The position numbers were made by a program, and so were the translations under genes. From Thiotrichales bacterium (lineage in GTDB: Bacteria > Pseudomonadota > Gammaproteobacteria > HK1): a stretch of DNA of 64,000 nt. Under the pieces are notes generated by a model. That model did not search any database. It was not told the DNA's origin and was given only the letters and a program-made list of their open reading frames with translations. Below are positions 1 through 64,000 of this stretch, in pieces (positions within the stretch are counted from its first letter, which is position 1; each line of letters opens with the position of its first letter). The stretch spans positions 62,001 to 126,000 of the forward strand of contig JAPOSC010000033.1 of NCBI GenBank assembly GCA_026709935.1, read 5' to 3'.

Positions 1-1242
1 AATGTCGCGGATACGGAGCGACGCCATCGGCCCGAGGTCCATGCGGGCGCCGCCGTACATCGGCCCCGTGCCCGTGAACCGCCCGTCTCCGACCCGCTCG
101 ACCCTGAACTCCGCTTCGAACGGCGCGTCGCCCGGAATACCGGACTTTCCGCCGAGCGCGACGCTCAGGGTGGACCCGGCGCCGGCGGCATGCGCGGCGC
201 GCGCCGCCTCCGAGTCCACCATCATCCCGATCGCCGCCTTCGGGGCGTCGTTGCGCACGAGCGCGCGGAGCATCCCGGTGGTATCAGAGTCGCCCCCGGC
301 GCCAGGGTTGTCCTGAGTATCCGCGATGACCACCGGACGGGATGCGGCGCGCGCGATCTCGATGGCCCGCCGCACGCCGTCGTCCGGCGAGTAGAGCACG
401 CCCTCGAACTCGCCCTCCCGGCGCTCGATCTCGCGCGCCAGCGCGTCCACCGCACGCTCGACCGCCGCTTCCGACCTTCCGTAGCCAACCACCGACGGCG
501 CGCAATGGCGGATATCCGCGGCCGGGAAACCCGCCGCCACCGTGAGGCTCGCTACCTCCCCGCCTTCGGCATCGTCGCGCATCGCCATGATGGATTGCAT
601 GGGCTCGGCCGTCGTGCACTGCCAGGTAAGCGGGATCATGAACGGGATCTGACGAAACGCGGTGTGGACCCCGCCCGAGCCGTCGAGCAGCCGGTCGAGG
701 TGCTGGGCGGTGCGCCGGCCGGTGTCGGCCATGTCGATGTGCGGATAGGTCCGGTAGCCGACAAGCGCGTTCGCGTGCTCCACCATTTCCGGGGTCATGT
801 TGGTGTGGAAGTCGAGCGAGGCGACGACGGGAATGTCCGCGCCGACGAGCGCCCGCACCCGGCCGAGCAGCTCACCCTCGCCATCCTCCAGATGCTCGGC
901 CACCATCGCACCGTGCAGACAGAGGTACACGGCATCGAAGGGTCGCGCGGCCTGCAGCCCTTCCAGAATGAGCCCGGCGATATGCTCGTAGGCGTGCTTC
1001 GTCACGTAGGACGACGGCGAGGCGGCCCCCCAGGTCGTCGGCAGCACGCGGTGCCCCGCGCGCTCGGCCTCCTCGATGAACCCGGCGATGGGGAGGTTCA
1101 TGCCCCGCACTCGCTCGGGGAGTTCGGGGCCGGTGGTCAGCCCCGGCCATTCGCCGGCGGTCTCGAACGCGGCGAGCGTCGCCAGCGAGGGAGCGAAAGT
1201 ATTGGTCTCGTGCTGAAAACCGCCGACGGCGATGCGCGCCAT
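1..1242 (-). CDS. M81 family metallopeptidase (MlrC-like), 3' end outside window
   Basis: The N-terminal 414 codons of an MlrC-type protein are visible; the family is usually near 490 residues, so about 80 C-terminal residues lie beyond base 1. The protein opens MARIAVGGFQHETNTF, a hallmark of the family, and carries the metal-site pattern DFHTNM followed by a His in YRTYPHIDM. MlrC proteins are zinc hydrolases first known from microcystin breakdown, but most homologues sit in amino-acid or purine catabolic contexts and their substrate is unknown. Start chosen at the ATG preceded by AAGGAG. The gene reads in the same direction as larBEC, 241 bases downstream of larB, so it may be co-transcribed. 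Confidence 0.9.
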   Translation of the reverse strand, partial: MARIAVGGFQHETNTFAPSLATLAAFETAGEWPGLTTGPELPERVRGMNLPIAGFIEEAERAGHRVLPTTWGAASPSSYVTKHAYEHIAGLILEGLQAARPFDAVYLCLHGAMVAEHLEDGEGELLGRVRALVGADIPVVASLDFHTNMTPEMVEHANALVGYRTYPHIDMADTGRRTAQHLDRLLDGSGGVHTAFRQIPFMIPLTWQCTTAEPMQSIMAMRDDAEGGEVASLTVAAGFPAADIRHCAPSVVGYGRSEAAVERAVDALAREIERREGEFEGVLYSPDDGVRRAIEIARAASRPVVIADTQDNPGAGGDSDTTGMLRALVRNDAPKAAIGMMVDSEAARAAHAAGAGSTLSVALGGKSGIPGDAPFEAEFRVERVGDGRFTGTGPMYGGARMDLGPMASLRIRDI

Positions 1243-1483
1243 GATGCATGCTCCTTGTACGTGTAGTGGGGAAAGGTTGCCGATGCCGGGCCGCGGGGGC
1301 GACCGCGGCAGGACATGCAATCCAAGGCATGTCCGGTCGGGACGAGCCGACGGCCACAGGTCTCACGAGGTCGCGAATCCGAACCGCAGACGCCCGAATG
1401 TGCTCGTCACCGAGTTCCGTCGAGAACCGCGCAGGGCAGTGCGTCGAATACTCCAAAGCCGTCACCGACGCGCCGTGGCGGCC

Positions 1484-2239
1484 TCACCCCGCGCCGCGCA
1501 GCGCCCGCAGCGCCACGCACGCGGCACCGTAGCCGTTGTCGATGTTGACCACCGCGAGTCCGGGGGCGCAGCTCGAAAGCGAGGCGTCGAGGGCGACCCG
1601 GCCGCCGACGGATACACCATAGCCGTTCGAGGTAGGCACCGCGACGACAAGGCCCGGCACCTGGCCTCCCACCACGCTCGGCAGCGACGCTTCCATACCC
1701 GCAATCGCGATCACGACCGGCATCGCGCGGATCTCCTCGAGCCGTTCGAGCAGACGCCACAGGCCCGCGACCCCCACGTCGTAAACCTCCAGCGCCGGTT
1801 CGCCGTAGTACGCGAGCGTGCGCACTGCCTCCTTCGCGACCGGCACGTCCGAGGTGCCGGCGGTCACCACCGCGACCCGCGCGGGACCGGCTCCGGACCG
1901 CGTTCCCGTTCCCAGCACCGCGGTGCGGGACACGGGGTCGTAGTCGAGCACGGCGCGGTGCGCGGACCCGAGGGCCTCGAACGACCCGGCCTCGAGCCGA
2001 GTCAGAAGCAGCGGCCGATTCGAGCCGACGCCACGGGCGACGATCGTCTCGATCTGGAGAGTGGACTTGCCTGCGCAGTAGATGGTTTCGTCGAACCCGA
2101 TTCTCGCCTGACGCGAGTCATCGGGGACGATCTCCCGCTCAGGCATGACCGGCGGCTCCATGCGACGCACGGCCGCATCCGCACGACCGGGAGCCGGCGT
2201 GGCGCGCTGGAACTCCGCGCTCTCCGCCAGAGTGGACAT
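1484..2239 (-). CDS. larB: Nickel pincer cofactor biosynthesis protein LarB
   Basis: LarB carboxylates and hydrolyses nicotinic acid adenine dinucleotide to begin the nickel-pincer nucleotide (NPN) cofactor of lactate racemase. The family pattern is plain: ETIYCAGKS near residue 60, VVTAGTSDVPVAKEA in the AIR-carboxylase-like core, then IAIAGMEASLPSVVGG and AVPTSNGYG. The last motif is usually SVGYG, so this copy has Asn where Val is common. The open frame extends upstream to a GTG at 2302; the ATG at 2239 gives 251 residues, close to the family norm, but lacks a strong ribosome-binding site, so the start is uncertain. It follows larE by 129 bases in one minus-strand unit with larE and larC. 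Confidence 0.9.
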   Translation of the reverse strand: MSTLAESAEFQRATPAPGRADAAVRRMEPPVMPEREIVPDDSRQARIGFDETIYCAGKSTLQIETIVARGVGSNRPLLLTRLEAGSFEALGSAHRAVLDYDPVSRTAVLGTGTRSGAGPARVAVVTAGTSDVPVAKEAVRTLAYYGEPALEVYDVGVAGLWRLLERLEEIRAMPVVIAIAGMEASLPSVVGGQVPGLVVAVPTSNGYGVSVGGRVALDASLSSCAPGLAVVNIDNGYGAACVALRALRGAG

Positions 2240-2368
2240 GCCGGGCCTGCGGGCAAGAGCCGGCGTCCCGGACGAGGACTCCCCGCCCCCACCGCACACC
2301 ACGCCTCGAGCGTGAGCGCAGATCGTCCGTCCGCGACGGATGCGGGCTCGATGCAGACGGCGCAGGCA

Positions 2369-3223
2369 TCACCGCGGGCCGGCGACGGGCAGCGGAGTGC
2401 AGACCGAGGGCCGCAGGAACGCGCCGCCCATGCGGTAGGACTCGAACCGGAGCGCTCGCGACACCCCGGCCTCGGCCATTCGATGCTCTACCGCCCGCCC
2501 GACTACCCTGCGACGCGACGCATCGAAGGCGGCCAGCGCCGCTTCGTCCAGCTCGACCACCACCGCATCGCGGCGCACCCGACACCGCACCGTATCCGCC
2601 CCGATCGCGTCCCGTATGAGCCGCTCGCACGCATCGATCGCCTTCAGCACCGCGGGATCGATCCCGATACCGGTCTCGACCCGACTCGACAGGCACGGCG
2701 CCGCCGGAAGCTCGGCGAGATCATGGAGCCCGAGCCGGGCCGCAATGGCCCGCACCGCGGGCTTGTCGATGTCGCACTCGACATACGGGTGGCGTACGCC
2801 GTGCTCGTCCGCGGCCATCAGTCCCGGACGGAAATCTCCAAGGTCGTCGGTATTGGTGCCGGAAACGATGGTGGCGCCGTCTCCGGCGAGGGGAGCGATG
2901 GTCGAGTAGAGGTTCGTCTTGCAGAAGTAGCAGCGGTTGACGGGGTTGGCGACGTAGCGAGCATCGAGAAGCTCACCCGCGTCGATGCGCCGCAACCGCC
3001 ATCCCTCGCGCCGCGCATACCGCTCGACGCGGCCGGTGGCAGCGGCAGGGACCGCCGCGGAGACCGCGTGGACCACGGTCGACGCATCCGCGAGGGTCCG
3101 GTGCGCGACCACCGCGAGGGTCATGCTGTCGACGCCCCCGCTCACCGCCACCGCGACGCGGCCCATGTCTTCGAGCGCGCGTTCGAGCGCCGCGACACGG
3201 GTCTTCGGGTCCGAGTCAGCCAT
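2369..3223 (-). CDS. larE: ATP-dependent sacrificial sulfur transferase LarE
   Basis: LarE adenylates the pyridinium dicarboxylate made by LarB and inserts sulfur, in many members sacrificing its own cysteine. The PP-loop motif SGGVDS lies near residue 25, followed by CYFCKTNLY near 110 and PCLSSRVETGIGI near 170; the last Cys is in the position used for sulfur donation in Cys-type LarE proteins. The open frame reaches back to 3301, where it overlaps the larC stop as ATGA, but the internal ATG at 3223 has a GGAGG seven bases upstream and gives the usual spacing to the PP-loop, so I prefer it (284 residues). Confidence 0.92.
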   Translation of the reverse strand: MADSDPKTRVAALERALEDMGRVAVAVSGGVDSMTLAVVAHRTLADASTVVHAVSAAVPAAATGRVERYARREGWRLRRIDAGELLDARYVANPVNRCYFCKTNLYSTIAPLAGDGATIVSGTNTDDLGDFRPGLMAADEHGVRHPYVECDIDKPAVRAIAARLGLHDLAELPAAPCLSSRVETGIGIDPAVLKAIDACERLIRDAIGADTVRCRVRRDAVVVELDEAALAAFDASRRRVVGRAVEHRMAEAGVSRALRFESYRMGGAFLRPSVCTPLPVAGPR

Positions 3224-3297
3224 CCACCGTCCTCCCTGCATCACCGCATCCCCGCGAACACCTCCGAGCCCGGGTGCCGGTACTTCCCGGCGCCGGT

Positions 3298-4623
3298 TCA
3301 TGCATTGCCTCCACCGCCGGCCCGCTCACCCGAGGCGCGCACCCTCTCGCGTTCCGCGTGACCGCCGGCCACCGACGCCAGATCGTCGATCTCCGCCTTG
3401 GCGGTAGGAACACCGCCGGGGCGTTGCACCGATTTCACCCGTACCGGACGGCCTTCCACCGTCACCGTCGCCGAGGCGCGGGCCAGCGCGGCCCGACTGA
3501 CCTCGTGCCATCGCACGCCCAGAGTGGTCGTCTCGCGAAAGCATGCATCGATCGCCGTCGGCACCGCCACGAGGCGGGAGAGCAGTTGCACGTGAACGGC
3601 AAACCGGCCCTTCTTGCCGTGGACCGCGTGGCTCGTCACGTCCAGAACCCCGTCGAGACCGCGCAGCCGGTCGAGCGCGACGGCCAGGTCCTCGCCGGTC
3701 TGATCGTCGATCTCGAACTCGCACACCGCGATACGTTCGCGGCGCACCGACGCATCGAGAGCGCCGAGCGGCTCGAACGCGAGCAACCGCAGGACGTTGC
3801 TCGTACCGGGCAGGCGGCTCGTGCCGAACCCGGTTCCGGCCCGGTCGAGGCGCATCGCATCGCGAAGCGGCTCGAAACTCGGGGCGAGGTGGGCGACGAT
3901 GGCGGCGCCGGTCGGGGTGATGCGCTCCCCGCGGTGCTGGTCCTGATCGACGACCATCCCGCGCAGCAGTTCCACCGTCGCCGGTACGGGCACCGGAAGT
4001 CGTCCGTGCGACGTGTTGATGCGACCCCGGCCGATGGGCAGCGGCCCGCACGACCACGAGGCGTCCAGACGTTCGATCAGCCACGCTGCGCTCACGACAT
4101 CCGCGATCGAATCCCAGGCCCCGACCTCGTGGAAGCTCACATCGTCGACGGGGACTCCGTGCACCGCCGACTCCGCGGCGGCGAGCCGGGCGAAGATGTC
4201 GAGGGCCCGGGTCCGCACTCCGGCGTCGAGATCGGATTCGCCGAGCAGGGTGCGGATGTCGCGGTAGAGGTGATGTGCGTGGACGGCTTCATGGGCGACG
4301 CCGGGGTCGACTTCGGGGTCGACTTCGGGGCCGACGCCGTGATCATGATCATCGCTGCCGTGCTCGTGCGGCTTGCGGCCCGTGGGGCCCGTTTCGTGCT
4401 CGTACCGCTCGCGATCCTCGGGACGTGTTTCGTGCACCGCGAACTGCGAACCGGTCAGCGCCCCGTCGTCGTGATCGACGCGCTCGACGGTGGCGATGGC
4501 ATCGAGCCCGGCCCGCGCAAGGGCCGCGACAAGCGGCGGCTCGAACTCGGGCCAGGCGTCGAGCACCGCGGCGGCGAACATGTCGCCGGCGATTCCGCCC
4601 ACCGGATCAAGCTGGATGTGCAT
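3298..4623 (-). CDS. larC: Nickel insertion protein LarC (cyclometallase)
   Basis: LarC inserts nickel into the dithiolated pyridinium cofactor, a CTP-dependent cyclometallation. The start MHIQLDPVGGIAGDMF matches the family; upstream codons in the same frame are compositionally odd and include the tandem repeat at 4661, so they are not taken as coding. Roughly residues 115-180 form a His/Asp/Glu-rich insert (HEHGSDDHDHG and HAHH), a plausible metal-loading segment typical of LarC. The SFHEVGAWDSIADVV segment and ITPTGAAI are recognisable family blocks. At 441 residues it is somewhat long, the excess lying in the His-rich insert. First gene of larC-larE-larB, divergent from larA. Confidence 0.92.
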   Translation of the reverse strand: MHIQLDPVGGIAGDMFAAAVLDAWPEFEPPLVAALARAGLDAIATVERVDHDDGALTGSQFAVHETRPEDRERYEHETGPTGRKPHEHGSDDHDHGVGPEVDPEVDPGVAHEAVHAHHLYRDIRTLLGESDLDAGVRTRALDIFARLAAAESAVHGVPVDDVSFHEVGAWDSIADVVSAAWLIERLDASWSCGPLPIGRGRINTSHGRLPVPVPATVELLRGMVVDQDQHRGERITPTGAAIVAHLAPSFEPLRDAMRLDRAGTGFGTSRLPGTSNVLRLLAFEPLGALDASVRRERIAVCEFEIDDQTGEDLAVALDRLRGLDGVLDVTSHAVHGKKGRFAVHVQLLSRLVAVPTAIDACFRETTTLGVRWHEVSRAALARASATVTVEGRPVRVKSVQRPGGVPTAKAEIDDLASVAGGHAERERVRASGERAGGGGNA

Positions 4624-4660
4624 GGTCCGATATTGTATGTCGCCCGCCGGCGTCGCACAC

Positions 4661-4707
4661 TCCGGGGGCATCCGGGGGCATCCGGGGGCATCCGGGGGCA
4701 TCCGGGC
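4661..4707. repeat. 10-bp tandem repeat in the larC/larA divergent intergenic region
   Basis: Four exact copies of tccgggggca (4661-4700) plus a partial fifth (to 4707). They lie 38 bases upstream of the larC start and about 205 bases upstream of larA, in the only place both promoters can be. One helical turn per repeat means protein bound at each copy would be on the same DNA face; it may equally be a slippage tract. Confidence 0.85.
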
Positions 4708-4911
4708 CGGCCGCACGACCGCGCCGTCGGGGTTGCGGTTGCGCCGCCGCGGTTGCCGCGGGGGGACCGGCGGCATGCAACGAAACGGAATCAAACTGGG
4801 TCGGGGTTGCCGTTGGGTCCTGGAGGCTTGCGCCGGAACGCGGGCGACCGCCCTCAGCGGACGGCAGGCCCGCGATTGTTGACCAACCCTTCGGGACTCC
4901 GGGAGACAACG

Positions 4912-6213
4912 ATGATCGTGGAACTCGAATACGGCCGCGGACGACTGCCGGTGCGCCTGCCCGATACATGCGAGGTCACGGTGCTGCGCAAGCGCCCGCT
5001 ACCGGTCGTTGAAGATGCGGACGGCGTCGTCGAACGAGCGCTCGTCGAGCCCATCGGCGCCCCGCCGCTCGCACGCCTCGCGCACGGCCGGGGTTCGGCC
5101 TGCATCCTGGTGTGCGACATCACCCGTCCGGTGCCGAATCACATCTTCCTCCGGCCGATGATCCACACTCTTCTCGACAGCGGAATCCCTGCCTCGAACA
5201 TCACCGTTCTGGTCGCCACCGGCCTGCACCGACCGAACGAGGGCGAGGAACTGGCGGAGCTCATCGGCGACCGGTGGGTGCTCGACACAGTTCGGGTCGA
5301 GAACCACTTCGCGCGCGACGACGCCGCCCACGTCGACCTCGGGGTCACCGCCACCCGGGGGACGCCGGTCAAGCTCGACCGACGGTTCGTCGACGCCGAT
5401 CTCCGGATCGCGACCGGACTCGTCGAGCCGCACTTCATGGCCGGCTGGTCGGGGGGGCGCAAGGTGGTCGCTCCGGGAGTCGCGCACGAAGACACCATCC
5501 GCACCTTCCACAACGCGCGCTTCATGGAGAATCCGGCGGCGATCCAGTGCAATCTGGGCCGCAATCCACTGCACGAAGAGCAGCTCGAGATCATCCGCAT
5601 GCTCGGCGAAGTGCACGCCGTCAATACCGTCATCGACGAGCAGCGCCGGCTGTGCTTCGTGAACTTCGGCGAGATCGTGGAGAGCCATCTCCAGGCGGTC
5701 CGGTTCGTGCACGACTCCTGCGTGCTGCCGGTCGACCGGAAGTTCCGGACCGTGGTTACCTCCGCCGCCGGCTACCCGCTGGACCGGACCTACTACCAGA
5801 CCGTGAAGGGCATGGTCACCCCCATCGACATCCTCGCCCCTGACGCCAACCTGATCGTCGCCTCGGACTGTTCGGAAGGGCTCGGATCGCCGCAGTACCG
5901 AGAGTCGCAGCGCCAGCTCGTCGCGAACGGCCCGGACGGATTCCTCGCCGGCATCCTCGACAAGCCCCTCGCGGACATCGACGCCTGGCAGACCGAGATG
6001 CTGCTCAAGCCGATGCGCCTCGCCGGCATCCACCTCTACTCGCAGGGCCTGCCACCCGGGGACCGCGAGCTGACCGGGGTGAACGTCGTCGATTCCATCG
6101 AAGACGCCGTCGCCCGGTCGGTCGAAACGTCCGGCGATCCGGCGGTCGCGGTGATCCCGGAAGGTCCCTACGTGGTGCCCAGATTTACGGCGCCGGCGGT
6201 GGTGTCACTCTGA
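4912..6213 (+). CDS. larA: Nickel-dependent lactate racemase-family protein LarA
   Basis: LarA uses a covalently bound nickel-pincer nucleotide to racemise or epimerise 2-hydroxyacids by hydride transfer. Key residues are present: Arg72 in DITRPVPN, His106 in ATGLHRP, His174 in EPHFMAGWSGGRK, Lys184 in the same block (the residue that forms the thioamide link to the cofactor in Lactiplantibacillus LarA), and His200. At 433 residues it is full length. The start is the ATG after GGGAGA. It is transcribed away from larC-larE-larB, which make its cofactor. LarA homologues differ in substrate, so lactate is not certain here. Confidence 0.92.
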   Translation: MIVELEYGRGRLPVRLPDTCEVTVLRKRPLPVVEDADGVVERALVEPIGAPPLARLAHGRGSACILVCDITRPVPNHIFLRPMIHTLLDSGIPASNITVLVATGLHRPNEGEELAELIGDRWVLDTVRVENHFARDDAAHVDLGVTATRGTPVKLDRRFVDADLRIATGLVEPHFMAGWSGGRKVVAPGVAHEDTIRTFHNARFMENPAAIQCNLGRNPLHEEQLEIIRMLGEVHAVNTVIDEQRRLCFVNFGEIVESHLQAVRFVHDSCVLPVDRKFRTVVTSAAGYPLDRTYYQTVKGMVTPIDILAPDANLIVASDCSEGLGSPQYRESQRQLVANGPDGFLAGILDKPLADIDAWQTEMLLKPMRLAGIHLYSQGLPPGDRELTGVNVVDSIEDAVARSVETSGDPAVAVIPEGPYVVPRFTAPAVVSL

Positions 6214-6280
6214 AGCGCGCCTGACGCAGTTCGACCTTCACAGCCCGAGTTCTCCCCACACCATGGCTCCGAGTCTCGAC

Positions 6281-7159
6281 TCAGCCGCAGTTTCCCCGTA
6301 ACCGCTCGATCGGCGGATTACCGGTATCGGCCTCGGGCCGCGCCAGGGTCATGTCGACCAGCAGGTAGCCGTCGCGCATCACGGCCTCGTCCCGCTTCGC
6401 GAGGGCGCGGGTGATCCGGAGCATGTCCGCCTGCTCCTCCGCCGCCAGCGCCTTGCGGTAGCGGACCGGTCCGGCGCCGAGGCTCTCGGGTCGGTATCCC
6501 CGCGATTCCCACAGCGCGTTCAGCGGTGCCCAGTCCACGTCGGGACGGGGACCGTAGATGAACCAGGGCCCGGTCGCATCCTCGCAGATGTCCAGAATGC
6601 GCTCGAAGGCGCCCGGCAGCAGCTCGCCCAGCGAACCGCTCTCGATGACCAGACCCACGCCACGCAGGAAACCCCTCAGCGCGTCACTCGGGGCGTCCTC
6701 GACAAGGTTCTCGTGGAAGATCCGGTCGAGAAAACCGAGCGCGGCAGCGTACTTCAGCGCAACTCCGGCGATATCGACACCGCCGATCTCGAAAGTCGCA
6801 GACGCTGAACGTCGGGCGGCGAAGAAAGCGGCGTCGTCCGCCCAGTACCGCCGGGCATCGGCCGGCTGCCATCGGCGCTCGCCGTACCAAGCGTAGAGGT
6901 CCGTCATGCGAATGTCGTGACGCAGCAGCGCCCCGATGGCTCCGTACCCACAGGCGAAGTCCAGCACCCCCAAGCGCTCGCCCTGGCCGCGGGCGGCGCA
7001 CACCGGACCATGCATGGCCTTCAGCGTCCCCGCGAGCACCTCCGGCATGCGGTAGTCGGACGGCCTCAGCGCGGTGAAGTACGGACTCGGGTCCTCCAGA
7101 TCGTAGACCCGCCCGAAATCGTCCTTGTGCCGGGGGAGGCTATCCGTCGAATCGGTCAT
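6281..7159 (-). CDS. Class I SAM-dependent methyltransferase-like protein
   Basis: A 292-residue soluble protein with a glycine-rich SAM-binding motif LDFACGYGAIGALLRHD near residue 65, followed by the acidic turn expected after strand beta-1. The middle (YAWYGERRW, IYGPRPDVDW) does not match a specific methyltransferase subfamily that I recognise. No catalytic NPPY-type motif is visible, so a small-molecule or protein target is more likely than DNA adenine. It lies 111 bases downstream of the ATPase/TOPRIM pair on the same strand and could be transcribed with it, but its higher GC suggests it belongs to the resident genome. Confidence 0.6.
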   Translation of the reverse strand: MTDSTDSLPRHKDDFGRVYDLEDPSPYFTALRPSDYRMPEVLAGTLKAMHGPVCAARGQGERLGVLDFACGYGAIGALLRHDIRMTDLYAWYGERRWQPADARRYWADDAAFFAARRSASATFEIGGVDIAGVALKYAAALGFLDRIFHENLVEDAPSDALRGFLRGVGLVIESGSLGELLPGAFERILDICEDATGPWFIYGPRPDVDWAPLNALWESRGYRPESLGAGPVRYRKALAAEEQADMLRITRALAKRDEAVMRDGYLLVDMTLARPEADTGNPPIERLRGNCG

Positions 7160-7270
7160 TCAGGGCGGCCGGTGATGAACGAGTGCATTCGATCTTTCCC
7201 GATGCCGGAACGTCCGAAACGGCACGTGCGTTGACGCAGTGGCGGAAGTCGGACACCGCCAAGCGCAATC

Positions 7271-7915
7271 TCATACGGAGGCGGTCCGGGAAACGAGATC
7301 GGAAATTTCCTGTCTGAGCCGAGCCCAAGCAGGTACTTCAGCGAGAGCGCCTCCTACCGGTAGTCGCTCCAGCAGAATTCGCCGATGCTGCTGAAATTTC
7401 TTCCGGAACTTTCTGAGACGATGGCCTTGACAATTGCTGGCCGCAACGAGCGCGGCCTCCAGAATCGACTTGGGATCTCCTACTTGCTCGACTCTTGAAG
7501 GTCGCGGCAGGTTCAGCGATTGTCTTCCTCTCGGGTTTCCGGCAACTCTGCGAATTTCGGTCTCATCCAGCAGAATCCATGCCTCCGTCGTTCTGACGGG
7601 AATGACGTTGACTCGTTCTATCGCCAATTCCGCATTGCACGCCGCTTGGGCGATCTCCCCTGCACGCGCTTCGACTCCGGCCGAGTCGGCGTCGCGGTGG
7701 ACGAAGAGCACGTCGAACTCGGACTCCGTGGAGAATACAACCCGCATCTTTCTCTCCAGCACCGAAGCTCTGCCTTCTCCTGGATCGCGTATGTTGGCAA
7801 GCGCAACCGCTGTCCCCACCACCTCCGCCGCCCCGCAGTAAGATAATAGCTGGCGGAGGTGTGGAACCAACGCCCGGTCCGAAGTCCCTTCGCACAAAAG
7901 GAGAAAGCGAATCAC
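7271..7915 (-). CDS. TOPRIM-like protein (DUF4276-like), partner of the upstream ATPase
   Basis: A protein of about 214 residues starting with RFLLLCEGTSD and carrying FVHRDADSAG near residue 75. The early Glu (residue 9) and the Asp-x-Asp (75 and 77) fit the metal-binding acidic residues of a TOPRIM nuclease fold, as in DUF4276/DUF4435-type proteins and OLD nucleases. No ATG is well placed; a GTG at 7915, 18 bases after the ATPase stop, begins just before the TOPRIM strand. Another GTG at 7927 is possible, and the longer ATG frame from 8095 would overlap the ATPase by 160 bases. Function as an effector nuclease is inferred from family and context. Confidence 0.7.
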   Translation of the reverse strand: MIRFLLLCEGTSDRALVPHLRQLLSYCGAAEVVGTAVALANIRDPGEGRASVLERKMRVVFSTESEFDVLFVHRDADSAGVEARAGEIAQAACNAELAIERVNVIPVRTTEAWILLDETEIRRVAGNPRGRQSLNLPRPSRVEQVGDPKSILEAALVAASNCQGHRLRKFRKKFQQHRRILLERLPVGGALAEVPAWARLRQEISDLVSRTASV

Positions 7916-7932
7916 GCGATCGAGCACGAGTA

Positions 7933-9351
7933 TCAGGTCGAACCGAACGGCAGGCGAAGCTGCACACCTTCCGGTGGCTGCAGGTAATCCTGCATCATCG
8001 ACATTCCAAGCACCGGGCCACCGCTCTCGATATCTGCTCTCCAACTGCCCTTGAGCGGATAACATCGCAGACCACGCACGGATGATTCGCCGCATCGCAC
8101 CACGGCTTCTTGTGCCAGCAATACATCGTCCGGACTCTGAAGCTGCAAGAAATAGGGAGAATGGGTCGCCAGAATCACCTGGCGCATGACGTTTCCCGCA
8201 TCAATCGGACCGGCGACATCCACCGCCAAATCCCGAATCAGCTCCGCCATGGCCGACAGTCGTTCGGGATGAATACCGTTCTCCGGCTCCTCTATGCATA
8301 TCAAGCCTGTGGTTTCCGGATCCTCGGCCAGCACCGAGAGCGCAAGGAATCGCAACGTACCGTCCGAAATCGCGTTCGCCGCAAATCGCTGGCCGCCGAC
8401 TTCAGTCACCGACAGTGTCAGAAGTTCGCGTACGTCGTCCCGTTCGACCTCGACGTTGGTCACCGGCACAAGCTCTGCAAGCCTGGACGAAATTCTTCCG
8501 ACGACACTGCCGTCCGGACCTTCCATCTGTTTCAACCGATACAGGGCAGCGGCAAGATGCGCTCCATTGTCGGAGACGACAGTCGGATCTCTTGCAAGGC
8601 GGTCGGGACGACGCATGGCGCTCGGTTCGAATGAAAGCAACCGCCATTTCTGCATCTCCCTGCGCGCAGCGAGCACGGTCGGAGTCGCAACCGTATTGGT
8701 CGTACCCACGATTGTTCGTGGCGCAGAGCGAGCCGGGGCTCGCTGGCCGGGGCCTCTCGATCCACCATCCTGATGGACGATGATCTCCGCTGCCCCATCC
8801 ATACCCGGTTCCGTCGAGATATACCCTGTCTTCGCGAACCTCCGATTGCGAACCACCTTGTCCCTGAATTCCGACTTGGAATGAGAAAATCGGAGCCTTT
8901 TTCTGGCGTCGCCCTGCCGAATATGGTGCAAGGATTCCGAACGGAGCTCCATATCGAAAATGGACCGGGGGGACTTGTTGGAAGGAGCATATTTCTTGCC
9001 GATTTCGACTTCGTACCGCAGAAAAGTCGAGGTGGCCTTGCCCGGACGGCCGAAGTCATCGGTGACGTCCTGCTCGACCAGCATCTCGGCGGCGAGCGTG
9101 AAGGAATCTCTGCTCGTCGACTCCGCGCGGAAGAACAGGTCATCCAGTCGGGCGGTATCTTCGGTCCGCGCCCGGACGCGAACTGCGGCTTCGAGAATCG
9201 AATGATCGGCCAGCAGAGACAGAAAGTGGATGGCATCGAAGATGTTGGACTTTCCAGTTCCGTTCTGTCCGGCAATGCAGGTGTACGGACCGAAGTCCAC
9301 GGCAAACCCGATGAGATTCTTGAATCCATCGACTTCGAGACGGGTCAGCAT
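7933..9351 (-). CDS. ABC-type AAA ATPase (AAA_15/AAA_21, OLD-like)
   Basis: A 472-residue SMC/OLD-type ATPase. Walker A GQNGTGKS is at residues 28-35, a signature-like AISDGTLRF near 325, Walker B ICIEEPENGIHPE near 350, and the switch His in ATHSPYF near 398. The start MLTRLEVDGFKNL is typical of AAA_15/AAA_21 proteins; the frame's longer N-terminal extension (to 9399) looks non-coding. The TOPRIM-like gene follows at once on the same strand. ATPase plus separate TOPRIM is the layout of PARIS (AriA/AriB) and resembles split OLD/Gabija systems. GC is visibly lower than in neighbours, consistent with transfer. Confidence 0.85.
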   Translation of the reverse strand: MLTRLEVDGFKNLIGFAVDFGPYTCIAGQNGTGKSNIFDAIHFLSLLADHSILEAAVRVRARTEDTARLDDLFFRAESTSRDSFTLAAEMLVEQDVTDDFGRPGKATSTFLRYEVEIGKKYAPSNKSPRSIFDMELRSESLHHIRQGDARKRLRFSHSKSEFRDKVVRNRRFAKTGYISTEPGMDGAAEIIVHQDGGSRGPGQRAPARSAPRTIVGTTNTVATPTVLAARREMQKWRLLSFEPSAMRRPDRLARDPTVVSDNGAHLAAALYRLKQMEGPDGSVVGRISSRLAELVPVTNVEVERDDVRELLTLSVTEVGGQRFAANAISDGTLRFLALSVLAEDPETTGLICIEEPENGIHPERLSAMAELIRDLAVDVAGPIDAGNVMRQVILATHSPYFLQLQSPDDVLLAQEAVVRCGESSVRGLRCYPLKGSWRADIESGGPVLGMSMMQDYLQPPEGVQLRLPFGST

Positions 9352-9713
9352 TTCGCGTGGTCTGCCTCTGCCGGGGCGGTGTTCGAGATCCAGATCCAAT
9401 CGCGTCCCACTACCGCCATTGTACCGTCAAGACAACAATCCGACCGTGAACCCGCAACGGGATCGGCGGGCGGCGCGAGCGGCACCGGCAGGTCGCCCTT
9501 CAGCACCATCCCGTGCCGGCGTCGCTCCACCCCAGGGTAGGGAATCGGCGCCGTCAACCGCACACCGCAAGCTGCAATCTCGCCGCCCGGCAAACACGGC
9601 GGGAAGCCGGCGGGCGCGGTCACGGTACCGATCGAGTGGTCACGACAGGACGGGACCACTCGACCCGGAACCCAGGGTTGTCGATACCGTCACCAATGCC
9701 GCCGATCGTGCAG
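9352..9713. other. Intergenic stretch without a convincing gene
   Basis: 362 bases between the ATPase start and the selenoprotein stop. Open frames exist on both strands but none resembles a known protein or has a good start site. The only structure I see is a pair of 22-base direct repeats (separate entry). The ATPase promoter should be in the part nearest 9360. Confidence 0.5.
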
Positions 9714-9723
9714 TCACGACAGG
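9628..9723. repeat. Pair of 22-bp direct repeats
   Basis: Copy one (9628-9649) and copy two (9702-9723) share ccgatcg and tcacgacagg exactly, with a variable 5-base middle. The second copy overlaps the last codons and stop of the selenoprotein gene. Could be protein-binding sites or a recombination scar. Confidence 0.55.
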
Positions 9724-10634
9724 AACACGCAGCCCCGGCATCCGCCGCGCTCGATCGCCGCTTCGGCCGCGATCCGATCGTCCTCGCACTGGTACTGCGG
9801 ATCGGGATGCCGCTCGATGCGGTCGTCCCCGCTCGCGCCGTCGGGATGCGGACGCATCACCGAATCCTTCCAGGCGTCGTCCTTGCTCCATCGGTACGCC
9901 AGCCGGCGTATCGTCCCCGGCGTGTCGATGGTGACGAGCGCTTCCAGCGCATCGCGCAGAATCCGCCGCTGCAGCGCCGTGTCATGCGGCTTCCCCGCCG
10001 TGTGTCCGAGCGGGAAGTCGAGGTACACCGCCCGCGGCGGACGAACGGCAGCGGTGATCGAGTACGCACTCGACATGGAGAGGGTCGGGATCCCGCGGCT
10101 TTCGATCTCTCGTGCGATCAGTCCCACGGACTGATGGCACACCGGTCAGGCCGGTACGAGCAGCGCGGCGTCGACCGCGTCCTCCTCCATGCGCTCGGCG
10201 AGCGCGGGCGCGAGGCGTTCACGGACCCGGCGCGCCGAGTAGATGCCGCCCATGAACGTGTACGCGTTGGGGGCGACCTCCCCGATACCGCCGTCGCCCG
10301 CCTCCGCGCGGAGCGTCGCGAGCGGGAACACCACGTTCGGATCGGAGCGGGCGCTGGTGAGGTCGTAAGCGAAGTGCGTCGCCCGGAGCTCGGACATCTC
10401 GCAGTCGCGGGGGATGATCCGGTAGCTCGAGTCGTCCCGGTAGTGGAACGCAATCTGGCCGACGCGATAGACCCCCCCGGAGGCGATCAGCCCGATCCGC
10501 GACCCCGCGAGCGGCTTCGCCATCGGCGCGAACGGGGGCTCGTCGTCGTTGCGGACCCACTGGTACGGCGGGTAGCCGAGCGCTCCGTACCGTTCTGCGG
10601 TGCGCTCGATGTAGTCGACCGGCGGCCTGGACAT
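9714..10634 (-). CDS. PrdB/GrdB-family selenoprotein (in-frame UGA read as Sec)
   Basis: Two frames separated by a single in-frame TGA at 10146-10148 join into one 306-residue protein. The upstream part ends ALLVPA and the downstream part resumes PVCHQSVGLIAREIE, so the TGA codon falls exactly where the glycine/betaine/sarcosine/D-proline reductase selenoprotein B family has the first residue of a (U/C)PVCHQ redox motif, giving U-P-V-C. Sequence on both sides stays family-like (LIASGGVYRVG; DFPLGHTAGKP). A stem-loop suitable as a bacterial SECIS follows the UGA. The start is ATG 10634 with AAGGAG seven bases upstream. Ordinary gene calling would report two fragments or a pseudogene. Substrate unknown; no Grd/Prd partner genes or Sec machinery are nearby. 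Confidence 0.85.
10112..10148 (-). promoter_or_regulatory. Sec UGA codon with bacterial SECIS hairpin
   Basis: The UGA occupies 10148-10146. Starting six bases later, GTGC (10140-10137) pairs with GCAC (10115-10112), then a C/C mismatch, then ATCAGTCC (10135-10128) pairs perfectly with GGACTGAT (10124-10117) around a GUG loop. The apical GU lies about 20 bases after the UGA, as in the fdhF SECIS that binds SelB. Confidence 0.75.
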
Positions 10635-10741
10635 GGATTCGCTCCTTCGTCGCGGCGTCATGCGCCCGGAGCACGAAGATAATGCGGGCGTCTCCGGTCC
10701 CACAAGGCTCGTCTTCAATGAACGACCCCTCACGCCGAACA

Positions 10742-10816
10742 GGAATCTGCGCTCGAAATTGCCCCGGACGAACGCTCCGGAGATCGAAATCTCGCCGGAA
10801 TCGCACCACGGGCCAA
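10742..10816 (+). repeat. Dispersed intergenic repeat, copy 1
   Basis: About 75 bases, 89% identical to copy 2 (12582-12656). It lies between the membrane protein stop and the selenoprotein start, and its repeat orientation is opposite to those genes. On the transcribed (minus) strand GAGAT and ATCTC (10780-10793) can form a stem closed by a UUCG tetraloop. Confidence 0.85.
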
Positions 10817-10830
10817 CAGGCGGTGGCCTC

Positions 10831-11220
10831 TCACGCCGCCGCGCTTCGCGGCGCGTACTCCTCCCGCCTCGCGAGCAGATGCCCCAGCATCAGGCAGAAG
10901 CAGCCGAGCACGAAGAGCTTGTTGATGAACCAGTTCGTGGTCCACAGGGTCCACTCGGGCGCACCGAGGAACAGCACGAACTTCGTCACCACGATCCCGA
11001 TCTCGAGGACGGCGACGACGAGCGCCAGCAGACAGGTGTAGCGCGGGCGCGCGAGCAGGGCCCAGCCGAGCCAGACATGCACCACCGGCCAGAAGTCGAG
11101 GTAGACGTGCGTGGCGGGCGAAAGTCCGTGGGCGAGGGCCCAGGCGACGGGGAAGAGGTACTTGATGACCACCGTCCACGCGGCGAGGACGAACAGGAAA
11201 TGGGCGAGAAATACGGTCAT
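10831..11220 (-). CDS. Small four-helix membrane protein, unknown function
   Basis: A 129-residue protein with about four hydrophobic segments: FLAHFLFVLAAWTVVIKYLF, a second around HVYLDFWPVVHVWLGWALL, a third around LLALVVAVLEIGIVVTKFVL, and a fourth around LFVLGCFCLMLGHLL. I do not recognise the family; the size and layout recall small DUF/DoxX-like inner-membrane proteins. It starts 41 bases after the aldo/keto reductase gene on the same strand and may be its membrane partner. Confidence 0.75.
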   Translation of the reverse strand: MTVFLAHFLFVLAAWTVVIKYLFPVAWALAHGLSPATHVYLDFWPVVHVWLGWALLARPRYTCLLALVVAVLEIGIVVTKFVLFLGAPEWTLWTTNWFINKLFVLGCFCLMLGHLLARREEYAPRSAAA

Positions 11221-11261
11221 GGCCCGGCGACCCGATGCACCCGTGGATCGCGCCCGACCGC

Positions 11262-12458
11262 TCAGCCGAGCCGCGTCGCCGCGTCGCGCGTGAACGCGGG
11301 GATCGGAATGCCGTGCGGACAGGCACCCAGGCACGGCGTCCCGTCGCACCCGAGACAGGCGCCGGCCCCCGCGCCGAGCGCCGCGTAGTCGGCGCGGGCG
11401 AGTCGGGGATCGCCGTAGTCCACATCGTACATGCGGGTGCGCAGCACCTCCGGGATCGCGACCCCGGCGGGGCAACTCGCCTCGCAGACATTGCATCCGT
11501 GCCGGCAGTACCGGGCATCCTGCAACATCGCGTAGCGCGCGAGCAGATGCATGTCGGCCGCGCCGACGGGGCCGGAGCCCGAGGCGGCAACGTACTCGTC
11601 GATGCCGGCGGCGCTGGTCATCGAGATCACGAGACCGTCCACATGGGGGCTCGACAGAGCCCACCGGAACGCAGCCTGCGCGAAGGTGGCTCCGCCCGTC
11701 TCCCAGGGGCGCATGTCATTGATGCGCGCCCCCATCAGCACCTTCATCGCGACCACCCCGACTCCCTTCGCGCTCGCCCGCTCCACGGCCCGTCCCAGCT
11801 CGGGCTGGAGCGCCACGAAGTGGAGCTGCGCGCGCAGCTTCTCGTAGAAGCTCGGGTCCTGCGCAAAGTTCCAGGCGACGAGGACCACGTCGGCGAGGTC
11901 ATGGTCGACCGCATGGTCAAGGCACTCGACGAGCGCGCCTCCGTGGCCGGACATGCCCCGGAAGCGGATCTTGCCGTCCCGGATCGCCCGGTCGGTGAAC
12001 TCCGCCCACTCGGGGTTCTTCAGCCGACGCACGTCGTTGACGGCGTGGTTGAAGTAGATGTCCACGTAGTCGGTGCGCAGGCGCCGCAACGACCCTTCGA
12101 GGGCGGACATCATCTGGCGGCGGGATTCGCTGCTCCACGTCTTGTGCTTCGACGCGATGACGTAGCGGTGGCGCTCGCCCTCGAGCGCCTCCCCGATCGC
12201 CTCCTCCGCCCGGCCGGCTCGATAGCTCTCGGCGGTGTCGAAGTAGGTGACGCCGCGCGCCACCGCATGGCGGACGAGTTCCGGATCGGCCGACCGGCTG
12301 GATCCGAACGAGATGTCGGAGACGCGCAAGCCGGTGTTTCCGAGCGTGACGTAGCGCCGGACGCGAGGCGCATCGGCGCGCGCGGCGCCGGAGCCGAGCC
12401 CGGCGAGACCCGCCGTCAGTCCGGCTCCCGCACCGAGAAACCGCCGCCGGTCCATCAT
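11262..12458 (-). CDS. Tat-exported aldo/keto reductase with C-terminal 4Fe-4S motifs
   Basis: A 398-residue protein. It opens with a twin-arginine signal (RRRFLGAGAG) and an Ala-rich stretch ending near ARADA, so it should be exported folded with its cofactors. Residues 40-290 are an aldo/keto reductase barrel (LGNTGLRVSDISFGSS, DTAESY, the Lys in ASKHKTW). The C-terminal part has two cysteine clusters: CRHGCNVCEASCP, matching a 4Fe-4S site, and CLGCDGTPCLGACPHG. Members of this iron-sulfur AKR group probably use electron carriers rather than NADPH alone. The start follows a GGAGG ten bases upstream. Substrate unknown. Confidence 0.85.
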   Translation of the reverse strand: MMDRRRFLGAGAGLTAGLAGLGSGAARADAPRVRRYVTLGNTGLRVSDISFGSSRSADPELVRHAVARGVTYFDTAESYRAGRAEEAIGEALEGERHRYVIASKHKTWSSESRRQMMSALEGSLRRLRTDYVDIYFNHAVNDVRRLKNPEWAEFTDRAIRDGKIRFRGMSGHGGALVECLDHAVDHDLADVVLVAWNFAQDPSFYEKLRAQLHFVALQPELGRAVERASAKGVGVVAMKVLMGARINDMRPWETGGATFAQAAFRWALSSPHVDGLVISMTSAAGIDEYVAASGSGPVGAADMHLLARYAMLQDARYCRHGCNVCEASCPAGVAIPEVLRTRMYDVDYGDPRLARADYAALGAGAGACLGCDGTPCLGACPHGIPIPAFTRDAATRLG

Positions 12459-12566
12459 CGCCGCTTCGCCTCCCGAATCGCGCACGACATGGCAGTCACA
12501 GCCTCCTGGGGTTCGAGCAGCTTCATTCTTCGGCCAAAGTCGGCACCGCCCTGGCCTGGGCACAGG

Positions 12567-12656
12567 AATTCCCGCCAGGCCGGAACTTGCGCTCGAAATG
12601 GCCCCGAACGGACGCTCCGAAGGTCGAAATCTCGTCGGAATCGCACCACGGGCCAA
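12567..12656 (+). repeat. Dispersed intergenic repeat, copy 2
   Basis: Same element as copy 1, including the leading AATTCCCGCC block (12567-12577) also seen in copies 3 and 4. It lies between the stop of the pucG-like gene and the start of the aldo/keto reductase and is antiparallel to both genes. Confidence 0.85.
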
Positions 12657-12683
12657 CCTCTCGGAGCGTCGACGGGAATCGGC

Positions 12684-13910
12684 CTACGTATCCCACTCCG
12701 CGAGTGCCGCGTCCACTCCCGCCCCTGGCGCGCTGGCATGGCCAAACCGGCGCAACGTCACCTCCAGCGCGGCCAGACACGTCATCACGTTGTCCCGCCG
12801 ACACCCGTACCCCATGGTGCCGATCCGCCAGATCCGGCCGTGCAGCGGGCCGAACGAGGTTCCGATCTCCAGGCCGAAGTCCTCGAGCAGCGCCGCGCGC
12901 ACCGCATCCCCCGGGACGCCGTCGGGGATGTACACGCCGGTCACGTTGGGCATCTTGTGGGCCTGATCGCCGAACAGATCCAGCCCCATGGCGGCAAGGC
13001 CCGCAGTCATCGCACGGCTCGCCCGGGCGTGGCGGTCGAACCGGGGTTCGAGCCCCTCGTCCACCACGATGCGGGCGCATTCCCGCGCTGCGTAGAGCAT
13101 GGAGGTCGCCTCGGTGTGGTGGTTCAGCCTCGACTCGCTCCAATAGTCCATCAGCATCGACAGATCGAAGTAGTTCGACTGGATGATGCGCCCGGCGCCG
13201 GCCTCGTAGTCATCCGGACGGATACCCTGCTCCACGTGCCGGCGCGACCGCACCACCGCCTCCACCCGGTCGTTGAAGGTCACCGGCGCGATGCCCGGCG
13301 GGCCGGACAGGCACTTCTGCAACCCGGCGGACACCGCGTCGAGCTGCCAGGCGTCGGTCTCCAGCGGCATGCCGGTGACCGACGCGGTGGCGTCGACATG
13401 CACCAGCGCGCCGTGGTCGCGGCAGATGCGGCCGACCGCGTCCAGAGGCTGGGCCATGGTGGTCGACGTGTCTCCCTGCACGAGGGCGACGAGCTTCGGG
13501 CGGTGTCGCTTCACTGCGTCCTTGATCTGCTGCGGGTCGAACACCGTGCCCCACTCGGTCTCGATGGTGACGACCTCGGCCCGGCATCGGTGCGCGATCT
13601 CGCACAGCAAGTGCCCGAACCGCCCGAAGACCGGCACCAGCACCCGGTCGCCCGGCTCCAGCACGGAGACCAGAACCACCTCGATGCCGGCGCGGGCGGT
13701 GCCATCGACCAGCAGCGTCCAGCGGTTGGCGGTGCGGAACACCTGCCGGTAGAGCGCCATCACCTCGTTCATGTACTCGGTGAAACGCGGATCGAATTGC
13801 CCGAGCAACGGCAGCGACATTGCCTGCAGCACGCGGGGGTCGACATCCACCGGGCCGGGACCCATCAGGCGGCGCGGCGGAGGGTTCAGGGGTTCGAACG
13901 GCTGGTTCAT
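12684..13910 (-). CDS. pucG: Class V aminotransferase, likely (S)-ureidoglycine-glyoxylate aminotransferase
   Basis: A 408-residue PLP-dependent aminotransferase of the alanine-glyoxylate/PucG type. N-terminal MGPGPVDVDPRVLQAM and LVDGTARAGIEVVL are family blocks; the cofactor lysine is in VSAGLQKCLSGPPG, after the PLP-ring Asp in HVDATASVTG. PucG transfers the amino group of ureidoglycine to glyoxylate, giving oxalurate and glycine in purine breakdown. The adjacent allantoinase-like gene supports this over serine-glyoxylate or alanine-glyoxylate transamination. The start is the ATG after GAGG; the gene lies 195 bases downstream of puuE on the same strand. Confidence 0.82.
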   Translation of the reverse strand: MNQPFEPLNPPPRRLMGPGPVDVDPRVLQAMSLPLLGQFDPRFTEYMNEVMALYRQVFRTANRWTLLVDGTARAGIEVVLVSVLEPGDRVLVPVFGRFGHLLCEIAHRCRAEVVTIETEWGTVFDPQQIKDAVKRHRPKLVALVQGDTSTTMAQPLDAVGRICRDHGALVHVDATASVTGMPLETDAWQLDAVSAGLQKCLSGPPGIAPVTFNDRVEAVVRSRRHVEQGIRPDDYEAGAGRIIQSNYFDLSMLMDYWSESRLNHHTEATSMLYAARECARIVVDEGLEPRFDRHARASRAMTAGLAAMGLDLFGDQAHKMPNVTGVYIPDGVPGDAVRAALLEDFGLEIGTSFGPLHGRIWRIGTMGYGCRRDNVMTCLAALEVTLRRFGHASAPGAGVDAALAEWDT

Positions 13911-14105
13911 GAAGGATCCTCGTGCATGGTTGGTTCGGATACTGCGAAATCGCGCGAGAACACGGCCCGGCCGGCGAAGGGCGGCACCGTTCGATGGAGG
14001 CGGTCGCGGATGCAAGCCTCCTGAAGCTTCGGACCGCGATCCGCGCAGAGGCACGATATGGGGGTTCGAAGCGACGGACGGCTCATGGTTCGAAGCGCCT
14101 GTGCA

Positions 14106-15020
14106 TCAGGGCCGGTGGTGCGCATGCCAGTGGCGGGCGATGTCGATGCGTCGGGTCACCCACACGCCGTCGTGCCCGGCGACGTGGTCGAGGAACCGTT
14201 CGAGTCCGGCGGCACGGCCCGGCCGTCCGGCGAGCCGGCAATGGAGCCCGACCGACATCATCTTCGGGCTCTCGGCCCCCTCGCGGTAGAGCATGTCGAA
14301 GCTGTCGCGCAGATAGGCGAAGAACTGATCTCCCGAATTGAACCCCTGCGCGGTGGCGAAGCGCATGTCGTTCGCGTCCAGGGTGTAGGGGATCACCAGA
14401 TGCGGTCCGTGCGGAGCGTCTTCCCAGTACGGCAGGTCGTCCGCGTAGGAGTCGGAGTCGTAGAGGAAGCCGCCGTCGACCTTGACCAGATCGCGCGTGC
14501 CGGGGCTGGTCCGGCCGGTGTACCAGCCGAGCGGCCGGGCGCCGGTGACCCGGGTGTGAATCGCCATGGCCTGCTCGAAGTGCGCGCGCTCGATGTCGAT
14601 CGGCACGCACTGGTAGTCGATCCAGCGCAGCCCGTGGCTCGCGATCTCCCAGTCCGCCTCCCGCATCGCCGCCACCGCCTCGGGGTTGCGCTCCAGAGCC
14701 ATCGCCACGCCGTAGACGGTGACCGGCAGCCCGCGCCGCGTGAACAGCCGCCACAGCCGCCAGAATCCGGCCCGGGAGCCGTACTCGTAGATCGACTCCA
14801 TGTTCATGTGGCGCACCCCCGCCAGTGGCTGCGCCCCGACGATCTCGGACAGGAACGCCTCCGACGCCGCATCGCCGTGCAGCACGCAGTTCTCGCCGCC
14901 CTCCTCGTAGTTGATAACAAACTGGAGCGCGATGCGGGCGCCGCCCGGCCAGTGCGGATCGGGCGGGGTACGGCCGTAGCCGCGCATATCCCGGGGGTAC
15001 GGAGTCTGATGGCTGGTCAT
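14106..15020 (-). CDS. puuE: Polysaccharide deacetylase-fold allantoinase PuuE
   Basis: A 304-residue protein of the PuuE allantoinase group, which opens allantoin to allantoate using a polysaccharide-deacetylase fold rather than a metal amidohydrolase. RDMRGYGRTPPDP, INYEEGGENCVLHGD and ASHGLRWIDYQ are characteristic PuuE segments. Start MTSHQTPYP at 15020; only a weak ribosome-binding site. Upstream of pucG in the same orientation. A roughly 91% identical copy of its first 125 bases is found at 20001-20126, showing that this locus was once duplicated. Confidence 0.9.
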   Translation of the reverse strand: MTSHQTPYPRDMRGYGRTPPDPHWPGGARIALQFVINYEEGGENCVLHGDAASEAFLSEIVGAQPLAGVRHMNMESIYEYGSRAGFWRLWRLFTRRGLPVTVYGVAMALERNPEAVAAMREADWEIASHGLRWIDYQCVPIDIERAHFEQAMAIHTRVTGARPLGWYTGRTSPGTRDLVKVDGGFLYDSDSYADDLPYWEDAPHGPHLVIPYTLDANDMRFATAQGFNSGDQFFAYLRDSFDMLYREGAESPKMMSVGLHCRLAGRPGRAAGLERFLDHVAGHDGVWVTRRIDIARHWHAHHRP

Positions 15021-15252
15021 GGTGATGCGCTGCGAATACCCGTCGACCGAATCTGTCGGTGATGTATCGGGGGCGATACGTCGGGAGCGATGCGTCAGCA
15101 CCACCCCCGAACCGCAACATGACGTCCCCGAGGACACGTCCGGGTGTGGATAGTGGCCTGGATCGGCCCGATCATCCAGTCTGCAAGCCTCGACCCTTCA
15201 GGTCACGGGGCGGTCATGGCGTGCAATGTCCCGTTGCAGCGGCACTGCGCGG

Positions 15253-15280
15253 TTGACAGGCATTCACTTCTGGGAATACT
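15253..15280 (+). promoter_or_regulatory. Sigma-70-like promoter for the SsuABC-like operon
   Basis: TTGACA at 15253-15258, 16 bases, then AATACT at 15275-15280, about 70 bases upstream of the substrate-binding protein start. The rest of the 331-base gap between puuE and this gene (15021-15351) shows no gene. Confidence 0.5.
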
Positions 15281-15351
15281 CGGAATTCCGCGTCCCGTTC
15301 CGGACAACGCGGCTAAGGAACAATCATCGAGGCATTTCAGGAGGATGGACC

Positions 15352-16386
15352 ATGCCGAAAAACCACTCGGCTGCAATCAGCCGCCGAACGATCCTGAAGG
15401 GTGCAGCCGGGACCGCCGCCGCATTCGCGGTGCCGAGCTTCTTCGTCAGGCAGTCGCCGGCTGCCACTCATACGCTCCGGATCGGCATCATCCCCGCGTA
15501 CGCGTTCGGCATCTACTGGCTGGTACAGGACCAGGGATTCGCACCGGGCGTGAACATGGAGTTCAGCGTGTTTCCGTCCGGGCCGCCGGCCATCGAGGCG
15601 ATGGTGGGCGGATCGGTCGATGCCATTACCGTCGGGTCAGTGCCACCGCTAGCCGCGATGTACAGGAAGGTGGCCGACTTCCGGGAGATCTCGATCTGCG
15701 GTGACGCGTCGGGGCTGTTCACCATCTACGGGGCGCCCGACGTCAAGTCGCTGACGGATCTGGAGGGCCGCAAGATCGCGGTGACCTCCGGGACGAACTT
15801 CGACTTCTTCCTCGACGTGGTGCTGGCGAACAACGGCCTTCAGGACATGCCGCTGACACGGGTCAACATGGAGCCGATCGACGGCCAGGCCGCACTGATT
15901 GCGGGGGCGGTCGACGCGACGGTGCCGCTCGCCACCTCCCGCAAGCTCATCCAGGACCGGATGCCGGGATCGAACATCATCGCCGACGGAAGCAGGATTC
16001 CGCTGGAATCACGCCCGAGCATCATGGACGTGTTCATGACCACCCAGTCCGTGCTCGACGCCAACGAGCAGGCGTTCGTCGAAGTCGTCGCCGCCTTCCA
16101 CGAGAAAGGAGTGGGCATGCTTCGCAGCGACAACGCGGGCGTCGTCGCGCGAATGGTCGAGTGGCAGGCCGGGCTGGGTCGCGCGAGCGTCACCCCGGAG
16201 GATGTCGAGCCCCTGCTCAACGGCTACTTCTACTTCGACACACAGGAGATCAAGGACGTCTACGCGCGCGGCATTCTCACGAACGCGCTTCGCGTGCAGT
16301 CCGAGTTCCTGGTCGCGAACAACCGGATCGGCGGGATGCCGGATCTGGACGCACTGGTGTCGGACCAGATCATCCGACAGCTCTAG
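15352..16386 (+). CDS. ABC transporter substrate-binding protein (NMT1/SsuA/TauA type)
   Basis: A 344-residue periplasmic binding protein. A twin-arginine leader (SRRTILKGAAGTAAAFAVP) ends near residue 35; the mature part starts HTLRIGIIPAYAFG and has the two-lobe pattern of NMT1-like proteins (AMVGGSVDAITVGSVPP, IAGAVDATVPLA). An AGGAGG lies just upstream of the ATG. First gene of a four-gene plus-strand unit with permease, ATPase and sulfatase. The ligand is not evident; neighbouring purine genes and the sulfatase allow either an allantoin-like compound or an organosulfur compound. Confidence 0.88.
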   Translation: MPKNHSAAISRRTILKGAAGTAAAFAVPSFFVRQSPAATHTLRIGIIPAYAFGIYWLVQDQGFAPGVNMEFSVFPSGPPAIEAMVGGSVDAITVGSVPPLAAMYRKVADFREISICGDASGLFTIYGAPDVKSLTDLEGRKIAVTSGTNFDFFLDVVLANNGLQDMPLTRVNMEPIDGQAALIAGAVDATVPLATSRKLIQDRMPGSNIIADGSRIPLESRPSIMDVFMTTQSVLDANEQAFVEVVAAFHEKGVGMLRSDNAGVVARMVEWQAGLGRASVTPEDVEPLLNGYFYFDTQEIKDVYARGILTNALRVQSEFLVANNRIGGMPDLDALVSDQIIRQL

Positions 16387-16517
16387 CGCGCCAACACCAT
16401 TGAATTGATGGATCCAGGGGCTCCATCCGCGCCGATGCGCGAATTCCGGTACGAGCCAGTCATCCATCAGCGGTGAATTGTCGAGCCGCTGGTCGGCGGG
16501 GGATCGACCGTTCGCAC

Positions 16518-16548
16518 GCGCCGGGGCACTCGACGGGTGCCCCGGCGC
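16518..16548 (+). promoter_or_regulatory. GC-rich stem-loop after substrate-binding protein gene
   Basis: GCGCCGGGGCAC and GTGCCCCGGCGC form a perfect 12-bp stem with a 7-base loop. No T-tract follows, so it is more likely an mRNA-stabilising or partial-attenuation hairpin that keeps binding-protein mRNA in excess over permease mRNA. Confidence 0.7.
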
Positions 16549-16590
16549 ATCGCGTCCGGCCAGCCTGCACGAGCCGCACGGGAGTCCGGG

Positions 16591-17379
16591 ATGCGAAGCC
16601 ACATGAAAAGGTTTGCCTTTCTGATCTCCGGGCGAGTCATCCTCGGCGCGGCCTCGGTTCTGGCTGTGCTGCTCTCATACTCGTGGGTGACGGGGCAGCC
16701 GGACAACAACCCCGCACTGCTGCCGCCGATATCGCACATCGGCCAGGCGTTCGTCGTCAACGTGACCCGGGGCACCCTGATTGACGCCCTAGGCGCGAGC
16801 CTCTACCGGATCTCCATGGGCTTTCTCATCGGCACGAGCTGCGCGCTGGTGCTCGGCTGCCTCATCGGCTGGTACAAGACGATCGAATACCTGCTCGATC
16901 CGCTGATCGAGGCGGTGCGTCCGATCCCGCCCCTGGCCTACATCCCGATCGTCATCATCTGGTTCGGTATCGAGGAGTTCAGCCGCATTCTCCTGATCTC
17001 CATTGCCTGCTTCATGGTCTGCGTGGTCAACGTCGTCGCCGGCATGAAGAACGTGCCCCAGGTCTACGTGGATGCCGCGTCGACGATGGGCGCATCGCGC
17101 TTCCAGATCTTCCGCACCGTCGCCATTCCCGCCGCCACGCCGTTCATCTTCACGGGGTTTCGCATCGCCCTCGCCGCGGCGTGGACGACGCTGGTCGCGG
17201 CCGAGCTCATCGCGGCCCCGAGCGGTCTCGGCTTCCTGCTGCAGGAGGGGCGCCGCTACTTCCTCACCGATCAGGTGATGATGATCATCGTGATCATCGG
17301 GGCCTGCGCGTTCACGATGGATCGACTCTTCCGGGGAGTTCAGGCGCGGCTCACCCGCTGGTCGGAGGCGCGGGAGTGA
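16591..17379 (+). CDS. ABC transporter permease (SsuC/TauC type)
   Basis: A 262-residue inner-membrane permease with about six hydrophobic helices. The EAA loop is DAASTMGASRFQIFRTVAIP, and RPIPPLAYIPIVIIWFGI is a strong marker of the nitrate/sulfonate/taurine permease family. The start MRSHMKRF has GGAG six bases upstream; the frame is open to 16537 but without support. It overlaps the ATPase start in a TGATG arrangement, indicating translational coupling. Confidence 0.9.
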   Translation: MRSHMKRFAFLISGRVILGAASVLAVLLSYSWVTGQPDNNPALLPPISHIGQAFVVNVTRGTLIDALGASLYRISMGFLIGTSCALVLGCLIGWYKTIEYLLDPLIEAVRPIPPLAYIPIVIIWFGIEEFSRILLISIACFMVCVVNVVAGMKNVPQVYVDAASTMGASRFQIFRTVAIPAATPFIFTGFRIALAAAWTTLVAAELIAAPSGLGFLLQEGRRYFLTDQVMMIIVIIGACAFTMDRLFRGVQARLTRWSEARE

Positions 17380-18134
17380 TGTCGGAGATCGTCGTCGACA
17401 ACCTCTCGCACACGTTCGGCAAGGACACCGGCGACGCGCTCAACGTATTGCAGGACATCAACCTGACTTTCGCGTCGGGGAGCTTCAACACCATCGTCGG
17501 GACGTCGGGCTGCGGCAAGTCAACCCTGCTCAAGATGATGGCCGGTCTCTTCGAACCATCCGACGGCCGGATGACGCTCGACGGCGAGGTGATCCGGGGC
17601 ACGGACCGGCGGCGCGGCATGGTGTTCCAGCAAGATGCGGTGTTTCCCTGGATGACGCTCGCGAAGAACATCTCCTACGGGCCGCGCCTGCGCGGCGCCA
17701 GCCGGCGCGAACAGGCGAAGATCGAGGCCAGGTGGATCGAGCTCGTGGGTCTCAAGGGCTTCGAAAACCGATGGCCAAGGGAGCTGTCGGGCGGCATGCG
17801 CAAGCGCGTGGACATCGGACGTGTCTACGCCAACGACCCCGACGTCCTGCTCATGGACGAGCCGTTCGGAGCCCTGGATGCGCAGACCAAGGAGCGCATG
17901 CAGGCGGAACTTCTGGACATCTGGACGATCACGAAGAAGACGGTGGTGTTCGTCACCCACGACCTGGAAGAGGCGATCTTCCTCTCCGACAAGGTCATTG
18001 TCATGTCGGCGCGGCCCGGCCGCATCCGGCACATCGAGGAGATCGCCCTGCCCCGCCCCCGGTCCGGCGAGATGCGTCTGACCGACGACTTCATCCAGGT
18101 CAAGCGCAAGCTCTGGGGCATGCTGGAGCACTGA
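17379..18134 (+). CDS. ABC transporter ATPase (SsuB/TauB type)
   Basis: A 251-residue ATPase: Walker A GTSGCGKST, Q-loop MVFQQDAVFPW, signature LSGGM (with KRVDIGR following), Walker B VLLMDEPFGALD and switch His in VTHDLEEA. FPWMTLAKNI is typical of the nitrate/sulfonate/taurine class. It couples to the permease through overlapping stop and start codons. Confidence 0.92.
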   Translation: MSEIVVDNLSHTFGKDTGDALNVLQDINLTFASGSFNTIVGTSGCGKSTLLKMMAGLFEPSDGRMTLDGEVIRGTDRRRGMVFQQDAVFPWMTLAKNISYGPRLRGASRREQAKIEARWIELVGLKGFENRWPRELSGGMRKRVDIGRVYANDPDVLLMDEPFGALDAQTKERMQAELLDIWTITKKTVVFVTHDLEEAIFLSDKVIVMSARPGRIRHIEEIALPRPRSGEMRLTDDFIQVKRKLWGMLEH

Positions 18135-18294
18135 GCGCCGAGGCATCCACCCGCGCATCCGTGATCGGTCGACGGACTCAGGGGCAGAATCGATGGAAGA
18201 ATCAATGAATTCCCGCCTGCGCAGGCATCCATGAGCCCTTGACCGAACCCGGTCGCGGCGGATCGCGGAGCCGGCAATCGACACAGAGGTCGCC

Positions 18295-19833
18295 ATGAAC
18301 GTCATCTTCATTCTTGTCGACAGTCTCAACAAGCACTGTCTCAGAACGTACAACCCCGACACCGTCTGCGAATCTCCCGCGTTCGAGGCGTTCGCCGGCC
18401 GGTCCTTCGTCTTCGAGAGCCACTTCGTCGGCAGCCTGCCCTGCATGCCCGCACGGCGTGAGATCTTCGCGGGACGCAAGGACTTCCTGTGGCGCCCGTG
18501 GGGTCCGCTGGAGGTCTTCGACCCGCGCCTGCCACGCGTCGTGAAGGCCGCCGGCCTCAACACTGGCATCGTCACCGACCATTACCACTACTGGGAGGAA
18601 CAGGCGAATGGCTACGTGCAGGGATTCGCCTCCACGTTGTTCATCCGCGGCCACGAGACCGACTTCTGGAAGCTGCCGGAATCCGGCCCGGTGCCCCGGT
18701 GGGTCGAGAAAATCACCGAATACCGCTCCGCCGAACACATGCGCCAGTACTACTCCAACGTGAAGGACTTCCGGAGCGAAGCCGACTATTTCGCTCCCAA
18801 GGTGTTCCAGGGCGCCATCGACTGGCTGGACGCCAACGCCGACAAGGGCGACTTCTACCTGCACGTCGAGTCATTCGACGTGCACGAGCCGTTCGACGTC
18901 CCCGAGCCCTATGCGTCGATGTACGCCGCCGCGGGCGCCGACAAGAACGACTACAACATCTGGCCTCCCTACCAGGTCTATGCCGATCTGGAGGCGTTCA
19001 TGGCGCAAACCACGCCGGAGGAGCTCGCATTCCTGAAAGCGCAGTATCTCGGCAAGATCACCATGGTGGACCGCTGGCTCGGCCGGCTGATGCGCAAGAT
19101 CGACGCGATGGACCTGTGGAAGGACACCATGGTCATCCTGACCACTGACCACGGACACGATCTCGGTGAGCGCGGCGCATTCGGCAAGCAGTTCCCGCAC
19201 TACGACAGTCACACCAACGTCCCGCTGGCGATCTGGCACCCCCGGCACCCGGGGTGTGGGAAGCGGGTTTCCGCGCTGACCCAGACCGTGGATCTGTTCG
19301 CCACCGTGATCGACGCGGCCGGCGGCGCGATCCCCGAAGCCAACCGGCACAGCCGGAGCCTGCTGCCTTTGCTCGAGCGGGGAAACGGCGCCGGCCCGCG
19401 CGAAGCCGCGCTCTACGGCACATTCGGCCAAGGCGCTTGCGTCACCGACGGCGAGTGGACCCTGCTCAAGGCGCCGGTGGAAGACAGGCCGCTCTACATC
19501 TACTCGACGATGATCAACCAACCGCTGATCGTCGACAACCCGATCGACGGGCGCGTGGGCCGGATACCGGACCCGCCCGTGGATCAGGGATACTTTGACC
19601 CATCCGTCGAGCTGCCGATGTGGAAGCTGCCGATCAGGATCGATCCGCGCACCCACGAGAACTTCCTCTTCCATCGCACCGAGGACCCGGAGCAGAAGAA
19701 CAATCTCTGGGATAGCGAGCCCAGGCAGCGCCGTCGCATGCTCGATCTGCTGCACGACCTGATGGACGACGAAGGCCACCCCGAAGAGCAGCTCCACCGG
19801 CTGGGACTCACGGATGTCGCACCGGAGACATGA
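18295..19833 (+). CDS. Type I sulfatase / alkaline phosphatase superfamily hydrolase
   Basis: A 512-residue sulfatase-family enzyme. The formylglycine site is Cys50 in CMPAR (C-x-P-x-R), the aerobic FGE-type or anSME-type Cys variant. N-terminal FILVDSLNKH supplies metal ligands and TTDHGHDLGERG is the second metal block. There is no signal peptide, so it acts in the cytoplasm, on something imported. It lies 160 bases behind the SsuABC-like transporter on the same strand, so its substrate may be that transporter's cargo: a sulfate or phosphonate ester is possible. No formylglycine-generating enzyme is in the window. Confidence 0.88.
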   Translation: MNVIFILVDSLNKHCLRTYNPDTVCESPAFEAFAGRSFVFESHFVGSLPCMPARREIFAGRKDFLWRPWGPLEVFDPRLPRVVKAAGLNTGIVTDHYHYWEEQANGYVQGFASTLFIRGHETDFWKLPESGPVPRWVEKITEYRSAEHMRQYYSNVKDFRSEADYFAPKVFQGAIDWLDANADKGDFYLHVESFDVHEPFDVPEPYASMYAAAGADKNDYNIWPPYQVYADLEAFMAQTTPEELAFLKAQYLGKITMVDRWLGRLMRKIDAMDLWKDTMVILTTDHGHDLGERGAFGKQFPHYDSHTNVPLAIWHPRHPGCGKRVSALTQTVDLFATVIDAAGGAIPEANRHSRSLLPLLERGNGAGPREAALYGTFGQGACVTDGEWTLLKAPVEDRPLYIYSTMINQPLIVDNPIDGRVGRIPDPPVDQGYFDPSVELPMWKLPIRIDPRTHENFLFHRTEDPEQKNNLWDSEPRQRRRMLDLLHDLMDDEGHPEEQLHRLGLTDVAPET

Positions 19834-19984
19834 AGCCCGCCCGCCGCGAACCGGCCCGAAGCACAACTCACGCGCCGGCGAGGCCGACGCCGGCCCCGGT
19901 GAGGTCATCCGGGGTTAGCGTCCGCGCACAACGAGGCGGTGCGCAGGTTCCGGCGCATGGTGCAACGAGCTGTATCAATCGAAG

Positions 19985-20125
19985 CTACGGTTGTCGCTGC
20001 GCCTCGTAGTTGATGACGAACTGGAGCGCGATGCGGGCGCCGCCCGGCCAGCGCGGATCGGGCGAGGTGTGACCGTAACCGCGCATGTCCCGGGGGTACG
20101 GAGTCTGATGGCTGGTCATGGTCAT
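19985..20125 (-). pseudogene. 5' fragment of a second puuE
   Basis: Bases 20001-20126 are about 91% identical to the start of puuE (14902-15027). The frame encodes TSHQTPYPRDMRGYG and continues to INYE, then diverges and stops after four codons. Only about 40 of roughly 300 residues remain. The rest of this gap (19834-20153) has no gene. Confidence 0.85.
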
Positions 20126-20153
20126 GGTACGAATCGCAGGTGCGTCTCGGAGG

Positions 20154-20462
20154 TCAGTCGATTGCCGGCGGGAGGCACTTGGCCCAGAGGGTCAGTCGAA
20201 GCTCGTCGCCGAATAGCTCGTATTCCGGGCGCCGTCTCGAATGTGCCTCGCCGTCTTCGAGGATCTTGCGCACGCCCTCCCCGCGCGACTGCAGGAACAC
20301 CTGTCCCGTGCGCTTGCTTCGGAGCCTCGACAGGAAGCTGACGAGGAGCTGGTTTCGGGTGAAGGTGCGGTAGGGCATGTCGTCGAGGGTGATGGTGTTG
20401 GGGAGCTTGCCGGAACCAGATCCAGCCTTCGCGCATGACTGTATCTTCAGAACTTTCGCCGC
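20154..20462 (-). pseudogene. C-terminal remnant of an AlbA_2/RecG-like ATP-binding protein
   Basis: About 100 codons without a start codon. The frame reads GKLPNTITLDDMPY, then a winged-helix-like tail with GEGVRKILEDGE and FGDELRLTLWA. This order matches the C-terminus of AlbA_2 (Schlafen-type) / HATPase_c_4 transcriptional-regulator-like proteins, where GGLPNTVTLEN and RNPLL precede a GSGI-type helix. The N-terminal AlbA_2 domain is absent and the fragment runs straight into the stop of the HepT-like gene. I take it as a deletion scar. Confidence 0.6.
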
Positions 20463-20467
20463 GATGC

Positions 20468-20950
20468 TCAGAGCTGGTCAATCGCACCCGCGAAACGCAC
20501 GAATCGCTCCAGATCCCGCGTGACCAGGGGATGGGCCTGACGGAGCTTCTTCACCAGGAAGTCCAGGCGGTCCCAGTCGTATTCCAGCTCGAAGTAGTAG
20601 CGTTTGAAGTGGCGGAACTTGAGCAGCTCGAACAACGGGCAGAATGTCTCCTGCGACACTGCGGCCGTCCGGACGCCTTCGATCTCCAGGGTCATCTTCT
20701 GCAGCAGGTCGTGGTGCCAGCGCGCGGGGTCCAGGCTGTTCTCGAACGACTGCGATATCCGCAGGTAGATCGTCTCCAGGCAGGTGTAGTAGTTCTCCAG
20801 CAGCCCCGCAACGATGAGCGCCGAAATCGGCGTCCTTCCAAGCTGCGCGATCTCGCCGTCGAGCGCACCCTCCATCGACCGGTAGACCGCCTCCAACCGG
20901 CGGCGGTGCGCCCGGATCAGGGCGACGAGCTCACGGATCTTTTCGCTCAT
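20468..20950 (-). CDS. HepT-like domain protein, partner of the MNT nucleotidyltransferase
   Basis: A 160-residue all-helical protein (MSEKIRELVALIRAHRRRL onward) with the length and helical pattern of HepT-like proteins that pair with MNT-domain nucleotidyltransferases. HepT proteins are HEPN RNases; the classical R-x4-6-H motif is not clearly present here, so RNase activity is uncertain. Its start overlaps the end of the nucleotidyltransferase gene by 20 bases, which is typical of this toxin-antitoxin class (type VII). Confidence 0.65.
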   Translation of the reverse strand: MSEKIRELVALIRAHRRRLEAVYRSMEGALDGEIAQLGRTPISALIVAGLLENYYTCLETIYLRISQSFENSLDPARWHHDLLQKMTLEIEGVRTAAVSQETFCPLFELLKFRHFKRYYFELEYDWDRLDFLVKKLRQAHPLVTRDLERFVRFAGAIDQL

Positions 20951-21320
20951 GAACCAGCGCTCCTCGCGTGCGGATACGTTCGGCGACATCCGCCGGAACC
21001 TTCTCCAGCTCGACGACATCGACCGGCAGGGTCGTGCCGTTCATCGCGATGCCGAGGACCTGGAAGAATTCGGCCGGTCCGTTCAGCCCCTCGACCGCGA
21101 TGTCCAGATCGGAGATCTCGCTGAAGCGTCTTCGATCGAGCAGGGACCCCCACTGATAGATGCGGCGCGGGTTCACCTGTTCAGCGACCTCCGAGACGAT
21201 CGCTCGCATGTCTCGCGTGGCTTGCGCGTAGCGCTCGTCGACTTGCGCACGACGCCGCTGCTCCCGATCCGCAAGGAACATGCGCACCTGGTCGAGATCG
21301 ATTCCGAAGTCTTCATCCAT
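20931..21320 (-). CDS. MNT-domain nucleotidyltransferase (antitoxin-like)
   Basis: A 129-residue minimal nucleotidyltransferase. The catalytic pattern is WGSLLDRRRFSEISDLDIAV, i.e. GS followed 11 residues later by D-x-D, with a third acidic residue expected in PVDVVELE. In HepT/MNT pairs the MNT protein adenylylates the HepT toxin on tyrosine and neutralises it. It is the first gene of the pair and ends inside the HepT-like start. Confidence 0.75.
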   Translation of the reverse strand: MDEDFGIDLDQVRMFLADREQRRRAQVDERYAQATRDMRAIVSEVAEQVNPRRIYQWGSLLDRRRFSEISDLDIAVEGLNGPAEFFQVLGIAMNGTTLPVDVVELEKVPADVAERIRTRGALVHERKDP

Positions 21321-21347
21321 CCGCGTGACTATAGCCGGTTGCCTGAT

Positions 21348-23621
21348 TCAGGCCGAGCGGGCGCCCGCCTGGGCCACCGCGAGCGCGGTCATGTTCACGA
21401 GGCCGCGCACCGTGATGGTCTGGGTGATCACGTGGGCGGAGCGCGCGGCCCCGAGGAGAATCGGGCCGATGGACACGCCGCCTCCCAGACCCCGCAGGAG
21501 ATTGTGGGCGATGTTCGCGGCTTCGACGTTCGGCATCACGAGCAGGTTGGCCTGACCCTTCAGCCGGCTGTCCGGCAGCAGCCGCATCCGAATGGACTCC
21601 GAAAGCGCGGCGTCGGCGTGCATCTCGCCGTCGACCTCCAGATCGGGCGCAATCTCGTGGAGCAACCGCGTGGCGCGGCGCATGCGCTCGGCGGTCGGCG
21701 AATCGTGGGTGCCGAAGTTCGAGCGCGACAGGAGCGCGACCTTGGGCTCGATCCCGAAGGCGCGGATCTCGGTGCAGGCGAGCATCGTCATCTCCACGAC
21801 CTCCTCCGCGCTCGGCTCCGGCGTGACATGGGTGTCGCAGATGAAGAGCGTACCGCTCGGCAGGATGTGGGCGGACATCGTGGACAGGTCCCGCACCCCT
21901 TCGCGGGCGCCGATGAGGCCGTGCACGTAGCGCAGGTGTTCGTGAAAGATCCCCACCGTTCCGCACACCATCGCGTCGGCGTCGCCGAGCCGCATCGCGA
22001 GCGCCGCCACCGCGGTGCCGCGCGAGCGCACGATGTGCTTGGCCTCGTCGGGCGACACCCCGCTCCGGCCCATGACCCGGTGGTACTCACCCCAGTAGGT
22101 GCGGAACCGGGCGTCGTCGAGGATGTTGACGAGATCGAAGTCGCGCTCGGGTTGGAGATCCAGACCGAGGGATGCGATCCGCGACAGGATCACCTTGGGC
22201 CGCCCGACGAGGATCGGCCGCGCAAGCCCCTGGGCGACGACCTGCTGCACCGCCTGGAGCACCCGCCGCTCTTCCCCCTCGCCGTAGATGACGCGCTTCG
22301 GTGCGCTGCGGGCGCGCTCGAACAACGGCTTCATCACCAGCCCGGAGCGGAACACGAACCCCGTCAGACGCTCCTGGTAGGCGTCGAAGTCGTCGATGGC
22401 GCGGGTCGCCACCCCGGAGGACATGGCGGCGCGGGCCACCGCAGGCGCGATCTCGGAGAGCAACCGCGGATCGAACGGCCGCGGGATCAGCATCGCGGGA
22501 CCGAATCGGGCGGGCATGCCGCCGTAGGCGGTGGTGACCAGATCGGACGGCTCCCGGCGGGCGAGCCCCGCCAGGGCGTCGACGCAGGCAAGCTTCATCG
22601 GCTCGTTGATGTCCGTCGCGCCCACGTCCAGCGCCCCCCGGAAGATGAACGGGAAGCAGAGCACGTTGTTGACCTGGTTCGGGTAGTCGGAGCGGCCGGT
22701 GGCGATGATCGCGTCGCGCCGCGCCCGGCGGGCGACCTCGGGCAGGATCTCCGGCACCGGGTTCGCCAGCGCGAGAATCAGCGGCTCTTCCGCCATGCGC
22801 GCGAGGTGATCGGGCTCCAGTACGCCGGGGGCGGAGAGACCGAGGAAGATGTCGGCGCCGCCGATGACGTCGGCCAGGGTGCGCGCATCGGTATCAACCG
22901 CGTAGCGTGCCTTCCAGGGGTCCATGAGCGCCTCGCGGCCCTCGTACACCACGCCCGCGATGTCGGTGACCACCACGTTCTCGCGCGCAAGGCCCATGCC
23001 GAGCAGCAGATCGAGGCAGGCGAGCGCCGCCGCGCCGGCCCCCGAGGTGACGAGCCTGACCTCCCCGATGGGCTTGCCGACGAGTTCCAGGGCGTTGCGC
23101 ACCGCCGCCCCGACGATGATCGCAGTGCCGTGCTGATCATCGTGGAACACGGGGATGTTCATCCGCTCGCGCAGCCGCGACTCGATCTCGAAGCACTCCG
23201 GCGCCTTGATGTCCTCGAGGTTGATGCCTCCGAACGTGGGCTCGAGGCTCGCGACGATGTCGCAGAAGCGCTCCGGTGCGGTCTCGTCGATTTCGATGTC
23301 GAATACGTCGATGCCGGAGAACTTCTTGAACAGCACCGCCTTGCCTTCCATGACCGGCTTCGCCGCGAGCGGCCCGATCGACCCGAGGCCGAGCACCGCG
23401 GTGCCGTTGGTCACCACCGCGACGAGGTTGGAGCGGGCGGTCAGGCTCGCCGCCTCGGCCGGGTCGGCGGCGATCACGTCGCAGGCGGCGGCGACCCCCG
23501 GAGAGTAGGCGAGCGAGAGGTCGTGCTGGCTCGCCAGCGGCTTGGTGGCGCTGATGGCGAGCTTGCCCGGCACCGGCAGGCGGTGGTACGCGAGCGCGTC
23601 ATCGGAGAGTCGGTCGGACAT
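21348..23621 (-). CDS. maeB: NADP-dependent malic enzyme with phosphotransacetylase-like domain (MaeB type)
   Basis: A 757-residue fusion. Residues 1-420 are the malic enzyme: [18 protein letters not shown]-type [29 protein letters not shown] and [11 protein letters not shown] (NAD(P) site). Residues 430-757 are the regulatory phosphotransacetylase-like domain ([18 protein letters not shown]), which in MaeB senses acetyl-CoA and is not itself catalytic. It decarboxylates malate to pyruvate with NADPH formation. The start follows AGGAGG six bases upstream. It is the only intact housekeeping gene in this decayed stretch. Confidence 0.95.
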
Positions 23622-23825
23622 GAGTTCCTCCTGATAAACATGCAGTCCCGGGAACTTCGCTCGGTCCTGCCAGTCCGTCAAGATCGAAAGCAAGGCGGTG
23701 TCGGAAGCGAGGCGCGGAGTGCGGTCACCGTGCGGGGACTCTCGGGTCGGTGCGGAGCCGACGCACTCGCCATTGGCCCGGGTGTTGGCACCGGGTTGCG
23801 CCGTCAGGGGCATGTCGTTCTTGCC

Positions 23826-24519
23826 CAGTACGGATATGGACGGACCGACGCCGCCGACGGTCGGGTATGGCCCTGGGTCTTCAATGCCGCCAGCCATTAC
23901 TGGTCGCAAATCGCAGTCAAGATGAAGTTCATGGCCGAGCAGGAAGGCGGCATCGACAAGATGAAGGGAAAGAAGATCGTTCACCTTCATATCGACTCCG
24001 CCTACGGTCGCGAGCCCCTGCCAGCGATGAGAAAGATCGCCGATGACTGGGGTGTCGAACTGGTGGAAATTTCGATTCCACCGCCCGGCCTGGAACAGCA
24101 GTCGCAATGGCTCCAGATCCGGAAGGAAAGACCTGACTGGGCCACCTTCTGGGGTGCCGGTTCGGGCATGAATTCGACCGCCATGACCAATGCTGCGCGC
24201 GTCGGCTTCCCGCGCGACCGCATGATCTACGTGACATTCGGTGCAGCAGAGGAAGACATGTACCCGGCCGGGGAGTCTGCCAAGGGCACCTATGCGATGG
24301 CCAACGCATTGCCGGGCGATCACTTTCCGCTGGTGCAACGGATCAAGGAGCAGGTCTACGGCGCCGGCAAGTTCGCCATGATGCAATGGGACGGGCAAAA
24401 AATTCGCACAGGTCACGGGTTGGGATGCTCCGCTGGACCCAGGTTTCATCCGCCAACTGGTGGAGGATTCCGCGGCCAAGTTCGCCAGAAAGAACAACAT
24501 CGCGCCCAAGCAATGCTAG
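23826..24519 (+). pseudogene. Branched-chain-type ABC substrate-binding protein, 5'-truncated and frameshifted
   Basis: Similarity to LivK/urea-amide binding proteins begins abruptly at YGYGRTDAADG and continues (WPWVFNAASHYWSQ, LHIDSAYGREPLP). Signal peptide and first roughly 100 residues are missing. A frameshift lies near the run of A at 24398-24403: after it the family C-terminus continues in another frame (VTGWDAPLDPGF, ending KNNIAPKQC) up to a TAG at 24517. Dead gene. Confidence 0.85.
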
Positions 24520-24792
24520 TGACGCAACAATTCCCCGTTGATGGATAAGTGGCTCGCACCGGAATACGCGCATCTGCGGTGCTGATGGAGTACCCGGATC
24601 CATCAATTCAACGGTGGCGTTCCACCACTGGTCACTAACGGAAGAAGCAGTTGAGCTACCAGACCAGATGAAGGGATCGAAAGCGGTGAAGATTGTCGAG
24701 CTGATTTCGATTCCTTCTTCTGGCCGTTGTTGTTCAGTTCGACACCGGCTCTCTCTGTGCAGACCCGAGAAGTTGGGGTGCTAGGAATTCCG
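24520..24792. other. Gap between livK remnant and livF
   Basis: 273 bases with no recognisable coding remnant, although the missing livH could once have been here. Contains GGATCCATCAATTCAA (24596-24611), the inverted partner of a site at 16400-16415. Confidence 0.4.
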
Positions 24793-25593
24793 ATGAGCGA
24801 GACTTCAGACAACATACTGGAAATCGAGACGATCGAGGTGGTATACGACAACGTCATCGCCGCGCTGCATGATGTATCCCTGATCGTTCCGCGAAGGAAG
24901 ATTGTCGCGCTGCTGGGCGGTAACGGCGCCGGCAAGAGCACGACACTCAAGTCTGTGTCCACAATGTTGGCAGCGGAGCGGGGCAAGGTGACCCGGGGCA
25001 GGATTACTTACGACGGGACTCTGGTGAAAAACCAGGATCCTGCCGAAATGGTCGGCCGCGGCATGGTCCAGGTGCTCGAAGGCAGGCGCTGCTTCGGACA
25101 CTTGACGGTCGAAGAAAACATAATCGCAGGTGTCTACTCGAGAAAGCTGTCCAAAGTTGAAACAAGAAACGAACTCGAAAAGATTTATGGGTATTTCAAG
25201 CGACTCAAGGAAAGGCGGAAAAGCCAAGCCGGTTTCACCTCCGGCGGTGAACAGCAAATGATCGCGGTCGCCAGAGCGATGATGGCCAAGCCGAAAATGT
25301 TGCTGCTTGATGAGCCCTCGATGGGCCTCGCTCCCCAACTGGTCGCCGAGATCTTCAACATCGTCAGGGAGCTGAACGAAAAGGAAGGTGTCAGTATCTT
25401 GCTCGCCGAGCAGAATACCAATGTGGCGCTGCGGAACGCCGATTACGGCTACATCATCGAAATCGGTCACGTGATGCTCCACGGGACGGCCGACAGCCTC
25501 CTGAACGACGAAAAGGTGAAAGAACTGTATCTCGGCATTTCGAAGGAAGGCCGGAAAAACTTCCGTGACGTGCTTAGGGCCGAGGGTCCGTGA
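24793..25593 (+). CDS. Branched-chain-type ABC transporter ATPase (LivF-like)
   Basis: A 266-residue ATPase with Walker A GGNGAGKST, the LivF-type MVQVLEGRRCF, Walker B MLLLDEPSMGLAP and AEQNTNVAL. The signature is SGGEQQM. All catalytic parts are intact. The start ATG is at 24793. GC is clearly lower than in flanking genes, like the rest of this cluster. With livG broken, no livH, and livK in pieces, it probably no longer serves a working importer. Confidence 0.88.
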   Translation: MSETSDNILEIETIEVVYDNVIAALHDVSLIVPRRKIVALLGGNGAGKSTTLKSVSTMLAAERGKVTRGRITYDGTLVKNQDPAEMVGRGMVQVLEGRRCFGHLTVEENIIAGVYSRKLSKVETRNELEKIYGYFKRLKERRKSQAGFTSGGEQQMIAVARAMMAKPKMLLLDEPSMGLAPQLVAEIFNIVRELNEKEGVSILLAEQNTNVALRNADYGYIIEIGHVMLHGTADSLLNDEKVKELYLGISKEGRKNFRDVLRAEGP

Positions 25594-25652
25594 TCGACAG
25601 TTGGGGAACTGATAGAACCGGACTACCGCCGCGGGCCAATCAGGGGACAAAC

Positions 25653-26171
25653 ATGCAAGAGACCAGAAGCTTTCCTATAGGCGCCCCGATTTTGGAGTTG
25701 AGCAACATTTCACTGAGTTTTGGCGGCGTCAAGGCCATCACCGATACGTATTTCAAAATCCGCGAGCATGAAATTCGGGCCATCATCGGTCCCAACGGCG
25801 CCGGTAAAAGCTCGATGCTGAACTGCATTAACGGGATCTACAAGCCTCAGGAGGGCACTATCGCTTTCAGGGGTGAAGTGCTTGCAAAGATCAATCCCAA
25901 TTTCATCGCGCGAAAAGGCATTTCGCGAACGTTTCAGAACCTGGCGCTGTTCAGGAGAATGTCGGTTCTCGACAACATCCTGGTGGGACGCAAGCTGCAC
26001 ATGAACGCCAACGTCCTCGAAGTGGCTTTTCAGCTTCCGAGGGCGAGGCGCGAAGAAAAGGAAAATCGCAAGAAAAGCGAAGAGATCGTCGAGTTCCTGG
26101 AGATCGGGAACATCCGAGATACGCCGGTCGGCAAATTGCCCTACGGGTTGCAAATTATTCGACGGGTCTAG
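25653..26171 (+). pseudogene. LivG-like ABC ATPase, truncated
   Basis: 172 residues instead of about 260. Walker A GPNGAGKSS and the FQNLALF block are present, but the frame ends right after VGKLPYGLQI with RRV and a stop, before the signature motif's downstream helix and the Walker B aspartate. Without Walker B it cannot hydrolyse ATP. The truncation point is 14 bases before the livM start, consistent with an internal deletion that joined the two genes. Confidence 0.85.
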
Positions 26172-26185
26172 GTCAGGAGCATCAA

Positions 26186-27268
26186 GTGAGCGCGAAACCT
26201 CTCTTCATGTCGTACACGAAAAGTGATGTCATCAATCTCACCGTATTGATGATATTGGCTTTCGTCATCATTCCGATGACGGTCAAGACTGACTACTGGT
26301 ACAGCTCGATCCTGATACCTTGGCTGTGCCTGTCACTCGCCGCGATCGGCCAGCAAATCGTCATGGGCTATACAGGGCAACTATCCCTCGGCGCGGCCGG
26401 CTTCATGGCGGCGGGCGCTTTTGCGTGCTTCAACTTCATTCTCCGCGTGCCGGACATTCCTTTTTTCGTGGCGCTGATTTTTTCCGGACTGATCGCCGCC
26501 GCATTCGGCATCCTGTTCGGTTTGCCGAGCCTGAGAGTCAGGGGCATCTACCTGATGGTCGCGACGCTCGCGTCGCAGTTCTTCATCATCTGGATGATCG
26601 ACAAATTCGGCTGGTTCAAAAACTACGATTCTTCGGGCATTATCACGACGCAAGATATCGTCATCATGGGCAAGCCTTTTACGTCGCCTATGGAGATGTT
26701 TTTCGTCATTGTCGTTGTTGTAACCGCGCTGACGCTGATCGCGATGAATATGGCTCGAGGCAGCACTGGGCGAGACTGGATGGCGATGCGCGATATGGAC
26801 ATCGCTGCTGAATCGATGAGCATATCGCTGCTGAAAACCAAACCACAGGCATTTGCGATTAGCGCGTTCTGCTGCGGTGTCGCCGGGGCGCTGTTTGCGT
26901 TTACCTATCTGAAGTCGCTGGAACCAGTAGCCTTCGATATCAAACTTTCGTTCAAGATCCTGTTTATGGTAATTCTGGGCGGTCTCGGTACCATCAATGG
27001 TACCTTTATCGGGGCGGCGTTCATTCTGCTTTTCCCGGTGTTGCTCAATAGTCTGGGCAACAACGTCTTTCACGGTGCGATCGACGCAACGATCATTTCC
27101 TCGATCGAACAGGTGGTTTTCGGCGTTCTGATCATCGTTTTCATGATTTACGAGCCACTCGGGATAGCCAAGCTTTGGGATAACCTCAAGCAGAGATTTC
27201 AAAGATCACGATCGTTGGGAAAAGAGTCGTCAAGAGACGAGAAAAAATTGATTGAACAGGCGAATTGA
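26186..27268 (+). CDS. Branched-chain-type ABC permease (LivM-like)
   Basis: A 360-residue membrane protein with about ten hydrophobic segments; GQLSLGAAGFMAAGAF and GLPSLRVRGIYLMVATLASQ are signature LivM blocks, and RDWMAMRDMDIAAESMSI is the cytoplasmic coupling loop. The start is GTG with AGGAG seven bases upstream. It appears intact although its partners are broken. Its low GC matches the cluster. Confidence 0.88.
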   Translation: MSAKPLFMSYTKSDVINLTVLMILAFVIIPMTVKTDYWYSSILIPWLCLSLAAIGQQIVMGYTGQLSLGAAGFMAAGAFACFNFILRVPDIPFFVALIFSGLIAAAFGILFGLPSLRVRGIYLMVATLASQFFIIWMIDKFGWFKNYDSSGIITTQDIVIMGKPFTSPMEMFFVIVVVVTALTLIAMNMARGSTGRDWMAMRDMDIAAESMSISLLKTKPQAFAISAFCCGVAGALFAFTYLKSLEPVAFDIKLSFKILFMVILGGLGTINGTFIGAAFILLFPVLLNSLGNNVFHGAIDATIISSIEQVVFGVLIIVFMIYEPLGIAKLWDNLKQRFQRSRSLGKESSRDEKKLIEQAN

Positions 27269-27279
27269 GTATTTCAGAC

Positions 27280-27414
27280 ATGAGCAAGCAAACCAAACTC
27301 CTGTCGGCACTGATCGCACGCATATGTATCGGTCCAATGCCTGCAAGAAACTCTGATCTATTCCAGCAACGACGATGGGATAAAGATCGACACACGAGGA
27401 TCATGGCGGCCTGA
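27280..27414 (+). pseudogene. 5' fragment of a substrate-binding protein gene (signal peptide only)
   Basis: A 44-codon frame whose first 22 residues (MSKQTKLLSALIARICIGPM) look like a Sec signal peptide; after PAR the sequence becomes unrelated and stops. A binding-protein gene would be expected right after livM, and its 3' part is found at 23826-24519. I read the two as halves of one gene or of two dead copies. Confidence 0.55.
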
Positions 27415-27434
27415 AACTCCAACTGGAATGCACC

Positions 27435-27779
27435 TCAAGCAAGCCGCCAGGCTGTCCAGCAAACCGGGATCACCTCAGTCGCGGCCGGAACCACCCCGCC
27501 GATCACCTTCGCGGCATGCTCCAAGCGCGGCCGCGCTGTGGCGGGGTCTTTCCCTTGCTGTTGCAGAAGCCGCGCGAACATCTCATCCAGATTGACCGCG
27601 GCGTCCCAGATGGCATCCGACTTCGTGGTATCGCCGGCGGCAAGTGCCCGCTTCCGCGCGCTACCCGACCAAACGTTCGGAATCGAGTCGACGATCCGCA
27701 AGGTCGATTCGAGCTGCACAGCTTCCTCGCTCTGCATCCTCACGATCGCGCGATTCTGCAAGTCACCGAGTTCTGCCAT
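27435..27779 (-). CDS. Hypothetical protein
   Basis: 114 codons, ATG at 27779. Mostly helical composition (DLQNRAIVRMQSEEAVQLE) with no motif or membrane segment that I recognise. Codon use resembles the resident genes, and it is divergent from the VWA gene with 57 bases between them. The ribosome-binding site is weak, so existence is only moderately supported. Confidence 0.45.
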   Translation of the reverse strand: MAELGDLQNRAIVRMQSEEAVQLESTLRIVDSIPNVWSGSARKRALAAGDTTKSDAIWDAAVNLDEMFARLLQQQGKDPATARPRLEHAAKVIGGVVPAATEVIPVCWTAWRLA

Positions 27780-27836
27780 CCGGCCACAGCGAGGCCGGAT
27801 GCTATGATCGCACCCCGACCGGGAGCGCTCGCCAGG

Positions 27837-28553
27837 ATGACCGGAGATCGCAACAAACTGCCTGCGCGGTCGACGTCGGCCGAGGTTGACGCCTTCCTGC
27901 GAGACGTGGCGGCAATCACGCCGACGAACCGCACCACGGCGACGGGACGCCTGCTCTTCGCGATGGACGCGACCGCGAGCCGCGAGCCGACGTGGGACCG
28001 CGCCTGCGCCATCCAGAGCGAGATGTTCACCGAGGCGGCCCGGGTCGGCAGCCTCGCGGTGCAGCTCTGCCACTACAGCGGCTTCCGCGGTTTCGAAGCG
28101 ACTCCCTGGCTCACGAACTCCGGCGCGTTGCTGCGTCACATGAGTGCGGTGCGCTGCGCGGCGGGAATGACCCAGATCGAGCGGGTCCTGCGCCATGCGA
28201 AGACCGAGGCCGAACGCGCGCGGGTCAACGCCATGGTCTTCGTCGGCGACTGCATGGAAGAGGATGTGGATCGGCTGTGCGCGGCGGCCGGGCCCCTGCG
28301 ACTGCTGAGCGTTCCGGTGTTCATGTTCCACGAAGGCCACGACCCCGTGGCCGGGCAGGCATTCCACGAGGTCGCGACCCTGACCCGGGGGGCTTGCTGC
28401 CGCTTCGACGCGTCGAGCGCGGCGGAGCTACGCGATCTGCTGCGCGCAGTCGCCGTCTACGCGGCGGGAGGGCGTGAGTCGCTGGAGGATCTCGGCCGAC
28501 GCGAGGGGGGCTCGATCAAGTTGCTCGCTCACTCATTCGGCCGAGGCAAGTAG
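27837..28553 (+). CDS. VWA-domain (MIDAS-like) protein
   Basis: A 238-residue protein whose LLFAMDATASREPTWD is a MIDAS-type metal site (D-x-S/T-x-S in the form DATAS) and VFVGDCMEED matches a later VWA strand. No signal peptide. Such solitary VWA proteins are usually of unknown function and bind protein partners through the metal site. It runs seven bases into the J-domain membrane protein gene, so the two form an operon and probably act together. Confidence 0.8.
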   Translation: MTGDRNKLPARSTSAEVDAFLRDVAAITPTNRTTATGRLLFAMDATASREPTWDRACAIQSEMFTEAARVGSLAVQLCHYSGFRGFEATPWLTNSGALLRHMSAVRCAAGMTQIERVLRHAKTEAERARVNAMVFVGDCMEEDVDRLCAAAGPLRLLSVPVFMFHEGHDPVAGQAFHEVATLTRGACCRFDASSAAELRDLLRAVAVYAAGGRESLEDLGRREGGSIKLLAHSFGRGK

Positions 28554-28559
28554 CCTGCC

Positions 28560-29282
28560 GTGCACCCCATCCTGCTCCTCGTCGCGCTGGTCGCGGTGCT
28601 GTTCCTGTTCAGTTGGTACAAGCGCGTCCCGAAGGGGAAACAGCGCCGATTTCGCAACCGGGCCCTGCTGATCGGAGGCGGGATTCTCCTGTTCTTCGCG
28701 CTGATCACCGGCAGGCTGCACCCTCTGTTCGCAGGGCTCGCGGCGCTCGTTCCTCTGGCGTACCGCGCGTACGGCCTGTACCAGACTTTCAGCACCATCC
28801 GGGGGTTCACCCGGCGCATGAAGGCCGGGGCCTCGCCCGGTCCCACTCCGGGCCAGACGTCCGAGGTCGAAACCGAATACCTCGGCATGCGGCTCGACCA
28901 CGACACCGGTGAGATGGACGGCACCGTGCTGCGCGGACGTTTCGAGGGTCGCACCCTGCGAGGGCTCGGTTTCCCGGAGCTGCTCGAACTGCTCGACGAG
29001 TGCCGGTCGGACCGGCAGTCCATGGCGGTGCTGGAGGCGTACCTCGACCGGGTGCATGAAGACTGGCGCGCGCATCACCGGCCGCCCCCCGGGCGCCAGC
29101 CGTCGAACGCGATGAGCAAGGAGGAGGCACGCGCGGTGCTGGGCGTCGACCCGGATGCGACGCGCGAGGACATCATCCAGGCGCACCGCCGCCTGATGCA
29201 GCGCCTGCATCCGGACCGGGGCGGCTCGGACTACCTCGCAGCAAAGCTCAACGCCGCGAAGGACCTGTTGCTCGGAGATTGA
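28560..29282 (+). CDS. Membrane-anchored J-domain protein
   Basis: A 240-residue protein starting with GTG. Two N-terminal hydrophobic segments ([15 protein letters not shown] and [16 protein letters not shown]) plus a third around [20 protein letters not shown] anchor it. The last 60 residues are a J-domain with the HPD tripeptide in RLHPDRGG, which stimulates DnaK ATPase. The C-terminal J-domain on a membrane stalk recalls Tim14/Pam18-like bacterial proteins. The central [18 protein letters not shown] block is typical of proteobacterial members. Confidence 0.88.
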
Positions 29283-29492
29283 TCCGGACGATCAGAGGAG
29301 CACGCTGAACGATAACGGGATGGGAAGCGGGCATGGAGAGTGAACGCTCTCAGTCGGGTGTCGAGGCTCGCCGGCCGACATCCCGGAGCGGCCCCGCAAG
29401 GGGCAATGGAAGACGCCGGGGAAGACGCCAGGAGCGGACGAACCAGCGCTCCGTTGCCGGGAGCAGGGCCAAGGTCACCGCTCAGCCGTCGC

Positions 29493-30248
29493 TCAGCCGT
29501 CGAATGCGACGATGACCCGGCGGTTCTGCCGCCCCTTCTTCTCGATCTTCGTCACCCGCACCCGTCCGATCTCGCCGATCGACGCCACATGGGTGCCACC
29601 GCAGGGCTGCAGGTCCACCCCCTCGATTTCGAGCACGCGCACCCGCCCCTGCCCCCGCGGCGGCGCCACCGACATCGTGCGCACCAGCGACGGGTTCGCA
29701 TCGAGCTCTTCTTCGCTGATCCAGCGCGAGGTCACGGGGTGATTCGCGGCGACCAGCCGGTTGAGCCGATCGGTGAGGTCCGCCTTGTCCAGCGTGCTCT
29801 CGGGCAGGTCGAAGTCGAGCCGGCCGCTGCCGTCGCGGATGGAGCCTCCGGTGACCGGCGCCGGAATCAGCGAACACAGCAGGTGCAGGCAGGTGTGCAT
29901 CCGCATCAGCCGATGCCGCCGCTCCCAGTCGATGCGGGCGGTGACCTCGCACCCCGCCAGACCCGGATCGGCCGGAGTCTCCGGGATGTGCACGATCTCG
30001 CCCGGGGCTTCGCCCTTGCGGGTGTCGACGATTCGCAGGGCGCTGCCGTCGTCGAGAACCAGCTCGCCGGTGTCTCCCGGCTGGCCGCCGCCGAGCGGAT
30101 AGAAAACAGTGCGGTCGAGACGCAGCCCCGCTCCATCCACCCGGGTGATACAGGCCCGGCAGGATTTCGCGTACGCGTCTTGCCTGAACACTTCACCAGT
30201 GGCCGGGGACGCTTCACCAGCGGCCAGGGCGGTGCTTTGTTCGGTCAT
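29493..30248 (-). CDS. alaX: Alanyl-tRNA editing protein (AlaX)
   Basis: A 251-residue free-standing editing enzyme that hydrolyses misacylated Ser-tRNA(Ala) or Gly-tRNA(Ala). Both zinc motifs are present: HTCLH (H-x3-H) near residue 118 and CGGTH (C-x3-H) near 215. The N-terminal YPLGGGQPGDTG corresponds to the AlaRS C-terminal-like entry and makes it the AlaX-M type. No aminoacylation domain. It lies 43 bases downstream of the small DUF465 gene. Confidence 0.92.
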   Translation of the reverse strand: MTEQSTALAAGEASPATGEVFRQDAYAKSCRACITRVDGAGLRLDRTVFYPLGGGQPGDTGELVLDDGSALRIVDTRKGEAPGEIVHIPETPADPGLAGCEVTARIDWERRHRLMRMHTCLHLLCSLIPAPVTGGSIRDGSGRLDFDLPESTLDKADLTDRLNRLVAANHPVTSRWISEEELDANPSLVRTMSVAPPRGQGRVRVLEIEGVDLQPCGGTHVASIGEIGRVRVTKIEKKGRQNRRVIVAFDG

Positions 30249-30291
30249 CGAGGGGGCTCCATATCGGCCGCGGGAGAAGCCGCCCGACGAC

Positions 30292-30516
30292 TCAGGCGTG
30301 CTCGCGCCGGTACTGCTCGATCATCGCCGCCATCCTGTCTTTGGCGAGGAGCTTTTCCTTCTTCATCGTGCCGAGACTCAGGTCATCGAGCGGCAACACG
30401 CCGAGTTCGGCATCACGGACCTTCTTCTTGAGTGTGTCATGCTCTTCGTACAGAGCCTGGAACTGCTTGTTGTCATTGAGTAGAACTTCGACGATTTCCT
30501 GGTCGTACTCGAACAT
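30292..30516 (-). CDS. DUF465 (YdcH) family small protein
   Basis: A 74-residue highly charged helical protein, MFEYDQEIVEVLLNDNKQF, with LYEEHDTLKKKV and KKEKLLAKDRMAAMI, the YdcH/DUF465 pattern common in proteobacteria. Likely a coiled-coil dimer of unknown role. Its lower GC than neighbours reflects Lys/Glu/Asn-rich composition rather than transfer. Confidence 0.88.
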   Translation of the reverse strand: MFEYDQEIVEVLLNDNKQFQALYEEHDTLKKKVRDAELGVLPLDDLSLGTMKKEKLLAKDRMAAMIEQYRREHA

Positions 30517-30730
30517 TGAACCTCCCGGGAACGATGGTCTGGAGAACGGGCCGGAACTTCCTCGTGCAGTACCCTCTGCCGGGCCAGTCTACAACTTCGA
30601 AACTGGCCTGTCTCCGCTCGCCTCCCCCCCTCGACCGCACCCGCAGCACCGCGCCGGATCGTTTCACGCGGCGGCGTAGCGTGCCGGTCGAAACCCCGTC
30701 GTTTACACTGGAGTCCGCTCCACTCCACGC

Positions 30731-32422
30731 GTGACCTCCACCATGAACAGGATGCCGATCGAGAAGTACCAGCGGTTCCCGCCCATCAACCTGCCGGACC
30801 GGCAGTGGCCGGCTCGCACCATCACCCGCGCCCCGGTGTGGTGCAGCGTCGATCTGCGCGACGGCAATCAGGCGCTCGTCGACCCCATGGACGGCCGGCG
30901 CAAGCTCCACATGTTCGAGACCCTCGTCGGCATGGGCTTCAAGGAGATCGAGGTCGGCTTCCCGGCCGCCTCGAAGACCGACTTCGACTTCGCGCGCAAG
31001 CTCATCGAGGAAGACCGCATCCCCGAGGACGTGACCATCCAGGTGCTCACCCAGTCCCGCGAGCCGCTGATACGACGCACCTTCGAGAGCCTGGAGGGCT
31101 GTCACCGCGCCATCCTCCACCTCTACAACTCCACCTCGGCCCTGCAGCGCCGGGTGGTGTTCGGGCTCGACCGTGACGGCATCACCGATATCGCGGTGAC
31201 CGGCGCGAAGCTCGTGCGCGAACTCGCGGAGGCAATGCACGGTTCCGAGATCGTCTACCAGTACTCGCCGGAGAGCTTCACCGGCACCGAACTCGACTTC
31301 GCGGTCGAGGTGTGCGAGGCGGTGTGCGACGTGTGGGAGCCGACGCCGGAGAAGAAGGCCATCATCAACCTGCCGGCGACGGTGGAGATGGCCAGCCCCA
31401 ACGTCTACGCAGATCAGATCGAGTGGTTCATCCGCAACTTCCGCTACCGCGAGCGCTGCATCATCAGCTTGCATCCGCACAACGACCGGGGCACCGGGGT
31501 GGCGGCGGCAGAGCTGGCGGTGATGGCGGGCGCGGATCGGGTCGAGGGGACGCTGTTCGGCAACGGCGAGCGCACCGGCAACGTGGACGTGGTCAACCTG
31601 GCCATGAACCTCTTCACCCAGGGCATCGACCCGGAACTCGACCTGTCCGACCTCGACCGGCTGCGGGGCGTGGCGGAGTTCTGCAACCAGTTGCCGGTCC
31701 ACCCGCGCCACCCGTGGGCGGGCGAGCTCGTCTACACGGCCTTCTCCGGGTCGCACCAGGACGCGATCAAGAAAGGCATGAACGCCATGGAGCGGAGCAA
31801 CTCCGGCCAGTGGGAAGTGCCCTACCTGCCGGTCGACCCGCGTGACGTCGGACGCGACTACGAGGCGATCATTCGGGTCAACAGCCAGTCCGGCAAGGGC
31901 GGGGTCGCCTATCTCCTCAAGGCCGACCACGGCATCGATCTGCCGCGCAACCTCCAGGTCGAATTCAGTCGCCTCGTGCAGGACGTCACCGACCAGAGCG
32001 GCCGGGAAATCAGCTCCGAGGATCTGCGGACGCTCTTCGAGTCGGAGTATCTGCGCGACGACGGCCCCTACGAGTTCGTCGAACACTGGTCGGTGCCGGA
32101 TACCCACGCTTCGGAACGCCGGGTGCTCACCGCGTCCATCCGCCGCCACGGCGAGGAGCTCACCATCGTCGGTCGGGGCAACGGCCCCATCGCTGCCTTC
32201 GTGGACGCACTGAATACGGAGTGCGCAGTGAAGGTCTCGGTCAAGAACTACCATGAGCATGCGCTCGGACGCGGCGCCGACGCGACGGCGATGGCCTACG
32301 TGGAGGTGGCGGACGAATCGGGGGATGTGCTGTTCGGCGTGGGACGGCATCCGAACATCACGAATGCGTCGCTACGCGCGATCCTGTGCGCCGTGAACCG
32401 ACTCCTCGCCAGGGCAGGCTGA
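30731..32422 (+). CDS. leuA: 2-isopropylmalate synthase (type 2)
   Basis: A 563-residue LeuA that condenses acetyl-CoA with 2-oxoisovalerate, the first step of leucine synthesis. The catalytic HMG-CoA-lyase-like barrel carries SVDLRDGNQAL (metal Asp), GFKEIEVGFPAAS, and the His-x-His metal site in LHPHNDRGTG; the C-terminal 130 residues are the leucine-sensing LeuA dimer domain. The length and PPINLPDRQWP opening mark the class 2 form. The frame opens with GTG at 30731; an in-frame ATG at 30743 is equally plausible because neither has a clear ribosome-binding site. Confidence 0.95.
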   Translation: MTSTMNRMPIEKYQRFPPINLPDRQWPARTITRAPVWCSVDLRDGNQALVDPMDGRRKLHMFETLVGMGFKEIEVGFPAASKTDFDFARKLIEEDRIPEDVTIQVLTQSREPLIRRTFESLEGCHRAILHLYNSTSALQRRVVFGLDRDGITDIAVTGAKLVRELAEAMHGSEIVYQYSPESFTGTELDFAVEVCEAVCDVWEPTPEKKAIINLPATVEMASPNVYADQIEWFIRNFRYRERCIISLHPHNDRGTGVAAAELAVMAGADRVEGTLFGNGERTGNVDVVNLAMNLFTQGIDPELDLSDLDRLRGVAEFCNQLPVHPRHPWAGELVYTAFSGSHQDAIKKGMNAMERSNSGQWEVPYLPVDPRDVGRDYEAIIRVNSQSGKGGVAYLLKADHGIDLPRNLQVEFSRLVQDVTDQSGREISSEDLRTLFESEYLRDDGPYEFVEHWSVPDTHASERRVLTASIRRHGEELTIVGRGNGPIAAFVDALNTECAVKVSVKNYHEHALGRGADATAMAYVEVADESGDVLFGVGRHPNITNASLRAILCAVNRLLARAG

Positions 32423-32491
32423 GGCCGGCCGGGGCGCACCGGGTCGAAATCGGGCCGGAGACGCGGCGATTCCCGCCGACCCGCCGAGCGG

Positions 32492-32580
32492 CCGTCTCGC
32501 GGCGCGATTCCAGTGGGATTTCGGGCTCCCGAGCGTGCGTTCGGGGGAACTTCGAAGGGGGGTGCAGGCCCGCGGGAATT
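32492..32580 (-). repeat. Dispersed intergenic repeat, copy 3
   Basis: More diverged copy of the element, between the leuA stop and the thioesterase start, again antiparallel to the flanking genes. Shares the CGAAATCCC, CCCGAACG and AATTCCCGC blocks on the minus strand. Confidence 0.7.
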
Positions 32581-32664
32581 TCCGACCGGACCGGGACGCG
32601 GCGCAGAGGGCGTATCCGGCCGGGACGCATCCGGCACGGGGAGCGGTGGGCGCACGAGACGACG

Positions 32665-33156
32665 ATGACAAATGCGCTGAGGCTGTGGGAAGGCGAGGTG
32701 CTCCCCGAGTGGATCGACGCCAACCGCCACATGAACGACGGCTACTACGCGGTCGCATTCGGGGAAGCGAGCTGGCGCGTGCAGGACCGTCTCGGACTGC
32801 ACGCGGAGTACCGGGCGCGCACCGGGGGAACTCTCTACTCGGTGGAGGCGCACCTCACGTGGGACCGCGAGGTTGCGCTCGGACAGCGGTTGCACATCGA
32901 GAGCCTGGTGCTCGGCGTCGACGCGAAGCGCCTGCGGGTTTTTCACCGCCTCTTCGCAACCGACGAGGGCTACTCCGCGGCGACGATGGATGTGATGATG
33001 CTGCATGTGGTGCACACAGCGGACGGGGCGCGGACCACGCCGTTTCCCGCCGACATCGCCGGCCCCCTGGCGCGAGTGGCGGCGGAACATGCGCGTCTGG
33101 GGGTTCCGGCGCAGGCAGGGCGTGTGGTGCGCGATATCGGGAACCGCACGCCTTGA
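32665..33156 (+). CDS. 4HBT-fold thioesterase
   Basis: A 163-residue hot-dog thioesterase. VLPEWIDANRHMNDGYYAV is the catalytic helix start with the Asp characteristic of 4-hydroxybenzoyl-CoA thioesterase-like enzymes, close to betainyl-CoA and carnitine-associated thioesterases. The frame is open upstream, but the ATG at 32665 is the first codon with family-like sequence. It stands alone behind the copy-3 repeat; substrate not shown by context. Confidence 0.82.
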   Translation: MTNALRLWEGEVLPEWIDANRHMNDGYYAVAFGEASWRVQDRLGLHAEYRARTGGTLYSVEAHLTWDREVALGQRLHIESLVLGVDAKRLRVFHRLFATDEGYSAATMDVMMLHVVHTADGARTTPFPADIAGPLARVAAEHARLGVPAQAGRVVRDIGNRTP

Positions 33157-33455
33157 TCGCCGGGGCCGGCCCGGGGCTGATCCGAAGGTGGTCCAAGGGC
33201 GGTCCGACACAAGAGCGGTCCGAGACTTGATCGCAAAGATCGGCCGCGCGATGATGCACGCTCGTCAATCAGTGGAACCCGCATGTCGCAAGCAGCGATG
33301 CAGATCGGCAGAGCGAGAGAGGCGCTCGATGCTGCGGCCCTGCGACGGGGAGATTCGTCCGGGAGAGACCGGCGGGAAATATCGAGGGTCGGGCCGAGCC
33401 GGCGTCCGATGACCGACTCCCCATCCGCCGACGCACGCTCCATGAGCCACATCGC
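33157..33455. other. Intergenic region upstream of the Pot-like operon
   Basis: 299 bases with no convincing coding frame, repeat or terminator. It must contain the promoter of the pot-like operon, but I see no clear -35/-10 pair. Confidence 0.4.
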
Positions 33456-34601
33456 GTGAGCAACCCCGGCGCCGCCACCCCGCCGACGGGTTCCCCGGCG
33501 GCCGCGAACGCGGAAGCAGCCTACGTCCGGTTCGACAACGTCCAGAAGAGCTACGACGGCGTGACGCTGGTCGTCAAGAGTCTCGACCTGGACATCGCCA
33601 AGGGCGAGTTCCTCACCATGCTCGGGCCGTCCGGCTCGGGCAAGACGACATGCCTGATGATGCTGGCCGGGTTCGAACCGGCCACCCACGGGGAAATCTT
33701 CCTCGACGCCCGCCCCATCAACAAGGTCCCCCCGCACAAGCGCGGCATCGGGATGGTGTTCCAGAACTACGCGCTGTTCCCGCACATGACGGTGGAGGAG
33801 AACCTGGCCTTTCCTCTGGAAGTACGGCGCATGTCGCGCGACGAGGCGCGCCAGCGGGTGGCGAAAGCGCTGGAGATGGTCGAACTTCCGGGCTTCGGCG
33901 GGCGCCGGCCGGCGCAGCTCTCGGGAGGGCAGCAGCAGCGGGTCGCCGTCGCTCGCGCTCTGGTCTTCGAGCCCGCGCTGGTCCTCATGGACGAGCCCCT
34001 GGGGGCGCTGGACAAGCAGCTTCGCGAGCAGATGCAGTACGAGATCAAGCACATACACGAAAACCTGGGGGTGACCGTGGTCTACGTGACCCACGACCAG
34101 AGCGAGGCGCTGACCATGTCGGACCGCATCGCGGTGTTCGACGACGGCATCATCCAGCAGCTCTCTACCCCCGACGAGCTCTACGAACGGCCGCGGAACA
34201 GCTTCGTGGCCCACTTCATCGGAGAAAACAACACCCTGCACGGTGCTGTGACCGAGGCCCGCAACGGCGAATGCCGCGTGGCCGTCGACGGCGGTGGAGA
34301 AGTCTCAGCCCTCGCGGTCAACGTGGAGGGCGTGAACACGCGCACCACGCTCTCTCTCAGACCCGAGCGAGCGGAGATCAACCCCGCGAGCACCGACGGA
34401 CTGAACACGCTCGAAGGCAGGGTGGAGGAACTGATCTATCTCGGCGACCACATCAGGACCCGTCTGACGGTCGCCGGACACGACGACTTCATCGTCAAGG
34501 TGCCGAACACCCATGCGCACCGGCGGTTGAAGGTAGGCGAGGCGGCAACGATCGCCTGGTTGACGGAGGACTGCCGCGCTCTGGACCCGATTTCGAAATA
34601 G
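33456..34601 (+). CDS. Spermidine/putrescine-type ABC transporter ATPase (PotA-like)
   Basis: A 381-residue ATPase: Walker A GPSGSGKTT, Q-loop FQNYALFPHM, signature LSGGQQQRVAVARAL, Walker B VLMDEPLGALDKQLRE, switch His in VTHDQSEAL. The C-terminal 130 residues form a TOBE-type regulatory domain (SLRPERAEI). The GTG start at 33456 follows an Ala/Pro-rich short leader. First gene of a potA-potD-potB-potC order. The substrate class (polyamine or related amine) is inferred from family only. Confidence 0.9.
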   Translation: MSNPGAATPPTGSPAAANAEAAYVRFDNVQKSYDGVTLVVKSLDLDIAKGEFLTMLGPSGSGKTTCLMMLAGFEPATHGEIFLDARPINKVPPHKRGIGMVFQNYALFPHMTVEENLAFPLEVRRMSRDEARQRVAKALEMVELPGFGGRRPAQLSGGQQQRVAVARALVFEPALVLMDEPLGALDKQLREQMQYEIKHIHENLGVTVVYVTHDQSEALTMSDRIAVFDDGIIQQLSTPDELYERPRNSFVAHFIGENNTLHGAVTEARNGECRVAVDGGGEVSALAVNVEGVNTRTTLSLRPERAEINPASTDGLNTLEGRVEELIYLGDHIRTRLTVAGHDDFIVKVPNTHAHRRLKVGEAATIAWLTEDCRALDPISK

Positions 34602-34743
34602 GGCCGGAGCCCGGACGGATCTGTAGACCGAACGCGCCGCAAACGACCCGAGCAACATCCGAGCAAAGACCAAGCAGAGAACGACCGGGCAAAGACTAGG
34701 CCAACGCTAGCAAAGACTCAGGCACACAACGAAGGAGACCACC

Positions 34744-35844
34744 ATGCAACACAAGACCATAGCCCACGCGATCGCAGTCGCAGGCGCGACGGCCCTGGCG
34801 GCAGGCTCGGCCCTGGCCGCCGACCTGACTGTCGTGTCCTGGGGCGGTGCGTACACCGCCTCGCAGCAGAAGGCCTACGGAGAGCCGTGGGAGCAGAAGA
34901 CCGGCAAGAAGATCCACTGGGAAAACTATAACGGCGGGCTCGGTGAAGTCCGTACGCAGGTCGAATCGGGAACGGTGATCTGGGATATCGTGGACGTATT
35001 GGCCGACGAGGCGCGTGTGGGTTGCGACGAGGGCCTGTTCGAGGAGATTCCCGACGAGTATCACGTCATGACGAAGGACGGGATGTCGATCGACGAGGAC
35101 CTGATGGTCCCCCGCCCCAACAAGTGCGTGGCGCCGATGATCTGGTGGTCCTACATGATGTTCTATGACGCGCCGGCGTGGGAGGGCAAGACACCTCCGT
35201 CATCGATCGACCACTTCTTCAACGTCACCGACTTCCCCGGCAAGCGCGGCATCCACACGTGGCCGCAGGCGTTGATCGAGATGGCGCTGGTGGCCGACGG
35301 CGTGGACCCGGGCGATGTCTACGACGTGATGGACACCGACGAAGGGATCGACCGCGCATTCGCGATGCTCGACCGGATCAAGGACCACTCGGTGTTCTGG
35401 TCGGCGGGGTCGAAGCCTCTGGAGCTGGTGAAATCGGGCGAAGCGTCCATGGCGCTCGCGTACAACGGCCGGGTCGGCGCCGCGAACCTGAGCGAAGGTG
35501 CCACCTTCGTGCCGGTGTGGGACGGTCAGGTGCTCGAGGAAGAGTGGATCGTCGTGCTGAAGGGCAGCCCCAACAAGGAGCTGGCGTTCGAGTTCGCGTC
35601 GTTCGCGAGCGCACCGGAACAGCTTGCGGGTCAGGCCCAGTACATCAATTACGGCCCGATGCGCAAATCCTCGTTCGACATCATCATGGCCGGCGAGCCG
35701 TGGTTCCACAACGGCAAGGAAATCCTGCCGCACATGCCGAATCGGCCGGATGTCCTGCCGCGCAGCATCATCGCCAACCCCGACTGGTGGGCCGACAACC
35801 GCGACCCTATCCAGGAGCGATTCGACGCCTGGCGGGCGCAGTAG
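34744..35844 (+). CDS. Pot-type extracellular substrate-binding protein
   Basis: A 366-residue periplasmic protein with a Sec signal peptide (hydrophobic AIAVAGATALAAGSALA, cleavage before ADLTVVS). The mature start LTVVSWGGAYTASQQKAY matches the PotD/polyamine-like family, which often binds polyamines, GABA or opines. AAGGAG precedes the ATG. It sits between the ATPase and the two permeases and is followed by a long stem-loop. Confidence 0.9.
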   Translation: MQHKTIAHAIAVAGATALAAGSALAADLTVVSWGGAYTASQQKAYGEPWEQKTGKKIHWENYNGGLGEVRTQVESGTVIWDIVDVLADEARVGCDEGLFEEIPDEYHVMTKDGMSIDEDLMVPRPNKCVAPMIWWSYMMFYDAPAWEGKTPPSSIDHFFNVTDFPGKRGIHTWPQALIEMALVADGVDPGDVYDVMDTDEGIDRAFAMLDRIKDHSVFWSAGSKPLELVKSGEASMALAYNGRVGAANLSEGATFVPVWDGQVLEEEWIVVLKGSPNKELAFEFASFASAPEQLAGQAQYINYGPMRKSSFDIIMAGEPWFHNGKEILPHMPNRPDVLPRSIIANPDWWADNRDPIQERFDAWRAQ

Positions 35845-35862
35845 CCGCATGACCTGCCGACA

Positions 35863-35900
35863 CCACCTCCGGCCGATCATCACATATCGGCCGGAGGTGG
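35863..35900 (+). promoter_or_regulatory. 15-bp perfect stem-loop between binding protein and permease genes
   Basis: CCACCTCCGGCCGAT (35863-35877) pairs perfectly with 35886-35900 around an 8-base loop. No T-run follows. Position suggests differential mRNA stability or partial termination, favouring the binding protein over the permeases. Confidence 0.8.
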
Positions 35901-36024
35901 ATCGGGCGGCGCACCGCCGCCCGGTCGGTTTCTCCGCGCCGGACCGCGCGTCCCGGACCCGACGCTGAAGGAGTGATGGCCCGGACGGGATGGTGGACCT
36001 CCCTGTGACGCCGACGATCTGACG

Positions 36025-37317
36025 ATGGCCGCCAACGCAATCGAGATCCCCACCTCGGCCAGCGGAGAGTTGCTGACCGCCGACGGCCGGCCGCTGAAAG
36101 AGAGCCTCCAGCGCTCGCTCCGCCGCCGCAAGCTGACCGCCCTGGCCCTGGTGGCTCCGGCGGTGGTGTTCCTGTTCGTGCTCTTCGGCATGCCGGTCCT
36201 GTACCTGATGACGTGGAGCGTCGATGACACGCTCATCAACGAAGTCCTCCCCCGCACGTTCGACATCTACGAACAGTGGGACGGCGAGGCGCTGCCCCCC
36301 GAGCCACACTACGAGGCGATGTTCAAGGACATCGCGGACGCCACGGGGATCCAGATCGGGCGTGGCAGCACCCGCATGAACTACGCGAAGTCCAAGTGGA
36401 AGAGCCTGATGAAGAAAACGAAGCGCAAGATCAAGGCGCTTCTGAACGAGAACCCGGACTTCGCCGGCCCCTACAAGGAGACCCTGCTCGAGATCGACAA
36501 GCGATGGGGGGACATCGCGTTCTGGCACTCGCTGGACATCATGAAGAACCCGTACACGGCGGGGTACTACCTCAATGCCTTCGATCTCAAGTACGGCTTC
36601 GACAACGAGATCATCCAGCAGCCCGAGAACCGCCGCATCTACAAGACCCTGTGGATCCGCACGCTCCTGATCAGCTTCATCGTCACCGCCGCATGCCTGG
36701 CGCTCGGCTATCCGGTGGCGCACCTGCTCGCCACACTGCCGCTGCGCTACTCCAACCTGCTGATGATCTGCGTGCTGATGCCCTTCTGGACATCGCTGCT
36801 GGTGCGCATCGTGGCGTGGATGATCATGTTGCAGCAGGAGGGCGTGGTGAACGACACCCTGGTCGCGCTCCACGTGGTCGACGACGAGAACCGGCTGCCG
36901 ATGATGTACAACTTCACGGGAACCGTGATCGTGATGGTGCAGATCCTGCTGCCGTTCATGATCCTCCCGGTCTACAGCGTCATGAAGGGGATCTCGCCCG
37001 CGTACATGAAGGCCGCCCAGAACCTGGGCGCCCCGCCGGCCATCGCCTTCCTTCGCGTCTACGTGCCGCAGACCCTCCCGGGGGTGGGAGCCGGGGTGAT
37101 TCTTGTCTTCATCGTCGCCATCGGCTACTTCATCACGCCGGAGCTGGTGGGCGGCAAGGACGGGCAGATGATCGGCAACTACATCGCCCGGCATCTGCGA
37201 TCCACCCTCAACTGGGGGCTCGCCTCCGCGATGGGGGTCATCCTGCTCGCCGCGATCCTGATCCTCTACTGGGTCTACGACCGAGTCGTGGGCATCGACA
37301 ACATGAAGATGGGCTGA
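36025..37317 (+). CDS. Pot-type ABC permease (PotB-like) with large periplasmic insert
   Basis: A 430-residue permease, about 130 longer than a usual PotB. After the first helix (LALVAPAVVFLFVLFGMPVL) there is a hydrophilic, Lys-rich insert of about 145 residues (MNYAKSKWKSLMKKTKRK, YKETLLEIDKRWGDIAFW) before the next helix at about residue 210. Five more helices and the EAA loop (AAQNLGAPPAIAFLRVYVP) follow. Similar inserts occur in some marine proteobacterial Pot-type permeases. Five bases separate it from potC. Confidence 0.88.
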   Translation: MAANAIEIPTSASGELLTADGRPLKESLQRSLRRRKLTALALVAPAVVFLFVLFGMPVLYLMTWSVDDTLINEVLPRTFDIYEQWDGEALPPEPHYEAMFKDIADATGIQIGRGSTRMNYAKSKWKSLMKKTKRKIKALLNENPDFAGPYKETLLEIDKRWGDIAFWHSLDIMKNPYTAGYYLNAFDLKYGFDNEIIQQPENRRIYKTLWIRTLLISFIVTAACLALGYPVAHLLATLPLRYSNLLMICVLMPFWTSLLVRIVAWMIMLQQEGVVNDTLVALHVVDDENRLPMMYNFTGTVIVMVQILLPFMILPVYSVMKGISPAYMKAAQNLGAPPAIAFLRVYVPQTLPGVGAGVILVFIVAIGYFITPELVGGKDGQMIGNYIARHLRSTLNWGLASAMGVILLAAILILYWVYDRVVGIDNMKMG

Positions 37318-37321
37318 CCCG

Positions 37322-38206
37322 ATGGCGCTCCCCGCCTACTACACCACCGGCCAGCGCCTCTGGCACCGGACGTACCTCGTCTACTGCGGGATCGTCCTGT
37401 TCTTCCTGGTCATGCCCCTCATCGCGGTCATTCCCCTCTCGTTTACCGCGTCCCCGTTCCTCGACTTCACCCCCGGCATGCTGCGGCTCGACCCGGAGGC
37501 GTTCTCGACGCGGTGGTACAAGATGATGGTGGGGGACTGCTCGGCCGCGGACATCACCACGGTGTGCAGCGACAAGTGGGTGATCGGCGCCCGCAACAGC
37601 CTCATCATCGCAGTCATCGCCACCGTGCTGGCCACCACGATCGGCACCATCGCCGCCCTCGGCCTGAGCCGGGTGGACCTGGTGGGTCGCCGCGCAATCA
37701 TGGCGTTCCTGATCTCGCCGATGATCGTGCCGCTCATCATCACCGCGGCCGGCATGTTCCTGTTCTACGCGGAGCTGAAGCTGGTGGCGAGCTTCATCGG
37801 CGTCATCCTCGCGCACACCGTGCTCGGACTGCCCTTCGTCGTGATCACCGTCACCGCGACGCTGGTCGGTTTTGATCAATCGCTGACCCGCGCAGCGCAG
37901 GGACTGGGCGGCACCCCGGTGTACAACTTCTTCCGGGTCCAGCTTCCGCTGATCGCACCGGGGGTCATCTCCGGAGCACTCTTCGCCTTCATCACCTCGT
38001 TCGACGAGGTGGTCATCATCCTGTTCCTCGGGGGCGCCGAACAGCTCACGCTGCCAAGACAGATGTGGGCGGGGATCCGCCAGGAGATCAGTCCGACCAT
38101 CCTCGCCGCAGCGACGGTGCTGGTGATCCTCTCGATCCTGCTGCTGACCACTGTCGAGTTGCTCCGGCGCCGCTCCGAGCGGCTGCGGGGAATGAGCCCG
38201 GGATAG
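37322..38206 (+). CDS. Pot-type ABC permease (PotC-like)
   Basis: A 294-residue permease with six predicted helices and the EAA loop RAAQGLGGTPVYNFFRVQLP. Between helices one and two there is a modest insert (MMVGDCSAADITTVCSDKW) with two Cys that could form a periplasmic disulfide. Last gene of the operon. Confidence 0.9.
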   Translation: MALPAYYTTGQRLWHRTYLVYCGIVLFFLVMPLIAVIPLSFTASPFLDFTPGMLRLDPEAFSTRWYKMMVGDCSAADITTVCSDKWVIGARNSLIIAVIATVLATTIGTIAALGLSRVDLVGRRAIMAFLISPMIVPLIITAAGMFLFYAELKLVASFIGVILAHTVLGLPFVVITVTATLVGFDQSLTRAAQGLGGTPVYNFFRVQLPLIAPGVISGALFAFITSFDEVVIILFLGGAEQLTLPRQMWAGIRQEISPTILAAATVLVILSILLLTTVELLRRRSERLRGMSPG

Positions 38207-38271
38207 ACCCTAGATGGGCCCGTGCGTCATCCTCTCCGTGCGCGGGGGACACCGCCATCAGGCATCCGGCG

Positions 38272-39498
38272 TTGCAGGTCGTACTCATCGTCCTTGGCGT
38301 GCCGCTGCTCGCCATCGTGCTGCTGCAGGCGTATTTTCTCTACGAGCACATCACCCGGCCGACCGTTGCCGACTGGCCACCGCCAGCAAAGCGGATCCGG
38401 TTTCCGGAGCATCACCCTTGGGCGGAGCGGGCAGTGGCGCGGGTCGCGGCGCTGCCACCGAAGGAACGCACCGAGCTGATCGCGGCGATCCGGCAATCGA
38501 TGCAGCCCGTTCCGGAGTGGCTGGCTGCGTTGAATCGCGCGTCAGTGGCCGTCCTGTGCATCGGTGAGAACCACGAGCCGTACCTGCGCCGCTTTCTCGC
38601 CGATCGCCTGTTCGCGACCCTGAAAGCCGATGTGCTGTTGCTGGAGGCCACTCCCCGCGAGGTCCGACGCATACGCTCCCAGGTGGACGGGGGCGAGGCG
38701 CAGGTCATGCTCCTCGACGCGGATATCGCACGACTCCTGCGCAGTGCGCTGAAGGCCAACCCCGGACTCATTGTCGAAGGCATCGAGGAACGTCCCGCAC
38801 AGCGCTCTGCGCGCATCGCCGAGGGCACGGGATCACGCGAAAGCTCGATCGAGTCGAACTTCCGCGCCCGATACCAACCGGGACGCCGTCACGTCGTGCT
38901 CTACGGCGCGTTCCACTGCTCGCACCGCGGCGGATGGCTCTTCCAGCGGTTGCGCAAACGCCTTCCGGCGGATGTTCCCACCGACACCGTGCTCAACGTC
39001 CGGGTCGCCTGGGAGCACGTGGAAGCCCCGTTCGAAGCGTTCGTGCACTTTCTCGACGAGATCGGGATCGCACCCGGAGACTTCGTGATCACCGACCCCG
39101 CAACGCTACCCGCCGAGATCGCCGACTGGTTCCCCTTCCTGAGCGCGAACGAGTTGGGGGCGTTCGGCGCGGTGGCCGTATTCCGGTATCGACACGGGAC
39201 GACAAAGCTAGCCCTCGACAGCTTCCGGCCATGGCGCCGGGGAGGCGATGAAATCGATATAGTTCTCCCGGTGCACCACCCGGAACGCGCTTCCAGGATA
39301 GGCCCGCCTCCAGCCTCCGGGAACGCGCGGGGCCGCGCGGGGCGACCACTTCACCTCCGTTCCGTACAGGCGCCCTCCCCACTCCTCCACCAGATCGATC
39401 TCCTGCCGGTCGTGGGTGCGCCAGAAACTGCTCTCGACCAGCCGTCCGCTGTACAGGTTGCATTTCAGCCGCTCGACCAGAATGTAGTTCTCCCATAG
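38272..39498 (+). CDS. ChaN/TraB-like protein with N-terminal membrane anchor; boundaries uncertain
   Basis: The frame encodes an N-terminal helix (VVLIVLGVPLLAIVLLQAYF) and a domain with IGENHEPYLRRFLADRLF, LLLEATPREVR and YGAFHCSHRGGWL. The GE-x-H and late G-x-x-H pattern fits the TIKI/TraB/ChaN/EreA superfamily of metal-dependent hydrolases. No ATG is well placed; TTG at 38272 is a guess. After about residue 305 (39190) the frame continues for 300 bases antisense to the DUF4143 ATPase and loses family character, so the native stop may be lost, possibly by insertion of the ATPase gene. Confidence 0.5.
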   Translation: MQVVLIVLGVPLLAIVLLQAYFLYEHITRPTVADWPPPAKRIRFPEHHPWAERAVARVAALPPKERTELIAAIRQSMQPVPEWLAALNRASVAVLCIGENHEPYLRRFLADRLFATLKADVLLLEATPREVRRIRSQVDGGEAQVMLLDADIARLLRSALKANPGLIVEGIEERPAQRSARIAEGTGSRESSIESNFRARYQPGRRHVVLYGAFHCSHRGGWLFQRLRKRLPADVPTDTVLNVRVAWEHVEAPFEAFVHFLDEIGIAPGDFVITDPATLPAEIADWFPFLSANELGAFGAVAVFRYRHGTTKLALDSFRPWRRGGDEIDIVLPVHHPERASRIGPPPASGNARGRAGRPLHLRSVQAPSPLLHQIDLLPVVGAPETALDQPSAVQVAFQPLDQNVVLP

Positions 39499-40386
39499 TG
39501 CCCCCACATCGTCACGCAACGAGACGGGGTTGAAGTTGTTGATCAGCGCGTTCCTGATCCCGTTGTCGTGGAAGTAGTACCGGCGGCTCTTCGTGATCTC
39601 CTTGCGCAGATTGCGGCTGAAGCTTCGCCGGCTGTAGATGACCCAGGTCTTCTCCAGCAGGTCGAGATACCGGTCCACGGTGTTCCGGCTCATGCCGAGC
39701 TGCGTCCCCAGCTCTGTCACCGACACCTCACGACCGATCTGGAACGCGAGCAACTGAAGCAGACGCAGCAGCTTGTCGGCATGTCGGATGCCCTCCAACT
39801 GCAGGATGTCCTTGAACAGGTACGAAGCCACCAGCTCCTTCAGGTAGAGCGCTCGGTCCTCGTTGGAGTCCATGAGAACCACTTCGGGGTAGGCGCCGTA
39901 AATCATGCGCGTTTCGAGATTCGCCCGTGTCTCGTGAACCGGCTCGACCTCGCGAAGTTCCAGTTGCGCCAAGGGCAGAAGCAGCAGCACGTATCTGCGG
40001 CCGGTCAGCGGTTCGCCGGTCTGCTGCGCAAGCTCGAAGGACGACGAGCCCGTCGCGATCACCCGAAGTCCGTCGACGTGGTCTGCCAACAGCTTCAGAT
40101 TCAGCCCGATCCGCCGCACATATTGGGCTTCGTCCACAATCAGTGTCCGCCGCCGGCCGACGAATGCCCTCAACTTGGGCAGGGACTCGCTCTCCAGATA
40201 CTCCCGTACCGAGATGTCCTCACCGGTCACCACAAGGGCATCCGGATCGTGCTGCCGGGCGTAGCGGCGAATCAGGGTCGTCTTCCCGACCCGTCTCGGG
40301 CCGTACACCACGACGACCTTGCCGGGCGCCACCAAGTGTTCGAGTCGGCTCAGTTGGGCCTGTGGGATGTAGGAATCGTCTTTCAT
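39208..40386 (-). CDS. DUF4143-type AAA ATPase
   Basis: A 392-residue ATPase of the AAA_14 plus DUF4143 group. Walker A GPRRVGKTT near residue 30, Walker B TLIVDEAQYV, sensor GSSSFEL, then a winged helix (VTELGTQLGMSRNTVDRYL) and the C-terminal nuclease-like DUF4143 domain ending YGTEVKWSP and VVHRENYIDF. These proteins occur as solitary, frequently transferred genes; proposed roles include selfish or defence functions but none is established. A palindrome lies two bases upstream of the start. Confidence 0.9.
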   Translation of the reverse strand: MKDDSYIPQAQLSRLEHLVAPGKVVVVYGPRRVGKTTLIRRYARQHDPDALVVTGEDISVREYLESESLPKLRAFVGRRRTLIVDEAQYVRRIGLNLKLLADHVDGLRVIATGSSSFELAQQTGEPLTGRRYVLLLLPLAQLELREVEPVHETRANLETRMIYGAYPEVVLMDSNEDRALYLKELVASYLFKDILQLEGIRHADKLLRLLQLLAFQIGREVSVTELGTQLGMSRNTVDRYLDLLEKTWVIYSRRSFSRNLRKEITKSRRYYFHDNGIRNALINNFNPVSLRDDVGALWENYILVERLKCNLYSGRLVESSFWRTHDRQEIDLVEEWGGRLYGTEVKWSPRAAPRVPGGWRRAYPGSAFRVVHRENYIDFIASPAPWPEAVEG

Positions 40387-40387
40387 A

Positions 40388-40415
40388 CTGAACGAATTTA
40401 CGTTAATTCGTTCAG
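40388..40415 (-). promoter_or_regulatory. 11-bp palindromic operator at the DUF4143 gene start
   Basis: CTGAACGAATT (40388-40398) and AATTCGTTCAG (40405-40415) are a perfect inverted repeat with a 6-base spacer, immediately in front of the start codon. Its AT-rich core contrasts with local GC. A dimeric repressor bound here would block initiation; autorepression by the gene's own winged-helix domain is one possibility. Confidence 0.7.
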
Positions 40416-40418
40416 TTG

Positions 40419-40619
40419 TCAATCCTGGCCGAGCAGCACCTTGTCCAGTGTCTCCTCGGTCATTCCGCACATTTTCACCGTCTCGGAGATCCGATTGCAG
40501 AAGCGCTGGAATTCCTCGACGTCGCTGCGCATCAGCCGCTGACAGTCCGTGGATGAGACAACAACCGCGACATCTCGGTTCTGGCGATAATCGTCACCGT
40601 GCCGCACCGCGTCCCACAT
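40419..40619 (-). CDS. Small antitoxin-like protein
   Basis: 66 residues, ATG at 40619: basic and helical, with VVVSSTDCQRLMRSDVEEF and MTEETLDKVLL. The form recalls short antitoxins paired with PIN or ATPase genes, but I cannot assign a family. It begins five bases after the stop of the secreted protein gene, suggesting an operon, and ends four bases before the palindrome. Confidence 0.45.
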   Translation of the reverse strand: MWDAVRHGDDYRQNRDVAVVVSSTDCQRLMRSDVEEFQRFCNRISETVKMCGMTEETLDKVLLGQD

Positions 40620-40624
40620 AGCGT

Positions 40625-41404
40625 TCACTGTATCAAGGCCCGCCGCGCAGCGGCGCTCGCAAATTGTCCATTCTCGAACACGAGGTAACAGTCTCCGTCC
40701 CGCCCGAACCATTCCATGGCGGCCCTGCACTCCAGCATGCACATGGCCCGAACCGACTTCAATCCCCCCGCTTTCGTTTGGCCACCCTCCTGGTATGAAC
40801 TCGTCCAAGGACCGACGTCGCTGGCGCACACCGCATAGTTCGGCTTCCTTCGTTTCTTCCGCTTTTCCCAGTAGTCCAGAATTTTCGGAGATCGATCCTG
40901 CAGGGATTGGGCGACCTCGACTCCCTCCGGTAACGGAGTTGCTTCCGTATCGTATCCAGGGATATTCCCCGCAATCGATCTAAACTTCGCCGCATCTCCG
41001 GACAACAGTGAATCGAACACGAGCTTTCCGTTGCGCCACAAAAGCACGCAGGATTTGCCTCCGTTTTTCTTGCACCACTTGACTCCATCCTGCTTTACTC
41101 GTTGTCGAAGCCAGTGGGGATCCGCGCCCCCTCCGCCCGTGCGCCATGAACAGGACATGGAGTTCTCCACCTGCGGATCGAAGTAACATGCAGCTTCTAC
41201 ATTCCATCGCTCTACATCTTTCTTGTAGTAGTGGGCCACCACGACGTCCAGAAGATGAAACATGTCGCGCTCATTCAGAACCGTGTCGGCGGATACCGTC
41301 ACGGGCAGCACGACGGTTGCGAGAACCATCAAGCGTATGCGCCACCCCAGCCACACCAGCGTCGCCCTTCCGTACGAACCCTGTGAATGCGTTTCCTGCG
41401 TCAT
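40625..41404 (-). CDS. Secreted protein of unknown function
   Basis: A 259-residue protein with an N-terminal membrane/signal segment (LMVLATVVLPVTVSA) and a Cys-rich mature part (CKKNGGKSC, CMLECRAAMEW, GDCYLVFENG). The last 80 residues resemble repeat-like domains that end many secreted proteins of unknown function. GGAG lies upstream of the ATG. GC and codon use are lower than in the flanking operons. Confidence 0.6.
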   Translation of the reverse strand: MTQETHSQGSYGRATLVWLGWRIRLMVLATVVLPVTVSADTVLNERDMFHLLDVVVAHYYKKDVERWNVEAACYFDPQVENSMSCSWRTGGGGADPHWLRQRVKQDGVKWCKKNGGKSCVLLWRNGKLVFDSLLSGDAAKFRSIAGNIPGYDTEATPLPEGVEVAQSLQDRSPKILDYWEKRKKRRKPNYAVCASDVGPWTSSYQEGGQTKAGGLKSVRAMCMLECRAAMEWFGRDGDCYLVFENGQFASAAARRALIQ

Positions 41405-41503
41405 TTGAGTATCTCCGGATTGAGAATTGAATGGAGGTTGGCAGAAGGCGTGAAGCGTGAACTCTTGAGCACGATATCCCGTGGATTCGAACCAATCGGG
41501 AAT

Positions 41504-44500
41504 TCATGCTCGTTCCGCGCGTGAAAACCTTATGACCCATCTTATGGCCCCCAAGCTTGACTCGACGTTGTACTGAGTAAGCCAGTCCGGCTCAACCCAA
41601 ACAGTCGCCAGCGTCTCATCCATCACGTAATCCCGGTGCGCAGCGAGCGCCGCGGCGACATCCGGCGTGCCGTCGATGCGGAGCGTGATCCGATCCGAGA
41701 CGTCGAGGCCGGCCTGCTTGCGCGCCTCCTGGACGGTGCGCACCAGCTCGCGGGCGAGGCCCTCGCGCTCCAGCGCTTCGGTCAGCGACGTGTCCAGGCC
41801 CACGAGATAACCACCCTCCTCCGCGCAGGAATAGCCCTCGGCCGAGGTCGATTCGACGAGCACGTCCTCGGGCTCGAAGGTGATCACCTCCCCCGCCACA
41901 TCGATGTCGAAAGACCGTCCCGCCGCCACTGCGGTGGCGATGGCGCCGCCGTCCGCGGCGGCGAGCGCGGCGCGAACCGCCGGCACCCGCTTGCCGAAGC
42001 GCCGACCGATACGCGGCAGGTTCGGCTTGATGCGGTAGCTCAGGAGATCGGCGTCCGGGGCGAGCATCTCCACCGCCTTCACGTTCAGCTCCTCGAGAAT
42101 CTGCGGCGCGTGGCGCATGACGGATGCGGCCGAGGTATCGTCCGGGACGCGTACCAGCAACCGCGCGAGCGGCTGGCGCACTCGCACCCCGCTCCCGTTG
42201 CGCGCCGCCCGCCCGAGCCCGACCACGCGCTGCACGACCTCGATCTCGGCCATCAGCGCATCGTCGCGCGCGGCCGGGTCCGGCACCGGCCACTCGCTCA
42301 TGTGCACGCTCGCCGGTGCCGTATCGTCCACGCCGCACACCAGGTTCCGGTGCACGGTCTCGGTGATGAACGGCATGATCGGCGCCATCAGACGGTTGAC
42401 GGTGTGCAGGCATTCGTAGAGGGTCAGGTAGGCGGCCTGCTTGTCCGGCCCCGCCGCCGCCTTCCAGAACCGCCGGCGGTTGCGGCGCACATACCAGTTG
42501 CTGAGCTGGTCGACAAAGGATTCGATCGCCCGGCCCGCCGTCAGCACGTCGTACGCCTCCAGCGCGTCCGTCACCCCGGCCACCGTCCGATGCAGCCGCG
42601 CGAGCGCCCACCGATCGATTTCGGGGCGTTCGGCGAGCGGGACATCCTCCGCCAGATCGATGCGATCGAGCTTCGCGTACATCACGAAGAACGCGTAAGT
42701 GTTCCACCAGGTGTTGATGAACCCCGACGCCACCCCGCGCACGAAGTCGACGGAGATGCGCTTCTGCGCCTCCGGCGCGATCCGGCACGCCAGGTACCAG
42801 CGCAGGGGGTCGGCGCCGACGTGGTCGAAGACGTCGTAGGGGTTGACGATGTTGCCCTGCGACTTCGACATCTTCTTCCCGTCCTTGTCCACGATGTGGG
42901 CCAGACAGATGCAGTTGCGGTACGCGACGCTGTCCGACACCAGCGCCGCGATGGCGTGCAGCGAGTAGAACCAGCCGCGGGTCTGGTCGATGGCTTCGCA
43001 GATGTAGTCGGCGGGGAAGCGGCGCTCGAACAGGTCTCGGTTCTCGAACGGGTAGTGGAACTGGGCGTAGGACATCGCGCCCGAGTCGAACCAGCAATCG
43101 ATGACCTCCGGGACGCGGCGGTAGGTGCGTTCGTTGTCCGGGTGCGTAAAGGTAATCTCGTCGATCGTCGGGCGGTGCAGGTCGACCTCCTTCAGGCTCC
43201 GCCCGCACAGCCCTTCCAGTTCCGCGACCGACCCGATGCACATGAAGTCGCCCTCGCCGTCTGTCCACACCGGCAGCGGGGTGCCCCAGAAGCGCTCGCG
43301 CGAGAGCGCCCAGTCGACGTTGTTGGCGAGCCAGTTACCGAACCGGCCATCGCGGATGGTCTCCGGTACCCAGCGGATGGTGCGGTTGAGCTCCACCATC
43401 CGGTCCCGGATCCGGCTCGTCCCGATGTACCAGGCGTGCTTCGCGTAGTAGATGAGAGGGTCGCCGGTGCGCCAGCCGTGCGGGTAGTTGTGAAGATAGC
43501 GCTCGGCGCGGAACATCAGCCCGCGCCGCTCGAGCTCGGTGATGAGGATCGGGTCCGCGTCCTTGAAGAACTTGCCCGCGACCGGCTCCACCTCGGGGAG
43601 GAAACAGCCGTCGAGCCCCACCCCGTGCACCACCGGCAGGCCCTTGGCCTGACCCAGCCGGATGTCGTCCTCGCCGTAGGCCGGGGCACAGTGCACGATG
43701 CCGGTGCCGTCCTCGATGGTCACGAAGTCGGCCGTCCACACCCGGCCGATCGGACCGTCGGCCGGCAGGTAGTCGAACAGGCGCGTGTACCGCATCCCTT
43801 CCAGTTCGGCGCCCTTGACCCGCTTCTCGATGGTGTATTCCGCATCGCGCAGCACCGTATCGACAAGGGCTTCGGCGAGGATCAGGGTCTCGCCGGCGGT
43901 GGAACCGGCGGCGGAGCCGGGGCCGGTGCCCAAGCTGGGGCCTGAGCCGGGGCCTGAGCCGATGCGCACGAAGACGTAATCGACTTCCGGGTGCACCGCT
44001 AGGGCAAGGTTCGAAGGCAGGGTCCACGGCGTGGTGGTCCACACCAGGAACGAGGTGCGCTCCGCGCCCTCGACCGGGAAGCGGACGTAAATCGAAGGGT
44101 CCTCGACCTCCCGGTACCCGAGCGCAACCTCGTGCGACGAGAGGGTGGCGCCGATGCGCGGGTCGTAGGGCACCACCTTGTAGCCCTGGTAGATGAGACC
44201 CTTGTCCCAGATCTGCCGGAGCAGCCACCACACCGACTCGATGTAGGAGTTGTCGAGGGTGTAGTAGGCATCGCCCATGTTCACCCAGAAGCCCATGCGC
44301 TCGGTCATGCGCTCCCAGTCACCGATGTAGCGCATCACCGATTCGCGGCACCGCCGGGTGAACTCCGCCACCCCGACCTGACGCTCGATCTCGGCCTTGT
44401 CGAAGATCCCGAGTTCCTTCTCGATCTCGTGCTCGACCGGCAGGCCGTGGGTGTCCCATCCAGCCTTGCGCGGGCAGTGGTAGCCCTGCATGTGCTTGAA

Positions 44501-44821
44501 GCGGGGGAAGATGTCCTTGAAGGTGCGGGCGAGGACATGGTGAATGCCGGGCCGCCCGTTGGCGGTCGGCGGCCCTTCGTTCCAGCAGTAGAGCGGCCGG
44601 CCCTCGCTCGCGCGCTGCGCCTCGTTGAACATGTCGTGCTCGCGCCACAGGGCGAGCACTTCCTCCTCGAGCTTCACGCCGTCGTAGCGGCTCGGCACGT
44701 CCGCCAACCCCATGGCATGGCCCGTGGCATGGCCCGCAGCATGTCCCGTGGGATGCGCCCCGGTTTGTCCTGCCGCCCGATCCGCCGCCTGATCCATCAT
44801 TTTCCCCGCTGTCCCTTCCAT
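41504..44821 (-). CDS. ileS: Isoleucyl-tRNA synthetase, type 2
   Basis: A 1105-residue IleRS charging tRNA(Ile). The HIGH motif appears as GIHHVL after PPTANGRP, the CP1 editing domain lies between residues 200 and 430 (LVWTTTPWTLPSNLAL), KMSKSQGN is near residue 645, and the anticodon-binding region follows. The GRPGIHHVLARTFKDIFPR form is the eukaryote-like type 2 enzyme, the group often resistant to mupirocin, not the usual proteobacterial type 1. The start at 44821 has GGGGAG upstream; residues 1-40 are a low-complexity His/Gly/Ala-rich leader. A T-box leader precedes it. Confidence 0.95.
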   Translation of the reverse strand: MEGTAGKMMDQAADRAAGQTGAHPTGHAAGHATGHAMGLADVPSRYDGVKLEEEVLALWREHDMFNEAQRASEGRPLYCWNEGPPTANGRPGIHHVLARTFKDIFPRFKHMQGYHCPRKAGWDTHGLPVEHEIEKELGIFDKAEIERQVGVAEFTRRCRESVMRYIGDWERMTERMGFWVNMGDAYYTLDNSYIESVWWLLRQIWDKGLIYQGYKVVPYDPRIGATLSSHEVALGYREVEDPSIYVRFPVEGAERTSFLVWTTTPWTLPSNLALAVHPEVDYVFVRIGSGPGSGPSLGTGPGSAAGSTAGETLILAEALVDTVLRDAEYTIEKRVKGAELEGMRYTRLFDYLPADGPIGRVWTADFVTIEDGTGIVHCAPAYGEDDIRLGQAKGLPVVHGVGLDGCFLPEVEPVAGKFFKDADPILITELERRGLMFRAERYLHNYPHGWRTGDPLIYYAKHAWYIGTSRIRDRMVELNRTIRWVPETIRDGRFGNWLANNVDWALSRERFWGTPLPVWTDGEGDFMCIGSVAELEGLCGRSLKEVDLHRPTIDEITFTHPDNERTYRRVPEVIDCWFDSGAMSYAQFHYPFENRDLFERRFPADYICEAIDQTRGWFYSLHAIAALVSDSVAYRNCICLAHIVDKDGKKMSKSQGNIVNPYDVFDHVGADPLRWYLACRIAPEAQKRISVDFVRGVASGFINTWWNTYAFFVMYAKLDRIDLAEDVPLAERPEIDRWALARLHRTVAGVTDALEAYDVLTAGRAIESFVDQLSNWYVRRNRRRFWKAAAGPDKQAAYLTLYECLHTVNRLMAPIMPFITETVHRNLVCGVDDTAPASVHMSEWPVPDPAARDDALMAEIEVVQRVVGLGRAARNGSGVRVRQPLARLLVRVPDDTSAASVMRHAPQILEELNVKAVEMLAPDADLLSYRIKPNLPRIGRRFGKRVPAVRAALAAADGGAIATAVAAGRSFDIDVAGEVITFEPEDVLVESTSAEGYSCAEEGGYLVGLDTSLTEALEREGLARELVRTVQEARKQAGLDVSDRITLRIDGTPDVAAALAAHRDYVMDETLATVWVEPDWLTQYNVESSLGAIRWVIRFSRAERA

Positions 44822-44835
44822 CGTCGCTGCTCCCC

Positions 44836-45222
44836 AAAAACGACAACGCCCCGAGGTCCGATGCGGTGCGAACCCCGGCGGGTGCGCGCACTGCATCGAA
44901 TCCCGGGGCGAAGGTTCGTCCGCTCGAATCGTGGACGAAGTCGCGGTACCACCCGGTTTCGCCCGCGTCTCGCGACGCGAGCCTCGTGCGGTCACTGCCT
45001 GCTTCCGCGCGAACGGCAGGCATCCCCGCAATCCAGGGGGCAATGACCCGGCCCGATGACGGGGGCCGACCGGCCGAGCCTACTGGAACGCGCGCGGCGC
45101 GTCCGTTCGGTCGGCGGCTCCGGGGCGATCTTCACCGGTGGCGCGGCGCGGAGCTTCCACCATCCTCCGCTCGCTCGAACCCGCACCGGCCCGGCTACTC
45201 CTCCCCTTCACAGCCTTTGCAG
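44836..45222 (-). ncRNA. T-box riboswitch leader of ileS
   Basis: The exact T-box core GGGTGGTACCGCG is at 44954-44942, followed six bases later by the CGTCC antiterminator partner. Upstream lies a stem I candidate: AGTA at about 45197, a distal hairpin GCGGAG/CTCCGC with GATGGTGG loop near 45150, and GGTGAAGATC near 45133 offering ATC (Ile) as specifier. Downstream, a 23-base arm (44909-44887) pairs with 44870-44848 and is followed by five T (44840-44836), an intrinsic terminator just before the ribosome-binding site. Uncharged tRNA(Ile) would favour read-through. Confidence 0.88.
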
Positions 45223-45297
45223 CCGCCGCCATGCGACAGCCCGACACAATCATAGCGCCCCGGAACGACGACACGCCATCCGGGCCGACCCGCGGCA

Positions 45298-45380
45298 GTG
45301 TCTCACTTTGACTCCTGAACTCTCGGGAAAGCCCATGCACACAGACCGGGGACACCAGACGGGATATCGAAGTGAGACAC
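45298..45380. mobile_element. 83-bp MITE-like element with 11-bp inverted ends
   Basis: GTGTCTCACTT (45298-45308) and AAGTGAGACAC (45370-45380) are perfect inverted repeats bounding 83 bases with no coding potential. The ends resemble insertion-sequence termini. It lies between the ileS leader and the tdm stop. No clear target-site duplication. Confidence 0.55.
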
Positions 45381-45424
45381 CACCTGACCCGCAGTGCGCG
45401 TCCGATTCGTGGGGGAGAGCCGAC

Positions 45425-47791
45425 CTACCCCCGCACCCGGGATTTCGTCGGATCGTAGAAGGGCAAGGGCACCACTCGGGCCGGAATGCGCTTCTGGTGG
45501 CTGTCCAGCTTTCCGACCTCGACCGCGGTCCCTTCGCCCGATGCCGTCACGTCCATCCGGCAGAGCGCGATGTTTCTGCGCAGGATCGGCGAACGCAGCC
45601 CGCTGGTCACGGTGCCGACGCGGGCGCGCCCGATATGAACGCAGTCGCCTTGGTTCGCCGGCTCCTGCCCGACGAGTTCCAGGCCCACCAGCCGGCGCTG
45701 CGGCGAGCGCGCGCGCCGAATCAGGGCTTCCCGACCCACGAAATCGTCTTCCTTGGTCTTCAGCGGCACCGTGAAACCGATGCCGGCCTCGAAGGGATCG
45801 GTCCGGTCGTCGAACTCGTGGTCGGCGAAAATCAGACCGGCCTCGATCCGCACCATGTCCAGTGCATCCAGACCGAAGGGCGAGAGGCCATACGGCTCGC
45901 CGGCGGCCCAGACGGCATCCCATACGCCGCCCGCGTCGCGCGGATGGCACCACACCTCGAAGCCCAGCTCGCCGGTATAGCCGGTGCGGGAGACGATGAT
46001 CGGTATCCCGGCGTGATCGCCGATCCGGCCGATGGCGAAGCGGAACCAGCGCAGCTCCCGTACCGTCGGCTGGGTCGGCGGCGTCCACACGACGGCATCG
46101 AGGATCTCCCGGCTCCTCGGCCCCTGGACCGCCACGTTGTGAAGCTGCTCGGTCGACGACCGGACCCAGACGTGGAGACCGAGCTTCACCGCCTGCTCGC
46201 GCATCCACTCGCCGTCATGGTCCGAGCCGCCGATCCAGCGGAAATTGTCCGCGCCGAGGCGGAAGACGGTGCCGTCGTCGATCATGCCGCCGGTCTCGTG
46301 GCACATGGCGGAGTAGACCACCTGACCGGTGGCCAGCCGGCGCATGTCCCGGGTGAGCACCCACTGCATCAGACGCTCCGCGTCCGGCCCCAGAACCTCG
46401 AACTTGCGCAGCGGCGACAGGTCCATGATCGCGGCCCGCTCGCGGCAGGCCCAGTACTCGTCCAGGGCGCCCCGGTTGGTGAAACTGCCGGCCAGCCAGT
46501 AGCCGTTGTATTCGATGAAGTTCCGGGTGTGCCGGGCAAACCGGTCGTGGAAACCGGTCTCCCGGGTCAGTTCGGGATCGGCGTCGGGGGTCATGCGATG
46601 GGCCACCGCGGTTGAAAAGACGTTCTCGCGCGGGTAGACCCGCACGTGGATGTCGGTCGGATTCCAGCCGTTGGCGGCATCGATGTCGTCGGGACACGCG
46701 GACGATACGCAGACCAGATCGGTCAGCGCCCGCAACAGCACGTAGTCGCCCGGCCGCGACCAGGGGTTGTCGAGGAACGCCTGGTTGGCGTCGTCGAATC
46801 CGGTGTTGAAGAAGAAGTTGAGCGCCATCCAGCCACGGCGCGGCGCGACTCCGAACCGCGCCAGCGCCGCGTTGAAGTTGTCGGTGCAGTTGACATGGCC
46901 GGGATAACCCATGTCGGAGTAGTACTTCTCCGTGCATGCGTAGAGGAAGCTGTCGTGCCGGCCGCAGGTGTCGCGGACCACCTCGACCATCGGCTGGAGG
47001 TTCTGGTCATAGCATTTCGAGAGCAGGCCCGGCGCCGGACAGGCACTGCCCGTCAGCGTGCGGGTCGCGGTCGCGTCCAGGCAGAGTTCCAGGCCGCGGT
47101 CGAGACCGGCCACGGCCAGGGCCTGGAAATCCGAACACTCCCGACCCTGCACGTCGATGATCTGGATGAACTCGCCGGCCCGGACCTCGTAGGCCTCCGC
47201 GGTGCGGGCGGCGATGCGACAGTCGATGCGCGGGTCGGCCAGGGGCTCCGGCACCGCATGCTCGGTGGGGACGACCGGACAGGCGCGGGTCACGAAGATC
47301 TCGATCCGGGTCGGGGGATCCTGCCGGTCGACCCGCATCGCCGCCCCCGGCGCCGCCACGAAACACACCAGCGGCCGCTCGACGGTGAACGTCGCCTCGT
47401 CGCCCGGTCGCGAATCCCCACCCAGAACCTCGACCGACCGCGCCGCGGTCGGGTCGAGACCCCGCCGCCGCAAGCCACCGGCGAGCGCACGGGCCTCGGC
47501 GTCATCGCCACCGAGGATCGCCTTCAGACCTTCGGCGGTTCCGTTCGGCGCGATCCCCAGCGCTCCGGTGTCGGCGGAGCCATCCGGCGCGAAGGCCGAA
47601 AGCTCGGCGGCCTGCCGCCCCTCCCGGTCGCGGACCGTGATGGTGTCGCCCGGCTCCAGGGAAAGGACGACCGCCCCGCCCCCCCGGGCGACATGGCGTT
47701 CCACTCCGAAGCCGAGCACGGGGAGGCCCGGCAGGAGGACGGCGCCGGAGGTCGAGGGCCGTTGCGACAGCGGAGACGACCGGGCATTCAT
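45425..47791 (-). CDS. tdm: Trimethylamine N-oxide demethylase Tdm (DUF1989-GcvT fusion)
   Basis: A 788-residue fusion. Residues about 20-370 are the DUF1989 zinc domain (conserved Cys in GRECSDFQA, LSKCYDQNLQPM, CTDNFN); residues 390-788 are a tetrahydrofolate-binding aminomethyltransferase-like domain (VSRTGYTGELGFE). Tdm splits TMAO into dimethylamine and formaldehyde and passes the formaldehyde to tetrahydrofolate. This architecture and length match the Methylocella enzyme. It starts 28 bases after tmm, forming a two-step pathway operon. Confidence 0.93.
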   Translation of the reverse strand: MNARSSPLSQRPSTSGAVLLPGLPVLGFGVERHVARGGGAVVLSLEPGDTITVRDREGRQAAELSAFAPDGSADTGALGIAPNGTAEGLKAILGGDDAEARALAGGLRRRGLDPTAARSVEVLGGDSRPGDEATFTVERPLVCFVAAPGAAMRVDRQDPPTRIEIFVTRACPVVPTEHAVPEPLADPRIDCRIAARTAEAYEVRAGEFIQIIDVQGRECSDFQALAVAGLDRGLELCLDATATRTLTGSACPAPGLLSKCYDQNLQPMVEVVRDTCGRHDSFLYACTEKYYSDMGYPGHVNCTDNFNAALARFGVAPRRGWMALNFFFNTGFDDANQAFLDNPWSRPGDYVLLRALTDLVCVSSACPDDIDAANGWNPTDIHVRVYPRENVFSTAVAHRMTPDADPELTRETGFHDRFARHTRNFIEYNGYWLAGSFTNRGALDEYWACRERAAIMDLSPLRKFEVLGPDAERLMQWVLTRDMRRLATGQVVYSAMCHETGGMIDDGTVFRLGADNFRWIGGSDHDGEWMREQAVKLGLHVWVRSSTEQLHNVAVQGPRSREILDAVVWTPPTQPTVRELRWFRFAIGRIGDHAGIPIIVSRTGYTGELGFEVWCHPRDAGGVWDAVWAAGEPYGLSPFGLDALDMVRIEAGLIFADHEFDDRTDPFEAGIGFTVPLKTKEDDFVGREALIRRARSPQRRLVGLELVGQEPANQGDCVHIGRARVGTVTSGLRSPILRRNIALCRMDVTASGEGTAVEVGKLDSHQKRIPARVVPLPFYDPTKSRVRG

Positions 47792-47819
47792 CGGACGATC
47801 GACCGGGATCCGGGCCGCG

Positions 47820-49178
47820 CTATCCGTTGCAGAGATAGCTCTCCATCGAATCGTCCAGCGCGTCGGCCCAGAGCGTATGGTGGACCGGAGCCATCGTGCC
47901 GGTCATCACGGATCGGTACCCGTTGTCCCGGAACGTCATGATGTTCTGCTTCTTGTGCTTCTTCCACTGGAAGAACGCCTCGTTGGCCCCGTCCACGTCG
48001 AAGCTCGGATAGTCGGTCTCGGCGACGAGCTCCCTCACGTAGTCGCCCTGATAACGGATCGCGGCATAGTCGTCTTCGATCGCGTCTTCCCGGGCTTCCC
48101 GCTCGGCCACGTCGGCGGCCCGGGTCTCGCGGCCCGGCACCTGAAGCCGGCCCATGATGATGTCGCGCACATACCAGGCCTGGGCGTCGAACATGTTGAA
48201 GGTGTACCACTGATCCTGCATGCCGAGATAGAACAGGTCGGGATCGTCGACCCACACCACGCCCTTGTAGAGATCGGCGGTCGCGAGCCGGTTGGCGGTC
48301 TTCAGACGCAGCTCCGGCGCCATGAAGGGGAAGTGATGCAGATAGCCGGTGCACAGGATGATGGCGTCGACATCGGCCGTCGAGCCGTCCTTGAAGGTGC
48401 AGGTATTGCCGGCGACCTTCCGGAGCAACGGCACCTCCTTCCAGTTGTCCGGCCAGGCGTAGCCCGTGGGTGCGGTGCGATGGCTGACGGTGACGGACTT
48501 GCAGCCGTATTTCCAGCATTGGGAGCCGATGTCTTCGGCCGAATAGCTGGTGCCGACGATGAGGATATCCCGGCCCTTGAACTCGACCGCGTCGCGAAAG
48601 TCGTGGGCGTGCAGCACGCGCCCGTTGAAGCGGTCGAGACCGTCGAAATGCGGCACGTTGGGGGTCGAGAAGTGACCGGTGGCCACGACGACGTGATCGA
48701 AGCTCTCGGTGGTCTCCGCGTCATTGGCCAGATCGTGCGCAGTGACATGGAACCGCCCGGTCGCAGCGTCACGCTCGACCCGGCGCACCGGCGTCCGGAA
48801 GCGGATCGCGCCGCGCACATCCGCCTTCTTCACCCGGCCCTCGATGTAGTCGAACAGCACCGCGCGGGGCGGATAGGAGGCGATCTGCTGGCCGAAATGC
48901 TCCTCGAACGAATAGTCGGCGAACTCCAGCCCCTCCTTCGGACCGTTCGACCACAGGTAGCGGTACATCGAGCCGTGGACCGGTTCGCCGTACTCGTCCA
49001 GCCCGGTCCGCCACGTATAGTTCCACAGTCCGCCCCAGTCGCCCTGCTTCTCGTAGCAGACGATCTCCGGAACCTCGGCGCCCCCGGCCCTCGCGGACTG
49101 GAACGCCCTCAACTGGGCGAGGCCGGAAGGCCCCGCGCCGATCACCGCAATGCGCTTGTTCATGGCTTCACTTGTCAT
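47820..49178 (-). CDS. tmm: Trimethylamine monooxygenase Tmm
   Basis: A 452-residue class B flavin monooxygenase oxidising trimethylamine to TMAO. FAD site [13 protein letters not shown] near the N-terminus, NADPH site [12 protein letters not shown] in the middle, and [12 protein letters not shown] in place of the usual FMO fingerprint tail. CFEKQ-like [19 protein letters not shown] and [18 protein letters not shown] are near-diagnostic for bacterial Tmm. Start at 49178 or the internal ATG 49163. First gene of tmm-tdm. Confidence 0.94.
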
Positions 49179-49496
49179 CTTCGGCCGGAGGCCCGGGTCA
49201 CTCCGGGGCTCCGACCATGTTCTCGGGATTGGCCCCTGCGAGCGGGCTCGAATCTACACGAGTACACGTTCATCCGCCAAAGGCGGCCGGCATGAATGAG
49301 GGCCATTCATGAAGTCATGGTTGCCGGAAGTCATGGTTGCCCGGAATCCGCGTCCGATATCGTCCGGCGATCGAGCATTTTTCGGGGCGGCGGGCCATCA
49401 ATCGGGTCCTCATCCATCGATCGGCGGCGCGAACAAGTGGGGGCATGCGCTTGCGCAGCGGAACCCCAAGCGGTGCCACGACTCGGGCGCGCGCAG
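49179..49496. other. Intergenic region upstream of tmm with palindrome and tandem repeat
   Basis: 318 bases without a gene. CATGAATG (49291-49298) and CATTCATG (49304-49311) form an 8-bp palindrome, a candidate operator about 115 bases upstream of tmm. Directly beside it AAGTCATGGTTGCCGG is repeated in tandem (49312-49327 and 49328-49344, the second with one extra C). Confidence 0.55.
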
Positions 49497-49898
49497 TCAC
49501 TGGCGCAAAGGTTCCGGCTCCAGGTACGTACCGCCCGGTTCCGAGACGAACGCACCGTCTGCGTCCACCGCCAGGAAGCGGACCAGGCTGGTCCTCACCG
49601 CCTCCGCGTCCCGGTCCGACAGGGCACCGGCCCGACGAAGAATCAGGGCGTCGTCCAGCGTGAACAGCTTGAGACGGACCCGGCAGGGAACGCTGAGCCC
49701 GGCTTCGTTCCAGTCCCGGATCGCGACATCGCTGGGCCACTCTCCGCCCCCGGCGGTGGTGATCATCGCCAGCACCGACTGGTCGTGGGTCGCGTTGAAG
49801 TCGAGCGACGAGACGATCACCGCCGGCCGGCGCCTCTCGGCCTCCCGATCGCTGAACGGAAAGGGCACGACCACCACGTCGAAGGGCTCAAAGATCAC
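49497..49898 (-). CDS. MazF/PemK-family toxin
   Basis: A 133-residue mRNA-interferase-type protein: FDVVVVPFPFSD and RRPAVIVSS are the conserved strands, with SVPCRVRL and FTLDD near the expected positions. Its start overlaps the antitoxin gene by 11 bases. RNase function is inferred from family. Confidence 0.82.
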   Translation of the reverse strand: MIFEPFDVVVVPFPFSDREAERRRPAVIVSSLDFNATHDQSVLAMITTAGGGEWPSDVAIRDWNEAGLSVPCRVRLKLFTLDDALILRRAGALSDRDAEAVRTSLVRFLAVDADGAFVSEPGGTYLEPEPLRQ

Positions 49899-50115
49899 GC
49901 CACGCCTCCTCGTCCTCGGCCGACCCCCATTCGCTCATGGTCTCGGAAAGACCCTGAACGTGGCCGTCCCGTCCCCGCGACACCTTGTGGACCACCACCT
50001 GCTCGCCGTCCGTCTCGAACGCGAGCGTGTCGCCCGCGTACAGACCGGCCGCTTCCCGGATGCTCTTCGGGATGACCGTCTGCCCGCGAGCCGAAATCCT
50101 GGCCACTTTCATCAA
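49888..50115 (-). CDS. AbrB/MazE-type antitoxin
   Basis: A 75-residue swapped-hairpin DNA-binding protein: KVARISARGQTVIPKSIREA is the AbrB/SpoVT fold, followed by an acidic C-terminal tail (EWGSAEDEEAW) that would bind the toxin. First gene of the pair, divergent from thrS with 104 bases between. Confidence 0.88.
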   Translation of the reverse strand: MMKVARISARGQTVIPKSIREAAGLYAGDTLAFETDGEQVVVHKVSRGRDGHVQGLSETMSEWGSAEDEEAWRDL

Positions 50116-50219
50116 CCCTCACCTGCAGCGGCGCGTGCCGGCATTGCCGGGTAGAATCACATCGACCCGCCGCCCTGCGATATGGGCGAACGGCGCATCG
50201 TTTGTAGGACGGAGACGAC

Positions 50220-52163
50220 ATGCCCCGTATCACGCTTCCCGATGGCTCGATCCGGCCCTTCGACGGTCCGGTGACGGGAGCCGACATCGCCGCGAGCATC
50301 GGCCAGGGTCTCGCCCGGGCCGCGTTCGCGATCAAGGTCGACGGCACGATGCGCGACCTCGCCGCCACCATCGACGCCGACGCATCCGTGGCCATCGTGA
50401 CCCGCGATTCCGAGGAGGCGCTGGAGCTGCTGCGCCACGACGCGGCCCACGTCCTCGCCGAGGCGGTGAAGGAGCTCTGGCCGGAGACGCAGGTCACCAT
50501 CGGACCGGCCATCGAGAACGGCTTCTATTACGACTTCGCGCGCAAGGAGCCCTTCACGCCCGAGGATCTGGAGTGCATGGAGGCCCGCATGCGCGAGATC
50601 GTCGAGCGCGACGAACCGATCTCGCGCGAGGTATGGGACCGCGACGAGGCGGTCCGCTTCTTCCGGGACTGGGGCGAGGAGTACAAGGCCGAGATCATCG
50701 CCGGCATCCCCGGCGACGAGCCCGTCTCCATCTACCGTCAGGGCGCGTGGCTCGATCTGTGCCGCGGCCCGCACCTCCCCTCCACCGGCAAGCTCGGCAA
50801 GGCGTTCAAGCTGATGCGGATCTCGGGCGCCTACTGGCGCGGCGACTCCGACAACGAGATGCTCCAGCGGGTCTACGGCACCGCGTGGGCGAACGAAAAG
50901 CAGCTCAAGGCCCACCTGCACATGCTGGAGGAGGCCGAACGGCGCGACCATCGTCGGCTCGGCCGGGAGATGGACCTCTTCCACTTCCAGGACGAATCCC
51001 CCGGCGCGGTGTTCTGGCACCCGAAGGGCCAACGGCTCTTCCAGGGACTCATCCACTACATCCGCGAGCGCCAGAGCGCGGCCGGCTACGTCGAGGTGAG
51101 CACGCCGGAGATCATGGATCGCAGCCTGTGGGAAGCGTCCGGGCACTGGGAGGCGTTCCGCGAGAACATGTTCACCTCCGAGACCGAAGACGGCCGAGTC
51201 TTCGCCCTGAAGCCGATGAACTGCCCGGGACACGTGCAGATCTACAAGAACGGCCCGGTCCGGAGCCACCGCAGCCTGCCGATGCGCATCGCGGAGTTCG
51301 GCAAGGTGCACCGCTACGAGCCGTCCGGCGCCCTGCACGGGCTGATGCGGGTCCGCGCGTTCACCCAGGACGACGCGCACGTCTTCTGCACCACGGATCA
51401 GATCACGCAGGAATCGATCGCGATGTGCGATCTGATCCTGTCCATCTACCGCGACTTCGGCTTCGAGGACGTGCGGATCAAGTTCGCGGACCGGCCCGAG
51501 ACCCGGGTGGGCGAGGACGCGATCTGGGACCAGGCGGAGGCCGCGCTCCGGGTAGCCATCGACTCGACCGGCCTCGCCTACACCCACAACCCCGGCGAGG
51601 GCGCGTTCTACGGCCCGAAGCTCGAGTTCGTGCTGCGCGACGCCATCGGCCGGGACTGGCAGTGCGGCACGGTGCAGGTCGACTTCAACCTGCCCGGCCG
51701 GCTCGGGGCCTCCTACGTCGGCGAGGACGGCGAGCGCCACGTGCCGGTGATGCTGCATCGCGCCATGCTCGGCTCCATCGAGCGCTTCACCGGCATCCTC
51801 GTCGAGCACCACGCGGGGCACCTCCCGCTGTGGCTCGCGCCGCAGCATGCCGTGGTGTGCACCATCACGTCGGATGCGGACGAGTACGCCGGCGAGGTCG
51901 TCGCGGCCCTGCGGGCGCGGGGCCTGCACGCGGAGGCGGACACTCGCAACGAGAAAATCTCGTACAAGGTGCGCGAGCACTCTCTCGCGAAGGTGCCGAT
52001 CATCCTCGCCGTCGGCAAGCGGGAGGTGGAGCGACGGGAAGTGTCGATGCGAAGGCTCGGCCACCGCGAACAGCGGGTGGTCGGCCTCGGCGAGGCGGTC
52101 GAGACGCTCGCCCGCGAGGTGGCGATGCGAGGCGCGACCGTCGAAGAGGCCGTCGCCGCCTGA
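50220..52163 (+). CDS. thrS: Threonyl-tRNA synthetase
   Basis: A 647-residue ThrRS. N-terminal TGS domain ([11 protein letters not shown]), editing domain with [11 protein letters not shown], class II motif 1-3 catalytic core ([37 protein letters not shown]) and C-terminal anticodon-binding domain. The zinc ligands include Cys in MNCPGH. GGAG lies six bases before the ATG. No T-box is seen here. Confidence 0.97.
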
Positions 52164-52208
52164 CCGGCTCGACGGCCCGAATCGACGGGTACATCAACGG
52201 GGACCCCC

Positions 52209-53816
52209 ATGACCGCATACGACTACATCATCATCGGCGCCGGCTCGGCCGGATGCGTGCTCGCGAACCGGCTCTCCGAGGATCCGGGGAAGCGCGTTCT
52301 GCTGCTGGAGGCAGGCGGGCGAGACACGAGCCCCTGGATCTCGGTCCCGGTCGGCTTCGCGAAGCTGATGAACGACCGTCGCTACAACTGGTGCTTCGAG
52401 ACCGAACCGGAGGACAACGTCAACGGGCGGCGAATCCCGATTCCGCGGGGCCGCACCCTCGGCGGCTCGAGCGCCATCAACGGTATGCTCTACGTGCGGG
52501 GCCAGCCGCTCGACTACGACATCTGGTCGCAGCTCGGCAACCGCGGCTGGTCGTACGAAGCGGTGCTGCCCTACTTCCGCAAGTCCGAACACTTCGAGCG
52601 GTCGCAGACCGGTGCCGTCGGTGACGCCCGCGGGACCGGCGGCCCCCTTGTCGTCACCGACCAGTACGAGCGGGACGAGATGGCCGACGCGTTCATCGAG
52701 GCCGGGGTCGCCTGCGGCTACCCGCACAACCCCGACTACAACGGGGGCGACCAGGAGGGGGTCGGTTACTACCAGTTCACGATGCGCGACGGGCGCCGGT
52801 GCAGCACCGCCCGCGCCTTCCTCCACCCGGTCCGCCGCCGCGCCAACCTGCACGTGCGCACGCACGCGCACACCAGGCGGGTGCTGTTCGACGGCAAGCG
52901 CGCGATCGGAGTCGCCTACGACATCAACGGCGAGGCACACGAAGCACGGGCCGGCGAAGTGATTCTTTCGGCGGGAGGCGTGCAGTCACCGCAGTTGCTG
53001 GAGCTCTCCGGGGTCGGGGCGCCCGAGCATCTGGCGTCACTCGGAATCGACGTCGTCCACCCGCTGCCCGGGGTGGGCGAGAACTACCGCGATCACTTCT
53101 TCCCCCGCATGAGCTGGCGGGGCACCCGTCGCATCACGATCAACGAGCGCACTCGCGGTTTGCGATTCGTGGCGGAAATCCTGCGCTATGCGGTCACCCG
53201 CCGCGGCCTGCTTGCGGCCGCGCCCGCGTTCGGCCACGGATTCCTGCGCACCCGCCCGGAGCTCGCGGGGCCGGATGTCCAGCTCCTGTTCATGCCCGCG
53301 AGCTACGGCGACGCCAACGACCGGACGAAGCTCGACACCCGGCCGGGCATGACGCTGGGGGTGTACCAGTTGCGGCCGGAGTCCGTCGGCTCGATCCATG
53401 CCCGTTCCGCCGACCCCTATGCCCCGCCCGCGATCCGGCCGAACTTCCTCTCGGCGGAAGAAGATCGGGTGAGCCTGCTCGGCGGCATGCGCATCTGCCG
53501 CGAGATCATGGAGCATCCGCACCTGGACCCCTACCGCTCGCACGAACTGAAGCCCGGTCCCGACTGCCGCACCGACGAGGATCTGCTGGAGTACTGCCGC
53601 AACACCGCCCAGACCGCCTATCACCCGGTGGGCACCTGCAAGATGGGCCACGACCCCATGGCGGTGGTCGACGACCGGCTGCGCGTGCACGGCGTCCAGG
53701 GGCTGCGCGTGATCGATGCCTCCATCATGCCCACCCTGACCTCCGGGAACACCAACGCGCCGACCATCATGATCGCCGAGAAGGGCGCCGACATGATCAG
53801 GGAAGACGCTGCATGA
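52209..53816 (+). CDS. GMC-family FAD oxidoreductase (choline dehydrogenase-like)
   Basis: A 535-residue flavoprotein. FAD motif [19 protein letters not shown] at the N-terminus, GMC signature 1 [15 protein letters not shown] and signature 2 [15 protein letters not shown], and the catalytic His in [11 protein letters not shown] with Asn in [16 protein letters not shown]. It oxidises an alcohol; choline-like or longer-chain alcohols are both possible. It precedes an amidase and a TRAP transporter on the same strand. Confidence 0.93.
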
Positions 53817-53865
53817 CCGCGCGGACAATTCGGTAGCGCGCCGTCGGACACGAGCGGAGCAACGC

Positions 53866-55185
53866 GTGACCGACACCGGCGAACCCTGGGCCCTGACCGC
53901 GACGGAAGCGCTGCGCCGGATCGAGGCGGGTTCGCTTTCCGCGGCGCAGTGGGTTGCCTCGTGCCGGGAGCGAATCCGGGAGCGCGAGCCCGCGATCCGG
54001 GCCTGGGCGAGTCTCGACGAGCACGTGGTCGAAGCCGCGATGACTCGCGAGCGACGAGGCCTCGGCCCCTCCATCCCGGTCGGCGTGAAGGACATCATCG
54101 ACGTTTGCGGCATGCCCACGATGATGGGCACGGACTTCCACGACCCGGCGCCGGCCACGCGCGAAGGCGGCTCGGTCGCCCTCATGCGCGAAGCCGGCTG
54201 CATGATCATGGGCAAGACCGTCACCACGGAGCTCGGGCACCTGCACCCGGGGCCGACGCGCAACCCCCGCAACCCTCGGCATACGCCCGGCGGCTCGTCC
54301 TCGGGCTCGGCCGCGGCCGTCGCCGACCGGATGGTGCCCCTGTGTCTGGGGACCCAGACCTCCGGCTCCGTGATCCGTCCCGCCGCGTACTGCGGGGTCA
54401 TCGGCTACAAGCCCACGTACAACGACTTCGACAAGTCCGGGATTCTGGCCAATGCGCCGTCGATGGACACGCTCGGGATTCTCGCGAGGTCGGTGGACGA
54501 TGTCGGGTTGCTGCGCCGGATTCTGCTGGAAGCACCGACCGAAGAAATCCGTGAAGCCGATCTTGCGGGATTGCGCTTCGGGCTTCTCACCGCCCCCCCG
54601 TGGGAGAGCGCCGACGCCGAGACCCGGGGTTGCCTCGAGGATTTCATGGGCCAGCTCGCCGCCCGCGGGGCGCGGCGGGTGGAGGTGCGGCTCGATCGGG
54701 AAATCCCGCGACTGCTGGAGCTGCGCCGAGTGATCAGCGGCTACGAATTCCGGCGCAGCATCGCGTTCGAACGGATTCACCATCTCGACCGATTGAGTCC
54801 GATCCTGCGAGAGGGTCGGCTCGCCGACGGCCTGCGGATCGGCAACAGTGAGTACCAGAGCGCGGTCCGCGAAGTGGCGACTCTGCGCGGGCGGCTGGCC
54901 CGGACGTTCACGGAGGTGGACATCCTGGTGTCTCCGAGTGCGCCCGGACCGGCCCCGGCCATGCTGGATACGACGGGCGAGGCGACATTCAATTCCGCCT
55001 GGACCCTGGCCGGCAACCCGGCCATCACCCTGCCGCTCTTTCACGCGAGCAACGGCTTGCCGATCGGCGGTCAGCTTGTCGCCGGCCTTGCCGACGACGA
55101 ACGACTGCTGTCGGCATCGAAAGGGATCATGGGCGCCTTCGGCCCCGGCGACCCTTCCTCCGAGACCATCAGTTCGGCGCCATAA
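53866..55185 (+). CDS. Amidase (amidase signature family)
   Basis: A 439-residue enzyme with the Ser-cisSer-Lys triad: Lys in [10 protein letters not shown] near residue 76, the Gly/Ser-rich [11 protein letters not shown] near 143, and the nucleophile Ser in [12 protein letters not shown] near 167. GTG start with GGAG six bases upstream. It lies between the GMC oxidoreductase and the TRAP binding protein, so the amide substrate may be what that transporter imports. Confidence 0.93.
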
Positions 55186-55317
55186 GCAAGCCATCTCTTT
55201 GTTCCTCGATCTCTTTCGCCATTTCAGGAGAGGTTTGGTACGGTGGGTGCTCGCCTGATTGCCATCTCCGGAATCAGGTCCACGAAGCCATCACAGAACC
55301 AGAACCGGGAGTACGCC

Positions 55318-56466
55318 ATGTCACGATTCCGAGCTGTTGCGACCGCCGCCGTCGGGGCGGGAATCCTTCTTGCCTCCGTCGGCGCAAGTGCGGTGGAGCC
55401 CGTCAAGCTCCGCTGGGCCTCGGACCACAGCGGTCCGCCGCACCCGGCCGCCATCGCGGAAGTCTATTTCGCGGAGCAGGTGGAGAAGAGGATTCCGGGC
55501 AGCAAGGTGCAGATCTACTGGGCCAAGTCGCTCTACACCATTCCGCAGGGCGTGAAGGCCATGACCCAGGGCAACCTGGAGATGATCACCGGCCAGTTCG
55601 GCAAGACCGCCAGCGTCGAGCCCCTGGCGAACGTACTCCTGGGCGCCGGCAAGCTGACCACGGTCGGCGCCATCGACGCCGTCGATTCCACCGAGACCTT
55701 CAAGACCCTGGCCGACCACTTCGACGAGGCGCACGACATCACCCTGTTCGGGGCCGGACACCTCAGCATGTACATGGGCGCCGGCGCGGTGGAGCGCCGC
55801 CTCGTCGCACCGGCGGACTTCGCCGGCAAGAAGATGCGCTCCATGGGTCCGGCCGAGAACGCCCTGCTGAGCGCGCTGGGCGCCAACCCGCAGTCGATGG
55901 CCTTCGGCGATGTCCCGCCGGCATTGCAGACCGGTGTCATCGACGGCCTTCTCACCTCGCTCGGCGGCTTCAACGCCACCAAGGAGCAGGCGCCCTACTT
56001 CACGGTGGCCGGGCTCAACGGCATCGTCGGCGACTACTACTGGTTCGGCGTCTCGAACCGCTGGTGGAACAAGCTCTCCCAGGAGCAGCGCGATGTCCTG
56101 ACCGACATCGTCAAGAACGACTTCATGCCGTTCCAGCGCGCCGTCAACTTCTGCAACGACAAGCGCACGCTCGACCGGTTCGTCACCACCGACAAGGGCG
56201 CCCCCGGCGTCTACGTCATGACCGGAGCGGAAGCGGCGGCCATCAAGGCGGCCGAGGGCGGTGCGACCGACGCCTGGATCAAGACCAAGGTGGACGACCG
56301 CGGCGCCATGTTGGTCGATCAGTTCACCATGGAGGCCGTAGCCCTCGTGGAGGCCAATCCTCCAGGGTCGAGCGCGCTCGAGAAGACCGACTGCTCGATG
56401 TACGAGGAGTACTTCGCGCGCTACGGCAAGGGCGCGGATCTGTACCGGGCGAAGAGCCGGAAGTAG
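55318..56466 (+). CDS. TRAP transporter substrate-binding protein (DctP family)
   Basis: A 382-residue periplasmic protein with a Sec signal (AVATAAVGAGILLASVGASA) and mature start EPVKLRWASDHSG. FAGKKMRSMGPAEN and GVIDGLLTSLGG are DctP-family blocks; the carboxylate-anchoring Arg is in the former. GGGAG precedes the ATG; the longer frame from 55243 is unlikely. Followed by a stem-loop and the dctQ/dctM genes. Confidence 0.92.
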   Translation: MSRFRAVATAAVGAGILLASVGASAVEPVKLRWASDHSGPPHPAAIAEVYFAEQVEKRIPGSKVQIYWAKSLYTIPQGVKAMTQGNLEMITGQFGKTASVEPLANVLLGAGKLTTVGAIDAVDSTETFKTLADHFDEAHDITLFGAGHLSMYMGAGAVERRLVAPADFAGKKMRSMGPAENALLSALGANPQSMAFGDVPPALQTGVIDGLLTSLGGFNATKEQAPYFTVAGLNGIVGDYYWFGVSNRWWNKLSQEQRDVLTDIVKNDFMPFQRAVNFCNDKRTLDRFVTTDKGAPGVYVMTGAEAAAIKAAEGGATDAWIKTKVDDRGAMLVDQFTMEAVALVEANPPGSSALEKTDCSMYEEYFARYGKGADLYRAKSRK

Positions 56467-56508
56467 AGCTCCGGCGAGGCGGCGCCGCGGACCAGACGAG
56501 GACGGAGG

Positions 56509-56539
56509 GGGGACTGTCGTCGCTCAGGCGACACTCCCC
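56509..56539 (+). promoter_or_regulatory. Stem-loop between TRAP binding protein and dctQ
   Basis: GGGGA-C-TGTCG (56509-56519) pairs with CGACA-C-TCCCC (56529-56539) with one C/C mismatch. No T-tract. Same placement as the hairpins after the other two complete binding-protein genes in this window. Confidence 0.6.
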
Positions 56540-56601
56540 ATCCCACGCCGCTCCGCCACTCGTCCCCGCAACCGGCGCGGGCGGCGAACGGGGCCTTGAC
56601 G

Positions 56602-57153
56602 ATGGACGGATTTCTCGCGTTCTCGCGGCGCTTGCAGGCGCTGCTGCAATCGGGGCTGGGATCGGTCGCGGCGGTGATGATGTTGATCCTGACGCTGTTC
56701 GCGCTGGCCGAGATCATTCGCCGCTACATCTTCGGCGTCGTGTTCGAATGGGGGCAGGACGCCATCATCGTCGGCATGGTCTCGGCGGTCGCGATCTACT
56801 TCGGAGTCACCCAGATCCGGCGCGGCCATCTCGTGATGGGCGCGATCATCCAGTGGCTGCACTCACGCGGCCACCGCAAGGCGGTGGGCATCACCAAAGT
56901 CCTGGTGTCGGCCATCATCGTCGGGTTCTGCGGCGCCATCGGCGTCACCGGCTGGCCGACGCTGAGCTATGCCTGGGACCGGGACCTGACGACCTACAGC
57001 CTCCTCATCCCGCTGTGGCCGTTCTACCTGATCCTGATGCTCGGCTTCCTGCTGATGTCCTTCATCGCGTTCCTGCAATTCATCGAGGACGCCGTCAGCT
57101 TCGCGCGCCGGGAATATCTCGACGCGGAGTACGACGCGACGACGGATGTCTGA
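56602..57153 (+). CDS. TRAP transporter small permease (DctQ)
   Basis: A 183-residue protein with four membrane helices, the DctQ pattern: FALAEIIRRYIFGVVFEWGQD is the conserved first-cytoplasmic region. ATG at 56602 chosen over a TTG two codons earlier. It joins with DctM in the membrane complex. Confidence 0.9.
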   Translation: MDGFLAFSRRLQALLQSGLGSVAAVMMLILTLFALAEIIRRYIFGVVFEWGQDAIIVGMVSAVAIYFGVTQIRRGHLVMGAIIQWLHSRGHRKAVGITKVLVSAIIVGFCGAIGVTGWPTLSYAWDRDLTTYSLLIPLWPFYLILMLGFLLMSFIAFLQFIEDAVSFARREYLDAEYDATTDV

Positions 57154-57254
57154 GCCACGCCCGACGAACCCCGGTCGGTGACATGCTTTCGCCAGCCTTC
57201 ATCCTCGCCGCCCGACGCCGGCGACCTGTCGACTGCGACGGGCGGTGACCTGAC

Positions 57255-58538
57255 ATGCTCCCGCTAGCCGCCGCCCTCTTCGCCCTGCTCTTCGTGGGGG
57301 TACCGATCGGCGTCGCGCTGGCCGGCTCGACCGCCCTGATGGTGCTGTTCGACGACTTCCTCTCGTTCAGCACCCTGTTCGAAGCCTTCTTCATCTTCCT
57401 CGGCAAGTACACCCTGATCGCGATTCCGTTCTTCATCTACGCCGGCTTCCTGATGGAGGCGACCGGCCTGGTCCGCGGCCTCTTCAACTTCGCCGACGCG
57501 CTGATCGGCTGGTTGCCCGGCGGCTTCGCCTACGCCACCCTGCTCTCGGCGGTCCTGTTCGGCGCCATCTCGGGCTCGTCCACCGCGATGGCGGCCGCAA
57601 TGAGCGTCATCGCCTACCCGGAGATGGTCAAGCGCGGCTACCCGAAGTGGATGGCGGCCGGGGTCATCGCGTCCGCGGGCGGGATCGCGCTGCTGATTCC
57701 ACCCAGCATCACGCTGATCCTCTTCGGCGTGATCACCGAGATCTCCATCGTCGACCTGTTCTTCGCCGGGGTGGTCCCGGGCATCATGCTGGCGATCAGC
57801 GATGCGGTGATCATCATCACCGTCTCGATCTTCGTCGTCCGGCTCCCGGCCGGCACCTTCGAGCTGCGCAAGGTCCGCACCGCGTTCCTGGAAGCTCTGC
57901 CGGCGCTGCTGATGCCGGTGATCGTCCTGGGCGGTCTCTACGGCGGCCTGTTCACCCCGACCGAGGCCGGGGCCGCGGCGGCCTGCTACGCCCTCGCCTA
58001 CGGGGCGCTCTTCAAGGGCAAACCGTTCCTGACGAGACTGATGGACGTGACCCGCCGCACCATGAACCTGACCGCGGTGGTGTTCTTCCTGCTCGGCTGC
58101 GTCGGGGTGTTCCAGTTCTTCCTCGCCAACATGGGCTGGCCGCAGGAGATCGCCGCTTGGGCGGGCTCGCTGGGGCTGTCGAGGCTGGCCTTCCTCTTCG
58201 CCTTGATGGCCTCGCTGCTGGCGCTGTCCATGTGGCTGACCGGCGTCGCCATCCTGGTGCTCACCGTCCCCATCTACTTCCCGGTGGCGCTGTCACTGGG
58301 CGTCGACCCGGTGCACCTGGGGATCCTCACCGCGCTCTGCATCGAGATCGGCAGCGTCATCCCCCCGGTCGGCCTCAACCTGTTCGCGGTGAGCGGCGTC
58401 ACCAAGCTCCCCGTCACCCAGGTGATCCGGGGCTCGTTCCCGTTCTGTATCTCGGACACCGTGGTCCTGATCATCGTGCTCCTGTTCCCGTTCCTGGCCC
58501 TGTGGCTGCCAGGCCAGTTGATCACCTCGCACTTCTGA
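57255..58538 (+). CDS. TRAP transporter large permease (DctM)
   Basis: A 427-residue, about 12-helix sodium-coupled transporter core. GLVRGLFNFADALIGWLPGG and AISGSSTAMAAAMSVI are DctM hallmarks; PPSITLILFGVITEISIVDL and EIGSVIPPVGLNLFAVSG form the paired hairpins that bind sodium. Separate gene rather than DctQM fusion. Confidence 0.94.
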   Translation: MLPLAAALFALLFVGVPIGVALAGSTALMVLFDDFLSFSTLFEAFFIFLGKYTLIAIPFFIYAGFLMEATGLVRGLFNFADALIGWLPGGFAYATLLSAVLFGAISGSSTAMAAAMSVIAYPEMVKRGYPKWMAAGVIASAGGIALLIPPSITLILFGVITEISIVDLFFAGVVPGIMLAISDAVIIITVSIFVVRLPAGTFELRKVRTAFLEALPALLMPVIVLGGLYGGLFTPTEAGAAAACYALAYGALFKGKPFLTRLMDVTRRTMNLTAVVFFLLGCVGVFQFFLANMGWPQEIAAWAGSLGLSRLAFLFALMASLLALSMWLTGVAILVLTVPIYFPVALSLGVDPVHLGILTALCIEIGSVIPPVGLNLFAVSGVTKLPVTQVIRGSFPFCISDTVVLIIVLLFPFLALWLPGQLITSHF

Positions 58539-58603
58539 TTCATGACCTGAAGGTCGGGTTCGGGCCTCCCGTCGTTCAGTGACGACCACCGGTACAGGCC
58601 GCT

Positions 58604-58930
58604 TCAATCACGAGCGTCGTGTTCGGCGATGCCGGCAAGCTCGACCGGAGGCCGGTCGGGGAAGCGGGCGATCAGCGACAGGCGGCCGCCCATCGCCTCG
58701 ACCGTCCTGCGCAGCGTGGACAGCAGCAGGTCGCTCCGCTTCTCCAGCCGCGAGATGGCGTCCTGACTGATGCCGAGTTCGCGCGCCACACTCGCCTGGG
58801 TCAGCGCGCGAGCCTTGCGCAACTCGCGCAGAGTCATTTCTTCGGCGATCAGCTCGGCGGCCATTTCCTCCACCTTGCGCCGCTCGGCAGAGTCGAGCCC
58901 TGCGATCATGTCTTCCATATCCATAGCCAT
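58604..58930 (-). CDS. XRE-family HTH protein (HigA-like antitoxin)
   Basis: A 108-residue protein with an XRE helix-turn-helix (LTQASVARELGISQDAISRLEKR, here split by its turn) near residues 55-77 and a C-terminal tail typical of antitoxins that pair with Gp49-like HigB toxins. The toxin gene should precede it; only a 24-codon stump remains. It may now act as a stand-alone repressor. Confidence 0.8.
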   Translation of the reverse strand: MAMDMEDMIAGLDSAERRKVEEMAAELIAEEMTLRELRKARALTQASVARELGISQDAISRLEKRSDLLLSTLRRTVEAMGGRLSLIARFPDRPPVELAGIAEHDARD

Positions 58931-58980
58931 TTCGACAACTCGGGCTCGAACTCCTCGGCAATCTGGACCCGCCAACTCAT
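58906..58980 (-). pseudogene. Stump of a HigB/Gp49-like toxin gene
   Basis: ATG at 58980 encodes MSWRVQIAEEFEPELSKW, then six unrelated codons to a TGA inside the antitoxin start. The FEPEL block is the N-terminal signature of phage-derived Gp49-like HigB toxins, which are normally about 110 residues. An internal deletion appears to have removed the rest. Confidence 0.55.
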
Positions 58981-59037
58981 GACGGCAGGATGGAGTGGCC
59001 AAAATATGAAGTCAAGGACATGGAACTGCAGCACTGC

Positions 59038-59068
59038 TTGACTTTCCAGTAAATGGAAGGTTTAGCCT
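59038..59068 (+). promoter_or_regulatory. MerR/CueR-type promoter and operator of copA
   Basis: TTGACT (59038-59043) and TAGCCT (59063-59068) are 19 bases apart, the long spacer that MerR-family activators require. Within it, ACTTTCC-7-GGAAGGT (59041-59061) is close to the CueR consensus ACCTTCC-7-GGAAGGT. About 30 bases upstream of the copA start. Confidence 0.85.
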
Positions 59069-59096
59069 GACCGCGTTCGCTGGAGAGCGCGGTTTC

Positions 59097-61724
59097 ATGA
59101 ATATCAGCCCTGACGAAGCGCGCGGTGACGGGGCCCCGGCCAGGGTCGGGACCGGGGTCCGGACCGCCACCCACGATCCCGTGTGCGGGATGCCGGTGGA
59201 TCCGGCCACGGCCCGCGCCTCGTGCGTGCATGACGGCTGCACGGTCGGGTTCTGCTGCGACGGGTGCAAGGGGAAGTTTCTTGCTGCGCCCGGGCGCTAC
59301 CTCTACGCGAACGATCCGGTATGCGGCGTCCTGGTCGACCGGATGCGTCCGGGTGCGACCGTGCGCCACGAGGGGCGTCGGTACTGGTTCTGCGGGGAAG
59401 CCTCTCGGGAGCGGTTCGAAGCCGAACCGGCGGCATTCGCCGAACCCTCGGCGCCCGCCACCCCCGCCGCTCGCGCGGCCGGAGCGGGCTCGGCATCTCC
59501 GGTCGTCTATACCTGCCCTTGCCATCCTGCGGTGCGGAGCGATGTCCCCACGGACTGTCCCGAGTGCGGCATGGCGCTCGAGCCGCAGATACCCACCGCT
59601 CGGGTGCGCACCGAGTACGTCTGCCCCATGCATCCAACCGTGGTGCGGGATGCGCCGGGAAGTTGTCCGGTGTGCGCCATGGCGCTGGAGCCGCGGGCGG
59701 CGCGGCTGGACGACGGGTCGAGCCCGGAGCTCGCGGACATGCGGCGGCGTCTCGCCGTCGCCAGCGTTCTGACCCTGCCGGTAGTGGTGATCGCGATGAG
59801 CGAGATGGTCCCCGGGTTCGACCTGCGCGACCGGCTCGGGCCGGGGTGGCACGGATGGTCCCAGGCGGTGCTCGCCACCCCGGTGGTGCTGTGGTGCGGA
59901 TGGCCGTTCTTCGTGCGGGGCTGGAATTCACTTCTCACGCGCAAGCTCAACATGTTCACCCTGGTGGCGATCGGCACCGGCGCCGCGTGGAGCGCCAGCA
60001 CCCTCGCGCTCCTGTTCCCGGACATGCTCCCCGCGGCGTTCCTGGTCGACGGCGTGCCGCCGCTCTACTTCGAAGCGGCCGCGGTCATCGTGACCTTGGT
60101 CATTCTCGGGCAGGTGCTGGAGCTTCGCGCCCGCGCCCGGACCGGCGACGCCATCCGCCGCCTCCTCACCCTTGCGCCCGCCGTGGCACGACAGATCGCG
60201 CCCGACGGCACGGAGGGTGACGTCGCCATCGACGCCATCACGGTGGGCGACCGGCTCCGTGTGCGGCCCGGCGAGCGCGTGCCGACCGACGGCATCGTGC
60301 TCGAAGGGGCGACGAGCATCGACGAGTCGATGGTCACCGGCGAGCCGATGCCGGTCGAGCGCAGCACCGGCGACCCGGTCACCGGCGGCACCGTGAACGG
60401 GATCGGCGCATTCACCATGCGCGCCGAGCGGGTCGGTGCCGAAACCCTGGTGGCGCAGATCGCCGCGCTGGTGGGCATCGCCGGTCGGTCGCGGGCGCCG
60501 ATCCAGGCCACCGCAGACGTGATGGCGGGCTGGTTCGTCCCGGCGGTGGTGATCGTGGCGGCCGTCACCTTCGCCGCCTGGGCCACGTTCGGTCCCGCTC
60601 CCTCGCTCGCCAATGCGCTCGTCGCCGCAGTGTCCGTGCTCATCATCGCCTGTCCGTGCGCGCTCGGGCTGGCGACTCCGGTGTCGGTGATGACCGGCGT
60701 CGGCCGCGGCGCGCGGGACGGGGTGCTGATCCGGGACGCGAAGTCACTCCAGCGCCTGGAGCGGGCCGACACCCTGGTGATCGACAAGACCGGCACCCTG
60801 ACCGAGGGCCGACCGGTGCTCGACGCGGCGGTCTCGGTGGGAAGCATCCCGCAAGAGCGGTGGCTCGCCCTCGCCGCCGGCATCGAGCGCGCGAGCGAAC
60901 ACCCGCTCGCGAATGCCCTGACGGAAGGCGCGGAAGCGCGCGGCCTGCGCATCGAACCGGCCGACGCATTCGAATCGCTCACGGGCCGGGGGGTGCGCGG
61001 GCGCATCGGCGGGATCGGGGTGCTGGTCGGGAACGAGGCGCTGCTGCACGAGTCGGGCATCGACCTCGGCGCCGATTCGGCCGCCCGGGCCGAATCGATG
61101 CGGGCGCGGGGGGCGACGGTGATGTGGGTCGCGATCGACGGCGCGCCGGCGGGCTTCGTGGCGGTCCGGGATCCGGTCAAGCCGCACGCGGCGGAAAGCC
61201 TTGTCGCCCTGCGGGCGGCGGGCTTGCGCATCGTGATGCTGACCGGCGACAGCGAGACCACGGCGCGCGCGGTGGCGTACGAGCTCGGCATCGACGACGT
61301 CCGGGCCGGCATGACCCCGGCCGGGAAGCACGGCGCCGTCGCCGCGCTCCAGGCCGAGGGACACGTGGTCGCGATGGCGGGCGACGGCATCAACGACGCC
61401 CCGGCGCTCGCCCGCGCCGACGTCGGCATCGCGATGGGGACGGGCACCGACATCGCCATCGAGAGCGCCGGCATCACCCTGGTGAGGGGCGATCTCCGGG
61501 CCATCGCGAAGGCCCGGAAGCTGTCCGGGACCACCATGCGCAACATCCGCCAGAACCTGTTCTTCGCGTTCGTGTACAACGCGGTCGGCATCCCCGTCGC
61601 GGCCGGAGTGCTCTATCCCGTCTTCGGCCTGCTGCTCTCGCCCATGCTCGCGAGCGCCGCCATGAGCGCAAGCTCGGTCTCGGTGATCACGAACGCGCTG
61701 CGGCTGCGCAACACGCCCCTGTAA
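59097..61724 (+). CDS. copA: Copper-translocating P1B-type ATPase (CopA)
   Basis: An 875-residue Cu(I) exporter. Instead of HMA domains the N-terminus has two YHS-type modules ([21 protein letters not shown]) and two heavy-metal-binding motifs ([14 protein letters not shown]...[21 protein letters not shown]...CAMALEP). Core motifs: IACPCALG near residue 519, DKTGT near 562, SEHPLA near 600, and [10 protein letters not shown]. The P1B-1 signature residues in the last helices ([15 protein letters not shown]) support copper. Preceded by a CueR-type promoter and followed by cueR. Confidence 0.93.
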
Positions 61725-61796
61725 TTTCCGGCGATCGCCGCGGACGCTTGGAGAGGGGACGCAACAGCGACTTCCCTCCGGCGGCCGGAAGGGACG

Positions 61797-61882
61797 TCAT
61801 GCGACACGATTCCGGTAAGGTTTCGACCTCTGGAGCGTCGTTCGGGGCGATTTCGAAGCATGTTCTGCCCCGGCGGGAATTA
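61797..61882 (-). repeat. Dispersed intergenic repeat, copy 4
   Basis: Between copA and cueR, antiparallel to both. On the transcribed strand AGGT-TTCG-ACCT (61818-61829) is the equivalent of copy 1's GAGAT-TTCG-ATCTC: stem bases changed on both sides, loop unchanged. Ends 36 bases before the cueR start. Confidence 0.8.
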
Positions 61883-61918
61883 CCGGGTGACATCCTGCCC
61901 GCGACGGAGGAGTGAACG

Positions 61919-62320
61919 ATGCGCATCGGCGAAGCCGCGAAACGTTCCGGAATGGCGGCGAAGACGATTCGCTTCTACGAGGAAGCGGGACTCATCGAAC
62001 CCGCGTCGCGTCTCGACAGCGGCTATCGCGATTTCAGCCCCGACGACGTGCGCCGGCTCCGGTTCATCCATCGCGCCCGCCACCTGGGATTCAGCCTCGA
62101 GGAGGTCAGCCGGCTGCTCTCGCTGTGGTCGGACCGGGAGCGCGCCAGCGCGGATGTCAAACGGCTCGCCCTCGAACACGCCGCACGGGTGGAGGCGAAA
62201 ATGACGGAATTGCGCTCGATGCGCGACGCCATCCTCCACCTCGCCGAGCGCTGTCACGGCGACGACCGCCCCGAGTGCCCGATCCTCGACGAACTTGCGG
62301 GCAAGGCGAGTGCCGAGTGA
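61919..62320 (+). CDS. cueR: Cu(I)-responsive MerR-family regulator CueR
   Basis: A 133-residue MerR protein: MRIGEAAKRSGMAAKTIRFY helix-turn-helix and wing, long dimerisation helix, and metal loop CHGDDRPECPIL with two Cys seven residues apart, as in CueR. It should twist the 19-base spacer promoter in front of copA when it binds Cu(I). Ribosome-binding site GGAGGAG upstream. Confidence 0.92.
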   Translation: MRIGEAAKRSGMAAKTIRFYEEAGLIEPASRLDSGYRDFSPDDVRRLRFIHRARHLGFSLEEVSRLLSLWSDRERASADVKRLALEHAARVEAKMTELRSMRDAILHLAERCHGDDRPECPILDELAGKASAE

Positions 62321-62360
62321 GGCGACGGCATGAACGTGAACCCGGACCCATACCGGACCC

Positions 62361-62474
62361 ATGGAGGAAAGACGGACCGTGATGCGTCAGGTCATCGCGT
62401 GGTTCCGGAGCCTGTGGCCGGGCGGCATCTACGCGCAGCGGTGGGAGATCCAGCAGCGTTCGATGCAGCAGTAG
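62361..62474 (+). CDS. Possible small protein
   Basis: 37 codons from ATG 62361 (MEERRTVMRQVIAWFRSLW) with an internal ATG at 62382. Basic and aromatic; might be a short amphipathic peptide. No homologue is recognised, and the remaining gap to 62747 holds nothing clear. Confidence 0.25.
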   Translation: MEERRTVMRQVIAWFRSLWPGGIYAQRWEIQQRSMQQ

Positions 62475-62747
62475 AGGCCGGGTTCGCGCAAACGCAGGCG
62501 TAGGGGTCCTGCTCTGGCGGGGGAGTCCCACTCCGGTGGGGGTTCCGCTTCGGCGGTGGAACCGCGAGCCGGCCTGAGCTACCCTGCCACCGCTCCAAGA
62601 GAACCCTGAACCAGCGCGGGGCTGGATCATGCCCGCTCCGCCCCCGCCCGCCACGCGGACCAGGCAAAACCTCCGATACGATTCCGCGCCGTAGTCGCAG
62701 CGAGCGACCCGGCCATTCATGCTGTTCCAGAACAGGAGACCGACAAC

Positions 62748-64000
62748 ATGTACGAAGAACTCGCCCTGTACATCGACGGCGAATTCCGCCCGGGCAGTGA
62801 AGGTGCCGGCGAGCACGTCATCAACCCGGCGACGGAAGAAGAGCTGGCATTCCTTCCCCATGCCTCGAAGAGCGACCTCGACCGGGCGCTCGCATCGGCG
62901 GCCGACGCATTCAAGGTGTGGCGCGACACCTCCGCCTACGAGCGCAGCCGAATCCTGTGGACGGCGGGAGAGCTCATTCGCGAACGCGCCGACGCCATCG
63001 GACGCACGCTGACCATGGAGGAAGGCAAGACACTGGCCGAGGCAGTCCTCGAGGTGAACGTCGCCGCCGACATCTTCCAGTGGTACGCCGAGGAAGGCCG
63101 CCGCGCCTACGGACGACTGATCCCGAGCCGGCTGCCGGGCACACGCCAGATGGTGATCCGCGAGCCGGTGGGCCCGGTGGCCGCGTTCACCCCCTGGAAC
63201 TTCCCGGCCGTGACCCCCGCGCGCAAGATGGCGGGAGCGCTCGCCGGCGGCTGTTCGTGCATCCTCAAGCCCTCGGAGGAGACCCCGGGCACCGCGGTCG
63301 CGATGACCCGCGCGCTGCACGAGGCGGGCCTGCCGAAGGGCGTGCTGAATCTCGTGTTCGGGGTGCCGGCCGAGGTCTCCGAGCACCTCATCCCCTCCCC
63401 CGTCATCCGCAAGGTGACGTTCACCGGCTCCATTGCCGTCGGCAAGCACCTCACCCGGCTCGCCGCCGACGGCATGAAGCGCACCACCATGGAGCTCGGC
63501 GGACACGCGCCGGTGGTGGTCTTCGACGATGTGGACGTGGACAAGGCGGCCACGGTTGCGGCCGGCGGCAAGTTCCGAAACGCGGGCCAGGTCTGCGTCT
63601 CCCCCACCCGCTTCTTCGTGCACGAGAAGGTCTACGGCAAGTTCGTGAAGAAGTTCACCGAAATCGCATCGGGCATGAAGCTCGGCGACGGCCTGGACAC
63701 GTCGGTCGACATGGGGCCGCTCGCCAACAATCGCCGGGTCGACGCCATCGACGCGCTCGTGACCAACGCCCGAAGCTGCGGCGCCGACGTGACCACCGGC
63801 GGCGAGCGGATCGGCAACCAGGGCTACTTCTACTCGCCCACGGTGCTCGCGGATGTGCCGGACAACGCTCGCATGATGTACGAGGAGCCGTTCGGACCGG
63901 TGGCGCCCATGCAGTCGTGGTCGGACTTCGACGAGGTGATGGAGAAGGCGAACGGCCTGGAGTTCGGCCTCGCCGCCTATGCGTTCACCTCCAGCACCCA
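62748..64000 (+). CDS. NAD(P)-dependent aldehyde dehydrogenase, 3' end outside window
   Basis: 417 codons visible of about 480. TPWNFPAVTPARKMAGAL and FTGSIAVGKHL bind the cofactor, the general-base Glu is in MELGGHAPVVVF, and the catalytic Cys is in NAGQVCVSPTRF. The pattern is closest to succinate-semialdehyde or 2-oxoglutarate semialdehyde type enzymes. AGGAG precedes the ATG. Confidence 0.92.
   Translation, partial: MYEELALYIDGEFRPGSEGAGEHVINPATEEELAFLPHASKSDLDRALASAADAFKVWRDTSAYERSRILWTAGELIRERADAIGRTLTMEEGKTLAEAVLEVNVAADIFQWYAEEGRRAYGRLIPSRLPGTRQMVIREPVGPVAAFTPWNFPAVTPARKMAGALAGGCSCILKPSEETPGTAVAMTRALHEAGLPKGVLNLVFGVPAEVSEHLIPSPVIRKVTFTGSIAVGKHLTRLAADGMKRTTMELGGHAPVVVFDDVDVDKAATVAAGGKFRNAGQVCVSPTRFFVHEKVYGKFVKKFTEIASGMKLGDGLDTSVDMGPLANNRRVDAIDALVTNARSCGADVTTGGERIGNQGYFYSPTVLADVPDNARMMYEEPFGPVAPMQSWSDFDEVMEKANGLEFGLAAYAFTSST

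Follow-up and report, generated by a model that had tools for sequence, protein, structure and literature searches.

Some gammaproteobacterial families regularly carry a T-box leader ahead of ileS

Textbooks assign T-boxes to Gram-positive bacteria. The T-boxes in front of actinobacterial ileS genes are translational and have a shortened stem I. The surveyed range of T-boxes covers Firmicutes, Actinobacteria, Chloroflexi and Deinococcus-Thermus, together with a few deltaproteobacterial leuA genes (PMC3766115, PMC2494555); the latter are found in Geobacter sulfurreducens and Pelobacter carbinolicus (PMC2494555). One survey covered gammaproteobacterial lineages and lists no T-boxes in them (PMC3766115, PMC2494555). 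In the openly accessible literature we found no report of gammaproteobacterial T-boxes, and the sequence databases may already contain such matches without comment.

The locus described here lies in a window of 64,000 nucleotides (the whole stretch of DNA that was analysed) from a marine gammaproteobacterial MAG, a draft of 88 contigs with a 3.78-Mb genome. A complete T-box leader occupies the minus strand from 45220 to 44836, and ileS lies directly downstream of it on the same strand. We are highly confident that this leader is a T-box of class I that responds to tRNA-Ile and regulates ileS through transcription attenuation. Its features, in the direction of transcription, are as follows.

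45249..45254, minus strand: candidate -10 box TATGAT, proposed from the sequence; the same GGCGCTATGATT is kept in a relative (L014)
45103..45220, minus strand: stem I, with a base of GGC/GCC and GGGG/CCCC, an AGTA S-turn and the distal motifs AGCGA and GGATGGTG, and continuing into stem II (5' arm) (RF00230 alignment)
45127..45129, minus strand: specifier codon AUC (isoleucine) in GAA-G-AUC-G-CC (alignment of leaders)
45073..45118, minus strand: stem II with S-turn (CGAAC / AGTAG); 6 of its 7 pairs show double changes, and 90% of cells are paired
45048..45075, minus strand: stem IIA/B pseudoknot, with a GGCCC/GGGCC helix, a CGG/CCG pseudoknot and an F-box-like CCGUCA (covariation)
44961..44982, minus strand: stem III hairpin (local folding)
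44941..44956, minus strand: 5' strand of the antiterminator, CCGGG-UGGUACC-GCGA, which carries the T-box bulge of 7 nt; almost every relative has it unchanged
44912..44940, minus strand: lineage-specific hairpin in the antiterminator apical loop, containing CGTCC; also present, with other letters, in other members of the genus
44903..44911, minus strand: antiterminator 3' strand UCGCCCCGG (= TCGCCCCGG), also the terminator 5' arm (pair counts)
44847..44910, minus strand: terminator hairpin CGCCCCGGGAUUCGAUGC...GCAUCGGACCUCGGGGCG (segment folding)
44836..44846, minus strand: U-rich tract UUGUCGUUUUU of the terminator, with TTTTT at 44836-44840; T runs stand at the same place in most relatives
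44819..44835, minus strand: GGGGAG ribosome-binding site and ileS start ATG (44821), read from the sequence
41504..44821, minus strand: ileS, isoleucyl-tRNA synthetase type 2, 1105 aa, GIHH (TIGR00392, 910 bits)

The original prediction had placed an ileS T-box in a proteobacterium and proposed a covariance-model search as a check. RF00230 matches 44927-45220 over its full length (model positions 1-219) with an E-value of 1.8e-10 when 900 bases were searched. A search of the complete 3.78-Mb genome gave no other match and scored this one at 52.6 bits, with a significant E-value of 1.7e-10. An Rfam scan at the gathering threshold reported nothing at the locus, because 52.6 bits lies below the curated cut-off of 93 bits; this is a search cut-off and not a structural feature, and it was exceeded in only 2 of 14 control genomes in the same search. 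The exact T-box core CCGGGTGGTACCGCGA stands at 44941-44956 on the minus strand and occurs once in the 64 kb, where 0.15 occurrences would be expected even allowing two mismatches. A covariance model (R1), built from the sequences of relatives and the window itself, scores 110 bits on the window (E 7e-25), which is thus part of its training set. Ribosome-mediated leader-peptide attenuators are common for proteobacterial amino-acid genes (PMC3766115), and one could resemble a T-box by chance. However, the full covariance match and the conserved core stand against this, and the leader holds no Ile-rich short ORF (at most two Ile in 43-64 codons, both frames with GTG starts); a leader-peptide attenuator is already refuted on these grounds and retains practically no probability.

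Upstream of the leader, a scan for the sigma-70 consensus found nothing, and there is no clear -35 box. A near-perfect inverted repeat, GTGTCTCACTT...AAGTGAGACAC (45295..45383 of the window), lies between the leader and a trimethylamine N-oxide demethylase gene and is possibly a small mobile or REP-like element. The demethylase gene and a trimethylamine monooxygenase gene (both NCBIfam equivalogs; 45425..49178, minus strand) belong to a methylated-amine degradation cluster. Several other Rfam names came up here with low scores (mir-1304, MIR1151, mir-1285 and LINC00901) and were discarded as chance matches to the terminator and the inverted repeat.

Stem I is full length and not truncated. Its AGTA S-turn and the distal motifs AGCGA and GGATGGTG (AG bulge/apical loop, tRNA elbow) are aligned and conserved among the leaders, and AGTA recurs in stem II. 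Compensatory change is seen in 19 of the 23 stem I pairs (RNAalifold, 24 stem I sequences). The specifier AUC is invariant in all listed leaders, although the bases on either side of it vary, the preceding one between G, U and A. What the original prediction had named, namely the exact core, a stem I with AGTA and distal features, an ATC specifier candidate and a terminator with five T, is all present, and stem I offers the Ile codon that the prediction depended on.

In the aligned sequences, covariation supports nearly every structural domain. Double-sided changes occur in all five pairs of the IIA/B helix; the pseudoknot is paired in 89% of cells and has one double-changed pair. For stem III, the inner part is supported in the alignment (A2), and the outer part is poorly aligned and unsupported, with 43% of cells paired. 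Over the whole written-out structure (stems I, II, IIA/B and III and the antiterminator), 88% of alignment cells are paired, and 32 of 51 pairs show double-sided changes against 17.1 (sd 2.3) in shuffles, a count reached by none of 500 shuffles. When the partner strands are slid along the alignment, pairing falls to 35-53%. Read from these alignments, the covariation reflects selection on the leader across the clade.

The antiterminator required one correction. CGTCC had been predicted as the partner of the core, but at 44933-44937 it pairs in 51% of cells, the same as shuffles, and shows no compensatory change across 18 aligned leaders. The actual partner is UCGCCCCGG at 44903-44911. With it the core forms CCGGG/CCCGG (5 pairs, 100% of cells) and GCGA/UCGC (4 pairs, 96% of cells) in 18 leaders, and in one relative (L037) a C-G pair of the antiterminator helix has become U-A. 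CGTCC itself sits in the inserted hairpin, whose letters differ among species of the genus (CGTCC, CGCCC, CGGCC). The RF00230 covariance-model alignment places CGUCC in the partner position too, probably since the inserted hairpin has no place in the family model. The corrected partner leads to a coherent mechanism, since the long terminator hairpin uses UCGCCCCGG as its 5' arm too. The bulge UGGU should be able to pair with the tRNA 3' end ACCA. One core (L034:225-240) has UGGC instead of UGGU and would pair with a tRNA carrying G at position 73.

The minimum free energy of the segment is -66.0 kcal/mol with the terminator and -53.4 kcal/mol with the antiterminator enforced; that the terminator state is favoured is expected if tRNA is needed to switch. 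Most relatives behave like the window in folding. A simple terminator scan found nothing at the locus. Three relatives (L005, L019 and L024) have no U run after the hairpin and may have an output other than termination. These few relatives, and the position of the GGGGAG ribosome-binding site immediately after the U tract, speak for a translational (class II-like) T-box, in which the leader would gate the ileS ribosome-binding site and not termination. We consider this very unlikely. This is because the hairpin is strong, includes the antiterminator strand and is followed by UUGUCGUUUUU, with T4-T8 there in most relatives. In addition, class II calls for a truncated stem I together with a sequestered ribosome-binding site, whereas stem I here is full length and it is the hairpin, and not the ribosome-binding site, that takes up the CCCCGG strand.

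For transcription attenuation, the anatomy, the covariation, the Ile specifier, the gene partner and the mutually exclusive folds of the leader are established. From the known T-box mechanism we infer tRNA binding, charge sensing and attenuation in vivo as follows. Transcription would start just upstream of 45220. When tRNA-Ile is charged, the nascent RNA would fold into the terminator (44910..44847 and the U tract) and transcription would stop ahead of ileS. When isoleucine or IleRS activity is short, uncharged tRNA-Ile(GAU) would read the AUC of stem I and dock on the distal stem I motifs, while its free ACCA end would pair with the bulge UGGU. This pairing would stabilise the antiterminator (CCGGG/CCCGG and GCGA/UCGC) and withdraw UCGCCCCGG from the terminator, so that ileS would be made. 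The tRNA-Ile(GAU) gene could not be read in the assemblies of the host or of a complete-looking relative (G004). rRNA operons usually carry tRNA-Ile(GAU). A 16S rRNA search gave no match in five relatives, even in single-contig genomes, so rRNA operons seem to be absent or masked in these data, which probably explains the failure to read the tRNA.

The gene under the switch is the sole ileS copy of the host genome, as judged from one match above the curated cut-off in a genome-wide profile search. Compared with IleRS proteins of known structure, host IleS is of type 2 (eukaryote-like): it scores 891 bits against the IleRS2-type structure 8c8w, 868 against Thermus 1ile and 346 against IleRS1 1ffy. 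Type 1 is the general proteobacterial form of the enzyme (PMC4861432). In host IleS the class I signature HXGH is replaced by its swapped form GIHH, and GIHH is found in every IleS of the proteobacterial clade that has a complete N-terminus, with GLHH in one. The GXHH motif has been reported to give IleRS2 mupirocin hyper-resistance (PMC10485003). The closest IleS proteins come from Gammaproteobacteria-labelled MAGs, including two 5.7-Mb single-contig chromosomes, and from Thioalkalivibrio sp. HK1.

T-boxes were described in the original prediction as rare in proteobacteria. For the class as a whole this stands: an even sample of the class has a T-box in 2 of 369 genomes, and an even sample of the phylum in 1 of 398, the host genome alone. 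It does not stand for some gammaproteobacterial families, where the T-box is a standing feature. Conservation of the leader in relatives, which the original prediction had named as a check, was found in the host genus, its family and other gammaproteobacterial families. Within the host order, a T-box core stands in context in 8 of 17 genomes, every one of them from a single family, after two further core matches had been set aside, and the same arrangement of T-box and ileS is found in single-contig chromosomes of the host genus. In the order of the second class match, 40 of 196 genomes have a T-box, 39 of them in one family, including a single-contig genome; by its place in the tree, it is probably Woeseiaceae or a family closely related to it. 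Ten loci were fetched from this order; in all of them the specifier is AUC, the antiterminator is the same and the gene downstream encodes a type 2 IleS. Matches to CCGGGTGGCACCGCG in G011:C7 and G012:C6, and a T-box-like match in G008 (L009, E 0.3, positions 190-213 only), have no stem I and were dropped.

Since the host genome is a draft MAG of many contigs, and both Firmicutes and Chloroflexi are known to have T-boxes together with a type 2 ileS, the locus could come from a Firmicute or Chloroflexi contig binned in error. Such contamination is already refuted, however, by the occurrence of the locus in the two 5.7-Mb single-contig, Gammaproteobacteria-labelled chromosomes of the genus. The many members of another order that share the locus also argue against it, as do the 135-kb length of the host contig and an IleS that is 89% identical to that of another gammaproteobacterial MAG; its probability is close to nil.

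The proteobacterial members of the IleS tree group in a single supported clade of 45 sequences. T-boxes are present in nearly every part of it, so the T-box is most simply ancestral in this clade. Over the whole IleS tree, Chloroflexi included, at least 13 state changes are needed; the tree is rooted at the midpoint only, and it does not give the donor or the direction of transfer. Leader and IleS distances are correlated (Mantel r 0.77, p 2e-4, n=21), which fits joint inheritance of the two. Because the enzyme is of type 2, the T-box and ileS unit likely entered by horizontal transfer. We suggest that an ancestor shared by several gammaproteobacterial families probably acquired T-box and type 2 ileS jointly, and that the switch was then lost repeatedly. 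A further, tentative proposal, to which we give somewhat less than an even chance, is that the native type 1 ileS of that ancestor gave way to a self-contained module, made up of the T-box and a type 2 ileS of the GXHH type with mupirocin hyper-resistance, which has been inherited since with its switch. If so, a resistant enzyme would be induced by the switch at just those times when IleRS is short of substrate or inhibited.

Losses of the switch can be seen directly. L014:2930-3000 is a clean deletion scar, in which the promoter-like TATGAT and the stem I base GCAAAAGGCTGTGAAGGGGA are fused to the ileS start ATGGAAGGGACGACGGG. In two SAR324-labelled MAGs (L028:207-450 and L032:2483-2750) stem I is recognisable, at 49 and 95 bits, and the cores are decayed (GGGCGGTATCGCG and TGGTGGCGCCGCG); L073 has no T-box. 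Such loss and decay nearby, and the low Rfam score, would agree with a decayed or decoy T-box that arrived with the gene by transfer and is non-functional in the host. This is highly improbable, because the host genome has kept all helices intact, along with the AUC specifier, the bulge and the terminator, and the covariation points to past selection across the clade. Two other loci were observed. In L044:2049-3000 the T-box precedes a glutathione-S-transferase-like ORF and then ileS, and may control a two-gene unit. On a Dehalococcoidia contig (L082:7882-8004, minus strand) a second R1-like stem I on the other strand, at 39.7 bits, suggests a second T-box near ileS.

An intact switch under selection stands ahead of an essential gene and is common in some gammaproteobacterial families. 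It opens the question of how a tRNA sensor of the Gram-positive type operates with a Gram-negative RNA polymerase and Gram-negative tRNAs. Riboswitch and gene also diverge together here, and natural knock-outs, of which the clean deletion in L014 is one, are available for comparison.

The device is an ordinary T-box of class I with the classic mechanism. The novelty, judged from the accessible literature, lies in its standing presence in Gammaproteobacteria. All consensus elements of RF00230 are matched over the full length, although the host score is below the gathering cut-off. The ileS leaders of Chloroflexi (Dehalococcoidia and Anaerolineae, e.g. L052 and L077) and Clostridiaceae have the same class I architecture and AUC specifier, and they share the stem II S-turn and the type 2 ileS downstream. 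L052 (Anaerolineae) is the nearest non-proteobacterial leader compared, with 61% mean identity over stem I and core. The antiterminators differ: the Chloroflexi have the textbook AGGG...CCCGUCCCU, whereas the gammaproteobacterial leaders have CCGGG...UCGCCCCGG, and the host genus has an extra hairpin in the antiterminator loop. Actinobacterial ileS T-boxes share the target gene, but the host leader differs from them by its full-length stem I and its terminator. The deltaproteobacterial leuA T-boxes are likewise Gram-negative and proteobacterial, but they are a single element at a leucine biosynthesis gene in another class or phylum, whereas the gammaproteobacterial T-box has ileS as its target and is found in several families.
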